NCBI GenBank assembly: GCA_025351345.1
Contig: JANXWB010000032.1
Coordinates: forward strand, 1 to 63,600
Direction: 5' to 3'
Source: Synechococcales cyanobacterium GL140_1_metabat_312
GTDB lineage: Bacteria > Cyanobacteriota > Cyanobacteriia > Leptolyngbyales > Leptolyngbyaceae
DNA: 63,600 nt
The notes under the pieces are model-generated. The model searched no databases. It was not told the origin of the DNA and saw only the letters and a program-made list of their open reading frames with translations. Shown here piece by piece: positions 1 through 63,600 of the stretch. Numbering within the stretch: position 1 is the first letter of the stretch; each line of letters begins with the position of its first letter. A program made the position numbers and the translations under genes.

Positions 1-162
1 ATTCCAGCAATTGCCCGTTGGATTGTTGAACGGTCGAATGCCTGGATGGAACGCTGTAATATATTAGTAAAGAACTATGAAAGAACATTGAGAAATGCGA
101 CGACAAAAATGAATCTCTGTTTCGTTAGGTTAATGATAAAGAGGCTTTCAGTCTCTGACTAA
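1..162 (+). mobile_element. IS5-family transposase, C-terminal end (cut by window edge)
   Basis: Frame 1 is open from base 1 to a TAA at 160-162 and encodes about 53 residues. They include RWIVERSNAWMERCNILVKN followed by YERTLRNATTKMNLCFVRLM. This is the typical C-terminus of IS5/ISL2-type DDE transposases: the R-W-x-V-E-R block around the last catalytic Glu, then the NYERT/NA..KLNLCF segment. The start lies outside the window, so completeness is unknown. The insertion-sequence right end probably lies within the next 100 bases, but I could not define the terminal repeat. It is followed by gene remnants, which fits a recombination-prone edge. Confidence 0.85.
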
Positions 163-260
163 AATGTCAAATGGGTTCTATATACCGACTGTCTCAATAT
201 CGTTGGTTGCATGCGAGGGGTACTATCGGCGTGTGAATGGGGTGCTTTTAAACCATAGTT

Positions 261-408
261 CTATTTAGGATAGGCTACCGTCACCCCCGCGTCACCGTCG
301 TACTTTTCAGCAGGTTCAAACTTTGCAATCCGATCGTGCCCCTTTTAAATAAGCATGAACGCCTTCCTTAAGTTTGCCTGTGCCGTGACTAAGACTAATG
401 AGAGTGAC
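261..408 (-). pseudogene. MutS2 C-terminal (Smr domain) remnant
   Basis: On the minus strand from about 408 to the stop at 261-263, the translation contains HGTGKLKEGVHAYLKG. After a one-base shift in a GGGG run (339-342) it continues HDRIAKFEPAEKYDGDAG and VTVAYPK. This matches the Smr nuclease domain that ends MutS2 proteins (HGxGTGxLR..V..YL...P.V..F......GG.GVT). Only the last 45 or so residues are present, with a frameshift and no start, so it is a relic. It directly follows another minus-strand frame that stops at 395, suggesting a deletion joined the two. I am fairly sure of the domain, but the parent gene could be a different Smr protein. Confidence 0.55.
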
Positions 409-781
409 TGTGTTTAGGACGATCGCCTTCTGCCATTAATTTAGCAGTATCGCGATCGGTAAAATATCCCTTTTTCCCATTGGTGAAAACTAGAATCTTT
501 CCGTTTTCTTCCAATCGTTGACGGTCTTGGTCCGCAACACCATCATAAAAATCAGCAACATAAAACTGGGCATCATTCAAACCCTGCCCTGATACTTCAA
601 CCAAGTTTCCAAATAGGAATGCTCCACTGATTTCAATTTCGGTTCCAATAGCAACGTTTCCGGGTTGGTCTGTTGGAGAACCTTCCCAATTTTCAAATCG
701 ATTTGAATGATATTCATTACGATCGCGATAAAGGGCGGTAGTAGATGCATCCGATCGATTTAATCGTCGAAATAACCCTGT
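395..781 (-). pseudogene. Unrecognised reading frame without a good start
   Basis: The minus-strand frame is open from a stop at 782-784 down to a TAG at 395-397, about 128 codons. It has no ATG; the only obvious start is a TTG at 604, giving 69 residues. The residues look protein-like (for example FYVADFYDGVADQDRQRLEE and ILVFTNGKKGYFTDRDTA) and end in a HSHSH tail. I do not recognise the family. It runs into the MutS2 remnant and overlaps the end of the next upstream gene by about 20 bases in another frame. A truncated or fused remnant is the most likely reading; a short real gene starting at TTG 604 is possible. Confidence 0.35.
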
Positions 782-963
782 TCAATTAGCAAATCAATAT
801 CTCCACCTTCGGCAAGGCGATCGCTCACAGAGTCGTAACTGGCTCGTCTCGCTTTCCACTTTGGGTGAACGAGGACTTCGGGGCGATCGTCTTCTACAGG
901 TGGAATTGGCAAACTGCGGGGTTTAGTCTTTTTCGGGGTTGGAATAGATTCTTTGGGTTGCAT
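760..963 (-). CDS. Small hypothetical protein (67 aa)
   Basis: A complete small frame with an ATG at 963 and an AAGGA-type ribosome site about 10 bases upstream. The N-terminus is rich in Pro and Lys (MQPKESIPTPKKTKPRSLPI), followed by a central segment with W and R residues and an acidic end (EQGYFDD). Length and composition resemble small companion proteins on plasmids or in toxin-antitoxin-like pairs, but I recognise no family. It starts 11 bases after the stop of the truncated gene upstream on the same strand (975-1280), so the two probably formed one transcript. Function unknown. Confidence 0.45.
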   Translation of the reverse strand: MQPKESIPTPKKTKPRSLPIPPVEDDRPEVLVHPKWKARRASYDSVSDRLAEGGDIDLLIEQGYFDD

Positions 964-974
964 TGAGATTGTCC

Positions 975-1280
975 TTACGCTTGAAGTGGGCGAAATTCCA
1001 TTCCAAAGCGTTGTTCAATTTGATCGTAACTGGGAAACCGATTTGCATAAATAGTAAGGTGTTCACGATCGGCCACACTCGGACTGAGCAGAGGTTTGAT
1101 TTCAGTTTCTAGCCATTGTTGTTTCGCGATCGCGTGATCCTCTAAAACATCTTCCAAGAGTTGAGCGCTTTTAGCTTTTGCGGTTTCATAGGCGGTTAGG
1201 AATTCGTGGAAGTGAGTGCCTCCGATAACCCGATCGGCGCGATGGTCTTCGACCGACCATAGGTCATCGCGGCTCAGAGT
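975..1280 (-). pseudogene. C-terminal fragment of an unknown protein
   Basis: The minus-strand frame is open from a stop at 1281-1283 to a TAA at 975-977, about 101 codons. There is no convincing start; a TTG at 1157 would give only 60 residues. It reads SVEDHRADRVIGGTHFHEFL, then a helical stretch TAYETAKAKSAQLLEDVLED, and ends FGMEFRPLQA. The coding-like sequence extends right up to the upstream stop, so the 5' part has probably been lost. No family recognised. It lies upstream of, and on the same strand as, the small gene at 760-963. Confidence 0.4.
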
Positions 1281-1450
1281 CTAATACTTCCACTTAATCC
1301 GCAGCAAAGTGAGTCAAAAACGTCATTCAGCTAGATAGTCTTTTACTGATATCTAATCTTATTAAGCTGTTATCACTCTTGCTACATCGTTAGCTCTCCT
1401 AAACTCCCTTCAATCATCTCCTCAATTGATCTTAGCGACCCTAAACTCCT

Positions 1451-1469
1451 AGAAAAATTCTCAATAATG
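1451..1469 (+). promoter_or_regulatory. Candidate iron box (FurA-type) upstream of the receptor gene
   Basis: The 19 bases match 15 of 19 positions of the iron-box sequence I recall from Anabaena flavodoxin promoters, including the uninterrupted core AAATTCTCAATAA. It lies about 350 bases before the TonB receptor start in a 530-base A/T-rich spacer (1284-1815) with no other gene. Position and match suggest Fur control of the siderophore island, but this is one motif in A/T-rich DNA. The distance is long unless transcription starts well upstream. Confidence 0.35.
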
Positions 1470-1815
1470 AATATAAAGCGTGCTGAACCTTCAATACTTA
1501 GCTTTCATAGTACCTCCTATAATTACTCTTATTAAAGAGGTCTACTCCTCTTCAGGTAATGTCTTTAGCGATTGAGTGCAAACCCCTTACCGAAGCCCAG
1601 TCAGGAAAGAAATTTCAGTTAACTCATTGAGATCGAAGATTAAGAGGCATTGCTGTTTTTCTGGCTCCTACTGAATAGGGATTACAAAAAATCAAAATAA
1701 AATAAATCTCATATTGCAAAAGATTTCTGATAAGCTGTCTTCAAGTTAGTGAAATTGAGTTGCAATAGCAATAAATTTGCTAGGTCATAGAACTGGTGTA
1801 GGAAGAAAACTCTGT

Positions 1816-4368
1816 ATGAACTTTATTCGGGAAATGTTAGCGGGTAGCGTCTTGTTGGGAGTTGCGATCGCAATTCCCGTAGGGGCTGAGGGGCTTGAAC
1901 TTGGGGCTACGAGTGTGATGGGATCGCATCAAATTAAGCGTGCGATCGCCCAGATTGAAGCTAGGGAAACCGAAAATCTGATCGAGATTCGCAACGTACA
2001 GGTTGAAAAAACCGCAGACGGAGTAACGATCGCACTTGACACCAATGGTGAGGCCATTGCGCTGGCGGCTAAGACCGAAGGTGAGACCACTGTCCTAGAG
2101 ATTCCTAATGCTTTTCTCAGCCTAACAAATGGCAGTTTTATCTTAGATAATCCTGCCACCGGAATTGCACGAATCGAAGTATTGAACTTGTCCAGTAATC
2201 GTGTCCGTGTGACTATGACTGGTGTTAAAGCACCTCCCGTAACCAATGTCAGCACGACTCAATCAGCAGTAACGATCGGCGTAACGATCGCTACTATGGC
2301 GGATGTTCCCGATAATAACGATGAGGAGATCGTCGTGACGGGAAAGCGTAGCAACAACAAAGAACCATACTTTGTGCCCAGTGGTAGCACAGCAACCGGA
2401 ATCGACACCCCCATTCTCGAAACTCCAGCCTCGCTCCAGGTTATCCCCCGAACCATCCTTAACGACCAGCAGGCGATCAATCTCGGCGATGCTTTGCGTA
2501 ATACCAGCGGTGCATCTGTTAGTTCTACCGAGGGGCGAGGGTTCCAAATTAATTTGCGAGGATTCGACGGTGCTCCTGTATTTCGCGATGGTTTTCGTTT
2601 TTATAGTCCCAATGGTAATGGCGATGGGGCGGCTCAGGGATTTCCTGAAATTGCCAACATCGAAAAGATTGAAATCCTGCGTGGTCCAACGTCGATTTTG
2701 TTCGGGCAAATTCAACCCGGTGGTGCAGTTAATATCATTTCCAAACAACCCCTAGCGAAACCATTTTATTCTGTAGCGCTACAGGCCGGAAGTGATGGAT
2801 TAATCCGTCCTCAAGTGGATTTGAGTGGTCCGCTGTCGAGTAAGGGGAATGTGCTTTATCGTCTGAATGCGGTATATCAACATAAAGACGATTTCCGTAA
2901 TTATAATCAAGCCTCAGAGAGCTTTTTTATCGCACCAACAATCGCGTGGCAAATTAATGATCGGACCGACCTCGTTCTACGTGCTGAATACCTTAAAGGC
3001 AAACGCGCCCTAGATCCAGGACTCGTTGCGTTTGGAAAGGGTATTGCAGCTATTCCTCGCGATCGTATTTTGGGTGAACCAGACGATCGGGTCGAAAGTG
3101 ATTTTCTTAGTTTAGGTTATGATCTTAAGCACAAATTTAACGATCGTTGGTCAATCCGCAATTCCTTTCGATATCTACAAAGTAAAGATGATATTAGTGC
3201 AACTTTAAGCTTTCCATTTATTGGCGGACTGAACGAAAGAACGGGCATACTCAATCGTGTTTTTGCTGAGCAAACTATCAGTAATAAAACATTAGCGATG
3301 CAGACCAATGTTACGGGTAAATTTAGCACTGGTTCGATCGAGCATACTCTGCTCACCGGGGTTGATCTTGCCTCATACAATCTTGCATCTGATTCATTTA
3401 CTAGCTTTGCGTTACGTACTCCGATCAATATTTTTAACCCGAAGTATAACCTCATTGCTCGTCCAGCTCGCCTTAGTAATCCCACCAGTGCCCAACGCAT
3501 TCAAACGGATACTGTCACACTTTATTTACAAGATCGCATTAAATTGCTAGAGAGCCTAACTCTTCTAGCCGGACTGAATTACGAAGCTGTCAACCAAACG
3601 ACTAAAGCGACTCAGAACGGAACAACGACAGAAAGAACACTTAATAACAATGCTGTCACTCCACGTATTGGTTTGGTGTATCAGCCCGTCAAAAATCTGG
3701 CATTTTACGCAAACTATTCACGATCGTTTTATCCCAGTGCTGCAATTACGATTGGCGGTAATCCACTAAAGCCAGAAGAGGGCGAAGGCTTTGAAGTTGG
3801 TGTAAAATCTGAACTCTTTAATCGTCGTTTGCTGACAACATTGTCTTACTTCAACTTGACTAAAGCAAATGTTGCCACGGCTGACTTAAATGATCCACGT
3901 TTTTCAGTTGCAACTGGTAAACAAAACAGTCAAGGAATTGAATTAAATGCTATTGGGGAGATAACACCTGACTGGAATATCACCCTTTCCTATGCCTACA
4001 TTGATGCGAAAGTTACAGAAGACAATCTGATTAAAGTCGGTAATCTTCTCGCAGGTGTTCCTAAACACAGTGCTAGCCTCTGGAGTACCTACAAAATTCA
4101 ATCTGGCAATCTTAATGGTTTAGGTCTAGGGGTCGGATTGAATTGGTTTGGTCAACGTCAAGGTGACTTGCAGAATAGCTTTCAATTAGATAGTTACTTA
4201 TTGACTAATGCGGCAATTTTTTATGAACGTAATAATTGGGAATATCGTCTGAATTTCAACAATATCTTTAATGTGGATTACATCCAAGGTACGCCGCGTA
4301 CTCGTACCCGAGGGATTGAACCAGGGAAGCCTTTTTCTGTTACTGGCCTAATTCTCTACAAATTTTGA
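1816..4368 (+). CDS. TonB-dependent siderophore receptor with N-terminal AMIN domain
   Basis: Outer-membrane channel that would import a ferric siderophore using TonB energy. I chose ATG 1816 over an upstream in-frame TTG (1777) because a GGAAG site precedes it and the product then begins with a signal peptide (MNFIREMLAGSVLLGVAIAI, Ala-rich cleavage region near residue 24). AMIN domain at about 55-145, TonB-box-like EEIVVTG at about 170-176, plug at about 200-310 (PASLQVIPRTILNDQQ; ILRGPTSILFGQIQPGGAVN), then a 22-strand-type barrel ending in phenylalanine (LILYKF). The 850-residue length and AMIN-plug-barrel order are usual for cyanobacterial receptors. It opens the catechol siderophore cluster, so the ligand is probably the cluster's own product. 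Specificity cannot be read from sequence. Confidence 0.93.
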   Translation: MNFIREMLAGSVLLGVAIAIPVGAEGLELGATSVMGSHQIKRAIAQIEARETENLIEIRNVQVEKTADGVTIALDTNGEAIALAAKTEGETTVLEIPNAFLSLTNGSFILDNPATGIARIEVLNLSSNRVRVTMTGVKAPPVTNVSTTQSAVTIGVTIATMADVPDNNDEEIVVTGKRSNNKEPYFVPSGSTATGIDTPILETPASLQVIPRTILNDQQAINLGDALRNTSGASVSSTEGRGFQINLRGFDGAPVFRDGFRFYSPNGNGDGAAQGFPEIANIEKIEILRGPTSILFGQIQPGGAVNIISKQPLAKPFYSVALQAGSDGLIRPQVDLSGPLSSKGNVLYRLNAVYQHKDDFRNYNQASESFFIAPTIAWQINDRTDLVLRAEYLKGKRALDPGLVAFGKGIAAIPRDRILGEPDDRVESDFLSLGYDLKHKFNDRWSIRNSFRYLQSKDDISATLSFPFIGGLNERTGILNRVFAEQTISNKTLAMQTNVTGKFSTGSIEHTLLTGVDLASYNLASDSFTSFALRTPINIFNPKYNLIARPARLSNPTSAQRIQTDTVTLYLQDRIKLLESLTLLAGLNYEAVNQTTKATQNGTTTERTLNNNAVTPRIGLVYQPVKNLAFYANYSRSFYPSAAITIGGNPLKPEEGEGFEVGVKSELFNRRLLTTLSYFNLTKANVATADLNDPRFSVATGKQNSQGIELNAIGEITPDWNITLSYAYIDAKVTEDNLIKVGNLLAGVPKHSASLWSTYKIQSGNLNGLGLGVGLNWFGQRQGDLQNSFQLDSYLLTNAAIFYERNNWEYRLNFNNIFNVDYIQGTPRTRTRGIEPGKPFSVTGLILYKF

Positions 4369-4457
4369 GTCGGGTTTAATTTCAAGTTCCACACCTAAAG
4401 CTTGAAGCTTGAAAATTTTAAATCATCGTCATTGTTGTCATACCTGAGTTTTTCATT

Positions 4458-5726
4458 ATGCGTGATTCCCAATTCACTGCGTTCCCTTCTTCCGCCTTTA
4501 AATTCCTTTTATTGACGAGTCTTTATACTTCGCAATTTATCCCCTCGGCGTTTTTCTTCCAAGCATTGCCGATTATTCTTCGTCAGCGTGGCGAATCACT
4601 GGAAACGATCGGCTTGCTGGGACTGCTGACTTTGCCTTGGATGCTGAAATTCCTTTGGGCACCGTTGATCGATCGCTATGGCTGGCAACGCTGGGGGCAT
4701 TACAAATCCTGGATTATTCTCCTGCAAAGCTTAATGGTGCTGACACTGATTGTTTGCGGGACACTCCCAGCACTAGACACGATCGGAGGTAGCCCGTTGC
4801 TCCTTCAAGGCGTTTTCCTAGTCGTTCTGCTGGCCGCAACCCAAGACATTGCTACCGATGCTCTCGCCGTGAATCTTCTAACACCGGAGGAACGAGGCTG
4901 GGGCAATGGAATTCAGAGTGCTGGTCGTGCGATCGGCGGCATTTTGGGCGGTGGTATTATGCTGCTGCTGTTAAATCGCCTGGGTTGGCAAACGAGCGTC
5001 TGGATGCTGGCGGGATTTACGCTGCTGGCTCTATTGCCGCTGTTCCCCTACCGAGAAATGAATTCTAATGTGATCTACAGTGCTGGCGATCGTCCACGTT
5101 CGAGTTATCTGAAAACCCTAACGGCCTTTCTCTATCGCCCCCAGGCAATCCCATGGCTTGGTTTCATCCTCTTGTACGTGACTGGTAGCAGCATGGCAGC
5201 CACGATGTTCCGTCCACTGTTGGTGGACTTAGGGCTGTCGATGGCCAATATCGGTTGGATGACGGGAATTGTGGGATCGTTGGCCGCAATTATTGGCTCA
5301 TTTCTGGCTGGTGCGCTGATTAGACCCTTAGGACGACGACGATCGCTAGTAGTGTTTGGTGTCCTTCAGGCGATCGCTGTTTTAGCCCTAGCATTACCGA
5401 CACTGGGTTATCGTGACCCGCTGCTGCTGTACGTGGTCAGTACTGGGGAAGTGTTCGCCCGCAGCCTTGCCAATACCGCATTATTCACGGTGATGATGGA
5501 CAAATGCGACCCAAAAATAGCGGGAAGCGACTACACCTTGCAGTCATCGGTGTTCATTGTTGGCCACCAGGTGGGCATTCCAGCCGTGAGTGGTTTTATT
5601 GCGGCCAAGCTAGGTTATTTCGGAGTGTTTGCGATCGGATTCGTGATCTGTTGCATCAGTGTTGCACTAATACCGAAAGTGGTGAAACGTTCGCAAGCAA
5701 GACTAAGCACTAACCCGGAAATCTAG
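4458..5726 (+). CDS. RhtX/FptX-family MFS siderophore transporter
   Basis: A 422-residue polytopic inner-membrane protein with about 12 hydrophobic segments. The early motif LPWMLKFLWAPLIDRYG and the later TQDIATDALAVNLL and GRRRSLVVFG segments are typical of the AmpG/RhtX/FptX branch of the major facilitator superfamily. RhtX and FptX carry ferric rhizobactin and ferric pyochelin across the inner membrane as single polypeptides. It sits 89 bases after the TonB receptor on the same strand and ahead of the biosynthesis genes, which supports siderophore uptake rather than muropeptide import. Export of the siderophore is a less likely alternative. Start ATG 4458. Confidence 0.8.
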   Translation: MRDSQFTAFPSSAFKFLLLTSLYTSQFIPSAFFFQALPIILRQRGESLETIGLLGLLTLPWMLKFLWAPLIDRYGWQRWGHYKSWIILLQSLMVLTLIVCGTLPALDTIGGSPLLLQGVFLVVLLAATQDIATDALAVNLLTPEERGWGNGIQSAGRAIGGILGGGIMLLLLNRLGWQTSVWMLAGFTLLALLPLFPYREMNSNVIYSAGDRPRSSYLKTLTAFLYRPQAIPWLGFILLYVTGSSMAATMFRPLLVDLGLSMANIGWMTGIVGSLAAIIGSFLAGALIRPLGRRRSLVVFGVLQAIAVLALALPTLGYRDPLLLYVVSTGEVFARSLANTALFTVMMDKCDPKIAGSDYTLQSSVFIVGHQVGIPAVSGFIAAKLGYFGVFAIGFVICCISVALIPKVVKRSQARLSTNPEI

Positions 5727-5848
5727 CCATGTGACAGGTGATGCCTTATAGCTGCAAACCCGCTCCTCCAATTGGTCTTAGCTTCTCCCTTTTGATGTTG
5801 TGTATCAGTCTAATTGTTTAAAATCAACCCTCACAAATACCTCAAATT

Positions 5849-6208
5849 ATGGATACCCAATCAATTCAATCCAAATCAACCCCTTCGGCCCGCCAACGTG
5901 ACGGCGCACCACTTAATGACAAACTGCTTGCCTCCCTTGCCGTACATCTCAATGATGATCATCGCAACGATTTACTTGCCTGTGCCAAAGCCTCAACCGA
6001 CTGTCACTGGGCAAACAATGCAGAGATTAAGCGTTTAGATGCGACTGGAGTTGATCTAGAAGTGAGCAACGAGTCACGGGTGGAATCGGTACGGGTGAAC
6101 TTTCCCGAAACAGCGAGAGGGGTGCTGGCATTTAAGTCGATCTTAGGTGGACTAATTCGTAATAGTCGCGCTCAACTCGGATGGGAACCAGCGATCGAGG
6201 AGGATTAA
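5849..6208 (+). CDS. DUF2470 domain protein (HugZ C-terminal-like)
   Basis: A 119-residue soluble protein. After a polar N-terminal tail of about 30 residues comes HLNDDHRNDLLACAKAST, then an Asp-rich middle (RLDATGVDLEVSNESRVESV) and VRVNFPETARGVLAFKSILG. This is the DUF2470 pattern found alone or at the C-terminus of HugZ-type haem-utilisation proteins. Its place between the siderophore transporter and the dihydroxybenzoate genes suggests a role in handling iron, perhaps reducing or releasing iron from the imported complex, but no such activity can be shown from sequence. Start ATG 5849; spacing to entA is about 120 bases. Confidence 0.7.
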   Translation: MDTQSIQSKSTPSARQRDGAPLNDKLLASLAVHLNDDHRNDLLACAKASTDCHWANNAEIKRLDATGVDLEVSNESRVESVRVNFPETARGVLAFKSILGGLIRNSRAQLGWEPAIEED

Positions 6209-6330
6209 GTTCGTAGCCACAACACCGATTTTAAGTTGACACTCATGATCATAAATGAATCTAAGTTACATCATTCTTACCGAGCTAAAAGCAAGAAACT
6301 GTTTTTTATTAGGAATTTTTCTAACCTGTT

Positions 6331-7119
6331 ATGAAACCTATTGACTTCGCCAGTAAGCTCTTTGCTGTGACGGGAGCCGCTCAAGGCATTGGTGCTGCAA
6401 TCACCCAAGCACTACTTGATCGGGATGCGATCGTTGCTGCACTCGACATTTGCGCTGATACATTGCAGGCATTCCGCGATCGTATTGCCTCACCCCGGCT
6501 CCATACCTATTGCCTTGATATTGCTAACTATTCTCAAGTTGAATCGACGATTGGACGTATTGAAAGCAGCCTCGGTCCGATCGTCGGTTGGATCAATGTC
6601 GCAGGCATTCTGACCCCGAAATCCATCCTAGAGACAACGCCCGATGACTGGGAACGCACCTTTGCTGTGAATACCACGGGTGTATTTAATGCTTGTCAGT
6701 GTGTAGCTCGAGTGATGGTTCCCCGATGCAGTGGGGCGATCGTAACTGTCAGCTCAAATGCCGCTAGTGTTCCCCGACAAAATATGGCAGCCTACGCAGC
6801 CTCAAAAGCAGCAGCCACTCAATTCACTCGCTGCCTGGGTCTCGAACTTGCAGAGTTTGGCATTCGTTGCAATATTGTCTCGCCCGGTTCGACTGATACG
6901 CCGATGCAGCGATCGCTTTGGTCAGATGCCACCGCCACCGACGTTCCTGATGCTGTCCTACAAGGTTCATTGTCACATTTTCGGATCGGAATTCCCCTTC
7001 GTAGGATCGCTTCTCCTGAAGATGTGGCAGACGCGGTGCTGTTTTTGTTGAGTGATCGTGCCCGTCATATTACCCTGCACGATTTGCGTATTGATGGAGG
7101 TGCGACATTGGGGGCGTAA
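6331..7119 (+). CDS. entA: 2,3-dihydro-2,3-dihydroxybenzoate dehydrogenase (EntA/DhbA-like SDR)
   Basis: Oxidises 2,3-dihydro-2,3-dihydroxybenzoate to 2,3-dihydroxybenzoate with NAD+, the last step of catechol formation. A 262-residue short-chain dehydrogenase: N-terminal cofactor motif TGAAQGIGAAI (about residues 14-24), NVAGI near 90, catalytic Ser in VTVSSNAAS and YAASKAA (Tyr-x-x-x-Lys) near 155-160, and the C-terminus HDLRIDGGATLGA. That ending is almost the same as in EntA and DhbA, which sets this protein apart from general SDRs. First of four genes in the order A-C-E-B on the plus strand. Start ATG 6331. Confidence 0.88.
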   Translation: MKPIDFASKLFAVTGAAQGIGAAITQALLDRDAIVAALDICADTLQAFRDRIASPRLHTYCLDIANYSQVESTIGRIESSLGPIVGWINVAGILTPKSILETTPDDWERTFAVNTTGVFNACQCVARVMVPRCSGAIVTVSSNAASVPRQNMAAYAASKAAATQFTRCLGLELAEFGIRCNIVSPGSTDTPMQRSLWSDATATDVPDAVLQGSLSHFRIGIPLRRIASPEDVADAVLFLLSDRARHITLHDLRIDGGATLGA

Positions 7120-7292
7120 AACAACGCTGGAAGGCGATAACGACGATTTCATACTCAAAGTGCAGTCAGATGTTAGGCGAGTTGTTACAGCAACAGCTTG
7201 GTCCAGATTTGACCTTGGCAGGCATTTGAGTATTTCGTTCCAATCACGTATCTATTTTACATTTCTACCGTTTTTATTGAGAGGCATTTTGT

Positions 7293-8549
7293 ATGAAAAC
7301 TCAGCTTCCCCCGATGTATTCCGAGCGCTGGACGAGTGCTAGTGAACTCGCGATCGCCTGTAACAATAATACATCCTTTTTCTTTGCGACCCCGACTCAG
7401 ACGATGTTTGCGGAAGGAGTGCGATCGCGCCTGCCCCAATCTTCTAGGATGACTAATACCAGCAATCTGCCCCAACAAGCACGGGAGTTTTTGCAACAGC
7501 AGATGCAAAACTATTGGTGTCCAACGCTATTAGTCGGGGCGATTCCCTTTGACGATAGTGCAGCAGTTAATTTATTTGTCCCCGATCGTTTGCATCGCGC
7601 CCAACCCCTCACCAATCCGGCAGCAGTCAGTGGTCTTGGAGTCGCTCGCCCTTCCCAATCGATCGCGATTCCCGATCCGACTACGTATCAAGAGAATGTC
7701 GCCCAAGGCTTAGCACTGATTGATCAATCCGAGTTGCTCAAAGTGGTGCTATCGCGATCGTTAGAGCTTTCCTTTTCTGACGATATTGATTTCGGCCAGC
7801 TTATTGGCAACCTCGCTAACAGCAACCGTCACGGCTACACGTATCTAATCGATTTAGTAGATGCGATCGATTCACCCCCATCGCAGCTTTCCCAAGCCTC
7901 ATCGGTTCCCCCCCACAAACTGATCGGCGCAAGTCCTGAACTGCTTGTCCGACGGCGAGGACTCAAGGTCGAAGCGAATCCCTTGGCTGGTTCGGTGGCG
8001 TTGAGTGGCGATCCGGATCGTGATTCTCAGCAAGCCTACGCCCTGTTGAATTCTAAGAAAGATCGGTATGAACATGCAGTCGTCGTCGAAGCGGTGGCCA
8101 ATGCTCTACGTCCGTTTTGTGACTACCTCAATGTGCCGTCGATTCCATCGATCATCGAAACCGATACGATGATGCACCTTTCGACCCAGATCAAGGGAAA
8201 TCTACACGATCCTGAAATCTGTGCTCTATCAGTAGCGCTAGCCTTACACCCAACCCCGGCGGTCTGTGGTGCACCACCCGAGCAAGCCTATGATGCGATT
8301 AAAACCATTGAGTCGTTTTCCCGCCGCTACTTTACTGGCATGGTGGGCTGGATGGATGATCATGGAGATGGCGAGTGGGCGGTGACGATCCGGTGTGGTG
8401 AGGCGCGGGGACGTTGTTTGCGTCTGTATGCTGGAGCTGGAGTCGTGGCTGGGTCAAGTCCTGCCAAGGAACTCGCCGAAACCTCTGCTAAGTTGCGCAC
8501 GATGTTAAAAGCGTTAGGGTTAAACGATCTGCTGGAGGTCTCTATATGA
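7293..8549 (+). CDS. entC: Isochorismate synthase of siderophore pathway (EntC/DhbC-like)
   Basis: Converts chorismate to isochorismate, the entry to dihydroxybenzoate. The 418-residue product has the C-terminal chorismate-binding fold: [46 protein letters not shown], then the [18 protein letters not shown] and [17 protein letters not shown] blocks with Mg-binding glutamates. The short N-terminal region and position between entA and entE separate it from the menaquinone/phylloquinone-type enzyme at 45817. Start ATG 7293 follows a GAGAGG ribosome site. Its last four bases (ATGA) overlap the start of entE, indicating translational coupling. Confidence 0.9.
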
Positions 8550-10240
8550 TTCGTGCTGATCTCTCCTCTAACTTGCCGCGATCGCCAGAATTACAGGCAA
8601 TTTTACCTTCCCCTGATCTCCGAGGGGATTGTCCGAGCTGGCCGCCTGATGTGGCGGAGGACTATCGTCAACGGGGGTATTGGCAGCGCCAAACTTTGGG
8701 TGAGTGGCTCGCTCATCAATCGCAATGCTTCGGCACAAGCACGGCACTGGTCGATCGTGATCGACGCTGGAGTTATGCTGACCTCGATCGCCGTGTGGAT
8801 CGGCTTGCCACGGGCTTTCAATCCTTGGGCTTAATGGCGGGCGATCGTGTAGTAGTGCAACTGCCTAATAGCCTAGAATTTTTCGCTGTCTTTTTTGCTC
8901 TGACGCGGTTGGGTGCGTTGCCCATACTGGCTCTACCTGCCCATCGTCAAATCGAAATTCAAAGCTTTATTGAACACGCCGAAGCGATCGCCTATGTTCT
9001 GCCCGATCGCACTTGGAATTTCGACTATCGCCAACTCGCCCGCACCATCCAGACACAATGCCCCAGCCTCCAGCACGTAATTGTCGTTGGCGAAGCGCAG
9101 GAATTTTGTCCTCTTGATCGGCTTGATGGCGACCCGAAGCCTTTCCCCGACCTCGACCCTGAAGCTGTCGCCTTCTTCCAACTATCTGGCGGTAGTACAG
9201 GTGTCCCAAAACTCATCCCTCGCACTCATGCTGACTACCTCTATAGTGTGCGGGTAAGTGCCGAAATCTGTCGCCTTACTCCCGATAGTACCTACCTTGT
9301 CGCCCTACCCGCGTCCCATAACTTTCCCCTGAGTTCCCCCGGCAGTCTTGGTACACTCGCAGTCGGTGGCAAAGTTGTTCTAGCTCGCCATCCTAACCCA
9401 GATGAAGCCTTCGCCCTAATCGAACAGGAGCGCGTCACCATTACGGCTCTCGTGCCACCCCTCGTACTAGCGTGGCTTGAGGCGGTTGAGACCCGCGATC
9501 GAGATCTGTCGAGCCTACAAGTATTGCAGGTGGGCGGCGCGAAACTTACCCCAGAAGTGGCAGGCCGCATTACCCCGACTCTAGGCTGTCAGCTCCAGCA
9601 GGTCTTCGGTATGGGGGAGGGTCTAGTGTGCTACACGCGCCTTGACGATGACGAGGAAACCATCCACACGACCCAAGGTCGCCCTCTATCATCCGCTGAT
9701 GAAATTCGAGTGGTGGACGATGACGATCGCCCAGTAGCATCTGGCGAGGTGGGGCATCTGCTGACCCGTGGTCCTTATACGATCCGGGGCTATTATCGCG
9801 CTCCAGAACAAAACCGCCGTGACTTTACGATCGATGGATTTTACCGCACGGGAGATCGTGTATGCCTAACGCCATCGGGCAATCTGATCGTTGAAGGACG
9901 AGCTAAGGAATTAATCAATCGGGCGGGCGAAAAGGTGAGCGCTGAGGAAGTGGAAAGCCATTTGCTGGCATATCCCGATATTTACAATGTGGCGGTGGTG
10001 GCTATGCCCGATCGTTTTTTAGGGGAAGGTATCTGTGCCTTTTTAGTCAGAAACTCTCTGCCCGATCGAGATATTCAAACCTTTGACCCCGTTGAAATTC
10101 AGGCTCTTAAGCAGTTCTTACGCGATCGAGGTTTAGCGGACTATAAAATTCCTGATCGATTCGAGGGGTTGATTGCATTACCCCATACCGGAGCCGGGAA
10201 GGTGGATAAAAAATTCTTGCGGCAACAGTTATTGAGTTGA
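8546..10240 (+). CDS. entE: 2,3-dihydroxybenzoate-AMP ligase (EntE/DhbE-like)
   Basis: Stand-alone adenylation enzyme that activates 2,3-dihydroxybenzoate and loads it onto the EntB aryl carrier domain. 564 residues with AMP-binding signatures: [20 protein letters not shown] (P-loop), [32 protein letters not shown] and [20 protein letters not shown], ending with [16 protein letters not shown] (C-terminal Lys). The aryl-acid pocket segment reads [10 protein letters not shown], where enterobactin-type enzymes usually have HNY; salicylate enzymes, as I recall, have Phe here, so salicylate is a minor alternative. The neighbouring entA gene favours dihydroxybenzoate. ATGA overlap with entC; 77-base gap to entB. 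Confidence 0.9.
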
Positions 10241-10317
10241 TCCTCATTGAATTGACCTAATTGCAACGAATTGAACAGATTTGAACAAATTAAATTCTGA
10301 AATTGAGGACATTTGAA

Positions 10318-11283
10318 ATGGTTATCCCCCGCATTGCTGCCTATCCCATGCCGCCGATCGCAAACTCTCCTAAAAATCGTGTGAACTGGACGCTTCAACC
10401 CCAACGAGCTGCCTTGCTAATTCACGATATGCAAGACTATTTTCTGAACTTTTTCGATACGCAACAGCCCCCGATTCCGGAGCTACTGCACAACATCATC
10501 ACCCTACGATCGTACTGTCAGTCTTTAGGTATTCCGATACTCTATACAGCTCAGCCTGCTGAACAATCCTTAGCCGATCGTGGCTTACTCAATGACATGT
10601 GGGGGCCAGGATTAGTGGCACAGCCACACCTTGGAGAAATTGCTGCTGTGGTTGCACCGGAGGAAGGCGATCAAGTTTTTGTGAAATGGCGATATAGCGC
10701 TTTTCAACGCACCGATTTAAAAACGCATTTGGCGGCGGCGGGACGGGACCAACTCATCATTTGTGGGATCTACGCTCATATCGGCTGTTTGATGACAGCG
10801 TGCGAAGCATTCATGAATGATATTCAGCCCTTCTTTGTCGTGGATGCTGTAGCTGATTTTTCCGCTGATGAGCATCAAATGGCGACCAACTATATTGCCC
10901 AACGCTGCGGCATGGCGGTTTCAACTCAAGCGATTACGGATGCTTTAAGGACAGATTTGTATCAGACGAGCAAGCCTGTGACTTCATTAAGCACCGAAGC
11001 ATCGTCACATTTATTATCTGCAAATGTCACAATTTTGGCTCTCCAAAAGCAGCTTAGTCAATTACTACAGCAGCCGTCTCACACGATCGGTGTTGATGAT
11101 AATTTGCTCGACTTCGGTCTCGATTCTTTGCGGTTGATGCATGTGGTGGAATTTTTGCAGCGTCAGGGTGTAGAGGTTAGTTTTGCAGATCTTGCTGAAG
11201 CGCCGACGATTGCCCATTGGATGCAACTGCTCAACCGCCGTCAGCGGGATGCTCGTCCTGTTGTACAGGAGAAAGTCTCATGA
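10318..11283 (+). CDS. entB: Isochorismatase with aryl carrier domain (EntB/DhbB-like)
   Basis: Bifunctional protein: the N-terminal isochorismatase (about residues 1-215) hydrolyses isochorismate to dihydro-dihydroxybenzoate, and the C-terminal aryl carrier (about 240-315) holds activated dihydroxybenzoate for the NRPS. Seen: PQRAALLIHDMQDYF (catalytic Asp), LLNDMWGPGL, VKWRYSAFQRTDL and the Cys-containing YAHIGCLMTACEAF loop, closely matching EntB. The carrier motif LLDFGLDSLRLM places the phosphopantetheine Ser near residue 270. ATG 10318 has a GAGG site and was preferred to an upstream TTG at 10303. The stop overlaps the NRPS start (ATGA at 11280). No phosphopantetheinyl transferase gene is in the window. 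Confidence 0.92.
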   Translation: MVIPRIAAYPMPPIANSPKNRVNWTLQPQRAALLIHDMQDYFLNFFDTQQPPIPELLHNIITLRSYCQSLGIPILYTAQPAEQSLADRGLLNDMWGPGLVAQPHLGEIAAVVAPEEGDQVFVKWRYSAFQRTDLKTHLAAAGRDQLIICGIYAHIGCLMTACEAFMNDIQPFFVVDAVADFSADEHQMATNYIAQRCGMAVSTQAITDALRTDLYQTSKPVTSLSTEASSHLLSANVTILALQKQLSQLLQQPSHTIGVDDNLLDFGLDSLRLMHVVEFLQRQGVEVSFADLAEAPTIAHWMQLLNRRQRDARPVVQEKVS

Positions 11284-14200
11284 CTCGAACGACATCCGAT
11301 GCGCGGCGGAATTTAGTCATAGTCACAACTCCGGGGATTGAGCGGAATAGAAATGATGAATTCTGCGATCGCCAGCCATTGTCAGCCGCCCAAGAGGGGA
11401 TCTGGCTCGGTCAGCAGCTCCACGGTCAGCGTCCGTTGTATAACACAGCGGAATGTGTGGAAATTTGCGGTGTGTTTAATCCTGTGGCCTTTGAGCAAGC
11501 GTTGCGTCAAACCGTTAACGAAACTGAAACTCTCCATTTACGGTTTGATATCGTGGATGGGGAGACGCTTCAATCCTGCGATCGAACCCTGCCTTGGGCG
11601 CTAGAAACCATCGATTTCAGTATGAATCCTCAGCCTCGACAGGTGGCTTGGGCTTGGATGGAGCAAAACCTCGGACACACCGTCGATCTGGGCAACGATA
11701 AGCTCTTCGCCCAAGCACTACTCCGCCTCGCACCCGATCACCATCTTTGGTATCAGCGTATTCACCACATTGCGATCGATGGCTATGGTACGGCGTTGTT
11801 GCGGCGACGAGTGGCAGATATTTACACGGCTCTGGTGGGTGGCGAAGCTGCTCCACCCCGTACCTTTGGATCGTTGCAGATGGTGATTGCGGATGATTTG
11901 GCCTATCGCGCTTCGGAGCAGTTTGATCGCGATCGTCAATATTGGCTCGATACTCTGCGGGATGCACCTGTCCCTGTTCGTTTATCGTCCAGGATGGCTC
12001 CGGCGGGCGATCGACCAGACTGCCAAAGCACCGAGCTATCGGCGGAAATTTTTGCACAGATGCAAAAGGTTGCCCATGATTGTCAAGCGGCATGGCCTGA
12101 TCTACTGCTGGCAACTACGGCGATCGACCTCCATCAGATAACGGGTGCGAGGGAGGTGATCCTCGGTGTACCGATGATGGGGCGTTTGGGATCGGTGACA
12201 GCGCGGGTTCCGGCGATGGTTATGAACATCGTGCTGTTGCGTGTGATGGTGCTGCCATTGGATAGTTTTGCGGCGATCGTCACGCAGATTTCCCAACGCC
12301 TACGCGATCAACGACCTCACCAGCGTTATCGTTACGAACAACTTCGGCGTGACCTGAAGATAGTTGGGGGACGTGTTGCCCGTCCACTGTTCGGCCCAGT
12401 AGTGAATGTCATGCCCTTTGATGAAACCCTGTGCTTTGGCAAGGCGACTAGCACGACCCATGCTCTATCTGCGGGACCTGTGGAAGATTTGGCACTCAAT
12501 GTGCGAGTAAATCCGGGTGGTGGTTCTCTAAAGCTCAATTTCGAGGCGAATCCTGCTCGGTATGATCGCGAAACCCTCGTGGACTATCAGCATCGTTGGC
12601 TCGACACTTTACAGAGCCATCTCGCCGATCCCGATCGCCCGATTCCTTTTCGCAGTGAGCAAACGAATCAGACCCATGGGGCAAATACTGATGCGATCAT
12701 TCGGGGTAAACCCTTAACGGAGCCAGTGCGGCTCATCCCCGATCGCCTGCTCGAAGTGGCAGAGCAATACTCCGATACTGTGGCGATCATCGACATGGCG
12801 GCGGGAACTCGTTTGTCTTATGGCGATCTCATCACTCAAGCGCGGACACTGGGGATGCAATTGGTGGCGGCGGGAGTCCAGCCCGATCAACTGGTGGCGG
12901 TACATTTACCTCGTAGTTGTGAGGCGGTTGTTGTGATTCTCGCTGTTTTGTTTTCAGGTGCGGCCTATTTACCCCTTGATCCGAAAGCGCCGATCGCCCG
13001 AACGGTGCAACTCGTTAACGATGCTAATCCGGTGTTAGCGATCATTAAGACTGGCTATGAACTGCCCTCAGATTTTGCTTGTCTGCTTCAATACAATTTG
13101 GATTACCCATCTCAGTATTCTGCTTCTGAGACGCTTCCCACGCCCCAAAGCGATCGACTTGCCTACGTCATTTATACGTCCGGTTCGACGGGACAGCCTA
13201 AGGGGGTGGCAATTGAGCATCAGGCGTTAGCACAGTTTACGGCGGCAGCGATCCAGTGTTATGGCATCGAAGCAGGCGATCGCGTTTTACAGTTTGCCGG
13301 ACTGCACTTTGATGCAAGCGTTGAAGAAATTTTTACCAGTCTGTGCATTGGGGCAACTCTTGTGCTGCGTGACCCGTTAATGCTGCAATCCATCCCGCAG
13401 TTTCTTCGGGCGTGCGAACAGCATCGAATTACCGTACTCGATTTGCCCACCGCCTTTTGGCATGAACTAGCCTTTTATTTGGCGGAGTATTCGACTGGCT
13501 CCACCGATGCTTCCGTAGGCGATCGTAATGCATCAGAACTACGACCCAGCTTACCCTGCGATCTACGAATGGTCATTATCGGCGGTGAGGCGGCTCTTCC
13601 CCAACGTGTTGCCCAATGGCACGCTGCTGTCGGCGATCGCGTAACGCTCTGGAACACCTATGGGCCGAGCGAAACAACCGTAGTGGCAACGGCAGCAAAT
13701 TTGACCCAAAGCACAAATGACGGGGGAGATGTGCCGATCGGTCGTCCTTTGCCCGGTGTTGAAATCGTGGTGATAGATGCGCTGGGACAACCTGTGCCGA
13801 TCGGTGAATCGGGCGAACTATGCGTGATGGGGGCGACGTTAGCGCGGGGTTACTTAGGACGATCGCAGCTCACTGCCAAGCGTTTTGTGCCGCTTGATGC
13901 TTTGCCCCAGAGACCTCGGAGTTATTGCACGGGCGATCGCGTGCGCCTACGTCCGGACGGTCAGCTTGTTTTTCTCGGGCGGCTCGATGCTGAATTTAAA
14001 ATCAGCGGTCATCGGGTTGAACCCACGGAAATCGAAGCAGTCCTGATCGCGATTCCCGGCATTCGTGAAGCAGCGGTCATCGGCTATAGCCTTCCAGATG
14101 GCGGCAAACGTCTGTGTGCTTATCTTGTGGCAGCATCTGATAAACATCCGTCCGATCGATTGCTTCGTCAGCAGCTTACGGCGATTCTGCCTGCGGCGAT

Positions 14201-15408
14201 CGTTCCGGCTGGGTTTGAATGGCTCAATGTGTTGCCAAAGACACGATCAGGCAAAGTCGATCGTCTTGCCCTCGCTCAGTACATACCGCAGTGGTTGCCC
14301 TCTGAACAAAATGAGGTGCTGCCTCCGCTGGAAGCCTTTATTTTAGAGACGTGGGAACGGGTGTTAGGTCAGTCCCGATTGACACTTCAGGACGACTTTT
14401 TCGAGCTGGGTGGTCAGTCACTCCAGACGATTCAAGTTGCGACTTGGCTTGGTACAAAATTGGGCTGTGATCTCCCGATCGCGCTCCTTTTCGAGTATCC
14501 GACGGCGGCGGCCTTAGCGATGGCTCTGCGATCGCAGTTCGAGATTGACCTTGCTCGTTTGGAGATTCCCGATCGTAACGAGAATGTACCCCTCATCCGA
14601 GCACCATTTGCCCCTCTGTTATCGATCACTCCCCCAGCCTCGGACAAACGATCGCCCTGGTTTTGCTTGCATCCGGCAGCTGGTCTAAGCTGGTGTTATC
14701 TAGGATTAGCCCGCGCTTTGAATCAACCGCTCTACGGCCTTCAGTCCCCCTATCTTGACGGAGATTTTCCGGTGGCGCATCGGACTATTCAAGATCGCTG
14801 GTCGAACCTGATCGATCGCTACCTAGCACTCCTCCGCCAAGCTCAGCCCAACGGTTCCTATCGCTTACTGGGAATGGTCCTTCGGCGGTTTGCTTGCCCA
14901 AGCACTGGCTTGCCGACTTCAGCAGGAGGGCGAAACTGTCGAGCAGCTCGTTCTACTGGATGCCTATCCCAGTCAACAACTGACGCAGCGCGATCGTCCC
15001 AGCAATCGCGATATTCTCACCCTGCTCCTGCAAGCGACTGGACAGCCCATCGATGAAACGATCGATGAAACGAAGGAATGGTCTGTTGATCGCGATGCTA
15101 CGTTGGCAATTCTTCGTCGCGGTAGTCTCGGTACACAACTCAATCACGATCAGCTCAATGCTCTATTTGAGGTGACGCGCCTGAACGTCGAACTGACAAG
15201 GAAAGCGCCAATTCCAGAACAGTTTAACGGCGATCTTACCTTCGTTACGGCAACGGCAGGAAGAACCGACGCGGCACTGCATCACCGTGCTTGGCAACCC
15301 TTTATTAATGGCGTGATTCACAACCACGATATTGAGGTTGACCATGGACAATTGCTGAGTGGTAATGCGACCGCGACGATCGTCCAGATTGTTGCAGCGC
15401 TTGAGTAA
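11280..15408 (+). CDS. EntF-like single-module NRPS (C-A-T-TE), frameshifted in the thioesterase
   Basis: Would condense dihydroxybenzoate from EntB with one amino acid and release the product. C domain about 30-460 (HHIAIDG near 161), A domain about 470-990 (YTSGSTGQPKG near 631; FDASVEEIF near 676; NTYGPSETTVVAT), T domain about 1035-1105 (FFELGGQSL, carrier Ser near 1047), TE from about 1130. Pocket residues by my manual GrsA alignment are roughly D-A-E-?-I-G-T-V-V-K: not the serine code, and possibly a basic amino acid. ATG 11280 overlaps entB and has an AGGAG site. The frame is broken by one extra A at 14873/14874, so reading stops at 15056. Removing that base restores GWSFGG and a product of about 1375 residues, the usual EntF size. 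It may be a sequencing error or a real mutation. Confidence 0.88.
14875..15408 (+). other. Out-of-frame thioesterase half of the NRPS
   Basis: In the +1 frame relative to the upstream NRPS, the sequence reads WSFGGLLAQALACRLQQEGE, then VEQLVLLDAYPSQQ (catalytic Asp region) and VDHGQLLSG (probable catalytic His), ending at TAA 15406-15408. The upstream frame supplies FCLHPAAGLSWCYLGLARAL through GSYRLLG, exactly the part of a type I thioesterase that should precede WSFGG. So the domain is complete in sequence but split across two frames. I see no slippery heptamer at the junction (GGAATGG), which argues against programmed frameshifting. Confidence 0.85.
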
Positions 15409-15495
15409 CCCAGGCTTACCTTGAAGTCATACCAAAACAATCTCACATCTGTCTCCGAGACAGGCATTAATAATCCCCCTAACCAAGACCTCATC

Positions 15496-16332
15496 ATGAC
15501 TACCCAAACCACAGCCCAACCGACTAATTGGCAACGTATCGATACGACTCAATCTGACTACTTCATTGATTATTTAGACACCGCCACAGCGCAAGTCGAA
15601 ATGCAGCGCTACAAGCAAAAAACCTACGATTTAATCGGTGCAGTTCCCGGTGCAACTTTGCTCGATATTGGTTGCGGCACTGGTGATGATGCGATCGCTC
15701 TTGCCCAGCTTGTTGGGGCTACTGGTCATGTCGTTGGTCTTGATCGTAGCGCAGTCCTCATCGAAGAAGCCTGCCGTCGTGTCACTGACGATCTCGCGGT
15801 TGTGTTTACCGTTGGCGATAGCCATCACCTTCCCTTTGAGGCCGATAGCTTTGACGGTTGCCGCATCGATCGGGTTCTCATGCACCTCGATGATCCCCAA
15901 TGTGCCATCAGGGAAGCTATCCGCGTGACCCGCCCCGGCGGTCGTATCCTTGTCCGCGAGCCGGATTGGGAAACATTAATTCTCGATTGTAGCGATCGTG
16001 ATCTCAGCCGTCGTATCCTCAATGCTCATTTTGATGGTGCCATTCGTCACAGTACAATCGGGCGCCAACTCTATCGGCTGTTTTGTCAAGCCGGACTCGA
16101 TCATGTGGCGATCCCTGACACCTCGACCTTAATTTTGACCGAGTTTGCCACTGCCAACCAACTCTATGGATTAACCGATGCCGCAGCCCAAGCCCAAGAC
16201 CAGTGGCCGGAGTTATACGACTCCATTCAAACTTGGCTCGATGAACTTCAGCAGGCCGATCGTGATGGGCATTTTTTCAGTGCGGTCGTCGGATTAACCG
16301 TTATCGGTTGCAAGCCAATGCCGCCGTCCTAA
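15496..16332 (+). CDS. Class I SAM-dependent methyltransferase
   Basis: A 278-residue protein with the Rossmann-like SAM fold: motif I LLDIGCGTGDDAIALAQLVG (about residues 52-71), acidic motif II VVGLDRSAVLIEEACRR, then GDSHHLPFEADSFDGCRIDR and HLDDPQCAIREAIRVTRPGG. These place it in the UbiE/Methyltransf_11 group. It is the last gene of the plus-strand siderophore island, 87 bases after the NRPS. It may methylate the siderophore (N- or O-) or a precursor; no known dihydroxybenzoate siderophore step fixes its target. ATG 15496 was chosen over TTG 15421, which would add a poorly conserved 25-residue tail. Confidence 0.8.
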   Translation: MTTQTTAQPTNWQRIDTTQSDYFIDYLDTATAQVEMQRYKQKTYDLIGAVPGATLLDIGCGTGDDAIALAQLVGATGHVVGLDRSAVLIEEACRRVTDDLAVVFTVGDSHHLPFEADSFDGCRIDRVLMHLDDPQCAIREAIRVTRPGGRILVREPDWETLILDCSDRDLSRRILNAHFDGAIRHSTIGRQLYRLFCQAGLDHVAIPDTSTLILTEFATANQLYGLTDAAAQAQDQWPELYDSIQTWLDELQQADRDGHFFSAVVGLTVIGCKPMPPS

Positions 16333-16459
16333 TAAGCGTTAGCTGTATCAAGGCCAGGTTAATGGGGTTTAAATTCCCCAACGACCTAATAAATTGAAGT
16401 CATTTGGCGACTAACGAATCTACTCTCCCCATGCCACCACCGAATTTGGCTTCCGTATT

Positions 16460-16480
16460 GGACGATCGTGTCGATCGTCC
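16460..16480. repeat. Perfect hairpin built on CGATCG, 9-bp arms with TGT loop
   Basis: GGACGATCG, a TGT loop, then CGATCGTCC form a perfect inverted repeat, which one flanking T:A pair (16459/16481) extends to 10 bp. It lies in the 586-base spacer between the methyltransferase and ackA, which are convergent. No T-run follows on either strand, so it is not a standard terminator. It may be a repeat or an RNA-processing structure. Confidence 0.6.
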
Positions 16481-16516
16481 AGCAACAACGTCAACGCAAT
16501 ACCGAGCGACTTGTCA

Positions 16517-16554
16517 AAATCTGTCTAGCATCCATAAATCTGTCTAGCATCCAT
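16517..16554. repeat. Perfect 19-bp tandem duplication
   Basis: The 19 bases AAATCTGTCTAGCATCCAT occur twice in direct contact (16517-16535 and 16536-16554). The spacer shows no gene. The perfect match implies a recent duplication, like those at 50190-50211 and 50308-50339. Confidence 0.9.
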
Positions 16555-16589
16555 ATTGACTCCCAAGTATCCAACTGAATGATTATACG

Positions 16590-16608
16590 ATGACCGAAAG
16601 TCGGTCGT
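16590..16608. repeat. Short hairpin in the convergent spacer
   Basis: GACCGA and TCGGTC pair across an AAG loop, extended by one A:T and one G:T pair to 8 bp. With the hairpin at 16460 it suggests structured RNA or a decayed repeat element at the end of the siderophore island. I see nothing else in 16333-16918. Confidence 0.4.
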
Positions 16609-16918
16609 AGACGATCGGCTCACCCACCAGATTGTCCTGAGTCCAGCCCTTAAGGGAAAAAGACCGTTTAGCCTGTTTTATTCCTACTACACATGCTTGA
16701 AGCGATCGTTTGACCATGGGAATACCTGCTTATGTTAAAGATCCAAAGCTGGATAGTTTTTTATAAGTAGTTTATTTTGAAAACAGAGTTTAATTTTTAG
16801 AACTAAAGGGATAGCAGTAATTATAGGAAGAAAACTTGAGGAAGTTATGAGGATAGACAAATTGAATTAGAAGTTCAGTCCGACGATCGTAATCTTAGGG
16901 TTCAGTTTCGGTTCATAC

Positions 16919-18133
16919 TCAACGACCCTTCTCATCTGACAATTTAAAACATTCCAAGGCGATCGCCCAATCCTCTTGGGTTTTCACGACAACAATTTTG
17001 ACGGGTGATTCTTCAGATGAAATGACTTGATCATCCATCGGCTGGGCAAGATTGCGATCGGGATCGATCTGTATACCTAAAAAGTCCAATCCCTCACAAA
17101 CCGACGATCGAACTAACGGCTGATTTTCTCCCACACCCCCTGTAAATATCAATGCATCCAATCCCCCTAAATTCGCCAACATGGCGCCAATCTGGGCACG
17201 AAGCCGATAAATATAAACCTCAAATGCTAATTTGGCACGGGAATCTTGTTGAGTTATTGCCGCTAGAATTTGTCGCATATCACCGGATTTTCCAGACAAA
17301 CCTTGTAAACCCGATTCGTAATTCAGCAGGTGATCTAATTGGTCTACTGTATAGTGTTCTTCCCGTAGAAGATAAATCAAAATTCCGGGATCAACCGATC
17401 CCGATCGGCTTCCCATCATCAAGCCTTCTAAGGGCGTAAATCCCATGGTGGTATCAATACTTTTGCCATTGCGAACCGCAGATAATGAACACCCATTGCC
17501 CAAGTGACAAATAATCAATCTTAAATCTTGGAGATTGCGATCTAAGAGTTGGGCCGATCGATGGGCACAATACTCATGACTAATTCCGTGGAATCCATAG
17601 CGCTGAATTCCTTTTTCATACCATTCATAAGGCAAAGGATAGACTTGGGTAGCCTCTGGCAGATGTGAATGAAACGCAGTATCAAAAACAGCAACTTGAG
17701 GAAGGTCACCTAACTTTTTTTCGATCGCAACGATTCCGGCTAAATTTGCAGGATTATGAATAGGTGCAAAACAACTGAGTCGCTCAATCTCCGCCTTCAC
17801 CTGTGGATTAATTAGAATACTCTCATGATAATCCCGACCCCCATGAACCACCCGATGCCCCACGATGTCAATTTCACCCAAGTCCTGAATCACCTGTGTG
17901 GAGCCAGAACATATCCGATCGAGGACTTCAGATAGAACAAGTGATGGATCTGTTGTTTCGATCGATTCTCGTATATCTACCCCTTGACGGGTTGTGATTT
18001 TAAGTTCACCTTGATTCCAATCTATAGAGGCTTTCCAGAGTGAATCAGTAGGATGGTTGGGTAAAGGATACGTCAAATCATAAAGCGCCATTTTTTGGCT
18101 ACTTGATCCCGCATTTAAAACTAGAATATTCAT
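16919..18133 (-). CDS. ackA: Acetate kinase
   Basis: Interconverts acetyl phosphate + ADP and acetate + ATP in the cytoplasm. The 404-residue protein starts MNILVLNAGSSSQKMALYDL (phosphate-binding N-terminus) and contains VVHGGRDYHES, FDTAFHSHLPE, RYGFHGISHEY, ICHLGNGCSLSAVRNGKSID, MGSRSGSVDPG and FTGGVGENQP, all standard acetate kinase blocks of the ASKHA fold. It is the third gene of a minus-strand operon behind phosphoketolase and marC (10 bases after marC, with an AGGAG site). It would turn the acetyl phosphate made by phosphoketolase into ATP and acetate. Confidence 0.96.
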   Translation of the reverse strand: MNILVLNAGSSSQKMALYDLTYPLPNHPTDSLWKASIDWNQGELKITTRQGVDIRESIETTDPSLVLSEVLDRICSGSTQVIQDLGEIDIVGHRVVHGGRDYHESILINPQVKAEIERLSCFAPIHNPANLAGIVAIEKKLGDLPQVAVFDTAFHSHLPEATQVYPLPYEWYEKGIQRYGFHGISHEYCAHRSAQLLDRNLQDLRLIICHLGNGCSLSAVRNGKSIDTTMGFTPLEGLMMGSRSGSVDPGILIYLLREEHYTVDQLDHLLNYESGLQGLSGKSGDMRQILAAITQQDSRAKLAFEVYIYRLRAQIGAMLANLGGLDALIFTGGVGENQPLVRSSVCEGLDFLGIQIDPDRNLAQPMDDQVISSEESPVKIVVVKTQEDWAIALECFKLSDEKGR

Positions 18134-18143
18134 AAGAATGCTC

Positions 18144-18791
18144 CTATTGCAATAATCTTGGGGCCGATTGACGAATTAAATCAAATACCCCATCCGTAAT
18201 AAATTGAACGGCGATCGCGAGAATAAAAAATCCTAATATCCGATTCATTGCTCCAATCTCATTTTTGCCTAAGGCATTGATCAATGGACCGCCCAAAGCG
18301 AGACAAAGATAGAGCACTAACCCTAAAGCAGCAATACCCAAAAGGCATCCCAGATAATCCACCACCTGAGTAATCCGAGCAGAGAGACCCATCACAACCC
18401 CGATTGCTCCTGGACCGCTGATAATAGGTACGGCCATGGGCGTAAAAGTAATATCTTTCTTGTTGAATGCCGCATCATTCTCCAATGGAGTCATGCGTTG
18501 GTGAGCCGTCACCATTTCCCACGCCGTGTGCGCCACTAACAATCCCCCAGCAATCCGCAGAACGCCTAACGATAATCCAAAAAACTCTAGGATAAACCGT
18601 CCCATAATCAGAAAAACCGACAGCATCACAATGACATTAATTGAAATTTGTTTTGCTTGACGCTTCCGATCGGCCCGAGAATCTGTAGCCGTCAAACTAT
18701 AGAAAATCGGAACGGCTCCTAAGGGATTTGTAATTGGAAACAGGGCGACAAAGGTGCCGATCGTATAGGTGATGAATTGCTGAGAAATCAT
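18144..18791 (-). CDS. MarC-family integral membrane protein
   Basis: 215 residues with about six membrane segments; N-terminus FVALFPITNPLGAVPIFYSL and the repeat-like FTPMAVPIISGPGAIGVVMG near residue 118 are hallmark MarC/UPF0056 motifs. The function of the family is not established; the name comes from an early, later-disputed link to antibiotic resistance. Here it lies between the phosphoketolase and acetate kinase genes, 22 and 10 bases apart, so it is surely co-transcribed. Movement of acetate or another metabolite is a guess from context only. Confidence 0.88.
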   Translation of the reverse strand: MISQQFITYTIGTFVALFPITNPLGAVPIFYSLTATDSRADRKRQAKQISINVIVMLSVFLIMGRFILEFFGLSLGVLRIAGGLLVAHTAWEMVTAHQRMTPLENDAAFNKKDITFTPMAVPIISGPGAIGVVMGLSARITQVVDYLGCLLGIAALGLVLYLCLALGGPLINALGKNEIGAMNRILGFFILAIAVQFITDGVFDLIRQSAPRLLQ

Positions 18792-18813
18792 AAAATAATA
18801 ATAGGCGAAAAAC

Positions 18814-21249
18814 CTAAGAATTCCATCGCCAGTTGATTACATCCGGTAGATCCATTCCATGCTCATAGGCATAGTTACGACATTCAAGTTGTTTATTTTT
18901 GAATTTTTCCTTAGCATGAGCACCGATCGCCTGCAATTTTGGAACCCGATTAATTACATCCATTGCCAGACTAAAGCGATCGATATTATTATTGATTGCT
19001 AATTCTAGTGGAGTGTTAATACTCCCTTTCTCTTTATAACCACGAACATGGAGATTAGAATGATTGGTTCGCCGATAAGCAAGGCGATGAATTAACCAAG
19101 GATACCCGTGGAAATTAAAAATGATTGGTTTATCTACTGTAAATAAAGTATCAAAATCACGATCGCTCAGACCATGGGGATGTTCAATATCCGGTTGTAG
19201 TTTATATAAATCCACTACATTCACGAATCGAATTTTAAGATCAGGAAATTCCGATCGGAGTAACGCGGTTGCAGCCAATGCTTCTTGAGTTGGGACATCT
19301 CCCGCTGTTGCCATCACCACGTCCGGCTCAACACCTTGATCATTACTAGCCCAGTCCCAAATCCCAATTCCTTTTGTACAATGTTCAATTGCACTAGCCA
19401 TGTCCATAAACTGTAAATGAAGTTGTTTGTCACAGACAATGACATTAATATAGTTACTACTTCTTAAACAATGATCGGCGATCGACAATAGACAATTCAC
19501 GTCTGGCGGTAAATAAATCCGAGTTACAGAGGGACTCTTATTTGCAACTAAGTCAAGAAAACCCGGATCTTGATGGGTAAAACCATTGTGATCCTGTCGC
19601 CAAACGGTAGAAGTAATGAGTAAATTAAGTGATGAAATATCTTCACGCCAAGACAAACTCCGACAACTTTCTAACCATTTTGCATGTTGATTAAACATTG
19701 AATCAATCACATGGACAAAGGCTTCATAGGTTGAGAAAAAGCCATGGCGACCTGTGAGCAAGTAACCTTCTAGCCATCCTTCTAAAGTATGCTCACTCAG
19801 CATTTCCATGACTCGACCATCGATCGAAAGTTCTCCCCCATCGTCATCTTCCGGCATGTATTCTTCAATCCAGAACTTCTGACTTACTTCATAGATATCA
19901 TTCAATTTGTTAGAAGTTGTTTCATCTGGACCAAAAACTCGAAAGTTCGTCATGTTCTGTTTCATGATGCCCGCAAGAAAGCGCCCCAAGGGTTTGGTAT
20001 TTTCCGCTTCCTGCTGTCCGGGCTTACTCACCTCAATGCCATAGTCACGAAAATCTGGCATTTTTAACGATCGTCGCAATTTCCCGCCATTAGCATGGGG
20101 ATTAGCACTCATTCGACGATTCCCGGTGGGTGCGAGGTCTCTCAGTTCAGGCAGGAGTTTCCCAGTCGAGTCAAACAGTTCGTCCGGTTTGTAGCTTCTC
20201 ATCCAAGCTTCGAGTTGTTGTAGATGGGCTGGATTTTCCTGGATTTTTGCCAAGGGGACTTGATGCGATCGCCATGTACCTTCTACTTGATGCCCATCGA
20301 CTTGCTTCGGTCCTGTCCAACCCTTAGGGGTCCGCAACACAATCATTGGGAATCGCGATCGCTTTACTGCTTCACCACTGCGGGCATCGTGTTGGATTTG
20401 ATGAATCTCTTGAATGCAATGTTCTAATGTGGCCGCGATCGCCTGGTGCATTGTTTCCGGATCACTACCTTCGACAAAATAGGGTTGATACCCATAGCCC
20501 TTAAATAGATCTTCGAGTTCTTCATGACTCACCCGAGCCAGAATGGTGGGGTTATCAATTTTATATCCATTCAAATGCAGAATGGGTAGCACTGCACCAT
20601 CACGCGCCGGATTGATAAACTTATTAGAATGCCAAGCCGTCGCCAATGGTCCCGTCTCCGATTCACCATCCCCGACCATCACCACACTAATCAAGTCTGG
20701 ATTATCAAAAACAGTGCCGTAAGCATGTGAAAGGCTGTAGCCTAGCTCCCCCCCTTCATGAATCGATCCGGGGGTTTCCGGGGTACAGTGGCTGCCAATT
20801 CCACCCGGAAAAGAGAACTGTTTAAAAAACTTGAGTACCCCGTCTGTATCTTCACTTTTATCAGAGAAGACTTCTGAATAGGTTCCTTCTAAGTAAACGG
20901 GAGCCAGAACGCCGGGTGCGCCATGCCCTGGTCCGGCTAAGTAGATCATATCTAGATCATATTTTTTGATCAGACGGTTGCAGTGAACATAAATAAAGCT
21001 TAAACCAGGACTAGTGCCCCAGTGGCCCAGCAGTCGATTTTTAATATGTTCGGATTTCAATGGTTCTTTCAGTAGCGGATTATCTCGCAGATAGATCATT
21101 CCGACGGCAAGGTAGTTACAAGCGCACCAGAAGGCATGGATTTTACGGAGTTCTTCTGGGCTGAGGGGAGTTTCTTGAATGGTCGATCGGGCATTTCCGT
21201 AAGGACTAATCGAAGATTCTGAGGTGAGAGGATTGGAAGTGATGGTCAT
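18814..21249 (-). CDS. xfp: Xylulose-5-phosphate/fructose-6-phosphate phosphoketolase
   Basis: Thiamine-diphosphate enzyme that splits xylulose 5-phosphate (or fructose 6-phosphate) with phosphate into acetyl phosphate and an aldose phosphate. 811 residues, usual family size. Seen: [40 protein letters not shown], the ThDP motif [20 protein letters not shown] ending in LHLNGYKI, then [37 protein letters not shown] and the C-terminal [22 protein letters not shown] 21249 has a GGA site; an upstream TTG at 21258 would sit too close to it. Leads the xfp-marC-ackA operon. A Pho-box-like repeat lies about 155 bases upstream. A second, divergent phosphoketolase-like gene is at 57269. Confidence 0.96.
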
Positions 21250-21396
21250 AGAATTCAATATCCTTTTTTAAACTAGTTGAACATGTAATAAATGAAATGA
21301 TGAATAGGGAATTTAATACCATTAACTTTTAATGGAAGACTTAGAGTATTTAAATCTTGTCGTCGGATTTGGAATAGAGGATGATTAAATTCTTAC

Positions 21397-21436
21397 AGAT
21401 CTAGGTTAAGGTCCCAATAGATCTAGGTTAAGGTCC
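21397..21436 (-). promoter_or_regulatory. Direct repeat resembling a Pho box upstream of xfp
   Basis: An 18-bp sequence, AGATCTAGGTTAAGGTCC on the plus strand, occurs at 21397-21414 and 21419-21436. On the minus strand, which reads toward xfp, each copy carries CTTAACCT (21425-21432 and 21403-21410). This exactly fits the 8-bp unit PyTTAAPyPy(T/A) of cyanobacterial Pho boxes. The units are 22 bp apart, twice the 11-bp Pho period, so the middle unit is missing or degenerate (TCTATTGG). Candidate SphR site, or another regulator's operator. Confidence 0.4.
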
Positions 21437-21466
21437 TGCACACTACTTACTGGTTGTTCATGCTGA

Positions 21467-21946
21467 TTAAGGATATGGCTTTACCGTCACGATATCTTGA
21501 AGTGTTAAGACATGACAGGGCGTATGGTGAAGAACATAATTACTCACACTCCCTCCGAAAAACTCACTAATCCCACTGACTCCGCGTCGTCCTACCACAA
21601 TTAAATTACTCTCCCACGTCTCCGCTAGCTGGCAAATAATCCTGCCCGGATCCCCGACACTTTGGGTAAATTCCAAAGCGACCCCGAGAGCGATCGCTTT
21701 GGTTTCCAAAGCTTTTAACCGATTAATTCCTTCTTGCTGTGTATTCTGCCAACGCTCCCAATAGGCTCGCATTGCAATCTCAGTGATCCCAATATAAGGA
21801 TCTCCAGGATATAGATTATCGGCGGCGATTAGAACATGAAGAACCATCAGCCGAGATTGATGAAGTTTCGCTAATGCCAGCGCTTGTTCAAAAACAGATT
21901 GGCTAGATGCTGAGTCATCGATCGCAACTAAAATCTTTGAGAACAT
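21467..21946 (-). CDS. Universal stress protein (UspA family)
   Basis: 159-residue cytoplasmic protein with the Usp fold: MFSKILVAIDDSASSQSVFE at the N-terminus, a Val/Leu-rich second strand (LMVLHVLIAADNLYPG), and the nucleotide-binding tail VVGRRGVSGISEFFGGSVSN (G-x2-G-x9-G pattern) followed by VLHHTPCHVLTL. The intact glycine pattern suggests an ATP-binding member. Such proteins help survival under stress, but the exact target here is unknown. Encoded on the minus strand between csbD-like and xfp genes, with its own 217-base upstream spacing to xfp. Start ATG 21946. Confidence 0.92.
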   Translation of the reverse strand: MFSKILVAIDDSASSQSVFEQALALAKLHQSRLMVLHVLIAADNLYPGDPYIGITEIAMRAYWERWQNTQQEGINRLKALETKAIALGVALEFTQSVGDPGRIICQLAETWESNLIVVGRRGVSGISEFFGGSVSNYVLHHTPCHVLTLQDIVTVKPYP

Positions 21947-21984
21947 GCCTGGGCCTCTACTTCATATCTTACAGAATCAATAAC

Positions 21985-22012
21985 ATCACCCTAAGAATCG
22001 TCCTAGGGTGAT
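21985..22012 (-). terminator. Probable terminator after the CsbD-like gene
   Basis: ATCACCCTA and TAGGGTGAT form a perfect 9-bp stem with a 10-base loop, located 24 bases after the CsbD stop and 39 bases before the UspA start on the minus strand. The following minus-strand bases (GTTATTGATT) are only moderately T-rich, so efficiency is doubtful. Confidence 0.4.
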
Positions 22013-22035
22013 AAGTGAACTATAGTTTATTCAAA

Positions 22036-22398
22036 CTATTTATTCATCTTGTTCACCTCATTTTTCAAGTCAGCGGCAGTATTCTGAGCGGCAGCCTCTG
22101 CTTGCTTGGCTTTACCCGCAAGCTGATCTTCTGGACTATCTGTTAGGCGACCGATCGTATCTTGGACTTTACCCGATACGTTTTTAGCAGCAGCTTTGGC
22201 TTTGTCTACAAGTCCGCCATCAGTAGCATTATCGATTTTGTCGCCAACCTTTGCTGCGTTGTCCCGAACGGCCCCTTCGGCTTGTTTAGCCTTGCCCTCA
22301 AGTTGGTCTTTCGGATCACCCGTGACCTTACCGATCGTTTCTTGAATTTTGCCTTCTACACTTTTAGCAGTAGCCTTAGCCTTATCTTCAATACTCAT
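22036..22398 (-). CDS. CsbD-like stress protein with two repeats
   Basis: A 120-residue, very hydrophilic, Lys/Ala/Asp-rich protein made of two CsbD-type repeats: KAKATAKSVEGKIQETIGKV with GDPKDQLEGKAKQAEGA (about 6-43), and KAKAAAKNVSGKVQDTIGRL with DSPEDQLAGKAKQAEAA (about 65-103). CsbD proteins are small, abundant general-stress proteins of unknown biochemical role, often predicted to be poorly ordered or helical. Most are about 60-70 residues, so this one is an internal duplication. It has no Cys or Trp. Minus strand, upstream of UspA. Start ATG 22398. Confidence 0.9.
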   Translation of the reverse strand: MSIEDKAKATAKSVEGKIQETIGKVTGDPKDQLEGKAKQAEGAVRDNAAKVGDKIDNATDGGLVDKAKAAAKNVSGKVQDTIGRLTDSPEDQLAGKAKQAEAAAQNTAADLKNEVNKMNK

Positions 22399-22635
22399 AG
22401 CGATCGACTTCCTATTTCTTGGATGAATGTTAGTTGTTCACACAAACATAGTAGAAATAAAGTTTTATCTAGTAGTGTATCTAAAGTAATGCAAACGAAA
22501 TTCTAAATGAAGATGCTTAATTTTAAATAGAGAGCTAATATAATATATAAGTATTGAGTATTGATTTTTATTAAAAATTTCGGCATTCAATGTTTATATT
22601 CAAGCGGTTCAACCTTATGAGTAATTCTTGTTACT

Positions 22636-23016
22636 ATGGCTAAGTTAAATCCAAGCAAGTTCCGCCAGTTTTCTCAGAAAACATCGTATCTTGTCGGTAC
22701 GCCAGGTGCATTCGTTGTAGCGCTCGCAGCCGTAATCATATGGGGTACAACTGGGCCGCTTTTCCATTATTCAGATACTTGGCAGCTTGTCATCAACACC
22801 AGCACAACTATTGTCACGTTTTTAATGGTGTTCTTAATCCAGAATACCCAGAGCAGAGATGCCAAAGCCATGCATCTTAAGTTGGATGAAATAATTCGGG
22901 CATTAGATGATGCTCGCGATAATTTAGTAGATGTCGAAGATGCAACGGATGAAGAAATTGAAAAATTGAGTCAAGAATCAAGCAACTTACAGAAACATTT
23001 GACTAAAATAGAATAA
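22636..23016 (+). CDS. Low-affinity iron permease family membrane protein
   Basis: A 126-residue protein with two clear membrane segments (PGAFVVALAAVIIWGTTGPL and LVINTSTTIVTFLMVFLIQN) followed by a charged tail (SRDAKAMHLKLDEIIRALDD). The F-L-I-Q-N-T-Q-x-R-D motif with KLDE is the signature of the short bacterial Fet4-like (Iron_permease) family. Despite the name, transport by these short proteins is poorly proven. The C-terminal 40 residues are acidic and probably coiled. It is alone on the plus strand, with CsbD divergent upstream and a P-type ATPase relic downstream. Start ATG 22636. Confidence 0.8.
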   Translation: MAKLNPSKFRQFSQKTSYLVGTPGAFVVALAAVIIWGTTGPLFHYSDTWQLVINTSTTIVTFLMVFLIQNTQSRDAKAMHLKLDEIIRALDDARDNLVDVEDATDEEIEKLSQESSNLQKHLTKIE

Positions 23017-23179
23017 TTGTCTTGGTTGATACCTGAAGATTCACAACTTCCTTTAGTTAGATTTACAAAACATGTCTTATTTTACTCACTTTTGATTGTG
23101 ACACAAGGCATGTTCTGATTTTAGTTAATGCTACTGATACCAGAAGTAGCACTATGAATACTGGGTATACGCTTGATTC

Positions 23180-23607
23180 AGCCGAAGCACTACAGCAATT
23201 CAATACGAATAGGGATTGCCTGCGGTAGTGACAATTTCTATTGCATTGGGGCAAAACGGATGTTAAAGCAACAGGCCCTAATCCATAAGCTCAGCGGTGG
23301 AGACCTTAGGTTTGGTAACCATTATTTGTTCGGATAAGATTGGGACTCTGACGGAGAATCGGATGACTGTTACGCTTCTGGATGTCGCAGGTCAGGAGGC
23401 GGATTTAACGTCATCACAGCATCAAGATTTTGTGAATGCCGCAATATCTAGCCTATTACAATTCTATCCAGAACTGGGATTGCTCCTAACGGGGCAGCAC
23501 TCTGTAATGATGCCCTCCTAGAACCCAGTCCTGATCCGCCTCAGCAGTTTTATGCTGTTGGCGATCCAACCGAAGGGGCATTGGTAATATCTGTGGGTCT
23601 ACCTTGA
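23180..23607 (+). pseudogene. Cation-transporting P-type ATPase remnant
   Basis: Joined across several frames, the sequence reads GLPAVVTISIALG, RMLKQQALIHKLS, VETLGLVTIICSDKIGTLTE with NRMT, and then CNDALLEPSPDPPQQFYAVG followed by DPTEGALVI. These are the segment after the PEGL motif, the phosphorylation site and the DPTEGAL nucleotide-domain motif of calcium/proton-type P-type ATPases. The phosphorylation motif has DKIGT where DKTGT is invariant. There is an in-frame TAG at about 23210 and at least two indels, and both protein ends are absent. Clearly dead: only about 140 of some 900 codons remain. Confidence 0.85.
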
Positions 23608-23785
23608 CATTATATTGCAAGTTTTGTAATCTCAATCCTATTATCCACTTATCTTAAATAGAAAAGTAGTATCTACGATCGCTTTGCTTGAGGTAACTGG
23701 GATACAGACCGAATCTGACAAAAAATGTGATAATTTCAAACAAATCTCTAATTTACCGAAACCTACTAAAGCGAAAATTTAAGTT

Positions 23786-24859
23786 ATGCATACTCTTTTC
23801 CAACCTCTTCAGATGGGCGCTCTAACGCTCCCCAATCGAATTCTGATGGCTCCGCTTACCCGCTCTCGTGCGGAAGACGAACATTTGCCCACTACGTTGA
23901 TGGCAGAATATTATGCCCAACGAGCAAGTGCTGGACTCATTATTGCTGAAGCAACGATGGTGACGGTCGGGAACTCTGCTTTCTGGCATGAACCCGGAAT
24001 TTACTCCGATGCCCAAGTCGAGGGTTGGCGGAAAACGACGGATGCAGTTCATGCCGCTGGTGGTCGGATTTTTCTACAAATTTGGCATGGTGGTCGGGCT
24101 TGTCATCCCCTGTTAAACAATGGTCAGCAACCCGTTGCGCCGAGTCCGATCGCGATCGTGGGGGAAGAAGTGCATACTCCAGAAGGCAAAAAGCCCTATG
24201 TGATGCCGCGAGAATTGCGTGATGATGAACTTCCTAGCATTGTTGAGGCTTTTAGGCAGGCCGCAAAAAACGCGAAAGATGCAGGGTTCGATGGTGTAGA
24301 AATTCATGGTGCAAATGGTTATCTATTGGATGAGTTTCTACGGGATGGCTCGAATCATCGGACGGGAGACTATGGCGGATCAATGGATAACCGCGCTCGG
24401 TTAATGCTTGAAGTGATTGCAGCCGCATCTGATGCGTTAGGTAGCGATCGGGTTGGGTTACGGATCTCACCGCTCAATAGTTTCAACAGCATGATTGATA
24501 GCGATCCGATCGGACTGTCTAGCTGGCTGGCTACTAAACTCAATGATTGTAATCTTGCCTATCTTCATGTGATGCGAAGCGATTCTGCCCAACAACAGCA
24601 TGGAGATATTTTGACTCCGATCCGTGCGAACTATAGGGGAGTATTGATCGGCAATATGGGGTATACCGCTGAGGAAGCGACTGCTGCTATTGATGCTGGA
24701 CAGTTTGATGCGGTTGCCTTTGGTTCTAGTTTTCTGGCAAATCCTGATCTACCAGAACGGATTAAACTCGGTGCTCCGCTTAATCAACCTGATACAGCGA
24801 CCTATTATTCTCAGGGTGCAGAGGGATACACGGACTATCCAACTTTGAGCAACGCATAA
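23786..24859 (+). CDS. Old Yellow Enzyme-family alkene reductase (NemA-like)
   Basis: FMN-dependent NAD(P)H oxidoreductase that reduces activated C=C bonds (enones, maleimides, nitro compounds). 357 residues forming a TIM barrel: MHTLFQPLQMGALTLPNRIL, then MAPLTRSRA, IFLQIWHGGRACHP (substrate-binding His region), VEIHGANGYLLDEFLRDGSN with HRTGDYGGSMDNRARLMLEV (catalytic Tyr region), and GVLIGNMGYTAEEA with VAFGSSFLANPDL for FMN phosphate binding. All usual motifs are intact. The natural substrate is unknown; stress detoxification is typical. Single gene on the plus strand, start ATG 23786. Confidence 0.93.
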   Translation: MHTLFQPLQMGALTLPNRILMAPLTRSRAEDEHLPTTLMAEYYAQRASAGLIIAEATMVTVGNSAFWHEPGIYSDAQVEGWRKTTDAVHAAGGRIFLQIWHGGRACHPLLNNGQQPVAPSPIAIVGEEVHTPEGKKPYVMPRELRDDELPSIVEAFRQAAKNAKDAGFDGVEIHGANGYLLDEFLRDGSNHRTGDYGGSMDNRARLMLEVIAAASDALGSDRVGLRISPLNSFNSMIDSDPIGLSSWLATKLNDCNLAYLHVMRSDSAQQQHGDILTPIRANYRGVLIGNMGYTAEEATAAIDAGQFDAVAFGSSFLANPDLPERIKLGAPLNQPDTATYYSQGAEGYTDYPTLSNA

Positions 24860-24872
24860 AAGACCTTCTTAG

Positions 24873-24959
24873 CGTTGCTGATTCATTGGATGAGAACTAG
24901 ATTTTCAGAACGATTTTCCAGTCTTTGGAGAGATCTCTTGATTCCCTAAATCAGCAACG
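24873..24959. repeat. Inverted repeat, 11-bp arms, after the OYE gene
   Basis: CGTTGCTGATT (24873-24883) and AATCAGCAACG (24949-24959) are perfect complements 65 bases apart, starting 14 bases after the reductase stop. It could fold at the 3' end of that mRNA or mark a small repeat element. The rest of 24860-25247 shows nothing I can support. Confidence 0.4.
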
Positions 24960-25247
24960 TTGTAAGCAGACCGTGCGAATAAATTGCGCTCTAGAAACGA
25001 AAGTCTCTCCAGGACTAAGAACCCGTTATAAATCTTGCGTTTCTGAGCTGCGGAGTTGCTTCCTATACTAATCTGCAATTTATTCGAGGGTGATCTGATG
25101 GTATGGACGATTGAATTAATAAATCGTCGATTTTATTTAATCTTCACTCCTGAGGTAAGCGGAATATGCCCTTATGGAAATTCTAGGGATTTTAAGGGTA
25201 GGTTCTGTAAAATTGCCTCTAATCCTTGCTTCTATTTTGAAACAGAT

Positions 25248-25934
25248 TTAGTGCAATCTAATTACAAATCCAAGAAGAGCACGCGAAGAGTCAAACATTT
25301 CAGCAATTTGGTAGGTTATGAGAAAAGAAATTACGTAGAAAAGGCTCGGATTCTTTTTCATTACAAAATTTATAGGCTTGACAATAAAATGACGTACTGC
25401 CGATCTATTTCCTAGCAATCCCATACCTATACCAATCAGGGCACCCGCAAGAATATCCGTAGGATAATGGAATCCCAAATAAATGCGGGGTAAACACACA
25501 AATACAATTGCATGAAAAAAAGCAAGCTTTCCTAGAGATCGCGAACAGAGATAAACCCCTGTAGCTAAACAAAAGAACAAAACTGCATGATCGCTAGGGA
25601 AGGAACTCCACGACTCCAACGCTTCTTGGCCACGAGGAAAAGTAAGTCCAACTTCTGGATTTGAAAAAGGTCTGGCTCTAAAGGGCAATAAGTGGGTTAA
25701 TAACCTAGCTAAAACAATTGATATTCCACTGACGATTACTGTAGAAATTATCTTCTCTCGTGTTAGTTCAATCATCTTACTGGGCTTGAACCATAGCCAC
25801 CAAATAATTGCTGCAATGACAGCACCTTTAAATAGATTATTGCTACCGATAATTGCAATTAGAGGCGACAGTTGAGGAAATTGAACTGAGATTTGATGGA
25901 AGAAAGAGATAATGGAAGAATCAAATAAAAACAT
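25248..25934 (-). CDS. PAP2-family phosphatase (membrane)
   Basis: 228-residue integral membrane protein with about five to six membrane segments. The three phosphatase motifs are present: RARPFSNPE (motif 1, near residue 88), SSFPSDHAVLFF (motif 2, with catalytic His in SDH, near 112) and RIYLGFHYPTDILAGALIG (motif 3, with the second catalytic His and Asp, near 149). The family dephosphorylates lipid phosphates, for example undecaprenyl pyrophosphate or phosphatidic acid. The C-terminal 50 residues have a further hydrophobic stretch and are less typical. A strong Pho-box-like array lies about 235 bases upstream on the same strand. Start ATG 25934. Confidence 0.88.
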   Translation of the reverse strand: MFLFDSSIISFFHQISVQFPQLSPLIAIIGSNNLFKGAVIAAIIWWLWFKPSKMIELTREKIISTVIVSGISIVLARLLTHLLPFRARPFSNPEVGLTFPRGQEALESWSSFPSDHAVLFFCLATGVYLCSRSLGKLAFFHAIVFVCLPRIYLGFHYPTDILAGALIGIGMGLLGNRSAVRHFIVKPINFVMKKNPSLFYVISFLITYQIAEMFDSSRALLGFVIRLH

Positions 25935-26167
25935 AGGGATTCACTTTAAAACTATTGATTTACAAATTCAAATCTAAAATACACCAAGTTCTGATGCACC
26001 AAAGAATGCTTACTCATATGAGAAAACGGGTAAAGCTACTTATAAAGCTTGGTTCAGATATTTGCACCTATAGAATAGGACTTCTCTGGTGTTGCATATA
26101 GTCATAATGCTTGTGAGGAAATAGGTAATATGCTTTAGGTTAAAACACTTATAGCAGTTTTCTTATG

Positions 26168-26197
26168 AAATTAAGATAAAGTTAAGACGAAGTTATG
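26168..26197 (-). promoter_or_regulatory. Pho box (three 8-bp repeats) upstream of PAP2 phosphatase
   Basis: On the minus strand, pointing toward the PAP2 gene, are CATAACTT (26190-26197), CTTAACTT (26179-26186) and CTTAATTT (26168-26175), each separated by 3 bp. This is the arrangement of the cyanobacterial Pho box (tandem PyTTAAPyPy(T/A) units, 11-bp period); two units match fully and one has a single mismatch. An extra TTTAACCT lies nearby at 26137-26144, slightly out of phase. The rest of the 743-base spacer 25935-26677 shows no gene. Confidence 0.55.
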
Positions 26198-26677
26198 GCT
26201 TGTCATTAACGATCGCGTAAAACTGTTTGCTTATCGGCTTTGTCCATCTGCGATCGCTATCAAACCACCTGCCCTTACTAATTTCAATGAAAATGGTTCT
26301 CTGTCCAGTTAAATTATTAGAGCTTGATCCTGCTTAACGCGCTTTGGTTGAGAAAGCGATCGCCTTCATAACTTCTTCAAACTTGACCTAGAGAATCTAC
26401 TGTGATCGACTTTAAAGTTTCTGAATAAGTCCACAGTTGCAAGATCATAGTGAAACTGAAAAAGAATACAACGCTTTTATCTTATTTAACGAATTTTATC
26501 AAATCAACCACGCAATTAAACACTCCCTGGTTAAGGTATGAATGTGAAAAAATAATCTATAAATCCCTGATCCCTTCAATACAATTAGTATGGATTACCT
26601 CCTGTAATGTCTATTGAAATAAATTTAGACGTGGTAAACTATGGAACTAAAATTATTTGATCCACCATTAGAGAGTT

Positions 26678-27070
26678 ATGACCCGATCGATCGTTCAAAC
26701 AAATCTGGCACCTGCACCCGTCGGACCCTACAATCAAGCCATTGTTGCCTCTGGGAAGATGGCGTTCTTATCTGGACAGATTGCCCTAGACCCTGTGACG
26801 GGTGCGATCGTGGGTACCGGAGATGTGGTGGCTCAGACTGAACAGGTGATGGCAAATTTAAAGGCGGTTCTTGAGGCATCGGGAGCGAGTTTTGCATCTG
26901 TGGTGAAGACGGGTGTTTTTTTGAAGGATATGAATGACTTTGCGGCAGTGAATGCAGTTTATTCTAAATATTTTGATGAGGCCAGCGCTCCGGCTCGTGC
27001 CTGTGTGGAAGTTGCCAGGTTGCCGAAGGATGTGTTGGTGGAGATTGATTGTATTGCGATCGTTGAATAA
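26678..27070 (+). CDS. ridA: RidA family protein (enamine/imine deaminase)
   Basis: 130-residue cytoplasmic protein of the YjgF/YER057c/UK114 family, which hydrolyses reactive 2-aminoacrylate-type enamines released by PLP enzymes. Seen: APVGPYNQAIVASGKMAFLS with GQIALDPVTG at the N-terminus, a central EASGASFASVVKTGVFLKDM, and the signature PARACVEVARLPKDVLVEID containing the substrate-binding Arg near residue 107. Length and motifs are those of true RidA members. Start ATG 26678; the following Uma2 gene begins 20 bases after the stop, so the two may be co-transcribed. Confidence 0.95.
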   Translation: MTRSIVQTNLAPAPVGPYNQAIVASGKMAFLSGQIALDPVTGAIVGTGDVVAQTEQVMANLKAVLEASGASFASVVKTGVFLKDMNDFAAVNAVYSKYFDEASAPARACVEVARLPKDVLVEIDCIAIVE

Positions 27071-27090
27071 CCCTTATTCAGGAGCCTTTC

Positions 27091-27774
27091 ATGACTTCAG
27101 TAATTACTATTCCCATTGACTATCCTTCTGGAGATGGACAACCTGTAGCCGAGACGTTTGATCATTTGTATGTGATGTTAATTACGATCGCCGTACTACG
27201 ACAGTACTTGCAGCATGAGAAAGCTTGCATTTTGGGTAATCAATTTTTGTATTATGCTCAGGGATTACCTCGATTGAAATGCGCGCCGGATGTGATGGTG
27301 ATTTTTGGGGTGGAACCGGGGGGACGAGATAACTATAAGATTTGGGAAGAAGGCGAGATCCCACGAATTGTTTTTGAAGTCACATCGCCAAGTACAAAAA
27401 AGGATGATGATGGTTTTAAAAAGCAACTTTATGAACAAATCGGCATTGAAGAGTATTGGCAATTTGATCCAAAAGGGGACTGGATTACAGAGAAGCTGCG
27501 GGGTTATCGACTGGTCGGGGATACTTATGAGCCGATCGAAAGTAGCCAAAGTCAAGCATTGAATTTGCGTTTGGCCGTCGATGGTAGGTTGATTGCATTT
27601 TACCGTTTGGATAATGGCGAAAAGCTTTTAATTCCTGATGAATTGTATGACAAAGCGAATCGACTTCAGGCAAATTCCCAAGAATTACAAGCTGAATTGG
27701 TTACTGAACGATCGGAAAAACAAGTCTTACAACAAGAACTCGATCGTTATCGTGAACGATTTGGTGAACTCTAA
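27091..27774 (+). CDS. Uma2-family (DUF820) putative endonuclease
   Basis: 227 residues; the core (about 1-165) has the PD-(D/E)XK-like Uma2/DUF820 pattern: LPRLKCAPDVMVIFGVEPGG (catalytic Asp region), IPRIVFEVTSPSTKKDDDGF (E-x-x-S-P-S-T) and YEQIGIEEYWQFDPKGDWIT. The last 45 residues form a coiled coil (QANSQELQAELVTERSEKQV), common in cyanobacterial copies. Cyanobacteria carry these genes in many copies and their biological role is unknown. A second copy without the coil is at 36813-37424. ATG 27091 has an AGGAG site. Confidence 0.9.
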   Translation: MTSVITIPIDYPSGDGQPVAETFDHLYVMLITIAVLRQYLQHEKACILGNQFLYYAQGLPRLKCAPDVMVIFGVEPGGRDNYKIWEEGEIPRIVFEVTSPSTKKDDDGFKKQLYEQIGIEEYWQFDPKGDWITEKLRGYRLVGDTYEPIESSQSQALNLRLAVDGRLIAFYRLDNGEKLLIPDELYDKANRLQANSQELQAELVTERSEKQVLQQELDRYRERFGEL

Positions 27775-27830
27775 ATAATTTAGCAATAGCATTCACAGAC
27801 CATTCAAAAAAACTAATTGAGATCATTAAA

Positions 27831-30800
27831 ATGCATCGGATTGCTGCAATGCCGGGAGGCTGGAATCCTGACGAGGAAGGAGTTGTTTTTATAGACCAAG
27901 ATCCCGGCCCGATCGTAATTCTGACCGCTCAAGATACTGATATTAGTGGGTTGGCGCGGGCGGTTGATCAATTGCCCCATGATTTTCCGGCAGTTCGGGT
28001 GGCGAGTTTGCTGGCCTTGGCCCAACCGTTGACCATTGATACGTATGGCGAAGATGTATTGGAAAAAGCACAGGTCATTGTAATTCGATTATTAGGCGGG
28101 GTTAGTTATTGGGCCTATGGGTTAGAGGTTGTCCAAGAAATTGCAGAACGATTTGGGACTAAGGTAATTGTAATTCCCGGAGACGATCGCCCCGATCCAA
28201 TCTTATCCAGCCGATCGACCGTACCGCTAATGGATGTAGATCAGGTATGGCGATATTTTACAGAAGGCGGAGTTGGGAACTTTCGGAATTTGTTAGGATT
28301 TTTGGCCGATCGATATTTGAATCTTCCCCAAAGTGTTGAAGCGCCGCAGTGTATTCCAAGAGTTGGCTTATATCCGTTTCCAGTTTTTAAAATTGAGCAT
28401 CCGCGTGTTGGTATTATTTTTTATCGCGCTCATTATCTCGCTGGCAACACCGAACCGATCGATGCCCTGTGTCAACGTTTAATCTCTAGTAATCTCACCC
28501 CTGTTCCGGTATTCATTTCATCATTACGCGATCCTGATGTGCAATTGGATTTGCTTAGTATTCTGCAACCTGATGGTGAGCCTGCGATCGAAGTATTATT
28601 AAATACAACTAGTTTTTCATTGTTAAATCCGGCTCCGCTTTATCCGGCATCACCCACCACAGTGAAAGATACGGCTGAGTTGTGGAGTCAACTTAATGTC
28701 CCGATTTTACAGGTGATTCTGAGTGGTGGACCGGAAGAACAATGGCGATCGGATACGCGAGGATTGTCTCCGCGAGATACGGCCATGAATGTGGCATTAC
28801 CGGAGGTTGATGGTCGGATTATTACTCGAACTATTTCGTTTAAAGGAGTACAGACCAAGCATCCTATTTTACAAACCGATGTGATGGGATATAAGTCCGT
28901 AGACGATCGGGTGCGGTTTGTTTGCGACCTCGCGGCAAATTGGGTGAAGTTGCGTAGGTCCGAGGTTGCCGATCGTAAAGTGTCGCTGATTTTAGCCAAT
29001 TATCCAAACCGTGATGGACGACTTGCAAATGGTGTCGGATTGGATACGCCGCAGAGTTGTGTGGAGATATTACGATCGCTTAAAGCGTCTGGCTATACGG
29101 TTTCTGATATTCCTGAAGATGGCGATCAATTGATTCAGTGGCTGACTAAAGGAATCACTAATGATCCTGAAGGACAAGGAATTAGACCAATATTGCAAAC
29201 GCTAGAGCGATCGAAATACACCACCTATTTTGAAACATTACCGCAAGAAGTTCGTGATGCGATGGATAGTCGGTGGATCCCCCTAGCCCCCTTAATAAGG
29301 GGGGACATGATTGGAGATAAGCAGAATGATGAGCAAACTCAGAACTCACTCTTAGTCCCCCTTTACAAGGGGGATTTAGGGGGATCGTTCCCAATTTCAG
29401 GCATTCAACTTGGGAATATTTTCATCGGTATTCAACCCTCGCGGGGCTACGATCGGGATCCATCCCTCAACTATCACGCGCCTGATCTCGAACCGACCCA
29501 TGAGTACTTGGCGTTTTATCATTGGGTTCGATCGGTATTCAATAGTCATGCTGTCGTTCATGTTGGTAAACATGGAAATTTAGAATGGTTGCCTGGTAAA
29601 AGTGTCGCGCTTTCTGAATGCTGTTTTCCTGAAGTTGCACTCGGTCCAATGCCCCATTTGTATCCGTTTATTGTGAATGATCCGGGTGAAGGGTCTCAGG
29701 CCAAACGTCGATCGCAGGCTATTATTTTAGATCATTTAACTCCGCCAATGACGAGGGCTGAGTTGTATGGAGATTTGCAGGATTTAGAGAATCTAGTTGA
29801 TGAATATTATGAAGCGATGAATCTCGATCCATCCCGTCTTAAGGCGTTGCGGGAGAAGATTATTCGTTTATTAGAAGTGACGCAGCTCAATCAAGATTTG
29901 GGATTGCAATTGACAGCAGATGAATTACGATCGCGCTTTGAAAATACGGTCATGACTGGGTTAGACCGATCGCTCTGTGAACTAAAAGAAGCCCAAATTC
30001 GCGACGGACTCCATATTCTAGGTCAATGTCCAACGGAGAATCAATTACGTGACTTAGTGATTGCGATCGCTCGGTATCCCCAAGCCGGACGAATTGGATT
30101 ATCAAGGGCAATTGCTGACGATTTAGGATTTGATTTTGATCCTCTCCTAGCTGATCCAGCGGACAAATTAGAGGGAAAATATCGGACGATCGGCGCTGCA
30201 ATTGAACATATTGAACAGGTTGCGATCGATTTGGTGAACCAGTTGATTGAAGGATTGCGCCCGAATTTAGGGGAATCTTCCACCACCGAACTTGATTGGA
30301 TCGAAAACACCTTATTACCCAACCTCTACAAAACCACCAACGAACTCACCCATCTCCTCAAAGCCCTCGACGGACATTACATCCCTGCCGGACCCTCTGG
30401 CGCACCCACAAGGGGCCGACCTGAAGTTCTTCCCACAGGCCGCAACTTTTATTCTGTAGACATCCGCGCTGTCCCCACCGAAAGCGCCTGGGATGTGGGT
30501 CGCAAAGCTGCCGAAACCTTGGTTGAACGGTATACCCAAGAAAATGGCGAATACCCAAAGACCCTTGGACTCTCCATTTGGGGCACCTCCACGATGCGAA
30601 CGGGCGGCGATGATCTGGCCCAAGCCCTCGCACTTATGGGCGTAAAACCTGTGTGGGATGGCGGTTCTCGTCGGGTTGTAGACTTTGAAATTTTGCCCAT
30701 CAAAACCCTGGGTCGTCCTCGTGTTGATGTCACATTGCGTATTTCTGGTTTCTTCCGTGATGCATTCCCAAATTTAATAGAACTCTTTGACCAAGCCGTC

Positions 30801-31649
30801 GCACTCGTTTCTAGTTTGAATGAATCAGCAGAGGACAATCCGATCGCAGCCAGTGTAATCCAAGAAGCCCAAGCCTGGACTGAAACAGGTCTCGATCCGT
30901 CGGAAGCATTAGCCCGATCGCGTTATCGAGTGTTTGGGTCAAAACCGGGAGCCTATGGGGCAGGATTACAGGGTTTAATTGAATCGCAAAATTGGGAAAA
31001 TTCTGGAGATTTAGCTCGTGCTTATTTGAATTGGAGTAGTTACGCCTATACTAGCAAAGGCGGCGAATCTGCGCCCGAAGCCTTTGAATCGAGAATGCAG
31101 GGATTACAGGTTGTATTGCAAAATCAAGACAATCGCGAACATGATTTACTTGATTCTGATGATTATTATCAATTCCAAGGCGGAATGGTGGCGGCAGTCA
31201 AAACGCTTTCAAATCAAACCCCAACGACCTACTTTGGAGACCATTCAAATACCGCTAATCCAAAAGTCCGATCGCTCACCGAAGAAATCTCAAAAGTTTA
31301 CCGATCGCGGGTCATTAACCCCAAATGGATCGACGGCGTAATGCGTCACGGTTACAAAGGCGCATTTGAAATGTCGGCAACGGTAGACTTTATGTTTGGA
31401 TATAGCGCAACTACAGGCGTAGTCCCGGATCATATGTATACAGGCATTGCCGAAGCGTATTTATTAGATGAAACCGTTCAAGCCTTCTTACAAAAGAGTA
31501 ATGTCTGGGCGGCGCGAGATATGGCCGAGCGATTACTGGAAGCTCATCAGCGAAAGCTTTGGAAGAATGCAGATCCTAATATTTTGGAGAAATTGCAAAC
31601 GATCGCCATAACCGCAGAAGGGGAAATTGAGAAAACCTTAATTCCCTAA
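27831..31649 (+). CDS. cobN: Cobaltochelatase subunit CobN
   Basis: Large subunit (1272 residues) of the ATP-dependent enzyme that inserts cobalt into the corrin ring during cobalamin synthesis, related to magnesium chelatase ChlH. Seen: MHRIAAMPGGWNPDEEGVVF at the start, RLLGGVSYWAYGLEVVQEIA, SLILANYPNRDGRLANGVGL, IFIGIQPSRGYDRDPSLNYH, VHVGKHGNLEWLPGKSVALS, GRNFYSVDIRAVPTESAWDV, DVTLRISGFFRDAFPNLIEL and GYKGAFEMSATVDFMFGYSA. Residues about 483-519 come from a 111-bp palindromic repeat inserted in frame (see 29276-29386). No CobS or CobT lies nearby; cyanobacteria may use other AAA subunits. cobK is at 52470. ATG 27831 follows a GAG-type site. Confidence 0.93.
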   Translation: MHRIAAMPGGWNPDEEGVVFIDQDPGPIVILTAQDTDISGLARAVDQLPHDFPAVRVASLLALAQPLTIDTYGEDVLEKAQVIVIRLLGGVSYWAYGLEVVQEIAERFGTKVIVIPGDDRPDPILSSRSTVPLMDVDQVWRYFTEGGVGNFRNLLGFLADRYLNLPQSVEAPQCIPRVGLYPFPVFKIEHPRVGIIFYRAHYLAGNTEPIDALCQRLISSNLTPVPVFISSLRDPDVQLDLLSILQPDGEPAIEVLLNTTSFSLLNPAPLYPASPTTVKDTAELWSQLNVPILQVILSGGPEEQWRSDTRGLSPRDTAMNVALPEVDGRIITRTISFKGVQTKHPILQTDVMGYKSVDDRVRFVCDLAANWVKLRRSEVADRKVSLILANYPNRDGRLANGVGLDTPQSCVEILRSLKASGYTVSDIPEDGDQLIQWLTKGITNDPEGQGIRPILQTLERSKYTTYFETLPQEVRDAMDSRWIPLAPLIRGDMIGDKQNDEQTQNSLLVPLYKGDLGGSFPISGIQLGNIFIGIQPSRGYDRDPSLNYHAPDLEPTHEYLAFYHWVRSVFNSHAVVHVGKHGNLEWLPGKSVALSECCFPEVALGPMPHLYPFIVNDPGEGSQAKRRSQAIILDHLTPPMTRAELYGDLQDLENLVDEYYEAMNLDPSRLKALREKIIRLLEVTQLNQDLGLQLTADELRSRFENTVMTGLDRSLCELKEAQIRDGLHILGQCPTENQLRDLVIAIARYPQAGRIGLSRAIADDLGFDFDPLLADPADKLEGKYRTIGAAIEHIEQVAIDLVNQLIEGLRPNLGESSTTELDWIENTLLPNLYKTTNELTHLLKALDGHYIPAGPSGAPTRGRPEVLPTGRNFYSVDIRAVPTESAWDVGRKAAETLVERYTQENGEYPKTLGLSIWGTSTMRTGGDDLAQALALMGVKPVWDGGSRRVVDFEILPIKTLGRPRVDVTLRISGFFRDAFPNLIELFDQAVALVSSLNESAEDNPIAASVIQEAQAWTETGLDPSEALARSRYRVFGSKPGAYGAGLQGLIESQNWENSGDLARAYLNWSSYAYTSKGGESAPEAFESRMQGLQVVLQNQDNREHDLLDSDDYYQFQGGMVAAVKTLSNQTPTTYFGDHSNTANPKVRSLTEEISKVYRSRVINPKWIDGVMRHGYKGAFEMSATVDFMFGYSATTGVVPDHMYTGIAEAYLLDETVQAFLQKSNVWAARDMAERLLEAHQRKLWKNADPNILEKLQTIAITAEGEIEKTLIP
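29276..29386. repeat. 111-bp palindromic repeat inserted in frame in cobN
   Basis: Left end 29276-29306 (GATCCCCCTAGCCCCCTTAA, then TAAGGGGGGAC) and right end 29355-29386 (GTCCCCCTTTACAAGGG, then GGATTTAGGGGGATC) are near-perfect complements around about 48 bp of other sequence, giving MITE-like terminal inverted repeats. The element is exactly 37 codons long and keeps the cobN frame open, encoding the peptide APLIRGD at one end and PLYKGDLGGS at the other. Related single arms occur at 31678-31766 and 43970-43999. Confidence 0.8.
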
Positions 31650-31677
31650 ATTTCCTAAATCCTCCCTCATTACACAA

Positions 31678-31766
31678 TCCCCCTTATTTCATAGTCCCCC
31701 TTATTTCATAGTCCCCCTTACCTTTGGCGCAGCCTGCTCGTAGGGCGTAGGGGATTTAGGGAGATC
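31678..31766. repeat. Tandem TCCCCCTTATTTCATAG repeats and repeat relic after cobN
   Basis: A 17-bp unit is repeated twice (31678-31694, 31695-31711), followed by a partial third copy and an end reading GTAGGGGATTTAGGGAGATC. That end resembles the right arm of the element inside cobN. It lies between the convergent cobN and creD stops and may represent a decayed copy of the same repeat family. Confidence 0.6.
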
Positions 31767-31775
31767 GCTTCAAAT

Positions 31776-33212
31776 CTAACTCGCACTCCTTCCCGAATGA
31801 AACCAATCCACCCGCCTCGTCAAGAACATTACAGCCGCCAAGAATACAAATAACCCCACCGAACCCAATAGTAAGGAATAGTCTTGACTGGCTAACACTA
31901 CATACAAGTAGCTATACAAACAGACCTGCATCACGCCCACAATACCGCCCCGCCGTTTTGCGCCCAATGCCGACATCGTGTAGCCCGTGATCAGAACTAC
32001 AATTGATAAACTAGCGACAATATAGGCATAGTCGAAACCCAGATGTTCAGATAGTGCCAATTGCAGTAGATAAAATAAACACATTGCAACCCCGACAAGC
32101 AGATATTGCAATGGATGAATTCGGACTCCCGCCATCACTTCAAATAGCCAAAGTACTGCAAAGGTCAAAACGACAAACAAGAAATTGTACTTAATACTGC
32201 GCTCCGCCATATGGTAATTATCCACAGGCGAAAATAGATTGACTCCAAAGCGAGATTGGTATAGATCATTGTCTGATGTGGGACTATCATCATTCCATTG
32301 TTGTGGAAAGTTGCGACCCAAGAAGGGAATCTGCCATTTTGCCTCAAACTCTTTTTCACTAATCTTGGGTTTCTCCGGTAGCCATCCGCCTTGGAAACTT
32401 GGATTCCCCCAATTTGCTTTTAAATTTACCTTTGTCAACTCACCCATGGGCACAAAATATAAACTTTCACTGCCCCGAATTTCCATCGGAATCGAAAAAT
32501 CATAGGACTTTTTTTCACCCATTTGAGACAGTCGCGCATGAATTCCCGACGCACTGGAAGTACTAGCCGGAGCAGTAGAGCGACTATCAAAACCGCTACT
32601 AGTCCCCGGAGGTAACGAATTAATTGGCAAGCTTGGGTTGCCTGCTTTGAACTTGCCTAACCCCGGATTAAATGGGATTTTTGTCTTATTCCACTGGAGA
32701 TTTACCTGATTACTAATGGCCCGCGTATCAGAAATTTGGACGACCAACTCCGATCGATCCCACAATATATCCTCTTGCTTCACGGCCCAAGTCGTAAAGT
32801 CTAATGGCTCAAAATTTCCCTTCATCTCCAATTTCAGCGTATAAACCGGAACCTGAAAGAGTCCACGTTTACGAGTATCGGTTTCCATGTTGCCGTTAAT
32901 TTCTAAATCTTTCGGCAGGAATGTGGCGATTTTTTGTTCTGATTTTAGTTTCTCGGCAGTGCCCGATCGTTTGATATAGGGCACCATCAAGCGCGGTCCG
33001 ACGAGGGTTTGTTCTTTGCCCCATTTACCCGTGACATCTTGAATGGCCGTCTGTCGTAAGTTTTGTCGTTCGCTAATAATACCGAAGAGCATAACCGTGG
33101 GGATTTGTAAGATCAATACCAAAAAGCCAATCACTAAAAGTCGTGTAAATTGTGAATTCATTAACCGATCGATCGGATTTGGCGTTGGACTGCTGCTGGG
33201 CGGAGACATCAT
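31776..33212 (-). CDS. creD: CreD-family inner membrane protein
   Basis: 478 residues from ATG 33212; an adjacent ATG is at 33209 and a TTG at 33278 would add 22 residues. One membrane segment near the N-terminus (LLVIGFLVLILQIPTVMLFG), then a large periplasmic region (QDVTGKWGKEQTLVGPRLMV; NLQWNKTKIPFNPGLGKF; YFVPMGELTKVNLKANWGNP; FQGGWLPEKPKIS), and about five membrane segments at the C-terminus (FEVMAGVRIHPLQYLLVGVA; LALSEHLGFDYAYIVASLSI). This is the CreD pattern. In E. coli creD is induced by CreBC and affects colicin tolerance; its role in cyanobacteria is unknown. A Gly/Ser/Ala-rich patch of about 25 residues (SGFDSRSTAPASTSSASG) in the middle is unusual. Confidence 0.88.
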   Translation of the reverse strand: MMSPPSSSPTPNPIDRLMNSQFTRLLVIGFLVLILQIPTVMLFGIISERQNLRQTAIQDVTGKWGKEQTLVGPRLMVPYIKRSGTAEKLKSEQKIATFLPKDLEINGNMETDTRKRGLFQVPVYTLKLEMKGNFEPLDFTTWAVKQEDILWDRSELVVQISDTRAISNQVNLQWNKTKIPFNPGLGKFKAGNPSLPINSLPPGTSSGFDSRSTAPASTSSASGIHARLSQMGEKKSYDFSIPMEIRGSESLYFVPMGELTKVNLKANWGNPSFQGGWLPEKPKISEKEFEAKWQIPFLGRNFPQQWNDDSPTSDNDLYQSRFGVNLFSPVDNYHMAERSIKYNFLFVVLTFAVLWLFEVMAGVRIHPLQYLLVGVAMCLFYLLQLALSEHLGFDYAYIVASLSIVVLITGYTMSALGAKRRGGIVGVMQVCLYSYLYVVLASQDYSLLLGSVGLFVFLAAVMFLTRRVDWFHSGRSAS

Positions 33213-33394
33213 AGATAAACCGTAGAAAAGTGTGCTAAGGACAAAAAATAACCGATATTTTGCTGACTTCAAGTCCAAGCCTGTAGATTCCGGAAATCCA
33301 TACTTATGCGATGCTTCAAACTACGATCGCTTAAAGCCGCAATCGTTCTTTTTTTGTTATTCTCAATGAATCTAAATATCTTCACCGCTACCCC

Positions 33395-34708
33395 ATGCTT
33401 CATTCTGACTTTCAGCACCGCCGTAGTCAACTGCTTTCAAAAATTTCGGGCAGTACAGCAATTTTTCGGGCCGCACCCTATGCCGTCATGCACAATGATG
33501 TCGAATATAATTTCCGTCAAGACAGCGCGTTTTATTACCTAACCGGATTCAACGAAAGTAATGCCGTCGCCGTATTTGCACCCCATCACGATGAGCATCA
33601 ATATATCTTGTTTGTCCAACCTAAAGATCGGGCTAAGGAAACCTGGAGTGGTCGGCGGGTGGGTGTTGATGCGGCCAAAGAGTATTACGGTGCGGATATT
33701 GTTTATCCGATCGCAGAACTTGATGAACATTTGCCTAAGTATTTAGAAAAGGCCGACAAAATTTACTATCATTTTGGAATTGATCAGGCATTTAATGGGC
33801 GAATTCTTAAGCAGTATCAGAGTGGTATTCGTCAGCACGATCGTAAAGGCACGGGACCATTGAGCATTGAAGATCCGATGACGGTGATGAATGGATTGCG
33901 CTTACATAAAAGTGATTATGAATTGAGCTTAATTCGTAAAGCGGTCGAAATTGCAGCGGAAGCCCATAACCTTGCTATAGAAAAACGTAAGCCAGGGTTG
34001 TATGAGTATGAATTGCAAGCTGAACTAGAAATGCTCTTTCGACGACATGGCGGGATGGGTCCAGCCTATCCCTCCATTGTGGCTTCTGGCGCGAATTCTT
34101 GCATTTTGCACTACGTCGAAAACGATCGTCAAATGCAAGACAATGATTTGCTATTAATTGATGCAGGTTGTTCGTTTAATTATTACAACTCTGACATTAC
34201 TCGGACCTATCCCGTGGGTAACAAATTCACCCCAGAACAGCGTATTTTATATGAACTTGTTCTGAAAGCCCAACTCGCTGCCATCGAAAAAATTAAACCG
34301 GGAAATCCTTGGAATGAGTTTCACGATACTTCGGTGCGAGTCATTACCGAAGGGCTAATAGAATTGGGGTTAATTGTCGGTGAAATCGATGAGGTAATTA
34401 AAGAAGAGAAGTACAAACCATTCTTTATGCATGGTACTGGACATTGGCTGGGGTTAGATGTGCATGATGTCGGCGGTCGCAAAACGGGAGATCTCTGGCA
34501 TACTTTTGCTCCTAATCAAGTGATCACGGCTGAACCTGGTATTTATATCGGACCTGACTTTGAACCGCTCGAAGGCCAACCCGCTATTCCCGATCGGTGG
34601 TTGGGCATCGGTATTCGCATTGAAGATGACATTCTAGTGACAACCGATGGTAATGAGGTCTTGACGGCAGCAGTTCCTAAAACGATCGAGGCTCTAGAAC
34701 GCGTTTAA
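33395..34708 (+). CDS. pepP: Xaa-Pro aminopeptidase (aminopeptidase P)
   Basis: 437-residue metallopeptidase removing an N-terminal residue that precedes proline. The N-terminal domain (about 1-175) carries EYNFRQDSAFYYLTGFNESN; the pita-bread catalytic domain carries the metal ligands in DAGCSFNYYNSDITRTYPVG (two Asp), FMHGTGHWLGLDVHDVGG (His), ITAEPGIYIGPDF (Glu) and GIGIRIEDDILVTTDG (Glu). All five ligands are present, so it should be active with Mn(II). Start ATG 33395; divergent from creD. A perfect terminator hairpin follows at 34759. Confidence 0.95.
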   Translation: MLHSDFQHRRSQLLSKISGSTAIFRAAPYAVMHNDVEYNFRQDSAFYYLTGFNESNAVAVFAPHHDEHQYILFVQPKDRAKETWSGRRVGVDAAKEYYGADIVYPIAELDEHLPKYLEKADKIYYHFGIDQAFNGRILKQYQSGIRQHDRKGTGPLSIEDPMTVMNGLRLHKSDYELSLIRKAVEIAAEAHNLAIEKRKPGLYEYELQAELEMLFRRHGGMGPAYPSIVASGANSCILHYVENDRQMQDNDLLLIDAGCSFNYYNSDITRTYPVGNKFTPEQRILYELVLKAQLAAIEKIKPGNPWNEFHDTSVRVITEGLIELGLIVGEIDEVIKEEKYKPFFMHGTGHWLGLDVHDVGGRKTGDLWHTFAPNQVITAEPGIYIGPDFEPLEGQPAIPDRWLGIGIRIEDDILVTTDGNEVLTAAVPKTIEALERV

Positions 34709-34758
34709 TTCAGTTCGTCAGGCCATATAATCTAGCCGTGAAATTGAAACTATGATCT

Positions 34759-34798
34759 AAAAATGGCATCCCTAGTTGTAATTCAGGATGCCATTTTT
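34759..34798 (+). terminator. Intrinsic terminator after pepP (probably bidirectional)
   Basis: AAAAATGGCATCC and GGATGCCATTTTT form a perfect 13-bp stem with a 14-base loop, rich in A on the left and ending in a T-run on the right. It lies about 50 bases after the pepP stop. The stem also gives a T-run on the minus strand, so it could end the convergent Spy-like gene. Confidence 0.85.
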
Positions 34799-34865
34799 AT
34801 TTTAGGTTAAGGTGCCGATCGGAGTACTTTCATTCCCCCGTTGTATTGAGGGGATTGATAAAGTT

Positions 34866-35327
34866 TCAAGTTGTTCCAGCGGACTTTGCTTTACGGGGAT
34901 GCTCGGCCCGATGTTTTGCAATTAATGCCTTTTGTTCCGAAGTGTAGACGGCTTGCTCTTTTGCTTTAGCGGATTCACGGATTGCTTTCAGTTGACTTTT
35001 TTGCTCTGCCGTCAGTGCAAGTTGCTTCCAGCCGCCCTTGCTTCGTTCTCCGCCTTGAGTACGAGATTCCTTCATGGTCTTGAGTTGAGCTTTTTGAGCA
35101 TCAGTCAAAACAGCCTCCATTTGAGCGTGGCTCTGAGTACGGATTTCTTTAAGCTGAGCTTTTTGGCTCTCCGTTAAATTGAGTTCCTTTTGAAATTGAT
35201 TCCACTCTGCCGATCGTTCCATCCGATTGCCTGTCGGAGCTGCCTGCGCATTAGAATAGGCTGTAAACAGAGGTACGACCATGAGCATTGCACCTGTAAC
35301 GATCGAGAAAAATTTACGTGACACCAT
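34866..35327 (-). CDS. Spy/CpxP-like periplasmic protein
   Basis: 153 residues from ATG 35327 (GAGAG site; an upstream TTG-type extension of 13 residues is less likely). Signal peptide MVSRKFFSIVTGAMLMVVPL ending in NAQA, so it is exported. The mature part is a chain of three amphipathic repeats of the form L-T-x-x-Q-K-x-Q-L-K-x-I/M-R/K-E-S (LNLTESQKAQLKEIR; VLTDAQKAQLKTMKES; ALTAEQKSQLKAIRES), matching the LTxxQ motif proteins such as Spy and CpxP, which act as ATP-independent chaperones or metal-stress sensors in the periplasm. Very basic C-terminus. Exact role here unknown. Confidence 0.75.
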   Translation of the reverse strand: MVSRKFFSIVTGAMLMVVPLFTAYSNAQAAPTGNRMERSAEWNQFQKELNLTESQKAQLKEIRTQSHAQMEAVLTDAQKAQLKTMKESRTQGGERSKGGWKQLALTAEQKSQLKAIRESAKAKEQAVYTSEQKALIAKHRAEHPRKAKSAGTT

Positions 35328-35636
35328 GGAGAACTCTCTAAAAATCTTGTATTCGTTTCTATACACCTATCTTAGGTGGACGACTATGTTGTGTCATGGG
35401 AGAAATGTCCCGATTGTACTGACGAAATCTAATGGCATCTAGGACTATGGTCCTAAGATTTGATTTTTAGCGAACTAAGTTTTTTGATTTCCGCCTTAGA
35501 CTCTAAACATTTAGCCTCAGTAAACTCTAAATCTTCTAAAAAAGGAATTAGAGGATACCTAATCACTAATATGAATACTGATATAAAACCGATCGCCACT
35601 GTTAGAACTATAGTCTACTTTCATTTTTAGCTCAGA

Positions 35637-36236
35637 TTACCGCATTGCGCCCATAGTTTGTCGCCAAGATAGATCCTTTGAGAGAACAGTGAGCGCGCGT
35701 TCTTCCACCTCGGAAAATAGCTTTGAATCAATTAATTCTCGGAGTACTTGATACGTTAATTGTTTTGCAAATTGACCACCAGCTTGTAATAGATGACTAT
35801 AGTAAATAAACTGCGATCGGCCATTTTCGTCGCGATGAAATGAATGAATTTCCGCCGGAGTCATCCGAATCACTGGAGTTTCAACGGGGACAACCACGCG
35901 AGGAATCCCTTGAATCCCGTAGTATCCATCCATATCACTATCAAGACTCCCAATTAAAACAGCCCCCAAAACAGTACGAGTTTCACTAATCAGGTCGGGA
36001 GCAAAAATAGGATCGGGTTCACTCGTAAGACGGGGACCGAGATTGTTAAAATTAGGATTAATCAATTGAGAATTGTAAATAAGACCGATCGTCTGGCGTT
36101 TAGATTCCTCAAGTTTAACAAATGTCCCAAATCCATATTCATCAGCCTTTGGCGCATCTAGAAACTCAGTTTGTTCATCAACTTGGACTAAGTAATCACA
36201 ATGAGAGCTAGATTTAACAATTTTGCCAATGCGCAT
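35637..36236 (-). CDS. Conserved cyanobacterial protein, HAS-barrel-like N-terminus
   Basis: 199-residue soluble protein. The N-terminus MRIGKIVKSSSHCDYLVQVD with EYGFGTFVKLEES and IGLIYNSQLINPNF looks like the beta-rich HAS-barrel found in front of HerA-type ATPases. The rest (TVLGAVLIGSLDSDMDGYYG; GIPRVVVPVETPVIRMTPAE; the helical HSHLLQAGGQFAKQLTYQVL) resembles cyanobacterial proteins annotated only as hypothetical. No ATPase gene is adjacent. Minus strand, start ATG 36236, 35 bases after the stop of another hypothetical gene. Function unknown. Confidence 0.65.
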   Translation of the reverse strand: MRIGKIVKSSSHCDYLVQVDEQTEFLDAPKADEYGFGTFVKLEESKRQTIGLIYNSQLINPNFNNLGPRLTSEPDPIFAPDLISETRTVLGAVLIGSLDSDMDGYYGIQGIPRVVVPVETPVIRMTPAEIHSFHRDENGRSQFIYYSHLLQAGGQFAKQLTYQVLRELIDSKLFSEVEERALTVLSKDLSWRQTMGAMR

Positions 36237-36271
36237 GGGACATTATTCATATAGTTCGATTGTTCTATAGT

Positions 36272-36688
36272 TTACGGCGTAACGGAAAGAATTGCACCAG
36301 CTTGCGTCTGGAGTTTGCGCGAATACCACCATTCTCGTTGGGAGCTACTGAGCTTAATCGGGTTAAGCGTCAGAATTATCGGATCGCGGTTCTCTTGGCC
36401 CACTATTTCGACACTATAGGATGGACTATTTTTCGTTCCCATATCGGGAGTAAACCGATTGCCAATCCGCCGCCAACTGGGTTCCTTACCGCGCCATTCT
36501 ATCCGACAACAAGGGTAAGGAAGCTGCTCACGATCGTATAGCCGACAGCAAGGGCCGATGATACGGTAGGTAAATAGGCAACCGGGACTCTGAAACAAAT
36601 AGCCCGCCTGTAACGGATGAGATGCAGGATCTCTTAGGTTGACTGGGGCCGGAAAGTGGGTGAATCGGGAAGGGTTGGGGAAATTCAC
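36272..36688 (-). CDS. Hypothetical protein with Cys-rich centre
   Basis: 138 residues from a GTG at 36688. A central stretch contains four cysteines (GCLFTYRIIGPCCRLYDREQ, then LPYPCCRIEWRG), which could bind a metal; flanking regions are Pro/Arg-rich with LFQSPGCLF and a basic C-terminus. I do not recognise the family for certain, though similar short Cys-containing proteins occur in cyanobacteria. It precedes the HAS-barrel-like gene on the same strand with a 35-base gap, suggesting an operon. The start is uncertain because no ATG lies nearby and the ribosome site is weak. Confidence 0.5.
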   Translation of the reverse strand: MNFPNPSRFTHFPAPVNLRDPASHPLQAGYLFQSPGCLFTYRIIGPCCRLYDREQLPYPCCRIEWRGKEPSWRRIGNRFTPDMGTKNSPSYSVEIVGQENRDPIILTLNPIKLSSSQREWWYSRKLQTQAGAILSVTP

Positions 36689-36812
36689 AGTACAGATATC
36701 TAGCGACAGGGTTTCGATCGACAGTGTAAGACAAATTTAACCGATCGGGCACCAGATGTAGTAATTTTTTCGTGCAATCCTTGAACTATGATCTAACTGT
36801 AGCGGGCCGAAA

Positions 36813-37424
36813 TTAAAAGCTGCGTGGCATGAGGTCTTGCAGGGTGACGTGAAGTTCGGGGAATAAATTAGAGACGATGGCATCCGTTAGACGAAATTGC
36901 CGCTGATGATAGTCTTCATTTATCAAGGTACAAACTGTAATCGTCGGTTGCTTTGGTCGTCCAATATAGATAACGCCCCCCAGTCCACGAAAGTCAACAA
37001 TCCAATATTCCGGGATCCCAAACAGCGCATATTCTTCAACCTTTCGGGCATAATCATTTTCCCAATTGGTACTGACGACTTCCACCACAAGCTTGACCGA
37101 TCGGCTCCGAGTAATAACGGGTTCAGATGCCCAAAACGGTTCCTCTAACAATGCCATTTCATCCAACACAATCACGTCCGGTCGTCTTGCCGTAGCAATC
37201 GTGTTAAATGGTTGAAGCATACAGCTTTTAGGCACAAACCAAGGTAACTCTAAACGATCGATTTCACTGCCAAGACGAGTACTAATTTTGCCCGACACCA
37301 ATTCGTGTGGTCCTGTTGGCTCCATATCAATCAATTCTCCATCGGCTAATTCGTAACGCGGATTATCTCCATAGCGAACTAGAAATTCTTCAACATTTAA
37401 AGATTGAGTTGAGGTATAAACCAT
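36813..37424 (-). CDS. Uma2-family (DUF820) putative endonuclease
   Basis: 203 residues. Typical Uma2 layout: N-terminal YGDNPRYELADGELIDMEPT with GPHELVSGKISTRLGSEIDR, then TARRPDVIVLDEMALLEE (catalytic Asp), VKLVVEVVSTNWENDYARKV (catalytic Glu; V-S-T-N variant of the S-P-S-T element) and EYALFGIPEYWIVDFRGLGG. It lacks the coiled-coil tail of the copy at 27091. Members are widespread in cyanobacteria, without known function. Divergent from lipB; start ATG 37424. Confidence 0.9.
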   Translation of the reverse strand: MVYTSTQSLNVEEFLVRYGDNPRYELADGELIDMEPTGPHELVSGKISTRLGSEIDRLELPWFVPKSCMLQPFNTIATARRPDVIVLDEMALLEEPFWASEPVITRSRSVKLVVEVVSTNWENDYARKVEEYALFGIPEYWIVDFRGLGGVIYIGRPKQPTITVCTLINEDYHQRQFRLTDAIVSNLFPELHVTLQDLMPRSF

Positions 37425-37504
37425 TGATTTGTTTGACTTGTTTGAACATTAGCCATACTTTCTATCTATACTTTAAAGGCATTTGGGAAATAGTGGTGGA
37501 TTAA

Positions 37505-38194
37505 ATGGCGGATGGGTCTCGGGTTTGTGATTTAATCGATCGCGGTTTGGTTCCGTATAAGATGGCGTGGGACTGGCAAAAACAATGGGTAAACGATCGT
37601 AAGCAGTCGCCTAATTTGCCTGATTTACTATGTCTTTTAGAACATCCATCGGTATATACCTTAGGTCAAGCATCCGACATAAATTTTGTCCGGTTTGAAC
37701 CAGGAGAGTATGAGTTGCATCGAATTGAGCGGGGCGGCGAGGTGACTTACCATACACCGGGGCAATTGGTGGGCTACCCGATTTTGAATTTGCAGCATTA
37801 CCGTCCCGATTTGCATTGGTATTTGCGACAACTTGAGGAGGTGGTGATTCGGACAGTTGCCCATTATGGACTAAGCGGCGTGCGAGTTGAGGGACTGACT
37901 GGCGTTTGGATTGATGGATTTAAGGTGGCGGCGATCGGGATTAAGGTAAGCCGATGGATTACGATGCACGGATTTGCTCTGAATGTATGCCCGGACATGG
38001 AAGGATTTGAGCGGATTGTGCCTTGTGGGATTGTGGGACGACCTGTCGGCAGTTTGGTTCAGTGGATTCCGGGAATTACCGTGGCACAGGTAAGGCCAAT
38101 TGTGATGCGAGCATTTGAGCAGGTCTTTGGGGTTCGGCTAACTCTGACGGATGCAATGATGGATAGAGGAACTCAGACAAATTTGCAGCCTTGA
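37505..38194 (+). CDS. lipB: Octanoyltransferase LipB
   Basis: Transfers octanoyl from acyl carrier protein to lipoyl-dependent enzymes (such as pyruvate dehydrogenase E2 and glycine cleavage H protein), the first step of lipoate attachment. 229 residues with [40 protein letters not shown] (catalytic Lys at the end), [18 protein letters not shown] and [14 protein letters not shown] (catalytic Cys). All essential motifs are present and the length is normal. LipA is not in the window. Start ATG 37505, preceded by GTGGA. Confidence 0.95.
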
Positions 38195-38297
38195 TTTTTG
38201 CACGTAAGTTCTGTAGGATTCTCCTTCATGGAGATACCCCGCTATCTCGACCAAAGTACCGTAGATTAAATCAGCCAGAGCATTAGAGAGTCGGATT

Positions 38298-39335
38298 ATG
38301 GGTGCTGTGAAGGGTCGATCGCTGGTGATGAAACGCAGTCTAGTGTTAGGTTTAATGACCCTATTTTTGATGGGATTGACAAGCTGTGGGAAGCAGTCAT
38401 CGGGCGATCAGGTCGATGTGACATTGGTCTCATTTTCCGTAACGAAAATAGCACATGAGGCGATCATTGTTAAGTTTGCTCAGAAGTGGAAGCAAGAGCA
38501 TGGACAGTCGGTCGTGTTTAAGCGTAGTTATGGTGCGTCGGGGACGCAGACTCGGGCGGTGATTGATGGCTTAGATGCGGATGTCGTACATTTGTCTCTT
38601 GGGCTGGATATGAAAAAAATTGAAAAAGCAGGATTAATTCAGCCGGGATGGGAAACTAAATTGCCGAATGATGCGATCGTGTCGAAAAGTGTGGCGGCAT
38701 TGATGACGCGTCCCGGCAACCCCAAGGGCATTCACGATTGGAGTGATTTGGCTAAGGATGGTGTGCAATGGATTACGGCGGACCCAAAGACGTCCGGGGT
38801 GGCACGATGGAATTTCTTGGCGTTGTGGAATGGGCTGGTAAAGCTTCATGGTAATGAGAATGAAGCAAAAAGATTCGTGAAGAAAGCACTCAAAAATGTG
38901 CCCATTATGGCCAAAGATTCCCGCGAGTCCAGTGATGCATTTTTCAAACAAAGTCAAGGCGATGCGTTAATTAACTATGAGAATGAAGTGATATTGCTAC
39001 AACAGAAAGGCGTGAAGGTTGAATATACAATTCCTAAGGTCAATGTTTCTATTGATAACCCAGTAGCAGTCGTAGATAAGAATGTAGATAAACACGGAAA
39101 CCGGGCTGTGGTCGAGGCATTTGTCCAATATTTGTATAGTCCCGAGGGCCAGGAAGAATTTGCAAAGGCGGGCTTTCGTCCGGTGAATCAAACTATTGCA
39201 CAGAAGCCGGAATATGTAGCCCAGTATCCTGTTGTGAATTTAACTATGGTGAAGGATTATGGCGGCTGGTCTGAAATTCAAAAGAAGTTCTTTGCGGATG
39301 GGGCAATGTTCGATCGCCTTCGCAATGAATCATAA
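38298..39335 (+). CDS. sbpA: Sulfate ABC transporter substrate-binding protein
   Basis: 345 residues; the periplasmic sulfate/thiosulfate-binding component. The lipobox-like LMGLTSCGK near residue 30 suggests a lipoprotein anchored at the inner membrane. Seen: VTLVSFSVTKIAHEAIIVKF, FKRSYGASGTQTRAVIDGLD, ADVVHLSLGLDMKKIEKAGL, NPKGIHDWSDLAKDGVQWIT with ADPKTSGVARWNFLALW, and GDALINYENEVILL, as in Sbp/CysP. ATG 38298 has a GAGAG site; ATG 38328 would give a shorter leader (MKRSLVLGL...) and is equally plausible. Followed by cysT and cysW. Confidence 0.93.
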   Translation: MGAVKGRSLVMKRSLVLGLMTLFLMGLTSCGKQSSGDQVDVTLVSFSVTKIAHEAIIVKFAQKWKQEHGQSVVFKRSYGASGTQTRAVIDGLDADVVHLSLGLDMKKIEKAGLIQPGWETKLPNDAIVSKSVAALMTRPGNPKGIHDWSDLAKDGVQWITADPKTSGVARWNFLALWNGLVKLHGNENEAKRFVKKALKNVPIMAKDSRESSDAFFKQSQGDALINYENEVILLQQKGVKVEYTIPKVNVSIDNPVAVVDKNVDKHGNRAVVEAFVQYLYSPEGQEEFAKAGFRPVNQTIAQKPEYVAQYPVVNLTMVKDYGGWSEIQKKFFADGAMFDRLRNES

Positions 39336-39373
39336 GTTCATCCTACCTTCGAGTTAATTATTTGGGTTTCTCT

Positions 39374-40237
39374 ATGAATTCATCTGTCTCAGAATCAATC
39401 CGATCGCAATCCTTTCCCCTTCAAGTTTGGGCGCAACTTAAAGCCTCCTCTTGGGCATGGCGAGTGACCCTAGGCTATCTTTTTTTAATGTTGATATTGC
39501 CCATTTCAGCAATGTTTGCAAAAGCTGCAACCGTCTCACCCGCTGAGTTTTGGGCGATCGCCACTAGCCCTGTTGCCTTATCTACCTACGATGTGACTTT
39601 TACGACTTCATTTATTGCCGCATTAATTAATGGATTGTTTGGCACATTAATTGCCTGGACTTTGGTGCGCTACGATTTTCCATTGAAGCGGGTGGTTGAA
39701 GCCTCGGTAGATTTGCCCTTTGCCTTACCAACAGCAGTCGCCGGATTAACGATCGCGACGGTGTATAGCAAAACGGGATGGGTTGGTTCGTTGGTTGCGC
39801 CGTTTGGGATTCAGATTGCCTTTAGTCGATTGGGTGTTGGGGTCGCGATGATCTTTATTTCATTGCCGTTTGTGGTGCGGACGGTGCAGCCTGTATTGCA
39901 AGAGATTAATAAAGACATTGAGGAAGCGGCTTGGTGTTTGGGTGCGTCGCCTTGGCAAACCTTCTGGAATGTCATTTTTCCCCCGTTGTTTCCATCGATT
40001 TTAACGGGAGTGGCCTTAGGGTTTTCGCGGGCCGTGGGTGAATATGGTTCGACGGTGATTGTCGCCTCGAATACTCCCTTTAAAGATTTAATTACCCCCG
40101 TACTCGTCTTTCAACGTCTGGAGCAATTTGATCTGCCAGGGGCGACGGTGATTGGGGTGGTGATGTTGATGATTTCGTTGGTGATTTTGTTCAGTATTAA
40201 TTTATTACAAGCTTGGGGCCGTCGCTATGATCAGTAA
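39374..40237 (+). CDS. cysT: Sulfate ABC transporter permease CysT (CysU)
   Basis: 287-residue inner-membrane permease with about six membrane helices. The permease loop that contacts the ATPase reads EEAAWCLGASPWQTFWNVIF with PPLFPSILTG, and the upstream LPFALPTAVAGLTIATVYSK segment is typical of CysT. ATG 39374 was preferred to TTG 39362 (MGFS leader). The gene follows sbpA by 38 bases and overlaps cysW by 11 bases, indicating translational coupling. The complete transporter would also need the CysA ATPase, which is not in the window. Confidence 0.93.
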   Translation: MNSSVSESIRSQSFPLQVWAQLKASSWAWRVTLGYLFLMLILPISAMFAKAATVSPAEFWAIATSPVALSTYDVTFTTSFIAALINGLFGTLIAWTLVRYDFPLKRVVEASVDLPFALPTAVAGLTIATVYSKTGWVGSLVAPFGIQIAFSRLGVGVAMIFISLPFVVRTVQPVLQEINKDIEEAAWCLGASPWQTFWNVIFPPLFPSILTGVALGFSRAVGEYGSTVIVASNTPFKDLITPVLVFQRLEQFDLPGATVIGVVMLMISLVILFSINLLQAWGRRYDQ

Positions 40238-41072
40238 TCCACAACAATTAAATAAGCCATTGAACGATCGTAATCTAAAAAAAAGCTGGGTGCCGACCAT
40301 TTTAATTGGCATTACCGTAGTCTATTTGGGATTGGTCTTGTACATTCCAGCAGCGAATGTTTTTTATCAAGCCTTTCGATTAGGCACGGGAGCATTTTTT
40401 GAAAATTTAACCAAACCTGAGTTTTTATCCGCAGCAAGTTTGACGTTGATGTTGGCGGTGATTGCAGTGCCGATTAATACGGTGTTTGGGCTGTGTGCAG
40501 CTTGGGCTTTGACGCGGAATCGTTTTTGGGGTCGATCGTTTTTGTTGAGTGTGATTGACTTACCTTTTTCCATATCGCCAGTTGTCGCCGGGTTGATGTT
40601 AGTTTTACTGTATGGCCGATTGGGTTGGTTTGGGCCTTGGTTGAATAGCAATAATATTCAAATTATTTTTGCGTTTCCAGGAATGTTACTCGCAACATTA
40701 TTTGTCAGTATGCCCTTTGTCGTCCGCGAGGTAATTCCGGTATTAGAAGAAGCGGGGGCAGAACAGGAAGAAGCAGCGGCAACTCTGGGGGCAAGTGAAT
40801 GGCAAACATTTTGGCGTGTGACCTTGCCAAATATTCGCTGGGGTTTATTGTATGGTGTGTTGCTAACCAATGCGCGGGCGATGGGAGAGTTTGGTGCGGT
40901 GTCCGTGGTGTCGGGAAATTTGAGCCAACAGACTCAGAGTTTACCGTTATTTGTGGAGGAAGCCTACAAACAATATCAAACGGAGTCAGCCTATTCAGCG
41001 GCAGTTTTGTTGGCGTTTTTGGCGGTCTTGACGTTGGTGTTTAAGGAAATTTTAGAACGAAAGACTAAATAG
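40227..41072 (+). CDS. cysW: Sulfate ABC transporter permease CysW
   Basis: 281-residue partner permease. Membrane helices include VPTILIGITVVYLGLVLYIP and FPGMLLATLFVSMPFVVREV; the coupling loop reads EEAAATLGASEWQTFWRVTL followed by PNIRWGLLYGVLL, and the C-terminal GEFGAVSVVSGNLSQQTQSL with PLFVEEAYKQYQ is the CysW signature. ATG 40227 lies within the end of cysT. No cysA follows: a terminator hairpin at 41174-41202 and the convergent hemJ gene end the operon. Confidence 0.93.
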   Translation: MISNPQQLNKPLNDRNLKKSWVPTILIGITVVYLGLVLYIPAANVFYQAFRLGTGAFFENLTKPEFLSAASLTLMLAVIAVPINTVFGLCAAWALTRNRFWGRSFLLSVIDLPFSISPVVAGLMLVLLYGRLGWFGPWLNSNNIQIIFAFPGMLLATLFVSMPFVVREVIPVLEEAGAEQEEAAATLGASEWQTFWRVTLPNIRWGLLYGVLLTNARAMGEFGAVSVVSGNLSQQTQSLPLFVEEAYKQYQTESAYSAAVLLAFLAVLTLVFKEILERKTK

Positions 41073-41173
41073 GGAATGGATTTAATGTTGATGTGATTAT
41101 CCGGTGCTAATTCGTTGGGTGGTTTGCTTGAGGTTCTATCTAAGTTAGAACAATTGGAATTTTGTTAATGTTA

Positions 41174-41202
41174 AAATGCCGATCGTAACCCAATCGGCAT
41201 TT
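41174..41202 (+). terminator. Intrinsic terminator after cysW
   Basis: AAATGCCGAT and ATCGGCATTT form a perfect 10-bp stem with a 9-base loop, about 100 bases after the cysW stop and just before the hemJ stop on the other strand. The T-run is short (ATTTAATT). Convergent position fits a shared terminator. Confidence 0.65.
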
Positions 41203-41212
41203 AATTCAAGCT

Positions 41213-41815
41213 CTAAGCCTTTATTTGTTCTGGAAAGACGATCGCTGCATCAGCATTCACCAAATTCTTCTTCTCAGCATCCAACCGTCGCTTACGGGCA
41301 TAAAGTTGAATACTCGCCGCAAATGCGATCGCCATTCCAAAGACAACATAACTTGTCGCATTGGTTGGAATATCATTTTTAAAAATAGCCAACATCACAA
41401 TCACCACCAAAAAGAACGTTGGAAATTCATTCATCCAACGAAACTGCTTAGATGTGAGCGGCATCTCTCCCGCCTCCATTTGGCGAATAATTTTACGGCA
41501 ATAATGATGGAAACCCACCAACACCAACACCAAACCAATTTTCACCTGCAACCAAGTCTGATGTAACAAATCAGGTGCGATCGTCAACATAGCGATCGCC
41601 ATCACAATTGTCACTACCATGGCAGGGGTCATAATGATGCCATAGAGCCGCTTTTCCATCAAAGTAAACTGCGTCTTCAAAATGCTGCGAGCGGGTTCTA
41701 CTTGCTGCTCGTGGGCCTCTGCATGATAAACAAACAACCGTGGCAGATAAAAAAGCCCAGCAAACCACGAGACAAATCCCACAATATGAAACGCTTTAAA
41801 CCAAAAGTACGGCAT
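41213..41815 (-). CDS. hemJ: HemJ-type protoporphyrinogen IX oxidase
   Basis: Membrane enzyme converting protoporphyrinogen IX to protoporphyrin IX in the haem/chlorophyll pathway; HemJ is the usual form in cyanobacteria. 200 residues with about four membrane segments. N-terminus MPYFWFKAFHIVGFVSWFAG with LFYLPRLFVYHAEA carries the conserved His (residue 10) and Arg; EKRLYGIIMTPAMVVTIVMA and WLQVKIGLVLVLVGFHHYCR follow, and the helix with K-I-G-L is conserved in the family. The charged C-terminal tail (ARKRRLDAEKKN) is slightly longer than in some homologues. Start ATG 41815. Confidence 0.9.
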   Translation of the reverse strand: MPYFWFKAFHIVGFVSWFAGLFYLPRLFVYHAEAHEQQVEPARSILKTQFTLMEKRLYGIIMTPAMVVTIVMAIAMLTIAPDLLHQTWLQVKIGLVLVLVGFHHYCRKIIRQMEAGEMPLTSKQFRWMNEFPTFFLVVIVMLAIFKNDIPTNATSYVVFGMAIAFAASIQLYARKRRLDAEKKNLVNADAAIVFPEQIKA

Positions 41816-41849
41816 GGCGGTGATATAAAAGAATTGCTATGGATCAAAA

Positions 41850-41877
41850 AACTCAGGATACAACTGCATCCTGAGTT
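41850..41877 (-). terminator. Intrinsic terminator of the DUF2811 gene (minus strand)
   Basis: Read on the minus strand, AACTCAGGAT, an 8-base loop and ATCCTGAGTT make a perfect 10-bp stem followed immediately by a T-run (TTTTT). It lies 59 bases after the DUF2811 stop and 35 bases before the hemJ start. Confidence 0.8.
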
Positions 41878-41936
41878 CTATTAAACGGGAAAACGGGTGT
41901 TGCCTAAAGTCTTCCTCCACCCACCTTAATGTTTCG

Positions 41937-42128
41937 TTACACGAGATAAGTTTCTAGGACCACTGGAGTCATAAGTTCTTCTGACGGACCTTGATGTAAA
42001 AAGAGCGAAATCGCTACAGAAATTGCACGATCTTGGTCCCAATCTGGGTTCTTCTCAATATACTGAGCCAATTCACTGTGAAGAGTTTCGGGAAGTTCGG
42101 TAAGCAGGGAAATCGTGGGAGACATCAT
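41937..42128 (-). CDS. DUF2811 small protein
   Basis: 63-residue protein with the pattern ISLLTELPETLHSELAQYIE, then NPDWDQDRAISVAISLFLHQ. The P-D-W-D-Q-D-R motif followed by a hydrophobic helix is characteristic of cyanobacterial DUF2811 proteins, which have no known function; the fold looks like a short helical or ribbon-helix type. Two adjacent ATGs (42128, 42125) could start it. It has its own terminator at 41850-41877 and lies beside the large DnaA-box-containing spacer. Confidence 0.8.
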   Translation of the reverse strand: MMSPTISLLTELPETLHSELAQYIEKNPDWDQDRAISVAISLFLHQGPSEELMTPVVLETYLV

Positions 42129-42393
42129 AAAATAAAACCTTTACTCAAGCCCTAGGTGTGACGAATTTAAAACAGGAATCAACAGCCACTGAGATCATCA
42201 ACACCAAATGCTATAAATAACGGCTTCGCTTCACTTTTCTCGCAAGTTTACGCGCAAGTCACATCAGTTGGTGCTGAACTAGTGAATCGAATTCTCGCAC
42301 TGCGCTGAGTGTTTGTAGAGCGTATATTTACTTGTGCCATTTAATACATCACGTCTCTACGAATACACTCATGATTACTTCGTGCCTGCGTAC

Positions 42394-42647
42394 TGTGGAA
42401 AACGTCTTAAATATATTTTAGAGGAGTGTTATCGAGTGAAAATTTGAGTAATTCAAATGTATTAAAATCGCTGAGAGCTTTGTGTGGCAAGCAATTCAGG
42501 TTTTTTAATCAGAAACAGATAACCAGAATAACGAAGCTCTATGTTGGGGGAAGCGATCGATTCGCATCACAGAACACAATCGAAGTCAGCGCTGCCCTGT
42601 GGAAAACCATTCATAATCTGTGGAAAAGAGAGAATGGATGTGGAAAG
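42394..42647. promoter_or_regulatory. Cluster of DnaA-box-like words (candidate origin region)
   Basis: TGTGGAAAA, the complement of TTTTCCACA (the cyanobacterial DnaA box as I recall it), occurs at 42394-42402, 42598-42606 and 42619-42627. A one-mismatch copy (TGTGGAAAG) is at 42639-42647. All have the same orientation, and three lie within 50 bases at about 20-bp spacing. They are in the 746-base gene-free spacer 42129-42874, flanked by A/T-rich runs (ATATATTTTA near 42411; TATTAACTAAATATTTCTTG near 42731). No dnaA or dnaN is next to it, so an origin is only a candidate; transcriptional control by DnaA is another option. Confidence 0.5.
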
Positions 42648-42874
42648 ATTTAAAAAATGTGGGGGAAGTCTCTATCTAAAAGAAGAAATATAAAGATGTC
42701 GATCGTTATTTTTGGAGTGATTTTCTGGAGTATTAACTAAATATTTCTTGCTTTTTACTTAAACAAACGTAACAGCACAAATGCAATAGCACAAAAAATC
42801 CTGGATACGAAATATCGCGCCAGGAGGTTGATTGAATCCCTAAGTCAGTGGTGAGGGACTATACGTTAATCCAG

Positions 42875-43768
42875 CTAGTTAATCCGGCGGATATTCAAAC
42901 AACACCAGTCACCGCGTTTCCAGAGTGCTGACACAAACCAGCCATTCTCTTCAAGAACATCCGTCACGGCTTTGGCCTGGTCTAGCAGAACACCGCTGAG
43001 GATGCCCCAGGTGTCGGGTTTGGTGAATGGCTCCCACTCAGGAATCAGCTCCACAATTACATGGGCCAAGATATTGCAAACAATGCCCTCGACGGGTTCA
43101 GGAATCATATCCACAATGACTTCCACACTGCCTTCAGCTACCTCAAGCCGCGATGGATCGATATTGTTAAGTGTCACGTTTTCCTGAGTTGCTTTTACGG
43201 CCAATGGATCTGTATCAACGGCATAAGCTTTTTTTGCGCCCAACAGCAATGCGCCCACAGACAAAATTCCTGAACCACAGCCAATATCTGCGATCGTAAT
43301 CAATTCTGGATGATCGCCCAATCGCATCTCTAGTGCTTCGAGACAAAGTTGCGTGGTGGCATGGTCTCCCGTACCAAAAGCGACTCCAGGTTCCAGCTTA
43401 AGAATGGTCCGATCGGTATGCTCTGGCAATGGCAACCAAGCGGGATGAATGAGGAGACGATCGCCAACATTTTGCGGTTTCCAATAGGCTTTCCAGCCGC
43501 TGGCCCAGTCTTCCTCATCGATCAATCGCCACTGAATCGACGGTTCCCCCACTTCAAAACACAATGCATCTTGTTTAACTTGCAGTGCCAAGGCCGACAA
43601 GTCCAAAACATGAGATGACACCTTCGGAACATAAGCCGCAATAACGGACGAATTGCCTTCTCGCTGACTAGACATTCCCTTACAGCCAAACATTTCCAGT
43701 CGCCAAAACATGGATTCTTCCAGTACTGCGTCACATAAAATCTGGATTTCCCACCAACTGTTTGTCAT
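42875..43768 (-). CDS. prmA: Ribosomal protein L11 methyltransferase
   Basis: 297-residue SAM-dependent enzyme trimethylating ribosomal protein L11. The N-terminal substrate domain ([39 protein letters not shown]) is followed by the catalytic fold: [60 protein letters not shown] and [18 protein letters not shown] (N-I-L-A catalytic motif). Motifs and length are standard. Start ATG 43768, downstream of serA on the same strand after a 279-base gap containing a repeat. Confidence 0.94.
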
Positions 43769-43969
43769 GAAGAATTGGGAATGAAGAATTGAGAATTACA
43801 GGTTGAGAACCATCGATCGTAGTGAAGAGAACGTGTGAAAAGTCCTTGCATTGGTATTGAAATATTCAATTCTCCTAAATTTCTCTTAAAAAGGAGGACT
43901 AAGAGTTGAATTCTAAATCCTCATTTTAAAGAGAAACTAAGTATTAAACTAGTTTCCCGTCTTTCCAGT

Positions 43970-43999
43970 TCCCCCTTTTCAAGGGGGCTAGGGGGATCG
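43970..43999. repeat. Copy of the CCCCCTT/AAGGGGG palindromic repeat
   Basis: TCCCCCTTTTCAAGGGGG followed by CTAGGGGGATCG matches one arm of the 111-bp element inside cobN (29276-29386). It lies between serA and prmA, close to the serA stop. The remainder of 43769-44047 shows no gene. Confidence 0.7.
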
Positions 44000-44047
44000 G
44001 GCCTCAATCACAATCTTCGACTTTTCAAACACGCTCTAAGTCACTAA

Positions 44048-45628
44048 CTATAGCGTCACCGTATAAGCGTCGCGAATTCCGGCAATTTTCGTAATTTCAG
44101 CCACCGTGTTCTCTGGCAACGGATCATCCACCGTCAACACCATCACCGCGTCTCCACGAACAATCTTACGGCCCACTTGCATACTGGCAATATTGACGTT
44201 CAAATCCCCCAAGAGCGATCCAATACGGCCAATGATTCCCGGCATATCGCGGTGCAGCGTAAATAGCATGTATTTACTAGGCGGAACGTTGATAGGAAAT
44301 TCATCAATGCTAATGATCTGCATTTCCTGATGGCCTAAGAGCGCACCACTCACTGAATGTTCACCCAGAGAACCTTTAGCGGTTAGCATCATGGATCCGG
44401 TGTAGTCCTGAATTGACTCATCACGGGTCTCAATAACATGAATGCCACGTTCTTTGGCTTCAATGCTGGCATTTACAAAGTTTACTCGCTCATGCAATGC
44501 ACTGGAAAGTAAACCTTTTAGGGCTGCAATTACGATCGGTTGGCTTTGGTTGGTTGCCAGTTCGCCGCGTAACGAGACCGTCAGGGATTCAATGCGTCCG
44601 CCTGCGAGTTGGCTGACCATGTTGCCTAGGGTTTCCGCAAGTTGCAGGTAGGGCTTAAGCGCTTTGAGGACATCGGGGCGCAGTCCAGGAATATTGACGG
44701 CGCTGCGGGCGGGTTTGTCAAGTAAGACATCGCGAATTTGTTCGGCCACATCGATCGCAACGTTGACTTGAGCTTCTTCGGTAGAAGCTCCTAAGTGCGG
44801 CGTCAGGACCAGTTCTTTCCCAACGCTGCGCAATGGCGATTCACCCAAGGGTTCGCTGTCAAAAACATCTAGTGCAGCCCCAGCAATCCGGCCTTCGGAA
44901 ACGGCAGATGCGATCGCGGCTTCATCAATAATTCCACCTCGGGCACAGTTGATGATTCGCACAGTGGGTTTCATTTTTGCGATCGATTCTGCATTAATCA
45001 AATTCGCGGTTTCAGGCGTTTTGGGAATGTGCAGCGTAATGTAGTCAGAATCCCGTAGCAGCGTGTCCATTTCGACCAGCTTACAGCTCAGTTGCTCGGC
45101 CCGTTCTTTAGAGACAAATGGATCGTAGGCCAGTAACACCATGCCCATCGCCTTTGCTACCGTAGCCACATGGGCACCGATTTTTCCAAGACCCACAACG
45201 CCCAGCGTCTTTTTATAAACTTCTACGCCCGTATAGCTTTTACGGTCCCATTTCCCTGCTTTCATTGACGCATTCGCCGCCGGAATAAAGCGAGACATGG
45301 ACATCATCATCGCTAACGTATGTTCAGCCGCCGCAATGGTGTTGCCTTCGGGGGAGTTGACGACGACAATGCCTTTACGAGTGGCCGCTGGGACATCGAC
45401 GTTATCGACCCCGACTCCGGCCCGTCCGATTATTTTGAGTTTTTTGCCAGCTTCGATCACCGATGCGGTGACACGGGTTCCCGATCGAATCATCAGAGCA
45501 TCATAGTCTCCGATACAGGCCACCAGCGCCTCAGGAGACAAACTAGTATTGACATCAACATGTGCAACTTGGGAAAGAATATCAATCCCAACTTGATCGA
45601 TCGGATCGGAAACAAGAACCTTCATCAT
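44048..45628 (-). CDS. serA: D-3-phosphoglycerate dehydrogenase
   Basis: First enzyme of serine synthesis, oxidising 3-phosphoglycerate with NAD+. 526 residues, the long form with an extra C-terminal region and an ACT domain. Seen: LMIRSGTRVTASVIEAGKKL, GRAGVGVDNVDVPAATRKGI, NAD motif TLGVVGLGKIGAHVATVAKA, CARGGIIDEAAIASAVSEGR (catalytic Arg), APHLGAS-type VLTPHLGASTEEAQVNVAI (catalytic His), and the ACT segment MLFTLHRDMPGIIGRIGSLL. ATG 45628 (with a second ATG at 45625) was chosen over the upstream TTG 45634. Divergent from menF. Confidence 0.96.
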   Translation of the reverse strand: MMKVLVSDPIDQVGIDILSQVAHVDVNTSLSPEALVACIGDYDALMIRSGTRVTASVIEAGKKLKIIGRAGVGVDNVDVPAATRKGIVVVNSPEGNTIAAAEHTLAMMMSMSRFIPAANASMKAGKWDRKSYTGVEVYKKTLGVVGLGKIGAHVATVAKAMGMVLLAYDPFVSKERAEQLSCKLVEMDTLLRDSDYITLHIPKTPETANLINAESIAKMKPTVRIINCARGGIIDEAAIASAVSEGRIAGAALDVFDSEPLGESPLRSVGKELVLTPHLGASTEEAQVNVAIDVAEQIRDVLLDKPARSAVNIPGLRPDVLKALKPYLQLAETLGNMVSQLAGGRIESLTVSLRGELATNQSQPIVIAALKGLLSSALHERVNFVNASIEAKERGIHVIETRDESIQDYTGSMMLTAKGSLGEHSVSGALLGHQEMQIISIDEFPINVPPSKYMLFTLHRDMPGIIGRIGSLLGDLNVNIASMQVGRKIVRGDAVMVLTVDDPLPENTVAEITKIAGIRDAYTVTL

Positions 45629-45816
45629 GGCCAAAGGGGAAAAACGGGTTATAGATCAGGAGGCAATAATACGGTATTTAGGCCGGGAGTCTGGCAGAAT
45701 CCCCCAGAAGTTTTTTGGATTGGCCCTCAGGTTCGAGGGTTGAACCTTTCCGGAGTCCCTACGAATCAAGCTAAAATCTGAGGCACGCCCCTGTCCCGTT
45801 TGCGATTCTGACTGAT

Positions 45817-47223
45817 ATGTTGCTCGATGTGTTGGACTGTTTTTCTTCTTATCAAGCGCTCTACGATGATTTGCGTGACCTAGAGCAGCACATTCATCCA
45901 GAACAGCCCGCTGAGGTGGTGAGTCTGGCGTTTGCCATCGAGCATCCCGTAGATCCCTTGGCGTTGTTGCAGTCTTGGGTGGACCCGCTGGATTGTCATT
46001 TGTACTTTGAGCGCAGTGGTGCCAAAACCTCAATATTGGCAGTAGGTGCGGCATTGCGTCTGACGGTTGACGGGGAAAGGCGGTTTGTCCAAGCGCGGGA
46101 TTGGGTTAAGCAAGTGACGGCTCGGGTGACGGTGCGGGGCGATCGATCGGTGCCATTTTTGGGTGCACATTTTTTTTGTGGATTTTCGTTTTTTGATCAG
46201 GCAACCTTAGAAGATGGATTTGCGGCGGGTTCAGTTTTTTTGCCGGAGTGGCAGATTGGCCGATCGGGCGATCGGACGTCGTTAGTTGTTAATCGAATAT
46301 TAGATGCGGAGTTTTGTGCAGAGACTGAAGCTCGTGAAATTTGGACCCAATTGCAGCGCATTCAATCCACCAGCCTCGATCGCTATTCATTAGTACCCTC
46401 TCCCACCCAATCCTTTCAAGCCTTCACGTCACCCGATCAATTTAAAACGTCGGTTAATCAAGCATTGACTGTAATTAAATCTAAAAAGATCGAAAAGGTA
46501 GTTCTAGCTCTTGCCTATGAAGTAAAAGCTGCGCAAGAGTTCAATGTGGTGACATCACTCTATAATTTGCGCCGATTATACAAAGATTGCTATATTTTTT
46601 CCTGTAATAACCCGTCCGGAGAAACATTTTTAGGCGCGAGTCCAGAACGTTTAGTAACCGTCGATCGGAATCAGTTAGAAACCGATGCCTTAGCGGGTTC
46701 AGCTCCCCGTGGGAAAACCCAATTGGACGATCGTAATATTGCCCAAACTCTTTTAGGGAGTATCAAGGAAATTCATGAGCATCAATTGGTGATTGATTTT
46801 ATTACCTCGCAATTAGTGGCTTTAGGATTAGAGCCAAAAATGTTTCCTGCCACACTCTTACAATTGCCCAATATCCAACATTTACACACGCCCATTCGAT
46901 CGATCGTCCCAAAAACCGTTCACATTCTTGATGTCGTCGCCGCACTTCACCCCACCCCAGCCGTGGCCGGAGTCCCGAGAGATCTCGCCTGCGACCAAAT
47001 TCGATCGCTTGAAACGTTCGATCGATCGCGTTATGCGGCCCCTATTGGCTGGATTGATGGTGAGGGCAATGGAGAATTTGCTGTGGGAATCCGATCGGCG
47101 ATTTTGGCGGGAGATCGGGCAAGGCTTTTTGCGGGTGCGGGCATTGTGCAGGGATCTAATGCAGAACATGAATTGGCGGAGGTTCAATTAAAATTACAGG
47201 CATTGCTACGGGCGATCGTTTAA
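45817..47223 (+). CDS. menF: Isochorismate synthase (MenF type, phylloquinone pathway)
   Basis: Converts chorismate to isochorismate for phylloquinone (vitamin K1) synthesis. 468 residues: a long N-terminal region (FLGAHFFCGFSFFDQATLED) and the chorismate-binding domain with [100 protein letters not shown] and ARLFAGAGIVQGSNAEHELA. Mg-binding glutamates are retained. The longer N-terminus and separate location make this the housekeeping enzyme, while entC at 7293 is the siderophore paralogue. Start ATG 45817. Confidence 0.92.
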   Translation: MLLDVLDCFSSYQALYDDLRDLEQHIHPEQPAEVVSLAFAIEHPVDPLALLQSWVDPLDCHLYFERSGAKTSILAVGAALRLTVDGERRFVQARDWVKQVTARVTVRGDRSVPFLGAHFFCGFSFFDQATLEDGFAAGSVFLPEWQIGRSGDRTSLVVNRILDAEFCAETEAREIWTQLQRIQSTSLDRYSLVPSPTQSFQAFTSPDQFKTSVNQALTVIKSKKIEKVVLALAYEVKAAQEFNVVTSLYNLRRLYKDCYIFSCNNPSGETFLGASPERLVTVDRNQLETDALAGSAPRGKTQLDDRNIAQTLLGSIKEIHEHQLVIDFITSQLVALGLEPKMFPATLLQLPNIQHLHTPIRSIVPKTVHILDVVAALHPTPAVAGVPRDLACDQIRSLETFDRSRYAAPIGWIDGEGNGEFAVGIRSAILAGDRARLFAGAGIVQGSNAEHELAEVQLKLQALLRAIV

Positions 47224-47431
47224 ACCCACTAATTTCCAAGACTTGCTCTCAAGACCTATTGATAATAATCATCAATTAGGGCACAATGGTTGGAGCAAAA
47301 TTATTGAGAATAAATATCAATGCTTCTCGTAGGATTTAATGATAATATGCGGCAATGTAGGATTTCATAATGAGTTCTGAGTGAAGGTTCCAGAGTATTA
47401 CTCATCATTTATTAACTGCGAGAGCAATTAT

Positions 47432-48442
47432 ATGGAACGTTTTTTCTGTGCGAATGCATCGCAATGTGTCAATGAGGATCCGATCGGGACTGCAAGTCTG
47501 GTTGATACTTATGTTTTGCTTGAATGTCCTCAACCTTGGGCGAGTTCTGCTTGGGATAGTAAATCGATCCCTGAGTCTCTAAAAGAAGCTGTTGTCCAAC
47601 TTCAATCGAAATATCCTCGAACGCGTTTTCTTTTAATTAATCAAGAAAGAACGAGATTTCGACGACACAAAAGTTTGATTATTTACCAGCGTCAAAGTAA
47701 TGCCTTTGTCGGACGGTTTAATCGCTATGAATTTACGATTCAGCGACCGGAAGATGCGATCGTAAATTTACAAGACTTTTTCGCCAAACGGTTTTCCACT
47801 CGGTTTGTCACACGCCCCACTCAAGATGTCTTAGTTTGCACCCATGGCAGCCATGACCAATGCTGTGCGCGCTATGGTAATCCGTTCTATACCCAAGCAA
47901 AACGGGTTGTCCGGTCGGTGGATGGCGATTTACAAGTTTGGCGATGCAGCCATTTGGGTGGTCACCGTTTTGCACCGACCGCTATCACGTTTCCCGATGG
48001 GCGCAGCTATGCAAAATTAGATGTATTCTCACTTAGATCAATTCTTTCCAGGTCGGGCGGAATTGAGTTAATTGAACCTATTTATCGCGGATCTAGTTTA
48101 ATCCCAGCCGAACTCCAAGTGTTAGAACGATCGCTACTTTTAAAATTTGGTTGGGATTGGATGAAAACTGGGATACGCTATACAATGAGGCTTCTAAATG
48201 ATGTTGAACCTGACCTTGGAAAACTCGTTCAAATAGAGTTTAAGCTTCCGGGCCAACAACTTACTATTTGCCAAGCTCAAATCGTTCCTGATCCCCATAA
48301 ATGCGTCACTCTGCGGGCTTCTTGCAATGCAGAAAAAGAATCCACATTTACTAAATATCGCGCTCAGCATCTTACGTTCTCGTCTCTAGCATCCAGCGTG
48401 ATTCCAGAACCTTTACAAGAACGAGTTTCTCAAGCTTTTTGA
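47432..48442 (+). CDS. Sucrase/ferredoxin-like (thioredoxin-fold [2Fe-2S]) protein
   Basis: 336 residues. N-terminal FFCANASQCVNEDPIGTASL with VDTYVLLECPQPW and the C-terminal cluster motif VLVCTHGSHDQCCARYGNPF, then VWRCSHLGGHRFAPTAITFP, fit the Suc_Fer-like family, named after a sucrase regulator but built on a thioredoxin-like ferredoxin domain. Four Cys in the C-x4..C-C..C-S-H-x-G-G-H arrangement probably hold an iron-sulfur cluster. ATG 47432 with a GAGAG site was chosen; a GTG at 47381 would add 17 residues not seen in homologues. Followed 28 bases later by a glutamate-cysteine-ligase-like gene. Function not known. Confidence 0.82.
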   Translation: MERFFCANASQCVNEDPIGTASLVDTYVLLECPQPWASSAWDSKSIPESLKEAVVQLQSKYPRTRFLLINQERTRFRRHKSLIIYQRQSNAFVGRFNRYEFTIQRPEDAIVNLQDFFAKRFSTRFVTRPTQDVLVCTHGSHDQCCARYGNPFYTQAKRVVRSVDGDLQVWRCSHLGGHRFAPTAITFPDGRSYAKLDVFSLRSILSRSGGIELIEPIYRGSSLIPAELQVLERSLLLKFGWDWMKTGIRYTMRLLNDVEPDLGKLVQIEFKLPGQQLTICQAQIVPDPHKCVTLRASCNAEKESTFTKYRAQHLTFSSLASSVIPEPLQERVSQAF

Positions 48443-48470
48443 TTGACCTACAGACATCCCAAGGTGCTTT

Positions 48471-49589
48471 ATGCAATTTCAATTTGGAATCGAACATGAG
48501 GTTGCATTTTTGCGATCGCACAATACTTTTGCGGACTTTACTAATACTAGTTATAAAGAATTTGACGCAATTATTAATCAATTACCTGAATATCTCGGCG
48601 ACAGAAACTCTCTGAGAATAGGTGATGCTGGGATTCGACGTAAGCGTTGGTATATTGAAGGGATTGAACGTTTTGATGAACAGGGAAACTTGGTCAAATG
48701 TATTCCAAAAGGCATTGAAATTCGTACCACTTTGCATCAAACTATTCAATCAGCATTAGTTGAACTAAATACTAGTTTTTCTCAACTAATTGAAATCGCA
48801 TCAAAGTTTGGATTCACTCCGATCGCAACTAGTTTCAATCCAATTCAAACTGAATTCATTCCAAATCCGCCCTTAAATGTCTATGAATGCGATCGGATGA
48901 ATCAATGTCCTGAAGATCGCACCGAACATTTGCCGATGTTGACCTATGGTCCAGATCTGAATCTTTCAGTCATCGGCGCAACAGTAGCTCAAACTATTGA
49001 TTGGGCCAAAAAACTAACGTACTATAGTCCCTACTTAATTCCGTTTAGCTATAGTCCTTGTGACTATGGTGGTAAACCTTGGCCAGGAAAATCGGTGCGA
49101 ACATTTTATAGAACAGGCGCAAGACCTGCGGTTCTAGTATTTGTTGAAAATACAACAGATCTAATTATTTGCGATCCCTCACTCATAAAACTTACCCAAA
49201 AACCATCAGAATGGGGCCGAATTGAATTTAAAGCCTTTGATAGTTGCATAGATTTCGATCGGTATGGTCAATTATTTACCCTATTAAAGGGATTGATTTT
49301 AGATACTACGTTAGAAGGTCGTAGTATTGTCCCAGATACTTTGCTTCATAAGCATTCTGCCCAATATGGCTGGGATTCAGAGCTGATTCAAAATGGGAGT
49401 CAATTGGTTCTTAATGCGTCAATGACAGCTCTAGATAATGATGACGATCGTGTCTATTTGAAACAACTCGAACAAATGATGCCATCATCATCCCTTCAAA
49501 CGAGATCAGTCTTATCAATCCCAACTCAATGGCAACAGCAATACAAAGGCGATCGTCTCCATTCCACCTCAATTCCTCAGTCTAACTAA
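48471..49589 (+). CDS. Glutamate-cysteine ligase-like carboxylate-amine ligase
   Basis: 372 residues. The start FQFGIEHEVAFLRSHNTFAD carries the GxEHE-type motif of the GCS2/carboxylate-amine ligase fold (metal-binding Glu). Further blocks: RKRWYIEGIERFDEQGNLVK, CIPKGIEIRTTLHQTIQSAL, LPMLTYGPDLNLSVIGATVA, YYSPYLIPFSYSPCDYGGKP, VRTFYRTGARPAVLVFVENT and GRIEFKAFDSCIDFDRYGQL. Members are often annotated as glutamate-cysteine ligase, but this is not the classical cyanobacterial GshA sequence as I know it, so a different amine substrate is possible. Closely follows the Suc_Fer-like gene (28 bases), implying an operon. Start ATG 48471. Confidence 0.75.
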   Translation: MQFQFGIEHEVAFLRSHNTFADFTNTSYKEFDAIINQLPEYLGDRNSLRIGDAGIRRKRWYIEGIERFDEQGNLVKCIPKGIEIRTTLHQTIQSALVELNTSFSQLIEIASKFGFTPIATSFNPIQTEFIPNPPLNVYECDRMNQCPEDRTEHLPMLTYGPDLNLSVIGATVAQTIDWAKKLTYYSPYLIPFSYSPCDYGGKPWPGKSVRTFYRTGARPAVLVFVENTTDLIICDPSLIKLTQKPSEWGRIEFKAFDSCIDFDRYGQLFTLLKGLILDTTLEGRSIVPDTLLHKHSAQYGWDSELIQNGSQLVLNASMTALDNDDDRVYLKQLEQMMPSSSLQTRSVLSIPTQWQQQYKGDRLHSTSIPQSN

Positions 49590-50189
49590 AAGTCGCACGG
49601 CCCTGGCCGCAGAAACAAATCTCCTCCGTGCCTAGCTCGATGGTAACGGACAAGCTTCCCTTTCTGCGACTCAACAGGAACGATTGAAATCTAATCAAGC
49701 CGAGTTAAACATTCGTTCTACTGCGGCCCAACTCGCCAGTGAACAACTTGAACGACAATTGGCTCAAACTCATTTCCAAAAGTCAATGTCTCAAACAACA
49801 ACAAGTCTCTACTAATCAAGCTGAGCGACCTTAGATTGAGCAGGAACTTGCCAGACCGCAACTCGATATTCAAGAGATCTTTGATTACTTCCATCAGCCG
49901 TCCATCAGTCTAGCGATTCTTTGTGACAATGATGCAAATTGGCGACCGAACCAATATGGTTTTACGACATTTGGTAGTTCTCTACAATTCAATTTCACAG
50001 CAGTCAAGTTATTAGATTATGCTGCAAGGTGGGATGAATTGGAAGCGAGTCAGAATGTTTTTGCCACAGTGGTGATGACGCATTTGAAGGCTCAGGAGAC
50101 GAAAAGTAGTCCAACGGCAAGGAAACAATGGAAGCTAGCCCTGATAGAACGACTCTATGAGCGGGGTTACGATCGATCGGCTATAATCA

Positions 50190-50211
50190 ATCTATTCAAA
50201 ATCTATTCAAA
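50190..50211. repeat. 11-bp perfect tandem duplication disrupting a gene
   Basis: ATCTATTCAAA occurs twice in contact (50190-50200 and 50201-50211). It shifts the reading frame of the Rpn-like gene after INLF; without one copy the frame continues as FVDWLLILPEDA. Confidence 0.9.
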
Positions 50212-50307
50212 TTTGTTGACTGGCTTCTAATTTTACCGGAAGACGCAAAAAAATCGTTTTGGCAGGAACTTAGAACTTACGAGGAGGAGCGGCAGATGCC
50301 ATACATT

Positions 50308-50339
50308 ACCAGTGTTGAACAGAACCAGTGTTGAACAGA
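50308..50339. repeat. 16-bp perfect tandem duplication disrupting a gene
   Basis: ACCAGTGTTGAACAGA occurs twice in contact (50308-50323 and 50324-50339). It causes a second frameshift in the Rpn-like gene, between ITSVEQ and IGYDRG. Confidence 0.9.
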
Positions 50340-50622
50340 TTGGTTACGATCGTGGAGTCAAGGAAGCAGAGCAACGATCGCGCGAATTGCTGTCAGACCG
50401 AGAACGATCGATCGCCCTCAATATGCTCCGTGAGAACCTAGACCTAGAGACGATCGTGCGGATTACTGGACTCACGATCGCCCAACTCCAACAACTTCAA
50501 GCCGAGATGGGATAGGACGGATGGAGAGACGATCGATCGCCCTCCTACACCAATGATCTCACAGGTCATCTGCTATACTTTTGGCGAAATTCTGTACGAT
50601 CGCCTGCCGAGGATCTCTCATC

Positions 50623-51687
50623 GTGACCATCCAAACCGCCAAATTGAACGTAGGACTACTCTTCGGAGGCCGATCGGGAGAACATGAAGTCTCCATCATT
50701 TCCGCAGGCGCAATAGCTAAGGGACTCGGAATGGGTGCTAATGCCAATCGTTACAGCGTCCAGCCATTCTATATTCGGAAAGATGGCGGCTGGGTCGATG
50801 GCGAGGCCGCTGCAAAAGTTCTAGAAACCAGAGAACCGATCGTTACAAACGATAAACTAAATCTCTGGCAATTCCCCGCCAGTGCCGCAACTATTGACAT
50901 CTGGTATCTGGTGCTGCACGGACCCAATGGCGAAGATGGCACCATTCAAGGATTGATGGAATTGATGCAAGTACCCTATGTCGGTTCTGGTGTTCTTGCC
51001 TCTAGCGTCGGCATGGATAAAATTGCAATGAAAATAGCATTCGCTGAAGCGGGATTACCCCAGGTAAAATACTATGCTGTCAATCGATCGGATATTTACT
51101 CTGATCCCTGCCGCTTCCCTAAGCTTTGCGACGATATTGAAACCCAACTTGGCTATCCCTGCTTTGTCAAACCTGCAAATCTTGGTTCTTCGGTTGGAAT
51201 TTCTAAATGTCGCACTCGCGCTGAACTAGAGAAAGCCCTTGATGAAGCGGCCAGTTACGATCGTCGCATCATTGTGGAAGCCGGAGTCATTGCTCGTGAA
51301 GTGGAATGTGCCGTGTTGGGAAATGATAATCCAAAGGCATCGATCGTGGGCGAAATTACGTTTGATAGTGACTTCTATGACTATGAAACCAAATATACTG
51401 AAGGCCGATCGAAAGCATTCATTCCTGCTAATCTTTCCGTTGATGTCGTCACTCGTATTCAAGATATGTCAGTGAAAGCATTCAAGACAATTGATTGTGC
51501 AGGTATCAGTCGCGTTGATTTCTTCTATAGCGAAGTTACGGATGAACTATTTATCAATGAAGTCAACACCCTTCCTGGATTCACTGCCATGAGTATGTAT
51601 CCTCAACTTTGGGCGGCATCTGGAATTGACTTTGAATCACTGGTTCATCAGATTGTTCAATGCGCGATCGATCGTCATCGCAAATAA
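50623..51687 (+). CDS. ddl: D-alanine--D-alanine ligase
   Basis: ATP-grasp enzyme joining two D-alanines for peptidoglycan precursors. 354 residues from GTG 50623, which has a GAGG site 10 bases upstream; a TTG at 50581 would add 14 unconserved residues. Seen: [80 protein letters not shown] (ATP-grasp loop), [11 protein letters not shown], and metal-binding [20 protein letters not shown]. Complete and standard. A putative-membrane gene follows after 201 bases. Confidence 0.96.
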
Positions 51688-51888
51688 ATGATTCCTCTAC
51701 TATTCAATCAAATGTACATAGTAAATGTATCTCTCGCTCGATAGGACTTGAGTTTTATGAAATCTGAGGCTGTCTGGGCATAAAATTATCCTTAGCGTCT
51801 TCTGGGAGCTGTTCTAACTTAGAGACCTAGTTTTAAATTGGATTGTAAAAAATCATGATTCTCTTTCCGATCTTCGCTAAATTTCACT

Positions 51889-52470
51889 ATGATTACAAGC
51901 AGCGAAGGTTCAAATGTTGAGGGGGGATTTATGCGATCGCGCCATGACAAACGACGACGCTCTCGAATATCACCGATCGATCGGTTGTTTCAAAGCTCGA
52001 AGGGAATCGCAATTTTGGCAGCCGTTCGGTCCACCAGCGCGAGTACTGTTGCCCATCCCCCGGCCTTAAAGCATAGTGCTCACAGTATTAATGGAAAAGT
52101 ATTGATCGCTTCTCCAGAGTCCACTCAAATTCAACCACCCTCCGAACCCAAGCCTAAAAATATTGGCAAATTTGGTGTCCAGCGCTTGCGACATTCTGTG
52201 GGTTGGTGGCCATTGATTATGTTGGGAATCCTGTGGATTCTTATGCTTAGTATCATCTGGGTAGCCTTTCAAGAAATCATTAGCCTCGGCGTATCCCCAG
52301 TAAAACAGACGATTAGCCAGATTGAACGCAAATCACTGATTGAGTTATTCAGTGCCCTCTGTCTTGGCGGTGTTGGCCTATCGCTGGCGTTAACTCCCGT
52401 ACTTAAACGTCCCCGACGTGATAATCCTGAATTGTTACAAGCAACTATTGATAGGACTACGAACAAATAA
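51889..52470 (+). CDS. Hypothetical protein with two membrane segments
   Basis: 193 residues. A basic, Arg-rich N-terminus (SRHDKRRRSRISPIDRLF) and a disordered Pro/Ser region lead to two membrane segments: WWPLIMLGILWILMLSIIWV (about 114-133) and ELFSALCLGGVGLSLALTPV (about 153-172), with a basic end (KRPRRDNPELLQ). No family recognised; similar small proteins next to cobK in other cyanobacteria are possible but not checked. The stop (TAATG) overlaps the cobK start, implying translational coupling. Start ATG 51889; an in-frame ATG at 51931 follows a GGGG stretch. Confidence 0.6.
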   Translation: MITSSEGSNVEGGFMRSRHDKRRRSRISPIDRLFQSSKGIAILAAVRSTSASTVAHPPALKHSAHSINGKVLIASPESTQIQPPSEPKPKNIGKFGVQRLRHSVGWWPLIMLGILWILMLSIIWVAFQEIISLGVSPVKQTISQIERKSLIELFSALCLGGVGLSLALTPVLKRPRRDNPELLQATIDRTTNK

Positions 52471-53252
52471 TGGCAATCTGTCGTATTTTGATTTTGGGTG
52501 GCACGGGAGATTCGGCCCGTTTGATTCCCCAATTGGCGGCATTGCCTAATGTTGAACTCATTGCATCTCTTGCAGGTCGGACGCCAAAACCGAATATTCC
52601 CAATGTTAGTCAAGTCGGACAAGTCCGGATGGGTGGCTTTGGGGGGATTAATGGTTTGGTGAACTATTTAAAAACTGAAAAAATAGATCTGTTGCTGGAT
52701 ATGACCCATCCTTTTGCGGCTCAGATTACCCATAATGCTTCGATCGCGGCCCAATGTGTTGGTATTCCTCGATTGGTTTTTAGTCGTCCGGCTTGGGAAA
52801 AAGAAGCGGGCGATCGGTGGATTACGGCGATGGATCATAGGGCAGCGGCGAAGTTAATTCCAGAGATTGCCGATCGGGTTTTTCTAACGATCGGACGACA
52901 GGAATTGAGTGCATTTGCGACCGTTATGAATTGTTGGTTTTTAATGCGAATGATTACATTGCCTTCCAGTACAGTTTTACGACCACCAGGAGAGATACTG
53001 CTCGATCAAGGTCCGTTTGATTTAGAGAAAGAAATGCAACTTCTCATTCACTATAATATTGGTGCGATCGTTAGCAAAAACAGTGGTGGTAGTGCGGCCC
53101 AAGCCAAGATTGTCGCGGCCCGTCATTTAGGTTTACCAATTATTATGATTCCACGACCCAAATTGCCGGACGGAGATGTAGTTTCTGATCTCCAAGTTAT
53201 TGTTCCTTGGGTTGAAGATCAAATCCGATCGCTTGGTCCGCTCAAGGCATGA
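52470..53252 (+). CDS. cobK: Precorrin-6A reductase (CobK/CbiJ)
   Basis: NAD(P)H-dependent reductase of the corrin ring in cobalamin synthesis. 260 residues: N-terminal Rossmann motif RILILGGTGDSARLIPQLAA, then LLLDMTHPFAAQITHNASIA, AAQCVGIPRLVFSRPAWEKE, RVFLTIGRQELSAFATVMN, LLDQGPFDLEKEMQLLIHYN and IVSKNSGGSAAQAKIVAARH, all CobK blocks (T-H-P-F-A and K-N-S-G-G). Its start overlaps the stop of the upstream membrane gene by one base. It shares a pathway with cobN at 27831, but they are 20 kb apart. Confidence 0.92.
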   Translation: MAICRILILGGTGDSARLIPQLAALPNVELIASLAGRTPKPNIPNVSQVGQVRMGGFGGINGLVNYLKTEKIDLLLDMTHPFAAQITHNASIAAQCVGIPRLVFSRPAWEKEAGDRWITAMDHRAAAKLIPEIADRVFLTIGRQELSAFATVMNCWFLMRMITLPSSTVLRPPGEILLDQGPFDLEKEMQLLIHYNIGAIVSKNSGGSAAQAKIVAARHLGLPIIMIPRPKLPDGDVVSDLQVIVPWVEDQIRSLGPLKA

Positions 53253-53410
53253 GGACCACTCATACTATCAATCCCACATCCGATTGTTCGGCAGGATATG
53301 GCGATGGCTTGAATTACTTTTTAACGTAGGTCATTATCCTGATGAGTTATCCAGTATAGACCCGACTAATTACCTCCTGTTCTAATCAGCTAGGCAATGG
53401 CTATAAGACC

Positions 53411-53440
53411 AAAAAAGCCCCCCATTTCTGAGGAGCTTTT
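53411..53440 (-). terminator. Intrinsic terminator after transketolase (minus strand)
   Basis: Read on the minus strand, AAAAGCTCCTC pairs with GGGGGGCTTTT through G:C, A:T and two or three G:T pairs across a 6-7-base loop, then TT follows. It lies 47 bases beyond the transketolase stop. The cobK transcript comes from the other side and could also use it. Confidence 0.65.
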
Positions 53441-53486
53441 CATTTAACAGCTAGTCATCAATTCCTAACCATTCAAATTTGAAAAT

Positions 53487-55493
53487 CTATTTCAACAATG
53501 CCTTTGCACGGTTATAGACATTCTCGACCGTGAAGCCGAATTCCTTCATCAATACGCCGCCTGGAGCCGATGCGCCGAAGGTATCAATTCCCACGACATC
53601 GCCTTCAGTTCCAGCGTATTTGTGCCAGCCAAACGTTGTTCCAGCTTCCACAACGAGACGCTTGGTCACAGCCTTAGGCAAGACTGCATTTTTGTAAGCT
53701 GCATCTTGCTCTTCAAACAGTTCCACACAGGGCATGGAGACAACACAAACTTTATGGCCATCAGCCCGAAGCTTGGCAGCAGTATCCACGCAAAGGCTGA
53801 CTTCGCTACCCGTACCGATCAAGATGATGTCAGACAGGTCGCCATCGTTGGACAGAATGTATCCACCGCGTGCAACTGCTTCGATGCTAGAACCCGCCAA
53901 CTGAGGCAAGGCTTGACGAGTCATGGCCATGATGGAAGAGGTTGTACGACGTTCCATCGCCACTTTGTAGGATCCAGAAGTCTCGTTACCATCCGCAGGA
54001 CGGAAGACTAGGAGGTTCGGGATGACGCGGAGGGATGCGATCGTTTCCACGGGTTGGTGAGTCGGGCCATCTTCACCGAGGGCGATCGAATCGTGGGTCA
54101 GGACATAGATGACTTGAGTTTCAGCCAAAGCCGACAACCGGACAGCGCCGCGCATGTAGTCCACGAAGACTAGGAACGTTGCACCAAAGGGAACCAAACC
54201 TGTTTTGTGGAGATAGATGCCGTTACAGATGGCCGCCATTCCATGTTCACGGACGCCAAAGCGCAGGTTACGCCCCGCGTAGCTTCCTTTTTGGAAATCA
54301 GCAAAGCCCTTAAGTTGGGTCAAGTTGGAGTGGGTCAAGTCAGCAGAACCACCGATTAATTCGGGGACTGCATTCGCGATCGCGTTCAGGGTCTTTTCAG
54401 AAGTCTGACGGGTCGCTAGGGGCTTGTCTTCAGGGGTGTAAGTTGGCAAACACTTCTCCCAACCTGTCGGCAGTTCGTAGCTGGTTTGACGGGTGATGCG
54501 GGCTGCGTCTTCGGGATACTTAGTCTTGTAAGTTTCCCAAGTCTTGTTCCACTCAGCTTCAGCCTCAGCACCGCGTTCTACGGCTTTTGCATAGTAAGCT
54601 TTTGCTTCTTCAGGAACGACAAATGGCTCGTAGTTCCAGTTCAATGCTTCACGGGTGAGTTTGATTTCGTCGCCGCCCAATGCTGCGCCGTGAATGCCTG
54701 CGGTGCCGCCTTTATTTGGGGAACCAAAGCCGATCGTGGTGCGGACTTTGATCATAGTGGGCTTAGTAGTTTCAGCCTTCGCTTGGTCGATCGCCTTTGC
54801 AATGGCTTCTGTGTTGGTGTCGCCATCGGGTACAACGATCACTTGCCAGCCGTAAGCTTCAAAGCGCTTGCCAACGTCTTCGGTGAAGGAGACTTCGGTG
54901 TCGCCATCGATCGAAATGTGGTTATCGTCGTAGAGGGCGATCAATTTACCCAGACCCAAGTGACCAGCCAAGGAGCAAGCTTCACCGGAAACGCCTTCCA
55001 TGTTACAGCCGTCACCCACGATGGTGTAGGTGTATTGGTCGAAGATGGTGCAGTCGGGCTTGTTGAAGGTTGCAGCCATATGTGCTTCGGCCATGGCCAA
55101 GCCTACAGCGTTACAAATCCCTTGACCCAATGGACCTGTGGTGACTTCGATGCCAGGAGTCATGAAGTTTTCAGGATGTCCGGGAGTTTTGGATCCCCAT
55201 TGACGGAATTGTTTGATGTCGTCGATGCTTACGCTGTCGTAGCCGAATAGGTGCATCAACGAGTATTGCAGCATGGATCCATGTCCAGCCGAAAGTACGA
55301 AACGATCGCGGTTCAACCAAGTGGGGTTCTTGGGGTTGAATTTGAGAAATTTGTCCCACAGGGTAAACGCCATGGGCGCTGCCCCCATCGGTAGGCCGGG
55401 ATGCCCGGATTTTGCCTTTTCGACGGCATCGATCGCTAAAAATCGGATCGAGTTAATACAAAGCTGTTCGACGGATTGGGTTGCAACGACCAT
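53487..55493 (-). CDS. tkt: Transketolase
   Basis: ThDP enzyme of the Calvin cycle and pentose phosphate pathway, moving two-carbon units between sugar phosphates. 668 residues: [60 protein letters not shown], ThDP motif [20 protein letters not shown] ending in [14 protein letters not shown], then [20 protein letters not shown] (catalytic Glu), [20 protein letters not shown] and C-terminal [17 protein letters not shown]. All typical. The start ATG 55493 is preceded by an A/T-rich sequence (ATATATATTG). The divergent region 55494-55809 shows no supported gene. Confidence 0.97.
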
Positions 55494-55809
55494 GATATAT
55501 ATTGTGTTTGGGTTGACTAACGGCGGACTCTTGGACCTGAAAGCAAGCAGACGATGAGACTCTAGGTAAGTAGAAATACTCAGAATGATTTGTCCAATCA
55601 GTATGCCAGATCATGAGCATTTTTTTGAAAGCTACGATCGAGCAGATCCTATTATTGTGGAAAATGGTATCGATCGAGACGACAAAGCGAAAAGTTTTTC
55701 TGATGGTGGGCGAGGGAATATTGGCGTGAGGGTGTTTTGGGGCGGGGCGATCGGCAGCAAGTATCGTAAAATTGTGTAGGCGTTTGATGTCAAATTTTGA
55801 GGTCAAATC

Positions 55810-56281
55810 GTGCGGATTCCTTATGATGCTGTGATTCCAGATGGGAAAATCACTCGTTACCTTACTAGTGCCTAAACCTCGGAGTGACAAGTCAAAGTTC
55901 CTAGGGAAAGCAGGATTTACCTTGAATAATCCAGATGAGTTAAAACTAGCACTCCAAGAACAAGCCGTTTCTAATGAGGCGATTGAAGAACGGACTGATC
56001 AGTATGGAACCTTTTATCAGATCCAGTGAGAATTAGTGGGAGTCAATGGAATTTGTCTTCCCATCATTAGCGTTTGGTTGCATCGACAAATTGATGGGAA
56101 ATTTCAGTTTGTGACACTCGTTACCTGTCTTCGATCGCCTTCAAAATATGCTTCTATATGCGTCGTTTGTGAGCCTATTTGTATTTGTGGGGGATTTTTA
56201 AGGTGGATTTATGAAGCGATCGTAAAATCTGTCTCGATTGTTGTGGATAAAATATGGAACTCTGCGGAGTTTAAGAATTAG
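55810..56281 (+). pseudogene. DUF6883-like protein, frameshifted with an internal stop
   Basis: From a GTG at 55810 the frame reads RIPYDAVIPDGKITRYL, then one extra A at about 55863 shifts it; the next frame gives LVPKPRSDKSKFLGKAGFTL, NNPDELKLALQEQA, YGTFYQIQ, a TGA stop at 56027-56029, and continues in the same frame with ELVGVNGICLPIISVWLHRQ and DGKFQFVTLV. This is the DUF6883 pattern (K-x2-Y-L-L...R..DKSKFL..GF; YG..Y.I.G.L.G.NG; S-V-W). Such genes occur with small partner genes in accessory regions. A frameshift plus a stop mark it as dead; residues after VTLV are probably non-native. Confidence 0.6.
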
Positions 56282-56368
56282 CTGATTGTGGAACTTTTGT
56301 TGGAGGCAGTGGCTTGAAAAGTGGATTTCGACTATGATAGGGATTAATAAGATATTCATCATGTACAT

Positions 56369-56602
56369 ATGCAATCTGTTTATCATTTGAATGCGAATGA
56401 ATTAGACGATCGATTTCTAGAGAGTCTAAGAGTTTTATTTGGCGATCGTAAGATCGAGATTGTAGTTTCATCAGTTGATGAGACGGAGTATTTATTAAAT
56501 CATCCGGCAAATCGTGAGCATCTCTTGAGAGCTATGAAAAATGCGGAAGAGGGAAAGAATTTGATTACGGTTAATCTCGAAGACTTACAACTTGTAGAGT
56601 AG
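56369..56602 (+). CDS. Antitoxin of a YoeB-type toxin-antitoxin pair
   Basis: 77-residue acidic protein: MQSVYHLNANELDDRFLESL, then KIEIVVSSVDETEYLLNHPA and a C-terminal helix HLLRAMKNAEEGKNLITVNL. The L-N-A-N-E-L-D-x-R-F-L-E-x-L start and D-E-T-E-Y-L-L block are those of cyanobacterial antitoxins paired with RelE/YoeB toxins. It would bind and neutralise the toxin encoded 2 bases downstream and repress the shared promoter. Start ATG 56369. The near-contact spacing (TAG, two bases, ATG) is typical of toxin-antitoxin operons. Confidence 0.78.
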   Translation: MQSVYHLNANELDDRFLESLRVLFGDRKIEIVVSSVDETEYLLNHPANREHLLRAMKNAEEGKNLITVNLEDLQLVE

Positions 56603-56604
56603 CG

Positions 56605-56868
56605 ATGAAGCGAAAATTGTCATTTGAAGGAGAGGCATTTGAAACATTTTCTAATTGGGCAAAGCTCGATAAGAAAATCTATAGCAAAATTGTGATACTC
56701 ATCCAAGATATCGATCGATCGCCTTTCAGTGGACTCGGAAAACCCGAACCACTTAAATATGAGTTAAGTGGGCTGTGGTCTCGAAGGATTAATGACGAAC
56801 ATCGTCTGGTTTATCGTGTTACAGAAATAGAAGTTACTATTCTTTCTTGCCAATATCATTACGAGTAA
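56605..56868 (+). CDS. Txe/YoeB-family mRNA interferase toxin
   Basis: 87-residue toxin that would cleave mRNA in the ribosomal A site. The second half, SPFSGLGKPEPLKYELSGLW, then SRRINDEHRLVYRV and the C-terminal CQYHYE, is the YoeB signature. Putative active-site residues Glu48, Arg67, His85 and Tyr86 are all present (numbering from this ATG). The N-terminus KRKLSFEGEAFETFSNWAKL is typical as well. It should be active if expressed. Lies directly behind its antitoxin gene and next to the decayed DUF6883 gene. Confidence 0.9.
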   Translation: MKRKLSFEGEAFETFSNWAKLDKKIYSKIVILIQDIDRSPFSGLGKPEPLKYELSGLWSRRINDEHRLVYRVTEIEVTILSCQYHYE

Positions 56869-56982
56869 AATGTAGATAACAACTATGGTATACGCTCCAA
56901 GAGAACAACTTTACAATTTATTTATTGTCTATTTTCAGATCCTGCAAATGACAATATTGATGATGAGCAACTTGTCCATACA

Positions 56983-57228
56983 ATGGCAAAAGAGATTTCA
57001 CCAAATTCTTTATCTTTGATTAAAAATGAAATCTGTAACCTAAAACAAGAGGTTCCATTTCCTTGGCGAGAACTAGGAAAAGCTTCAAATAGATACTTTG
57101 AGAGTGATGTAGATGCCTATGAGTGGCTAGATGAAGTCCTACTAGCTCTGATGGAATTGGGGGTTATAAAGTATGCGCGAAGTAGCGAATCCCAATATTG
57201 TAACGCTCTGGCACAGGTGGCGCGGTAG
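56983..57228 (+). CDS. Hypothetical protein (81 aa), possibly truncated
   Basis: The frame from ATG 56983 gives LIKNEICNLKQEVPFPWREL, YFESDVDAYEWLDEVLLALM and ELGVIKYARSSESQYC. The open frame extends upstream through FSDPANDNIDDEQLVHTM without a start, so the visible part may be the end of a longer, broken gene. It looks protein-coding (acidic helices, no low complexity) but I recognise no family. It lies 114 bases after the YoeB toxin and 41 bases before the phosphoketolase-like gene. Confidence 0.4.
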   Translation: MAKEISPNSLSLIKNEICNLKQEVPFPWRELGKASNRYFESDVDAYEWLDEVLLALMELGVIKYARSSESQYCNALAQVAR

Positions 57229-57268
57229 GATAAATTGTTGAAATTTTTGATCCCCACCTAGGTATCCT

Positions 57269-59452
57269 ATGAGCGCACCTGCATTTTGCGACGGTATTCA
57301 GTATTTCGGTGAAACGCCTCAAGGCTTTGAGCAGTATGGCAAAACGGCGGCGATCGGACCCACTGCCAAAGCTGTGAACCCAACCGACCCGTCAGCCGCT
57401 TATCAATCAATGCTCTACAGTGATGCGCTGCGCTATCTGATGCTGCAAATGACAGCAAGTAAAGCATCAGGACACCCAGGAGGGTTCGCTAGCCAAGCGG
57501 AGGCTTATGCGGCGTTGGTGCTATTGGGGCATAAAAATTTTGTGACGGAAGTGGGACACCATGCGCCGGGATTCTACTGTGCGATGTTCTTGGATCAATC
57601 CCTGGAAGATATGGGGATTAAAACGGTGACGGATCTGCGCGATCGGTTCCGGGAACGTCATGGATTGCTGGGCCACTTATCGGGTCAAATTCCAGGTTTG
57701 CTAGCTCCGGCAGGTCCGTTGGGTCAAGGCCAGCATTTTGCCATGGCGGGGGCGTTGTTGAATCCGGGCGTGTTGTTCCCTTGTACGATCGGAGATGGCG
57801 GTTTGGGTGAGCCGTACATTATGAGCGCGATCGGTCATTTCAATACGGCCTATCCCAAGGTGACAAACTTCTTGCCCGTATTGGTCTGGAATGGTTTTTC
57901 GCAAGAACATCATAGTATGGTGTCACTGAAATCTAATGAAGACATGACGGCATATTGGAGCGGGAATGGATTTAAAGAAGTGATTTTGGTGAATGCCAAA
58001 GACTTTGATGATCAAAATCAACCGGGTGAATATGTTGATAGCACAATGTTCTCCTTTGAGAAGCGATTGGCGTTTAATCAGGCAGTGTTAGCAGCGGCGG
58101 ATAAGGCGGCGAAGTCTGCATTGGGTGGGACATTGACGGTGATGATCATCAAACAGCTTAAGGGCGCTGGTGTTCATGCTCGCGGTGCGAAATCCCATAA
58201 CTTGTATCCCCATCATACGTTGGAGAATGCGGATATTATTGCCGGAATGAAGTCCTGTGCATTATCGCCAGAAGCTTGGGAATTGGTCCGATCGAACTGT
58301 GTACGTGCGGGGGGCGGAAGTTCGAGTAAGGTGGCGGTGACGGAATTCACTCGACCATTGCCAGATTTAGGAACATTGCCTTTAGTCGAGTTTGAAGTTG
58401 GCGGTGAGAACAAAGTTTCCACAACTGCGATGGGTGCCATTGTGGGTTATGTGGGTAAAACGGATTCTAATTTCGTGGTCACCAATGCTGACGGAAATGA
58501 AGCGTCTGGCATTGCGAATATTAATCAAGTTCTTAAAATCAATCACCCAACGGAAGATCCGCTTTATAATCAATCTCCCGGTGGCCAAGTGTATGAGCCA
58601 TTGAGTGAAGATGCTTGTGCGGGTTTGGCGGTCGGGATGGCATTGTTTGGGGCACGATCGCTTTGGTGTTCTTATGAATCATTTGCAATTAATGGCCTTC
58701 CCATTTGGCAGACCGTCACGCAAGCCATGGCAGAACTCCGCCGTCCAACCCCTTCGACGATTTGTTTATTTACAGCAGGCGCACTTGAACAAGGTCGAAA
58801 TGGCTGGACCCACCAACGTCCTGAAATTGAGGCATATTTTGCTTCGATGTTGCGCAATGGTAATGTATTTGCACTTTTTCCAACGGATGCAAACAGTACT
58901 CAAGTCTGTTACGAATGGGCGCTTTCGACGAAAAATAAAGGCATAACCATTACCGTCAGCAAATCGCCATTACCTATTCATACAACCTTTGCTCAAACTC
59001 TGGAGGGGCTTGAAAAAGGCGGTGTAATATTGCACGAAAGTAAAGGGTCTAAAACCATTGTATTAGCTACGATCGGTGATTTAGTTCTCGGTCCAGTGTT
59101 GGCGGCGGCTAAACAATTGGAAGCGCAAGGTTTGGGTGTGCGAGTGGTTGCGGTGATGAATCCGCGTCGTTTGTATCGCAGTTCTGATGTACTTTGGGAT
59201 ACTTGTTCGGAAGCAGATTCTGGATTCCTGTCAGATGCCGAATTTGATGCATTGTTTGGCGGTGATTCGTTGGTGGGTGTGACGGGCGGTACGGCTAATA
59301 TGCTGGAACCTGTTCTTTTGCGCAGTAAAGCAAACCGTGATATTTTCGCCTGGAAACGCGGGGAAACGACAGCTTCGGCAGGTGAACTGATGACGTTCAA
59401 TGGGATTACCGCAGATGCGATCGCGAAACGGGCGATCGAGCTTGTGGGTTAG
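57269..59452 (+). CDS. Divergent phosphoketolase/transketolase-like ThDP enzyme (XFPK2 type)
   Basis: 727 residues. N-terminal MTASKASGHPGGFASQAEAY resembles the transketolase GHPG motif; ThDP motif TIGDGGLGEPYIMSAIGHFN ends in LPVLVWNGFSQEHHSM, which parallels the GDGE..LHLNG layout of phosphoketolase. The second half has LAVGMALFGARSLWCSYESF and GALEQGRNGWTHQRPEIEAY, like the pyrimidine-binding and GFTHQDPG regions of phosphoketolase. I recall a similar second cyanobacterial gene (sll0529 in Synechocystis) proposed as phosphoketolase 2. Distinct from xfp at 18814 in length and motifs. The reaction is inferred, not proven; a transketolase-like activity on other sugars is possible. Start ATG 57269. 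Confidence 0.75.
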   Translation: MSAPAFCDGIQYFGETPQGFEQYGKTAAIGPTAKAVNPTDPSAAYQSMLYSDALRYLMLQMTASKASGHPGGFASQAEAYAALVLLGHKNFVTEVGHHAPGFYCAMFLDQSLEDMGIKTVTDLRDRFRERHGLLGHLSGQIPGLLAPAGPLGQGQHFAMAGALLNPGVLFPCTIGDGGLGEPYIMSAIGHFNTAYPKVTNFLPVLVWNGFSQEHHSMVSLKSNEDMTAYWSGNGFKEVILVNAKDFDDQNQPGEYVDSTMFSFEKRLAFNQAVLAAADKAAKSALGGTLTVMIIKQLKGAGVHARGAKSHNLYPHHTLENADIIAGMKSCALSPEAWELVRSNCVRAGGGSSSKVAVTEFTRPLPDLGTLPLVEFEVGGENKVSTTAMGAIVGYVGKTDSNFVVTNADGNEASGIANINQVLKINHPTEDPLYNQSPGGQVYEPLSEDACAGLAVGMALFGARSLWCSYESFAINGLPIWQTVTQAMAELRRPTPSTICLFTAGALEQGRNGWTHQRPEIEAYFASMLRNGNVFALFPTDANSTQVCYEWALSTKNKGITITVSKSPLPIHTTFAQTLEGLEKGGVILHESKGSKTIVLATIGDLVLGPVLAAAKQLEAQGLGVRVVAVMNPRRLYRSSDVLWDTCSEADSGFLSDAEFDALFGGDSLVGVTGGTANMLEPVLLRSKANRDIFAWKRGETTASAGELMTFNGITADAIAKRAIELVG

Positions 59453-59556
59453 GGTTGATTGCGATCGTCTCTTCTGTGGGAGGGGCGATCGTCCATAGTT
59501 GTTCTTTGATCATCGGTTCTCACGATATAATTATTTCGGGTGTTCAGAATACAGAT

Positions 59557-59913
59557 ATGTCGCTCAATTACGTTTATGACTTTTTAGAGGATTCGCCTAA
59601 CTACCCAGAGAACTTTTATTCAACACCAAAGCGATCGGTGGCGGTGATAACTTTGGGGCTTTGTGCGGCGATCGTAGGTGGAAGTATTAGTTTGAATGAA
59701 GCGGAAGTCAGTTTATTTAGTCCTAAGATTTTAATTAGATTGGAGGCTTTGGGATTGCCAGAGTCATTAATTGAGATTGTGCATTTGGGGACAGAATTGG
59801 CGGATGTCGAGCAGTTAATTCCCGATCGTTTTGGAGACAGTATTGCTGAAATCCAGTCGAAGGCGTTGGCCCCAAAAATCATGTTTGCATCACGATCAGC
59901 AATGAATACATGA
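59557..59913 (+). CDS. DUF3969-like small protein
   Basis: 118 residues from ATG 59557 (the open frame reaches back to 59455 without a better start). YSTPKRSVAVITLGLCAAIV, GGSISLNEAEVSLFSPKILI, LGLPESLIEIVHLGTELADV and QLIPDRFGDSIAEIQSKAL match the DUF3969 pattern (LTLG..AAI..G.IS..EAE..LFSP....L...GL...LIE..HLG.EL.D...L.P). Some members sit beside toxin genes and are proposed immunity proteins. The last 13 residues (APKIMFASRSAMNT) look non-native and overlap the antisense gene 59616-60167, so the C-terminus may be altered. Confidence 0.65.
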   Translation: MSLNYVYDFLEDSPNYPENFYSTPKRSVAVITLGLCAAIVGGSISLNEAEVSLFSPKILIRLEALGLPESLIEIVHLGTELADVEQLIPDRFGDSIAEIQSKALAPKIMFASRSAMNT

Positions 59914-60167
59914 TTGACACCGACAGGATTTTTCCAGCTTTTCAGTACAGAGCCGTCACGTAAAGCGAAGAGGGGTGTAGCTCGTTTAAAGTCTCTACTG
60001 TGAGCTTGGGTCATTCCAAGCACTTGATTAAGGACATCAACGACTTCCTCTGCAACATTTGAAATACTATTAGCAACTGGTGCAGTACTGTTCCATTCAT
60101 CTACAGAGTTGTGGACTTTCTCATATACTCTCGACAGAGGTTCTAGGGCTTCTAGCGGATTAAACAT
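59616..60167 (-). CDS. Unknown protein, 3' part antisense to the DUF3969 gene
   Basis: The minus-strand frame starts at ATG 60167 with a clear AAGGAG site 10 bases upstream, a good sign of a real gene. The first 100 residues look natural (EALEPLSRVYEKVHNSVDEW; SISNVAEEVVDVLNQVLGMT; GVNHVFIADRDANMIFGANA with FDW). Beyond about residue 100 the frame reads antisense to DUF3969 and becomes Ser/Pro/Lys-rich and unconvincing. Probably the gene's own 3' end was lost and the frame now runs on. No family recognised; next to a DUF3969 gene it could be a toxin-like partner, but that is a guess. Confidence 0.45.
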   Translation of the reverse strand: MFNPLEALEPLSRVYEKVHNSVDEWNSTAPVANSISNVAEEVVDVLNQVLGMTQAHSRDFKRATPLFALRDGSVLKSWKNPVGVNHVFIADRDANMIFGANAFDWISAILSPKRSGINCSTSANSVPKCTISINDSGNPKASNLIKILGLNKLTSASFKLILPPTIAAQSPKVITATDRFGVE

Positions 60168-60536
60168 GATTGACTATTACTCCTTGTTTGTCTAACAAAC
60201 TACACGGACGGAAATTTTCTTGATCGAGGATCTTAAGACCTACACTTTTCTTATTTAGAGCTAGCCTATGGGACTTCAGACCGACAACTCATCCGCATAA
60301 GTACTGAAATCCTAATTTCAGACCGAGGGTATCGCATTTTCTCGTTCAGAAGATTCAGTAAAGGGAAAGCAAATAAAGATCATCCACACTTCATTTCTGT
60401 GCAGCCATTTTTGTAGAGCGATCGCTTCACGACATCATAGAATCGACTTTTGCTGACATCCGTCAAATCCTCGCAAGCTTCTACTATACTAATAGGCTGG
60501 AACGCGCATTGATAGAGAAGTTAGGGGACAAAGTTC

Positions 60537-61985
60537 ATGGCATCCATTCGGGAACTACACAATCAATTGGTCACAAAAGAACGATCGGCGGTGGAAATTA
60601 CCCAAGCCTATCTCGATCGCATCCAAGCGGTTGACAACCAAGTTAATAGCTTCTTGTTGGTCACACCGGATCATGCTCTTGCTCAAGCCAAAGCCGTGGA
60701 TGCCAAAATTGCAGCGGGTGAACAGATTGGAATGCTAGCCGGGATTCCGATCGCCGTCAAAGATAATATTTGTACTCAAAATATTCGCACCACCTGCGCC
60801 TCTAGAATTCTCGAAAATTTCATTCCGCCCTACGAATCTACCGTCAGCCAAAAGCTCATCGATGCAGGCATGGTAACGATCGGCAAAACCAACATGGACG
60901 AATTTGCCATGGGCGGCTCCACCGAAACCTCAGCCTTTAAAAAGACCTCCAATCCTTGGAATCTCGAATGTGTTCCTGGCGGCTCCTCCGGTGGATCTGC
61001 CGCAGCCGTGTCAGCAGGTGAAGCGCCCGTTTCCTTGGGGTCTGATACTGGCGGATCCATTCGTCAACCTGCGGCATTCTGCGGCATTGTGGGCATGAAG
61101 CCGACCTATGGTTTGGTATCGCGCTATGGACTTGTTGCGTTTGCTTCGTCATTGGATCAGATTGGGCCATTCTCGACGACCGTAGAAGATAGTGCCGTGG
61201 TGTTAGGGGCGATCGCAGGTTATGACGCAAAAGATGCGACCAGTTTGAAAGTGGAGGTGCCCGACTATACCCAATATTTGAAAACAGATTTAAAGGGCAA
61301 AAAAATTGGTGTTATTCAAGAAACCTTTGGTGAGGGACTTGATCCAGAAGTAGCAGCGGCGACTCAGGAAGCTATTGAAAAAATGAAGGAACTCGGTGCC
61401 GAAATCATCGATATTTCCTGTCCCCGCTTTCGCTATGGCATCAGCGCTTACTATATTATCGCCCCTTGCGAAGCCTCGGCCAACCTAGCACGGTATGATG
61501 GCGTTCGCTATGGTCGCCGGGTCGAAGATGCGGAAAATTTGTTAGATATGTATAAACGTACGCGGGCAGAAGGCTTTGGAGCTGAAGTGAAGCGGCGGAT
61601 TATGATCGGAACCTATGCGTTGTCGGCGGGCTATTACGATGCTTATTATTTGAAAGCGCAAAAGGTTCGGACCTTGATCAAACAAGACTTTGAAGCAGCA
61701 TTTGAAAAAGTGGATGTCTTAGTATCGCCCACTTCTCCCACAACAGCTTTCAAATTGGGTGCAAAGCTAGCTGATCCATTGAGCATGTATTTAGATGATT
61801 TGATGACAATTCCGGTCAATATGGCGGGATTGCCGGGATTGAGTTTACCCTGTGGTATGGATTCGTCGGGAATGCCGATCGGACTTCAAATCATTGGGAA
61901 TGTATTGCGGGAAGATCAAGTTTTTCATACCGCGTATGCCTATGAACAAGCGACAAATTGGCATAATAATGTTGCAAAGTTATAA
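60537..61985 (+). CDS. gatA: Glutamyl-tRNA(Gln) amidotransferase subunit A
   Basis: Amidase subunit of GatCAB, releasing ammonia from glutamine to convert Glu-tRNA(Gln) to Gln-tRNA(Gln), as in bacteria lacking GlnRS. 482 residues: catalytic Lys in [14 protein letters not shown] (near 78), amidase signature [20 protein letters not shown], and [20 protein letters not shown] with the catalytic Ser pair; also [20 protein letters not shown]. All triad residues present. ATG 60537 follows a GGGGAC-type site. The 369-base spacer 60168-60536 upstream shows no gene. Neither gatB nor gatC is in the window. Confidence 0.96.
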
Positions 61986-62269
61986 GGTTTGAGAGTCATA
62001 TGATTCATTCCTAATACTGATTTTCATAACCCGTGGAAAACAAGCATTTAATTGTTCTCCATGGATTTATTAGATTATTTCTCCCCGATCGAAGCAGGAA
62101 TTCATTGACCGGGGGAGATTTCGTTTATCGATAAAGAAATACAAAAGATAGTTCACAAGGGTGAAACGATTGTCTTCTAGATGATTACGATCGCCCAGTG
62201 GTCAGTTTAACGATTTTGGGCGAATCAAGATTTCCTGTTGTGAAGAACCAATAGTTCTAGAGAAAACGT

Positions 62270-62746
62270 TTACAGCTTAGTAGACTCACTTCCCATGGGG
62301 GCAACAAAATCTCGTAATACAGTGATTTGCTCCGAGTGATCGAGAGCCTGTAACTGAGTTAAACACTGAGAAGCATTGGCTTCCAGGGTGTAATCTTCAG
62401 GCATAGGAACGATCTCAGTACGGTCCATACCTTGAGCTAGGAAATACCAAAAGAGGAGTTTGGTTGTATCGCTTAAAGAACCATATTCTTGACTGACCGG
62501 ACCATCTTTACGATCGATAATGTCTCGTTGCACTTGAAGCTGTTCTTCATGGCTCATGGCTAGAACCTGTTGAAAAATGCCTTCAGCAATTGCTGGAGAA
62601 GCAGTACTTGCGCCTGGTGCAGCGGGTGTGATGGATTTCCCAACTTCTTTGTAGATATACCAGAGCAATGCCAATTTTTGATCCGTTGATAGATTTCCAA
62701 AGCTGGAAACAATCTGCGCGGTGGAGTCAGAAGTAATAGTACTCAA
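62270..62746 (-). CDS. Helical carotenoid protein (OCP N-terminal-domain homologue)
   Basis: 158 residues corresponding only to the all-helical N-terminal domain of orange carotenoid protein, which binds a ketocarotenoid and quenches phycobilisomes or singlet oxygen. Seen: STAQIVSSFGNLSTDQKLAL with LWYIYKEVGKSITPAAPGAS, then GIFQQVLAMSHEEQLQVQRD, YGSLSDTTKLLFWYFLAQGM and ANASQCLTQLQALDHSEQIT with VLRDFV. The best start is TTG 62746, with an AAAGAGG site just upstream; no ATG exists in the 5' part of the frame. Divergent from the C-terminal-domain homologue at 62928. Confidence 0.92.
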   Translation of the reverse strand: MSTITSDSTAQIVSSFGNLSTDQKLALLWYIYKEVGKSITPAAPGASTASPAIAEGIFQQVLAMSHEEQLQVQRDIIDRKDGPVSQEYGSLSDTTKLLFWYFLAQGMDRTEIVPMPEDYTLEANASQCLTQLQALDHSEQITVLRDFVAPMGSESTKL

Positions 62747-62859
62747 AGTAAACCTCTTTTCAATCTTTTTAATTTGTTTAACCTCAATTAGGTTAGGCAA
62801 TTCAAGACTAAAATAAAACTCACTTTAGAGAGATGTTGGAAACTCTATAAAGAGTAGTA

Positions 62860-62891
62860 AGTTACTATAGCTAACTAGGGCAGTTACTATA
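62860..62891. promoter_or_regulatory. Direct repeats between the divergent carotenoid-protein genes
   Basis: AGTTACTATA occurs at 62860-62869 and 62882-62891, exactly 22 bp (about two helix turns) apart. The first copy overlaps a short palindrome (AGTTA...TAACT). The repeats lie in the 180-base region shared by the two divergent genes and could be an operator for a common regulator; chance in A/T-rich DNA is possible. Confidence 0.4.
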
Positions 62892-62927
62892 TGTCACTGT
62901 ATTAAAAGTATCCGAGCAATTCAAATA

Positions 62928-63359
62928 ATGTTATTAACTTCTATGAAAAGAGACGTTGAAGTCAATCAAGATCTACTAAATATTGAAGATATTCAATCCC
63001 AAATAATTCATAATTACTTCTTCACGCTAAATGAAAATAACTTTGAAGAATTTGCAGCATTATTTTCGCCTGATGGCGTACTTTTTCCACCGTTTGAATC
63101 GGCGATCGTTGGAAGAGCTGCAATTTTTCAATATCTGCAAACTACAGGAATCGAAGTAAAAGCTTTTCCCCAGTCGGGTACCGTACAGCCTGAGAACAAT
63201 GACATAACTGTTTATCAAATTAGCGGTAATGTAAAAACCAGCTACTTCACAGTCAATGTGGTTTGGATTATCGAGCTAAATGCTGAACAGCAAATTATTT
63301 CTGCCAAAATCAAGCTGCTCGCCACCTTGGAAGATTTACTTCGCTTCAAACGTGATTAA
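62928..63359 (+). CDS. C-terminal-domain homologue of OCP (CTDH), NTF2-like
   Basis: 143 residues matching the carotenoid-transfer C-terminal domain of orange carotenoid protein. Seen: IHNYFFTLNENNFEEFAALF (Tyr that would H-bond the carotenoid carbonyl), SPDGVLFPPFESAIVGRAAI, VYQISGNVKTSYFTVNVVWI (conserved Trp) and IISAKIKLLATLEDLLRF. CTDH proteins exchange carotenoid with helical carotenoid proteins. No cysteine occurs anywhere, unlike CTDHs reported to form disulfide-linked dimers. Start ATG 62928; ATG 62943 is an alternative. Divergent from the helical carotenoid protein gene. Confidence 0.9.
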   Translation: MLLTSMKRDVEVNQDLLNIEDIQSQIIHNYFFTLNENNFEEFAALFSPDGVLFPPFESAIVGRAAIFQYLQTTGIEVKAFPQSGTVQPENNDITVYQISGNVKTSYFTVNVVWIIELNAEQQIISAKIKLLATLEDLLRFKRD

Positions 63360-63521
63360 GTAGCTATTAAAGAACTCTAAAGAAAGAAGTGCCCCGACCT
63401 AACAAACTGAGAGGTTGAAAAGTTATTCAACGATCGCATAGATTAGTCAGGGCTATAGCCATTACTGGTCTAGTGAGGTACGCTATTAATCAAAATCATA
63501 GTTTCAGTTTATAAACAGTTA

Positions 63522-63600
63522 ATGCAGCCTTATTCATTAGACTTACGTCAGAAAATTGTTGATGCTTATGAGAAAGGTGATGTCTCGCAACGAAAGCTCG
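63522..63600 (+). mobile_element. IS630-family transposase, N-terminal start (cut by window edge)
   Basis: ATG 63522 begins MQPYSLDLRQKIVDAYEKGD with VSQRKL, the helix-turn-helix N-terminus typical of IS630-family transposases (YS.DLR.KI...YE.G..S.R..). The gene runs off the window. The upstream 160 bases (63360-63521) should hold the left inverted repeat and a TA target, but I could not define them. Confidence 0.85.

Follow-up and report, generated by a model that had tools for sequence, protein, structure and literature searches.

Sda of Bacillus subtilis is a small protein, and its gene has DnaA boxes upstream. Transcription of sda needs active DnaA, which couples an output to replication (PMC5295017). 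In the same organism, DnaA boxes also occur in clusters outside oriC, and removal of six of these clusters is reported to advance initiation (PMC5295017, PMC13220808). Escherichia coli has non-origin DnaA-box loci as well, and these (datA, DARS1 and DARS2) are described as acting on DnaA (PMC5295017). In cyanobacteria, oriC is marked by TTTTCCACA boxes clustered in an intergenic region with dnaN as a neighbour; dnaN flanks oriC in 55 of the 68 species reported (PMC4674748). These oriC boxes are bound in vitro by domain IV of DnaA, and two of them lie 2 nt apart, giving an 11-bp step (PMC4674748). For Synechococcus elongatus, binding of DnaA to oriC has been reported by ChIP-qPCR (PMC6478999).

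A box cluster away from dnaA and dnaN

The window analysed here is a stretch of 63,600 nucleotides from a Synechococcales cyanobacterium. Its 746-base gap at 42129–42874 carries, on the minus strand, three exact copies of TTTTCCACA and one near match, CTTTCCACA, all in a single shared orientation (Table 1). The distal three of these four boxes span 50 bp (42598–42647). An earlier note on this DNA had described the same sites, at the correct coordinates, with A/T-rich stretches beside them; the gap is richer in A/T than the window (38% GC, versus 46%). The note's 'gene desert' needs one correction: at its left edge lies the start codon of a DUF2811 gene, missed at the time, whose 63-aa reading frame occupies 41940–42128 on the minus strand. 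As the note also stated, neither dnaA nor dnaN is adjacent: the neighbours are prmA, with serA as the next gene beyond it, and DUF2811/hemJ.

Table 1. Positions of the boxes, conserved blocks and genes at the locus (window coordinates)
Feature	Position	Strand	Details
hemJ (protoporphyrinogen oxidase HemJ), frequent downstream neighbour of DUF2811	41213–41815	−	TIGR00701
DUF2811 (PF10929) gene, 63 aa, linked to the array	41937–42128	−	Pfam match E 1.3e-16, 61.1 bits versus cut-off 26.6
Conserved block between boxes and DUF2811	42290–42331	−	Genus alignment
Lone exact DnaA-type box TTTTCCACA, gene-proximal	42394–42402	−	265 bp upstream of DUF2811; identical in 4/4 aligned genus sequences
A/T-rich conserved block ATTTTAATACATTTGAATTACTCAA	42444–42468	−	Genus alignment
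Head-to-tail array of DnaA-type boxes	42598–42647	−	TTTTCCACA 42598–42606, TTTTCCACA 42619–42627, CTTTCCACA 42639–42647; 20–21 bp steps
prmA, upstream neighbour	42875–43768	−	TIGR00406

Counted over the entire window, matches with no more than one mismatch are ordinary in number (25, versus 23.2 expected). It is their clustering, not the window-wide count, that is unusual. When the gap was simulated 20,000 times with a first-order Markov model, no simulated sequence had three or more exact same-strand sites. The whole genome (3.85 Mb in 100 contigs) contains 64 exact sites, and three of these fall within 300 bp in only two places, namely the 746-base gap and the gap between dnaA and dnaN. When 64 sites were placed at random, any such place arose in 17 of 20,000 trials. 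With several boxes outside oriC and above chance, the gap has the sequence layout of a non-origin DnaA-box cluster of the Bacillus type. An alignment of the gap from three sequences of the genus, with alignment gaps scored as differences, is 97% identical over the 36 box columns versus 36% over the other 710. The middle box of the triple array reads TTTTCCCCA in two of four genus sequences, and the array is otherwise conserved in the genus.

The earlier note had proposed the gap as a replication origin, and boxes in register with A/T-rich DNA nearby would fit such a role. In the same genome, however, dnaA (7021–8376) and dnaN (8775–9926) lie on another contig, C94, and flank four exact boxes; this is the usual cyanobacterial oriC neighbourhood, and the proposal is rejected on that ground. 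The gap resembles the published oriC at dnaN in having the same TTTTCCACA box, clustered and intergenic (PMC4674748), but prmA and DUF2811/hemJ take the place of a flanking dnaN, and the boxes of the genome's own dnaA–dnaN cluster run both ways round. Moreover, box clusters track DUF2811 across differing neighbourhoods, as described below. We consider it extremely unlikely that the gap is the chromosomal origin or a second, auxiliary one. GC skew was weak and irregular in 20 stretches of 20 kb from a single-contig relative (G036), which gave no clear minimum, and in short profiles of the window and C94; for the window genome it is uninformative, because the assembly is in 100 contigs. An array of this kind cautions against predicting cyanobacterial origins from DnaA-box clusters alone.

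The other neighbour of the gap is prmA, which the cluster adjoins in three of four genus genomes; in the fourth, G001, the prmA contig and the cluster contig both end there, so that adjacency is not visible. Outside the genus, the box cluster was absent from 26 prmA loci in 25 genomes (G020 contributed two pieces), with flanks of up to 1.5 kb on each side, some of them cut by contig ends, and these loci showed scattered single sites only. Hence, we reject the idea that the array is tied to prmA.

Association of the array with DUF2811

Pairs of exact boxes 8–30 bp apart were found in 49 of 58 relatives (at least one pair each), compared to none for the backward control. Forty places, among the tandem-pair places listed, were fetched and grouped by shared ORFs: 12 were with dnaN, 18 with DUF2811, 7 with guaA and 3 with others (L042, L061 and L070). 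Because these 40 places were picked for having a pair, counts that start from DUF2811 weigh more. Among the 18 DUF2811 places, 10 have hemJ, 6 lie beside a PD-(D/E)XK nuclease gene (one such nuclease assigned by Pfam, the others through homology to that one) and 2 have neither. A hemJ homologue is present in 13 of 44 compared loci.

A profile search of contigs gave 421 confirmed DUF2811 places, and the best 80 of these, mostly from Nostocales, make up the named set. In 79 of the 80, an exact box lies within 1 kb upstream of DUF2811; the sole exception (L131) is recorded as Alkalinema sp. RU_4_3. Upstream sites in this set number 93 in the orientation of the gene versus 1 in the opposite orientation, with no backward-motif sites, and the 1-kb stretches downstream hold 3 exact sites. 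A second set comprises 48 loci from the genome collection searched, picked by genome or by best DUF2811 score. Here, an exact upstream box is present in 43 loci, with 83 sites in the same orientation versus 0 in the opposite one, 2 sites downstream and 0 for the backward motif. The five loci without an exact box include two with near matches only, mainly TTTTCCCCA (L171 and L200), a diverged second DUF2811 copy (L178), a locus with 382 bp of upstream sequence only (L193) and that of the dnaA-less genome G158 (L172). These locus counts (79/80 and 43/48), like the counts from 127 upstream regions given below, are not independent trials, because the sets overlap in part (for instance, L077 is the locus of G001, the boxes of L078 sit at the positions seen in L009, and each of the pairs L069/L182 and L075/L166 represents one place) and contain many close kin.

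The boxes follow one another in steps of 11, 21 or 22 bp, roughly one or two turns of the helix, and lie mostly 210–630 bp upstream of DUF2811. In 127 upstream regions, sites with at most one mismatch number 445 on the same strand versus 47 on the other, and 281 of the 319 successive same-strand steps measure 10–12, 20–23, 31–34 or 42–45 bp. The backward motif has 18 and 11 sites in these regions, with none of 3 steps in register. Two DUF2811 paralogues have the array: in six loci, the copy beside a PD-(D/E)XK gene has it too. The window genome has a second DUF2811 gene too (G000:C77:2467-2649), with four degenerate boxes 21–22 bp apart and one inverted exact box; the ORF that follows it resembles, by eye, the PD-(D/E)XK ORF of other loci. 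As judged by these sequence comparisons, many families of cyanobacteria keep the arrangement of array and DUF2811, and it is kept at both paralogues. An sda-type DnaA-regulated promoter would have the same layout, with boxes constantly arranged upstream of a single gene.

We suggest that the array probably regulates the DUF2811 gene as a site at which DnaA oligomers bind. DnaA, probably as ATP-DnaA, would assemble head to tail on the boxes, and the assembled protein would switch DUF2811 transcription, either activating or repressing it. The small DUF2811 protein would then be made in step with DnaA activity and could be either an output of DnaA-dependent initiation or a factor that feeds back on it. 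Titration of DnaA at the array may also take place alongside regulation.

By function, the closest analogues of such an array would be the sda gene and the Bacillus DnaA-box clusters. The likeness to sda is that of a protein gene under DnaA control, which for DUF2811 we infer from sequence layout; the analogy is functional, and no sequence relation is claimed. The Bacillus clusters share the grouping of boxes away from oriC but, unlike them, the cyanobacterial array is tied to one gene family, in a fixed orientation and in many families, and is lost in a dnaA-less genome. The datA and DARS loci involve IHF/Fis dependence and nucleotide-state effects; what the DUF2811 array has in common with them is DnaA-type boxes away from the origin. 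The datA, DARS1 and DARS2 sites are not known to be tied to one gene family.

Box clusters also recur on the side of guaA (L039, L044, L049, L050, L053, L057 and L073, near position 4000). In L039 and L053, guaA and a DUF3318 gene converge, with the cluster between their 3' ends. This DUF3318 gene, which borders two guaA sites, also has a cluster at its 3' end in L061, where a nearby ORF looks recA-like by eye. Where the gene ends converge, promoter control is unlikely, and the guaA clusters seem to be DnaA sites rather than promoters. Another cluster (L042:4010-4060; G036:C1:2273909) consists of three exact boxes 21 bp apart, between ORFs that by eye are polyphosphate-kinase-like and sigma-factor-like.

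The guaA clusters, which in some genomes lie between convergent gene ends, count against DnaA regulation at DUF2811 and in favour of its main rival. In that alternative, the array would titrate or reactivate DnaA, acting on its free or nucleotide-bound form in the manner of the Bacillus clusters, datA and DARS, and DUF2811 is a mere neighbour; known systems do have this kind of sequence in clusters away from oriC, as far as those accounts describe them. Both explanations could hold. Yet the array stays with DUF2811, nearly always in the orientation of the gene, as hemJ, PD-(D/E)XK and other neighbours vary, and five of six dnaA-less genomes are without DUF2811 itself (see below). We regard a titration site with DUF2811 as a bystander as unlikely.

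Upstream elements and the DUF2811 protein

Perfect boxes tend to be gene-proximal, and degenerate ones (CTTTCCACA, GTTTCCACA, TTTTCCCCA and TTTTCCTCA) tend to lie farther off. In many lineages, a TTGACA-N19-CACAAT block with a conserved C-rich spacer lies between the array and the start codon and has the look of a promoter. Its first half, searched for as a pattern, is present in 86 of the 127 regions and not in the window. In the window, the conserved block nearest to DUF2811 (Table 1) is perhaps a promoter, given its partial likeness, by eye, to the Nostocales TTGACA-N19-CACAAT. This promoter-like block is 266 bp from the triple array and 62 bp from the single box. Known promoter-bound DnaA sites mostly lie nearer the promoter than the array of the window does. 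The position of the array, well upstream of the promoter-like block, counts against regulation of DUF2811 by DnaA and in favour of titration.

Two further elements were seen in the upstream regions. One is a highly conserved, promoter-like block type, CGCAGCATTGACAAACCCACCCCCTCTTGGCGCACAATGATGCG, with an inverted repeat at its ends, which lies about 140–380 bp upstream of DUF2811 in L079–L155. The other is rich in A/T, has the core G(C/T)AATTCTTAT and lies just past the distal boxes in L066, L069, L273, L274 and Nostocales loci; it is retained in G158 despite the loss of boxes there. At gathering scores Rfam matched nothing in the window, and a lax threshold brought up no credible match in eight loci. 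The conserved block that separates the array from the gene is therefore no catalogued RNA. A tRNA search of the window found none.

AlphaFold2 models of DUF2811 are of low confidence (mean pLDDT 57.8 and 64.2) and mostly helical. Foldseek found no match for these models at E ≤0.001 (best 1.4), comparison with PDB sequences gave nothing significant (best E 0.96), and no other Pfam family scored below E 0.02. A ribbon-helix-helix fold, guessed from the sequence pattern, received no support from the models, Foldseek, PDB or Pfam and was dropped. In the openly available literature, we found no paper naming DUF2811 or PF10929, nothing on a 'DnaA regulon' in cyanobacteria and none joining DnaA, cyanobacteria, ChIP-seq, Synechococcus and oriC; subscription literature lay mostly outside this search, and earlier reports are possible.

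Loss of dnaA, DUF2811 and the boxes

We surveyed 289 genomes of the class, sampled evenly out of a larger set and each with a completeness of 95% or more. With all candidates scored, dnaA was missing above the family cut-off from six (G152, G158, G164, G260, G273 and G291); weak partial matches occur in the first five of these (best E 1.6e-5), and G291 has none. DUF2811 is missing from seven genomes, namely five of the six dnaA-less ones plus G060 and G159, two dnaA-positive, fragmented drafts of about 380 and 460 contigs. In other words, DUF2811 is present in 281 of 283 dnaA-bearing genomes versus 1 of 6 dnaA-less genomes (Fisher P = 8e-9, with kinship ignored). A Synechococcus elongatus genome, among the controls of the search, matched DUF2811 as well. 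On a guaA tree of 29 genomes, on which several forks are weakly supported, dnaA changes three times and DUF2811 twice. A test of independent pairs over the supported branches had no power, with two pairs, one agreeing and one without difference (P = 1). The small number of independent dnaA/DUF2811 loss events on this tree counts against DnaA regulation, as do the two dnaA-positive genomes that lack DUF2811.

Absence of dnaA has been published for free-living Geminocystis and Cyanobacterium and for symbionts (PMC7198777). G152 was left off the guaA tree because it has no full guaA. This genome, a single contig of 3.8 Mb, has neither dnaA nor DUF2811, and its guaA matches are partial and weak; the eight other members of its family that were searched have guaA. 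Since guaA is lacking too, G152 may be a reduced genome, and it may be a symbiont.

G158 (without dnaA) and G276 (with dnaA) are two species of one genus. Upstream of DUF2811, three features are retained in both: an element, TTTGCAATTCTTAT, a word, ACTGAGTTT, and the promoter-like block. In G276, three exact boxes at 22-bp spacing lie between TTTGCAATTCTTAT and ACTGAGTTT. At that place G158 has two-mismatch sites only, and its upstream region has no site with at most one mismatch and five two-mismatch sites within 800 bp. For the view that the boxes act for DnaA, this contrast is the strongest single argument, although it is one case. Together with the published box (PMC4674748), the erosion of the array in this dnaA-less genome lends indirect support to the earlier note's view that the word is the cyanobacterial DnaA box. 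G158 keeps DUF2811 in the absence of dnaA, so any tie between the protein and DnaA is not a strict one; this and the two-mismatch sites left in G158 count against the regulatory reading. The two genomes are also a useful pair for asking how dnaA becomes dispensable.

Another regulator that uses the same word might bind the boxes instead. Consistent with this, specific deviations (TTTTCCCCA or TTTTCCTCA, and GTTTCCACA) are kept in distal boxes across many genomes, and in dnaA-less genomes, too, single TTTTCCACA words are more frequent than the backward control (27 genomes compared). Lone boxes are therefore a poor sign of DnaA use, and we rejected a genome-wide excess of single boxes as proof of it. 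On the other hand, the array is lost from G158 while adjoining elements are retained, and the word is that of the oriC boxes reported to be bound by DnaA domain IV in vitro, with the same 11-bp step (PMC4674748). We consider a different regulator very unlikely.

A regulatory role of the array opens a further possibility, which we advance only tentatively. DUF2811 would be a small protein that belongs to the DnaA-dependent initiation system of cyanobacteria, with its gene switched by the DnaA array and its product feeding back on DnaA or initiation. Membership of this system would account for the presence of DUF2811 in nearly all dnaA-bearing genomes and its rarity in those without dnaA. A widespread DnaA-type array at one uncharacterised gene, which most dnaA-less genomes lack, offers a single testable candidate for an initiation regulator or an output of DnaA, and bears on how initiation is controlled in cyanobacteria and why some lineages can drop dnaA.
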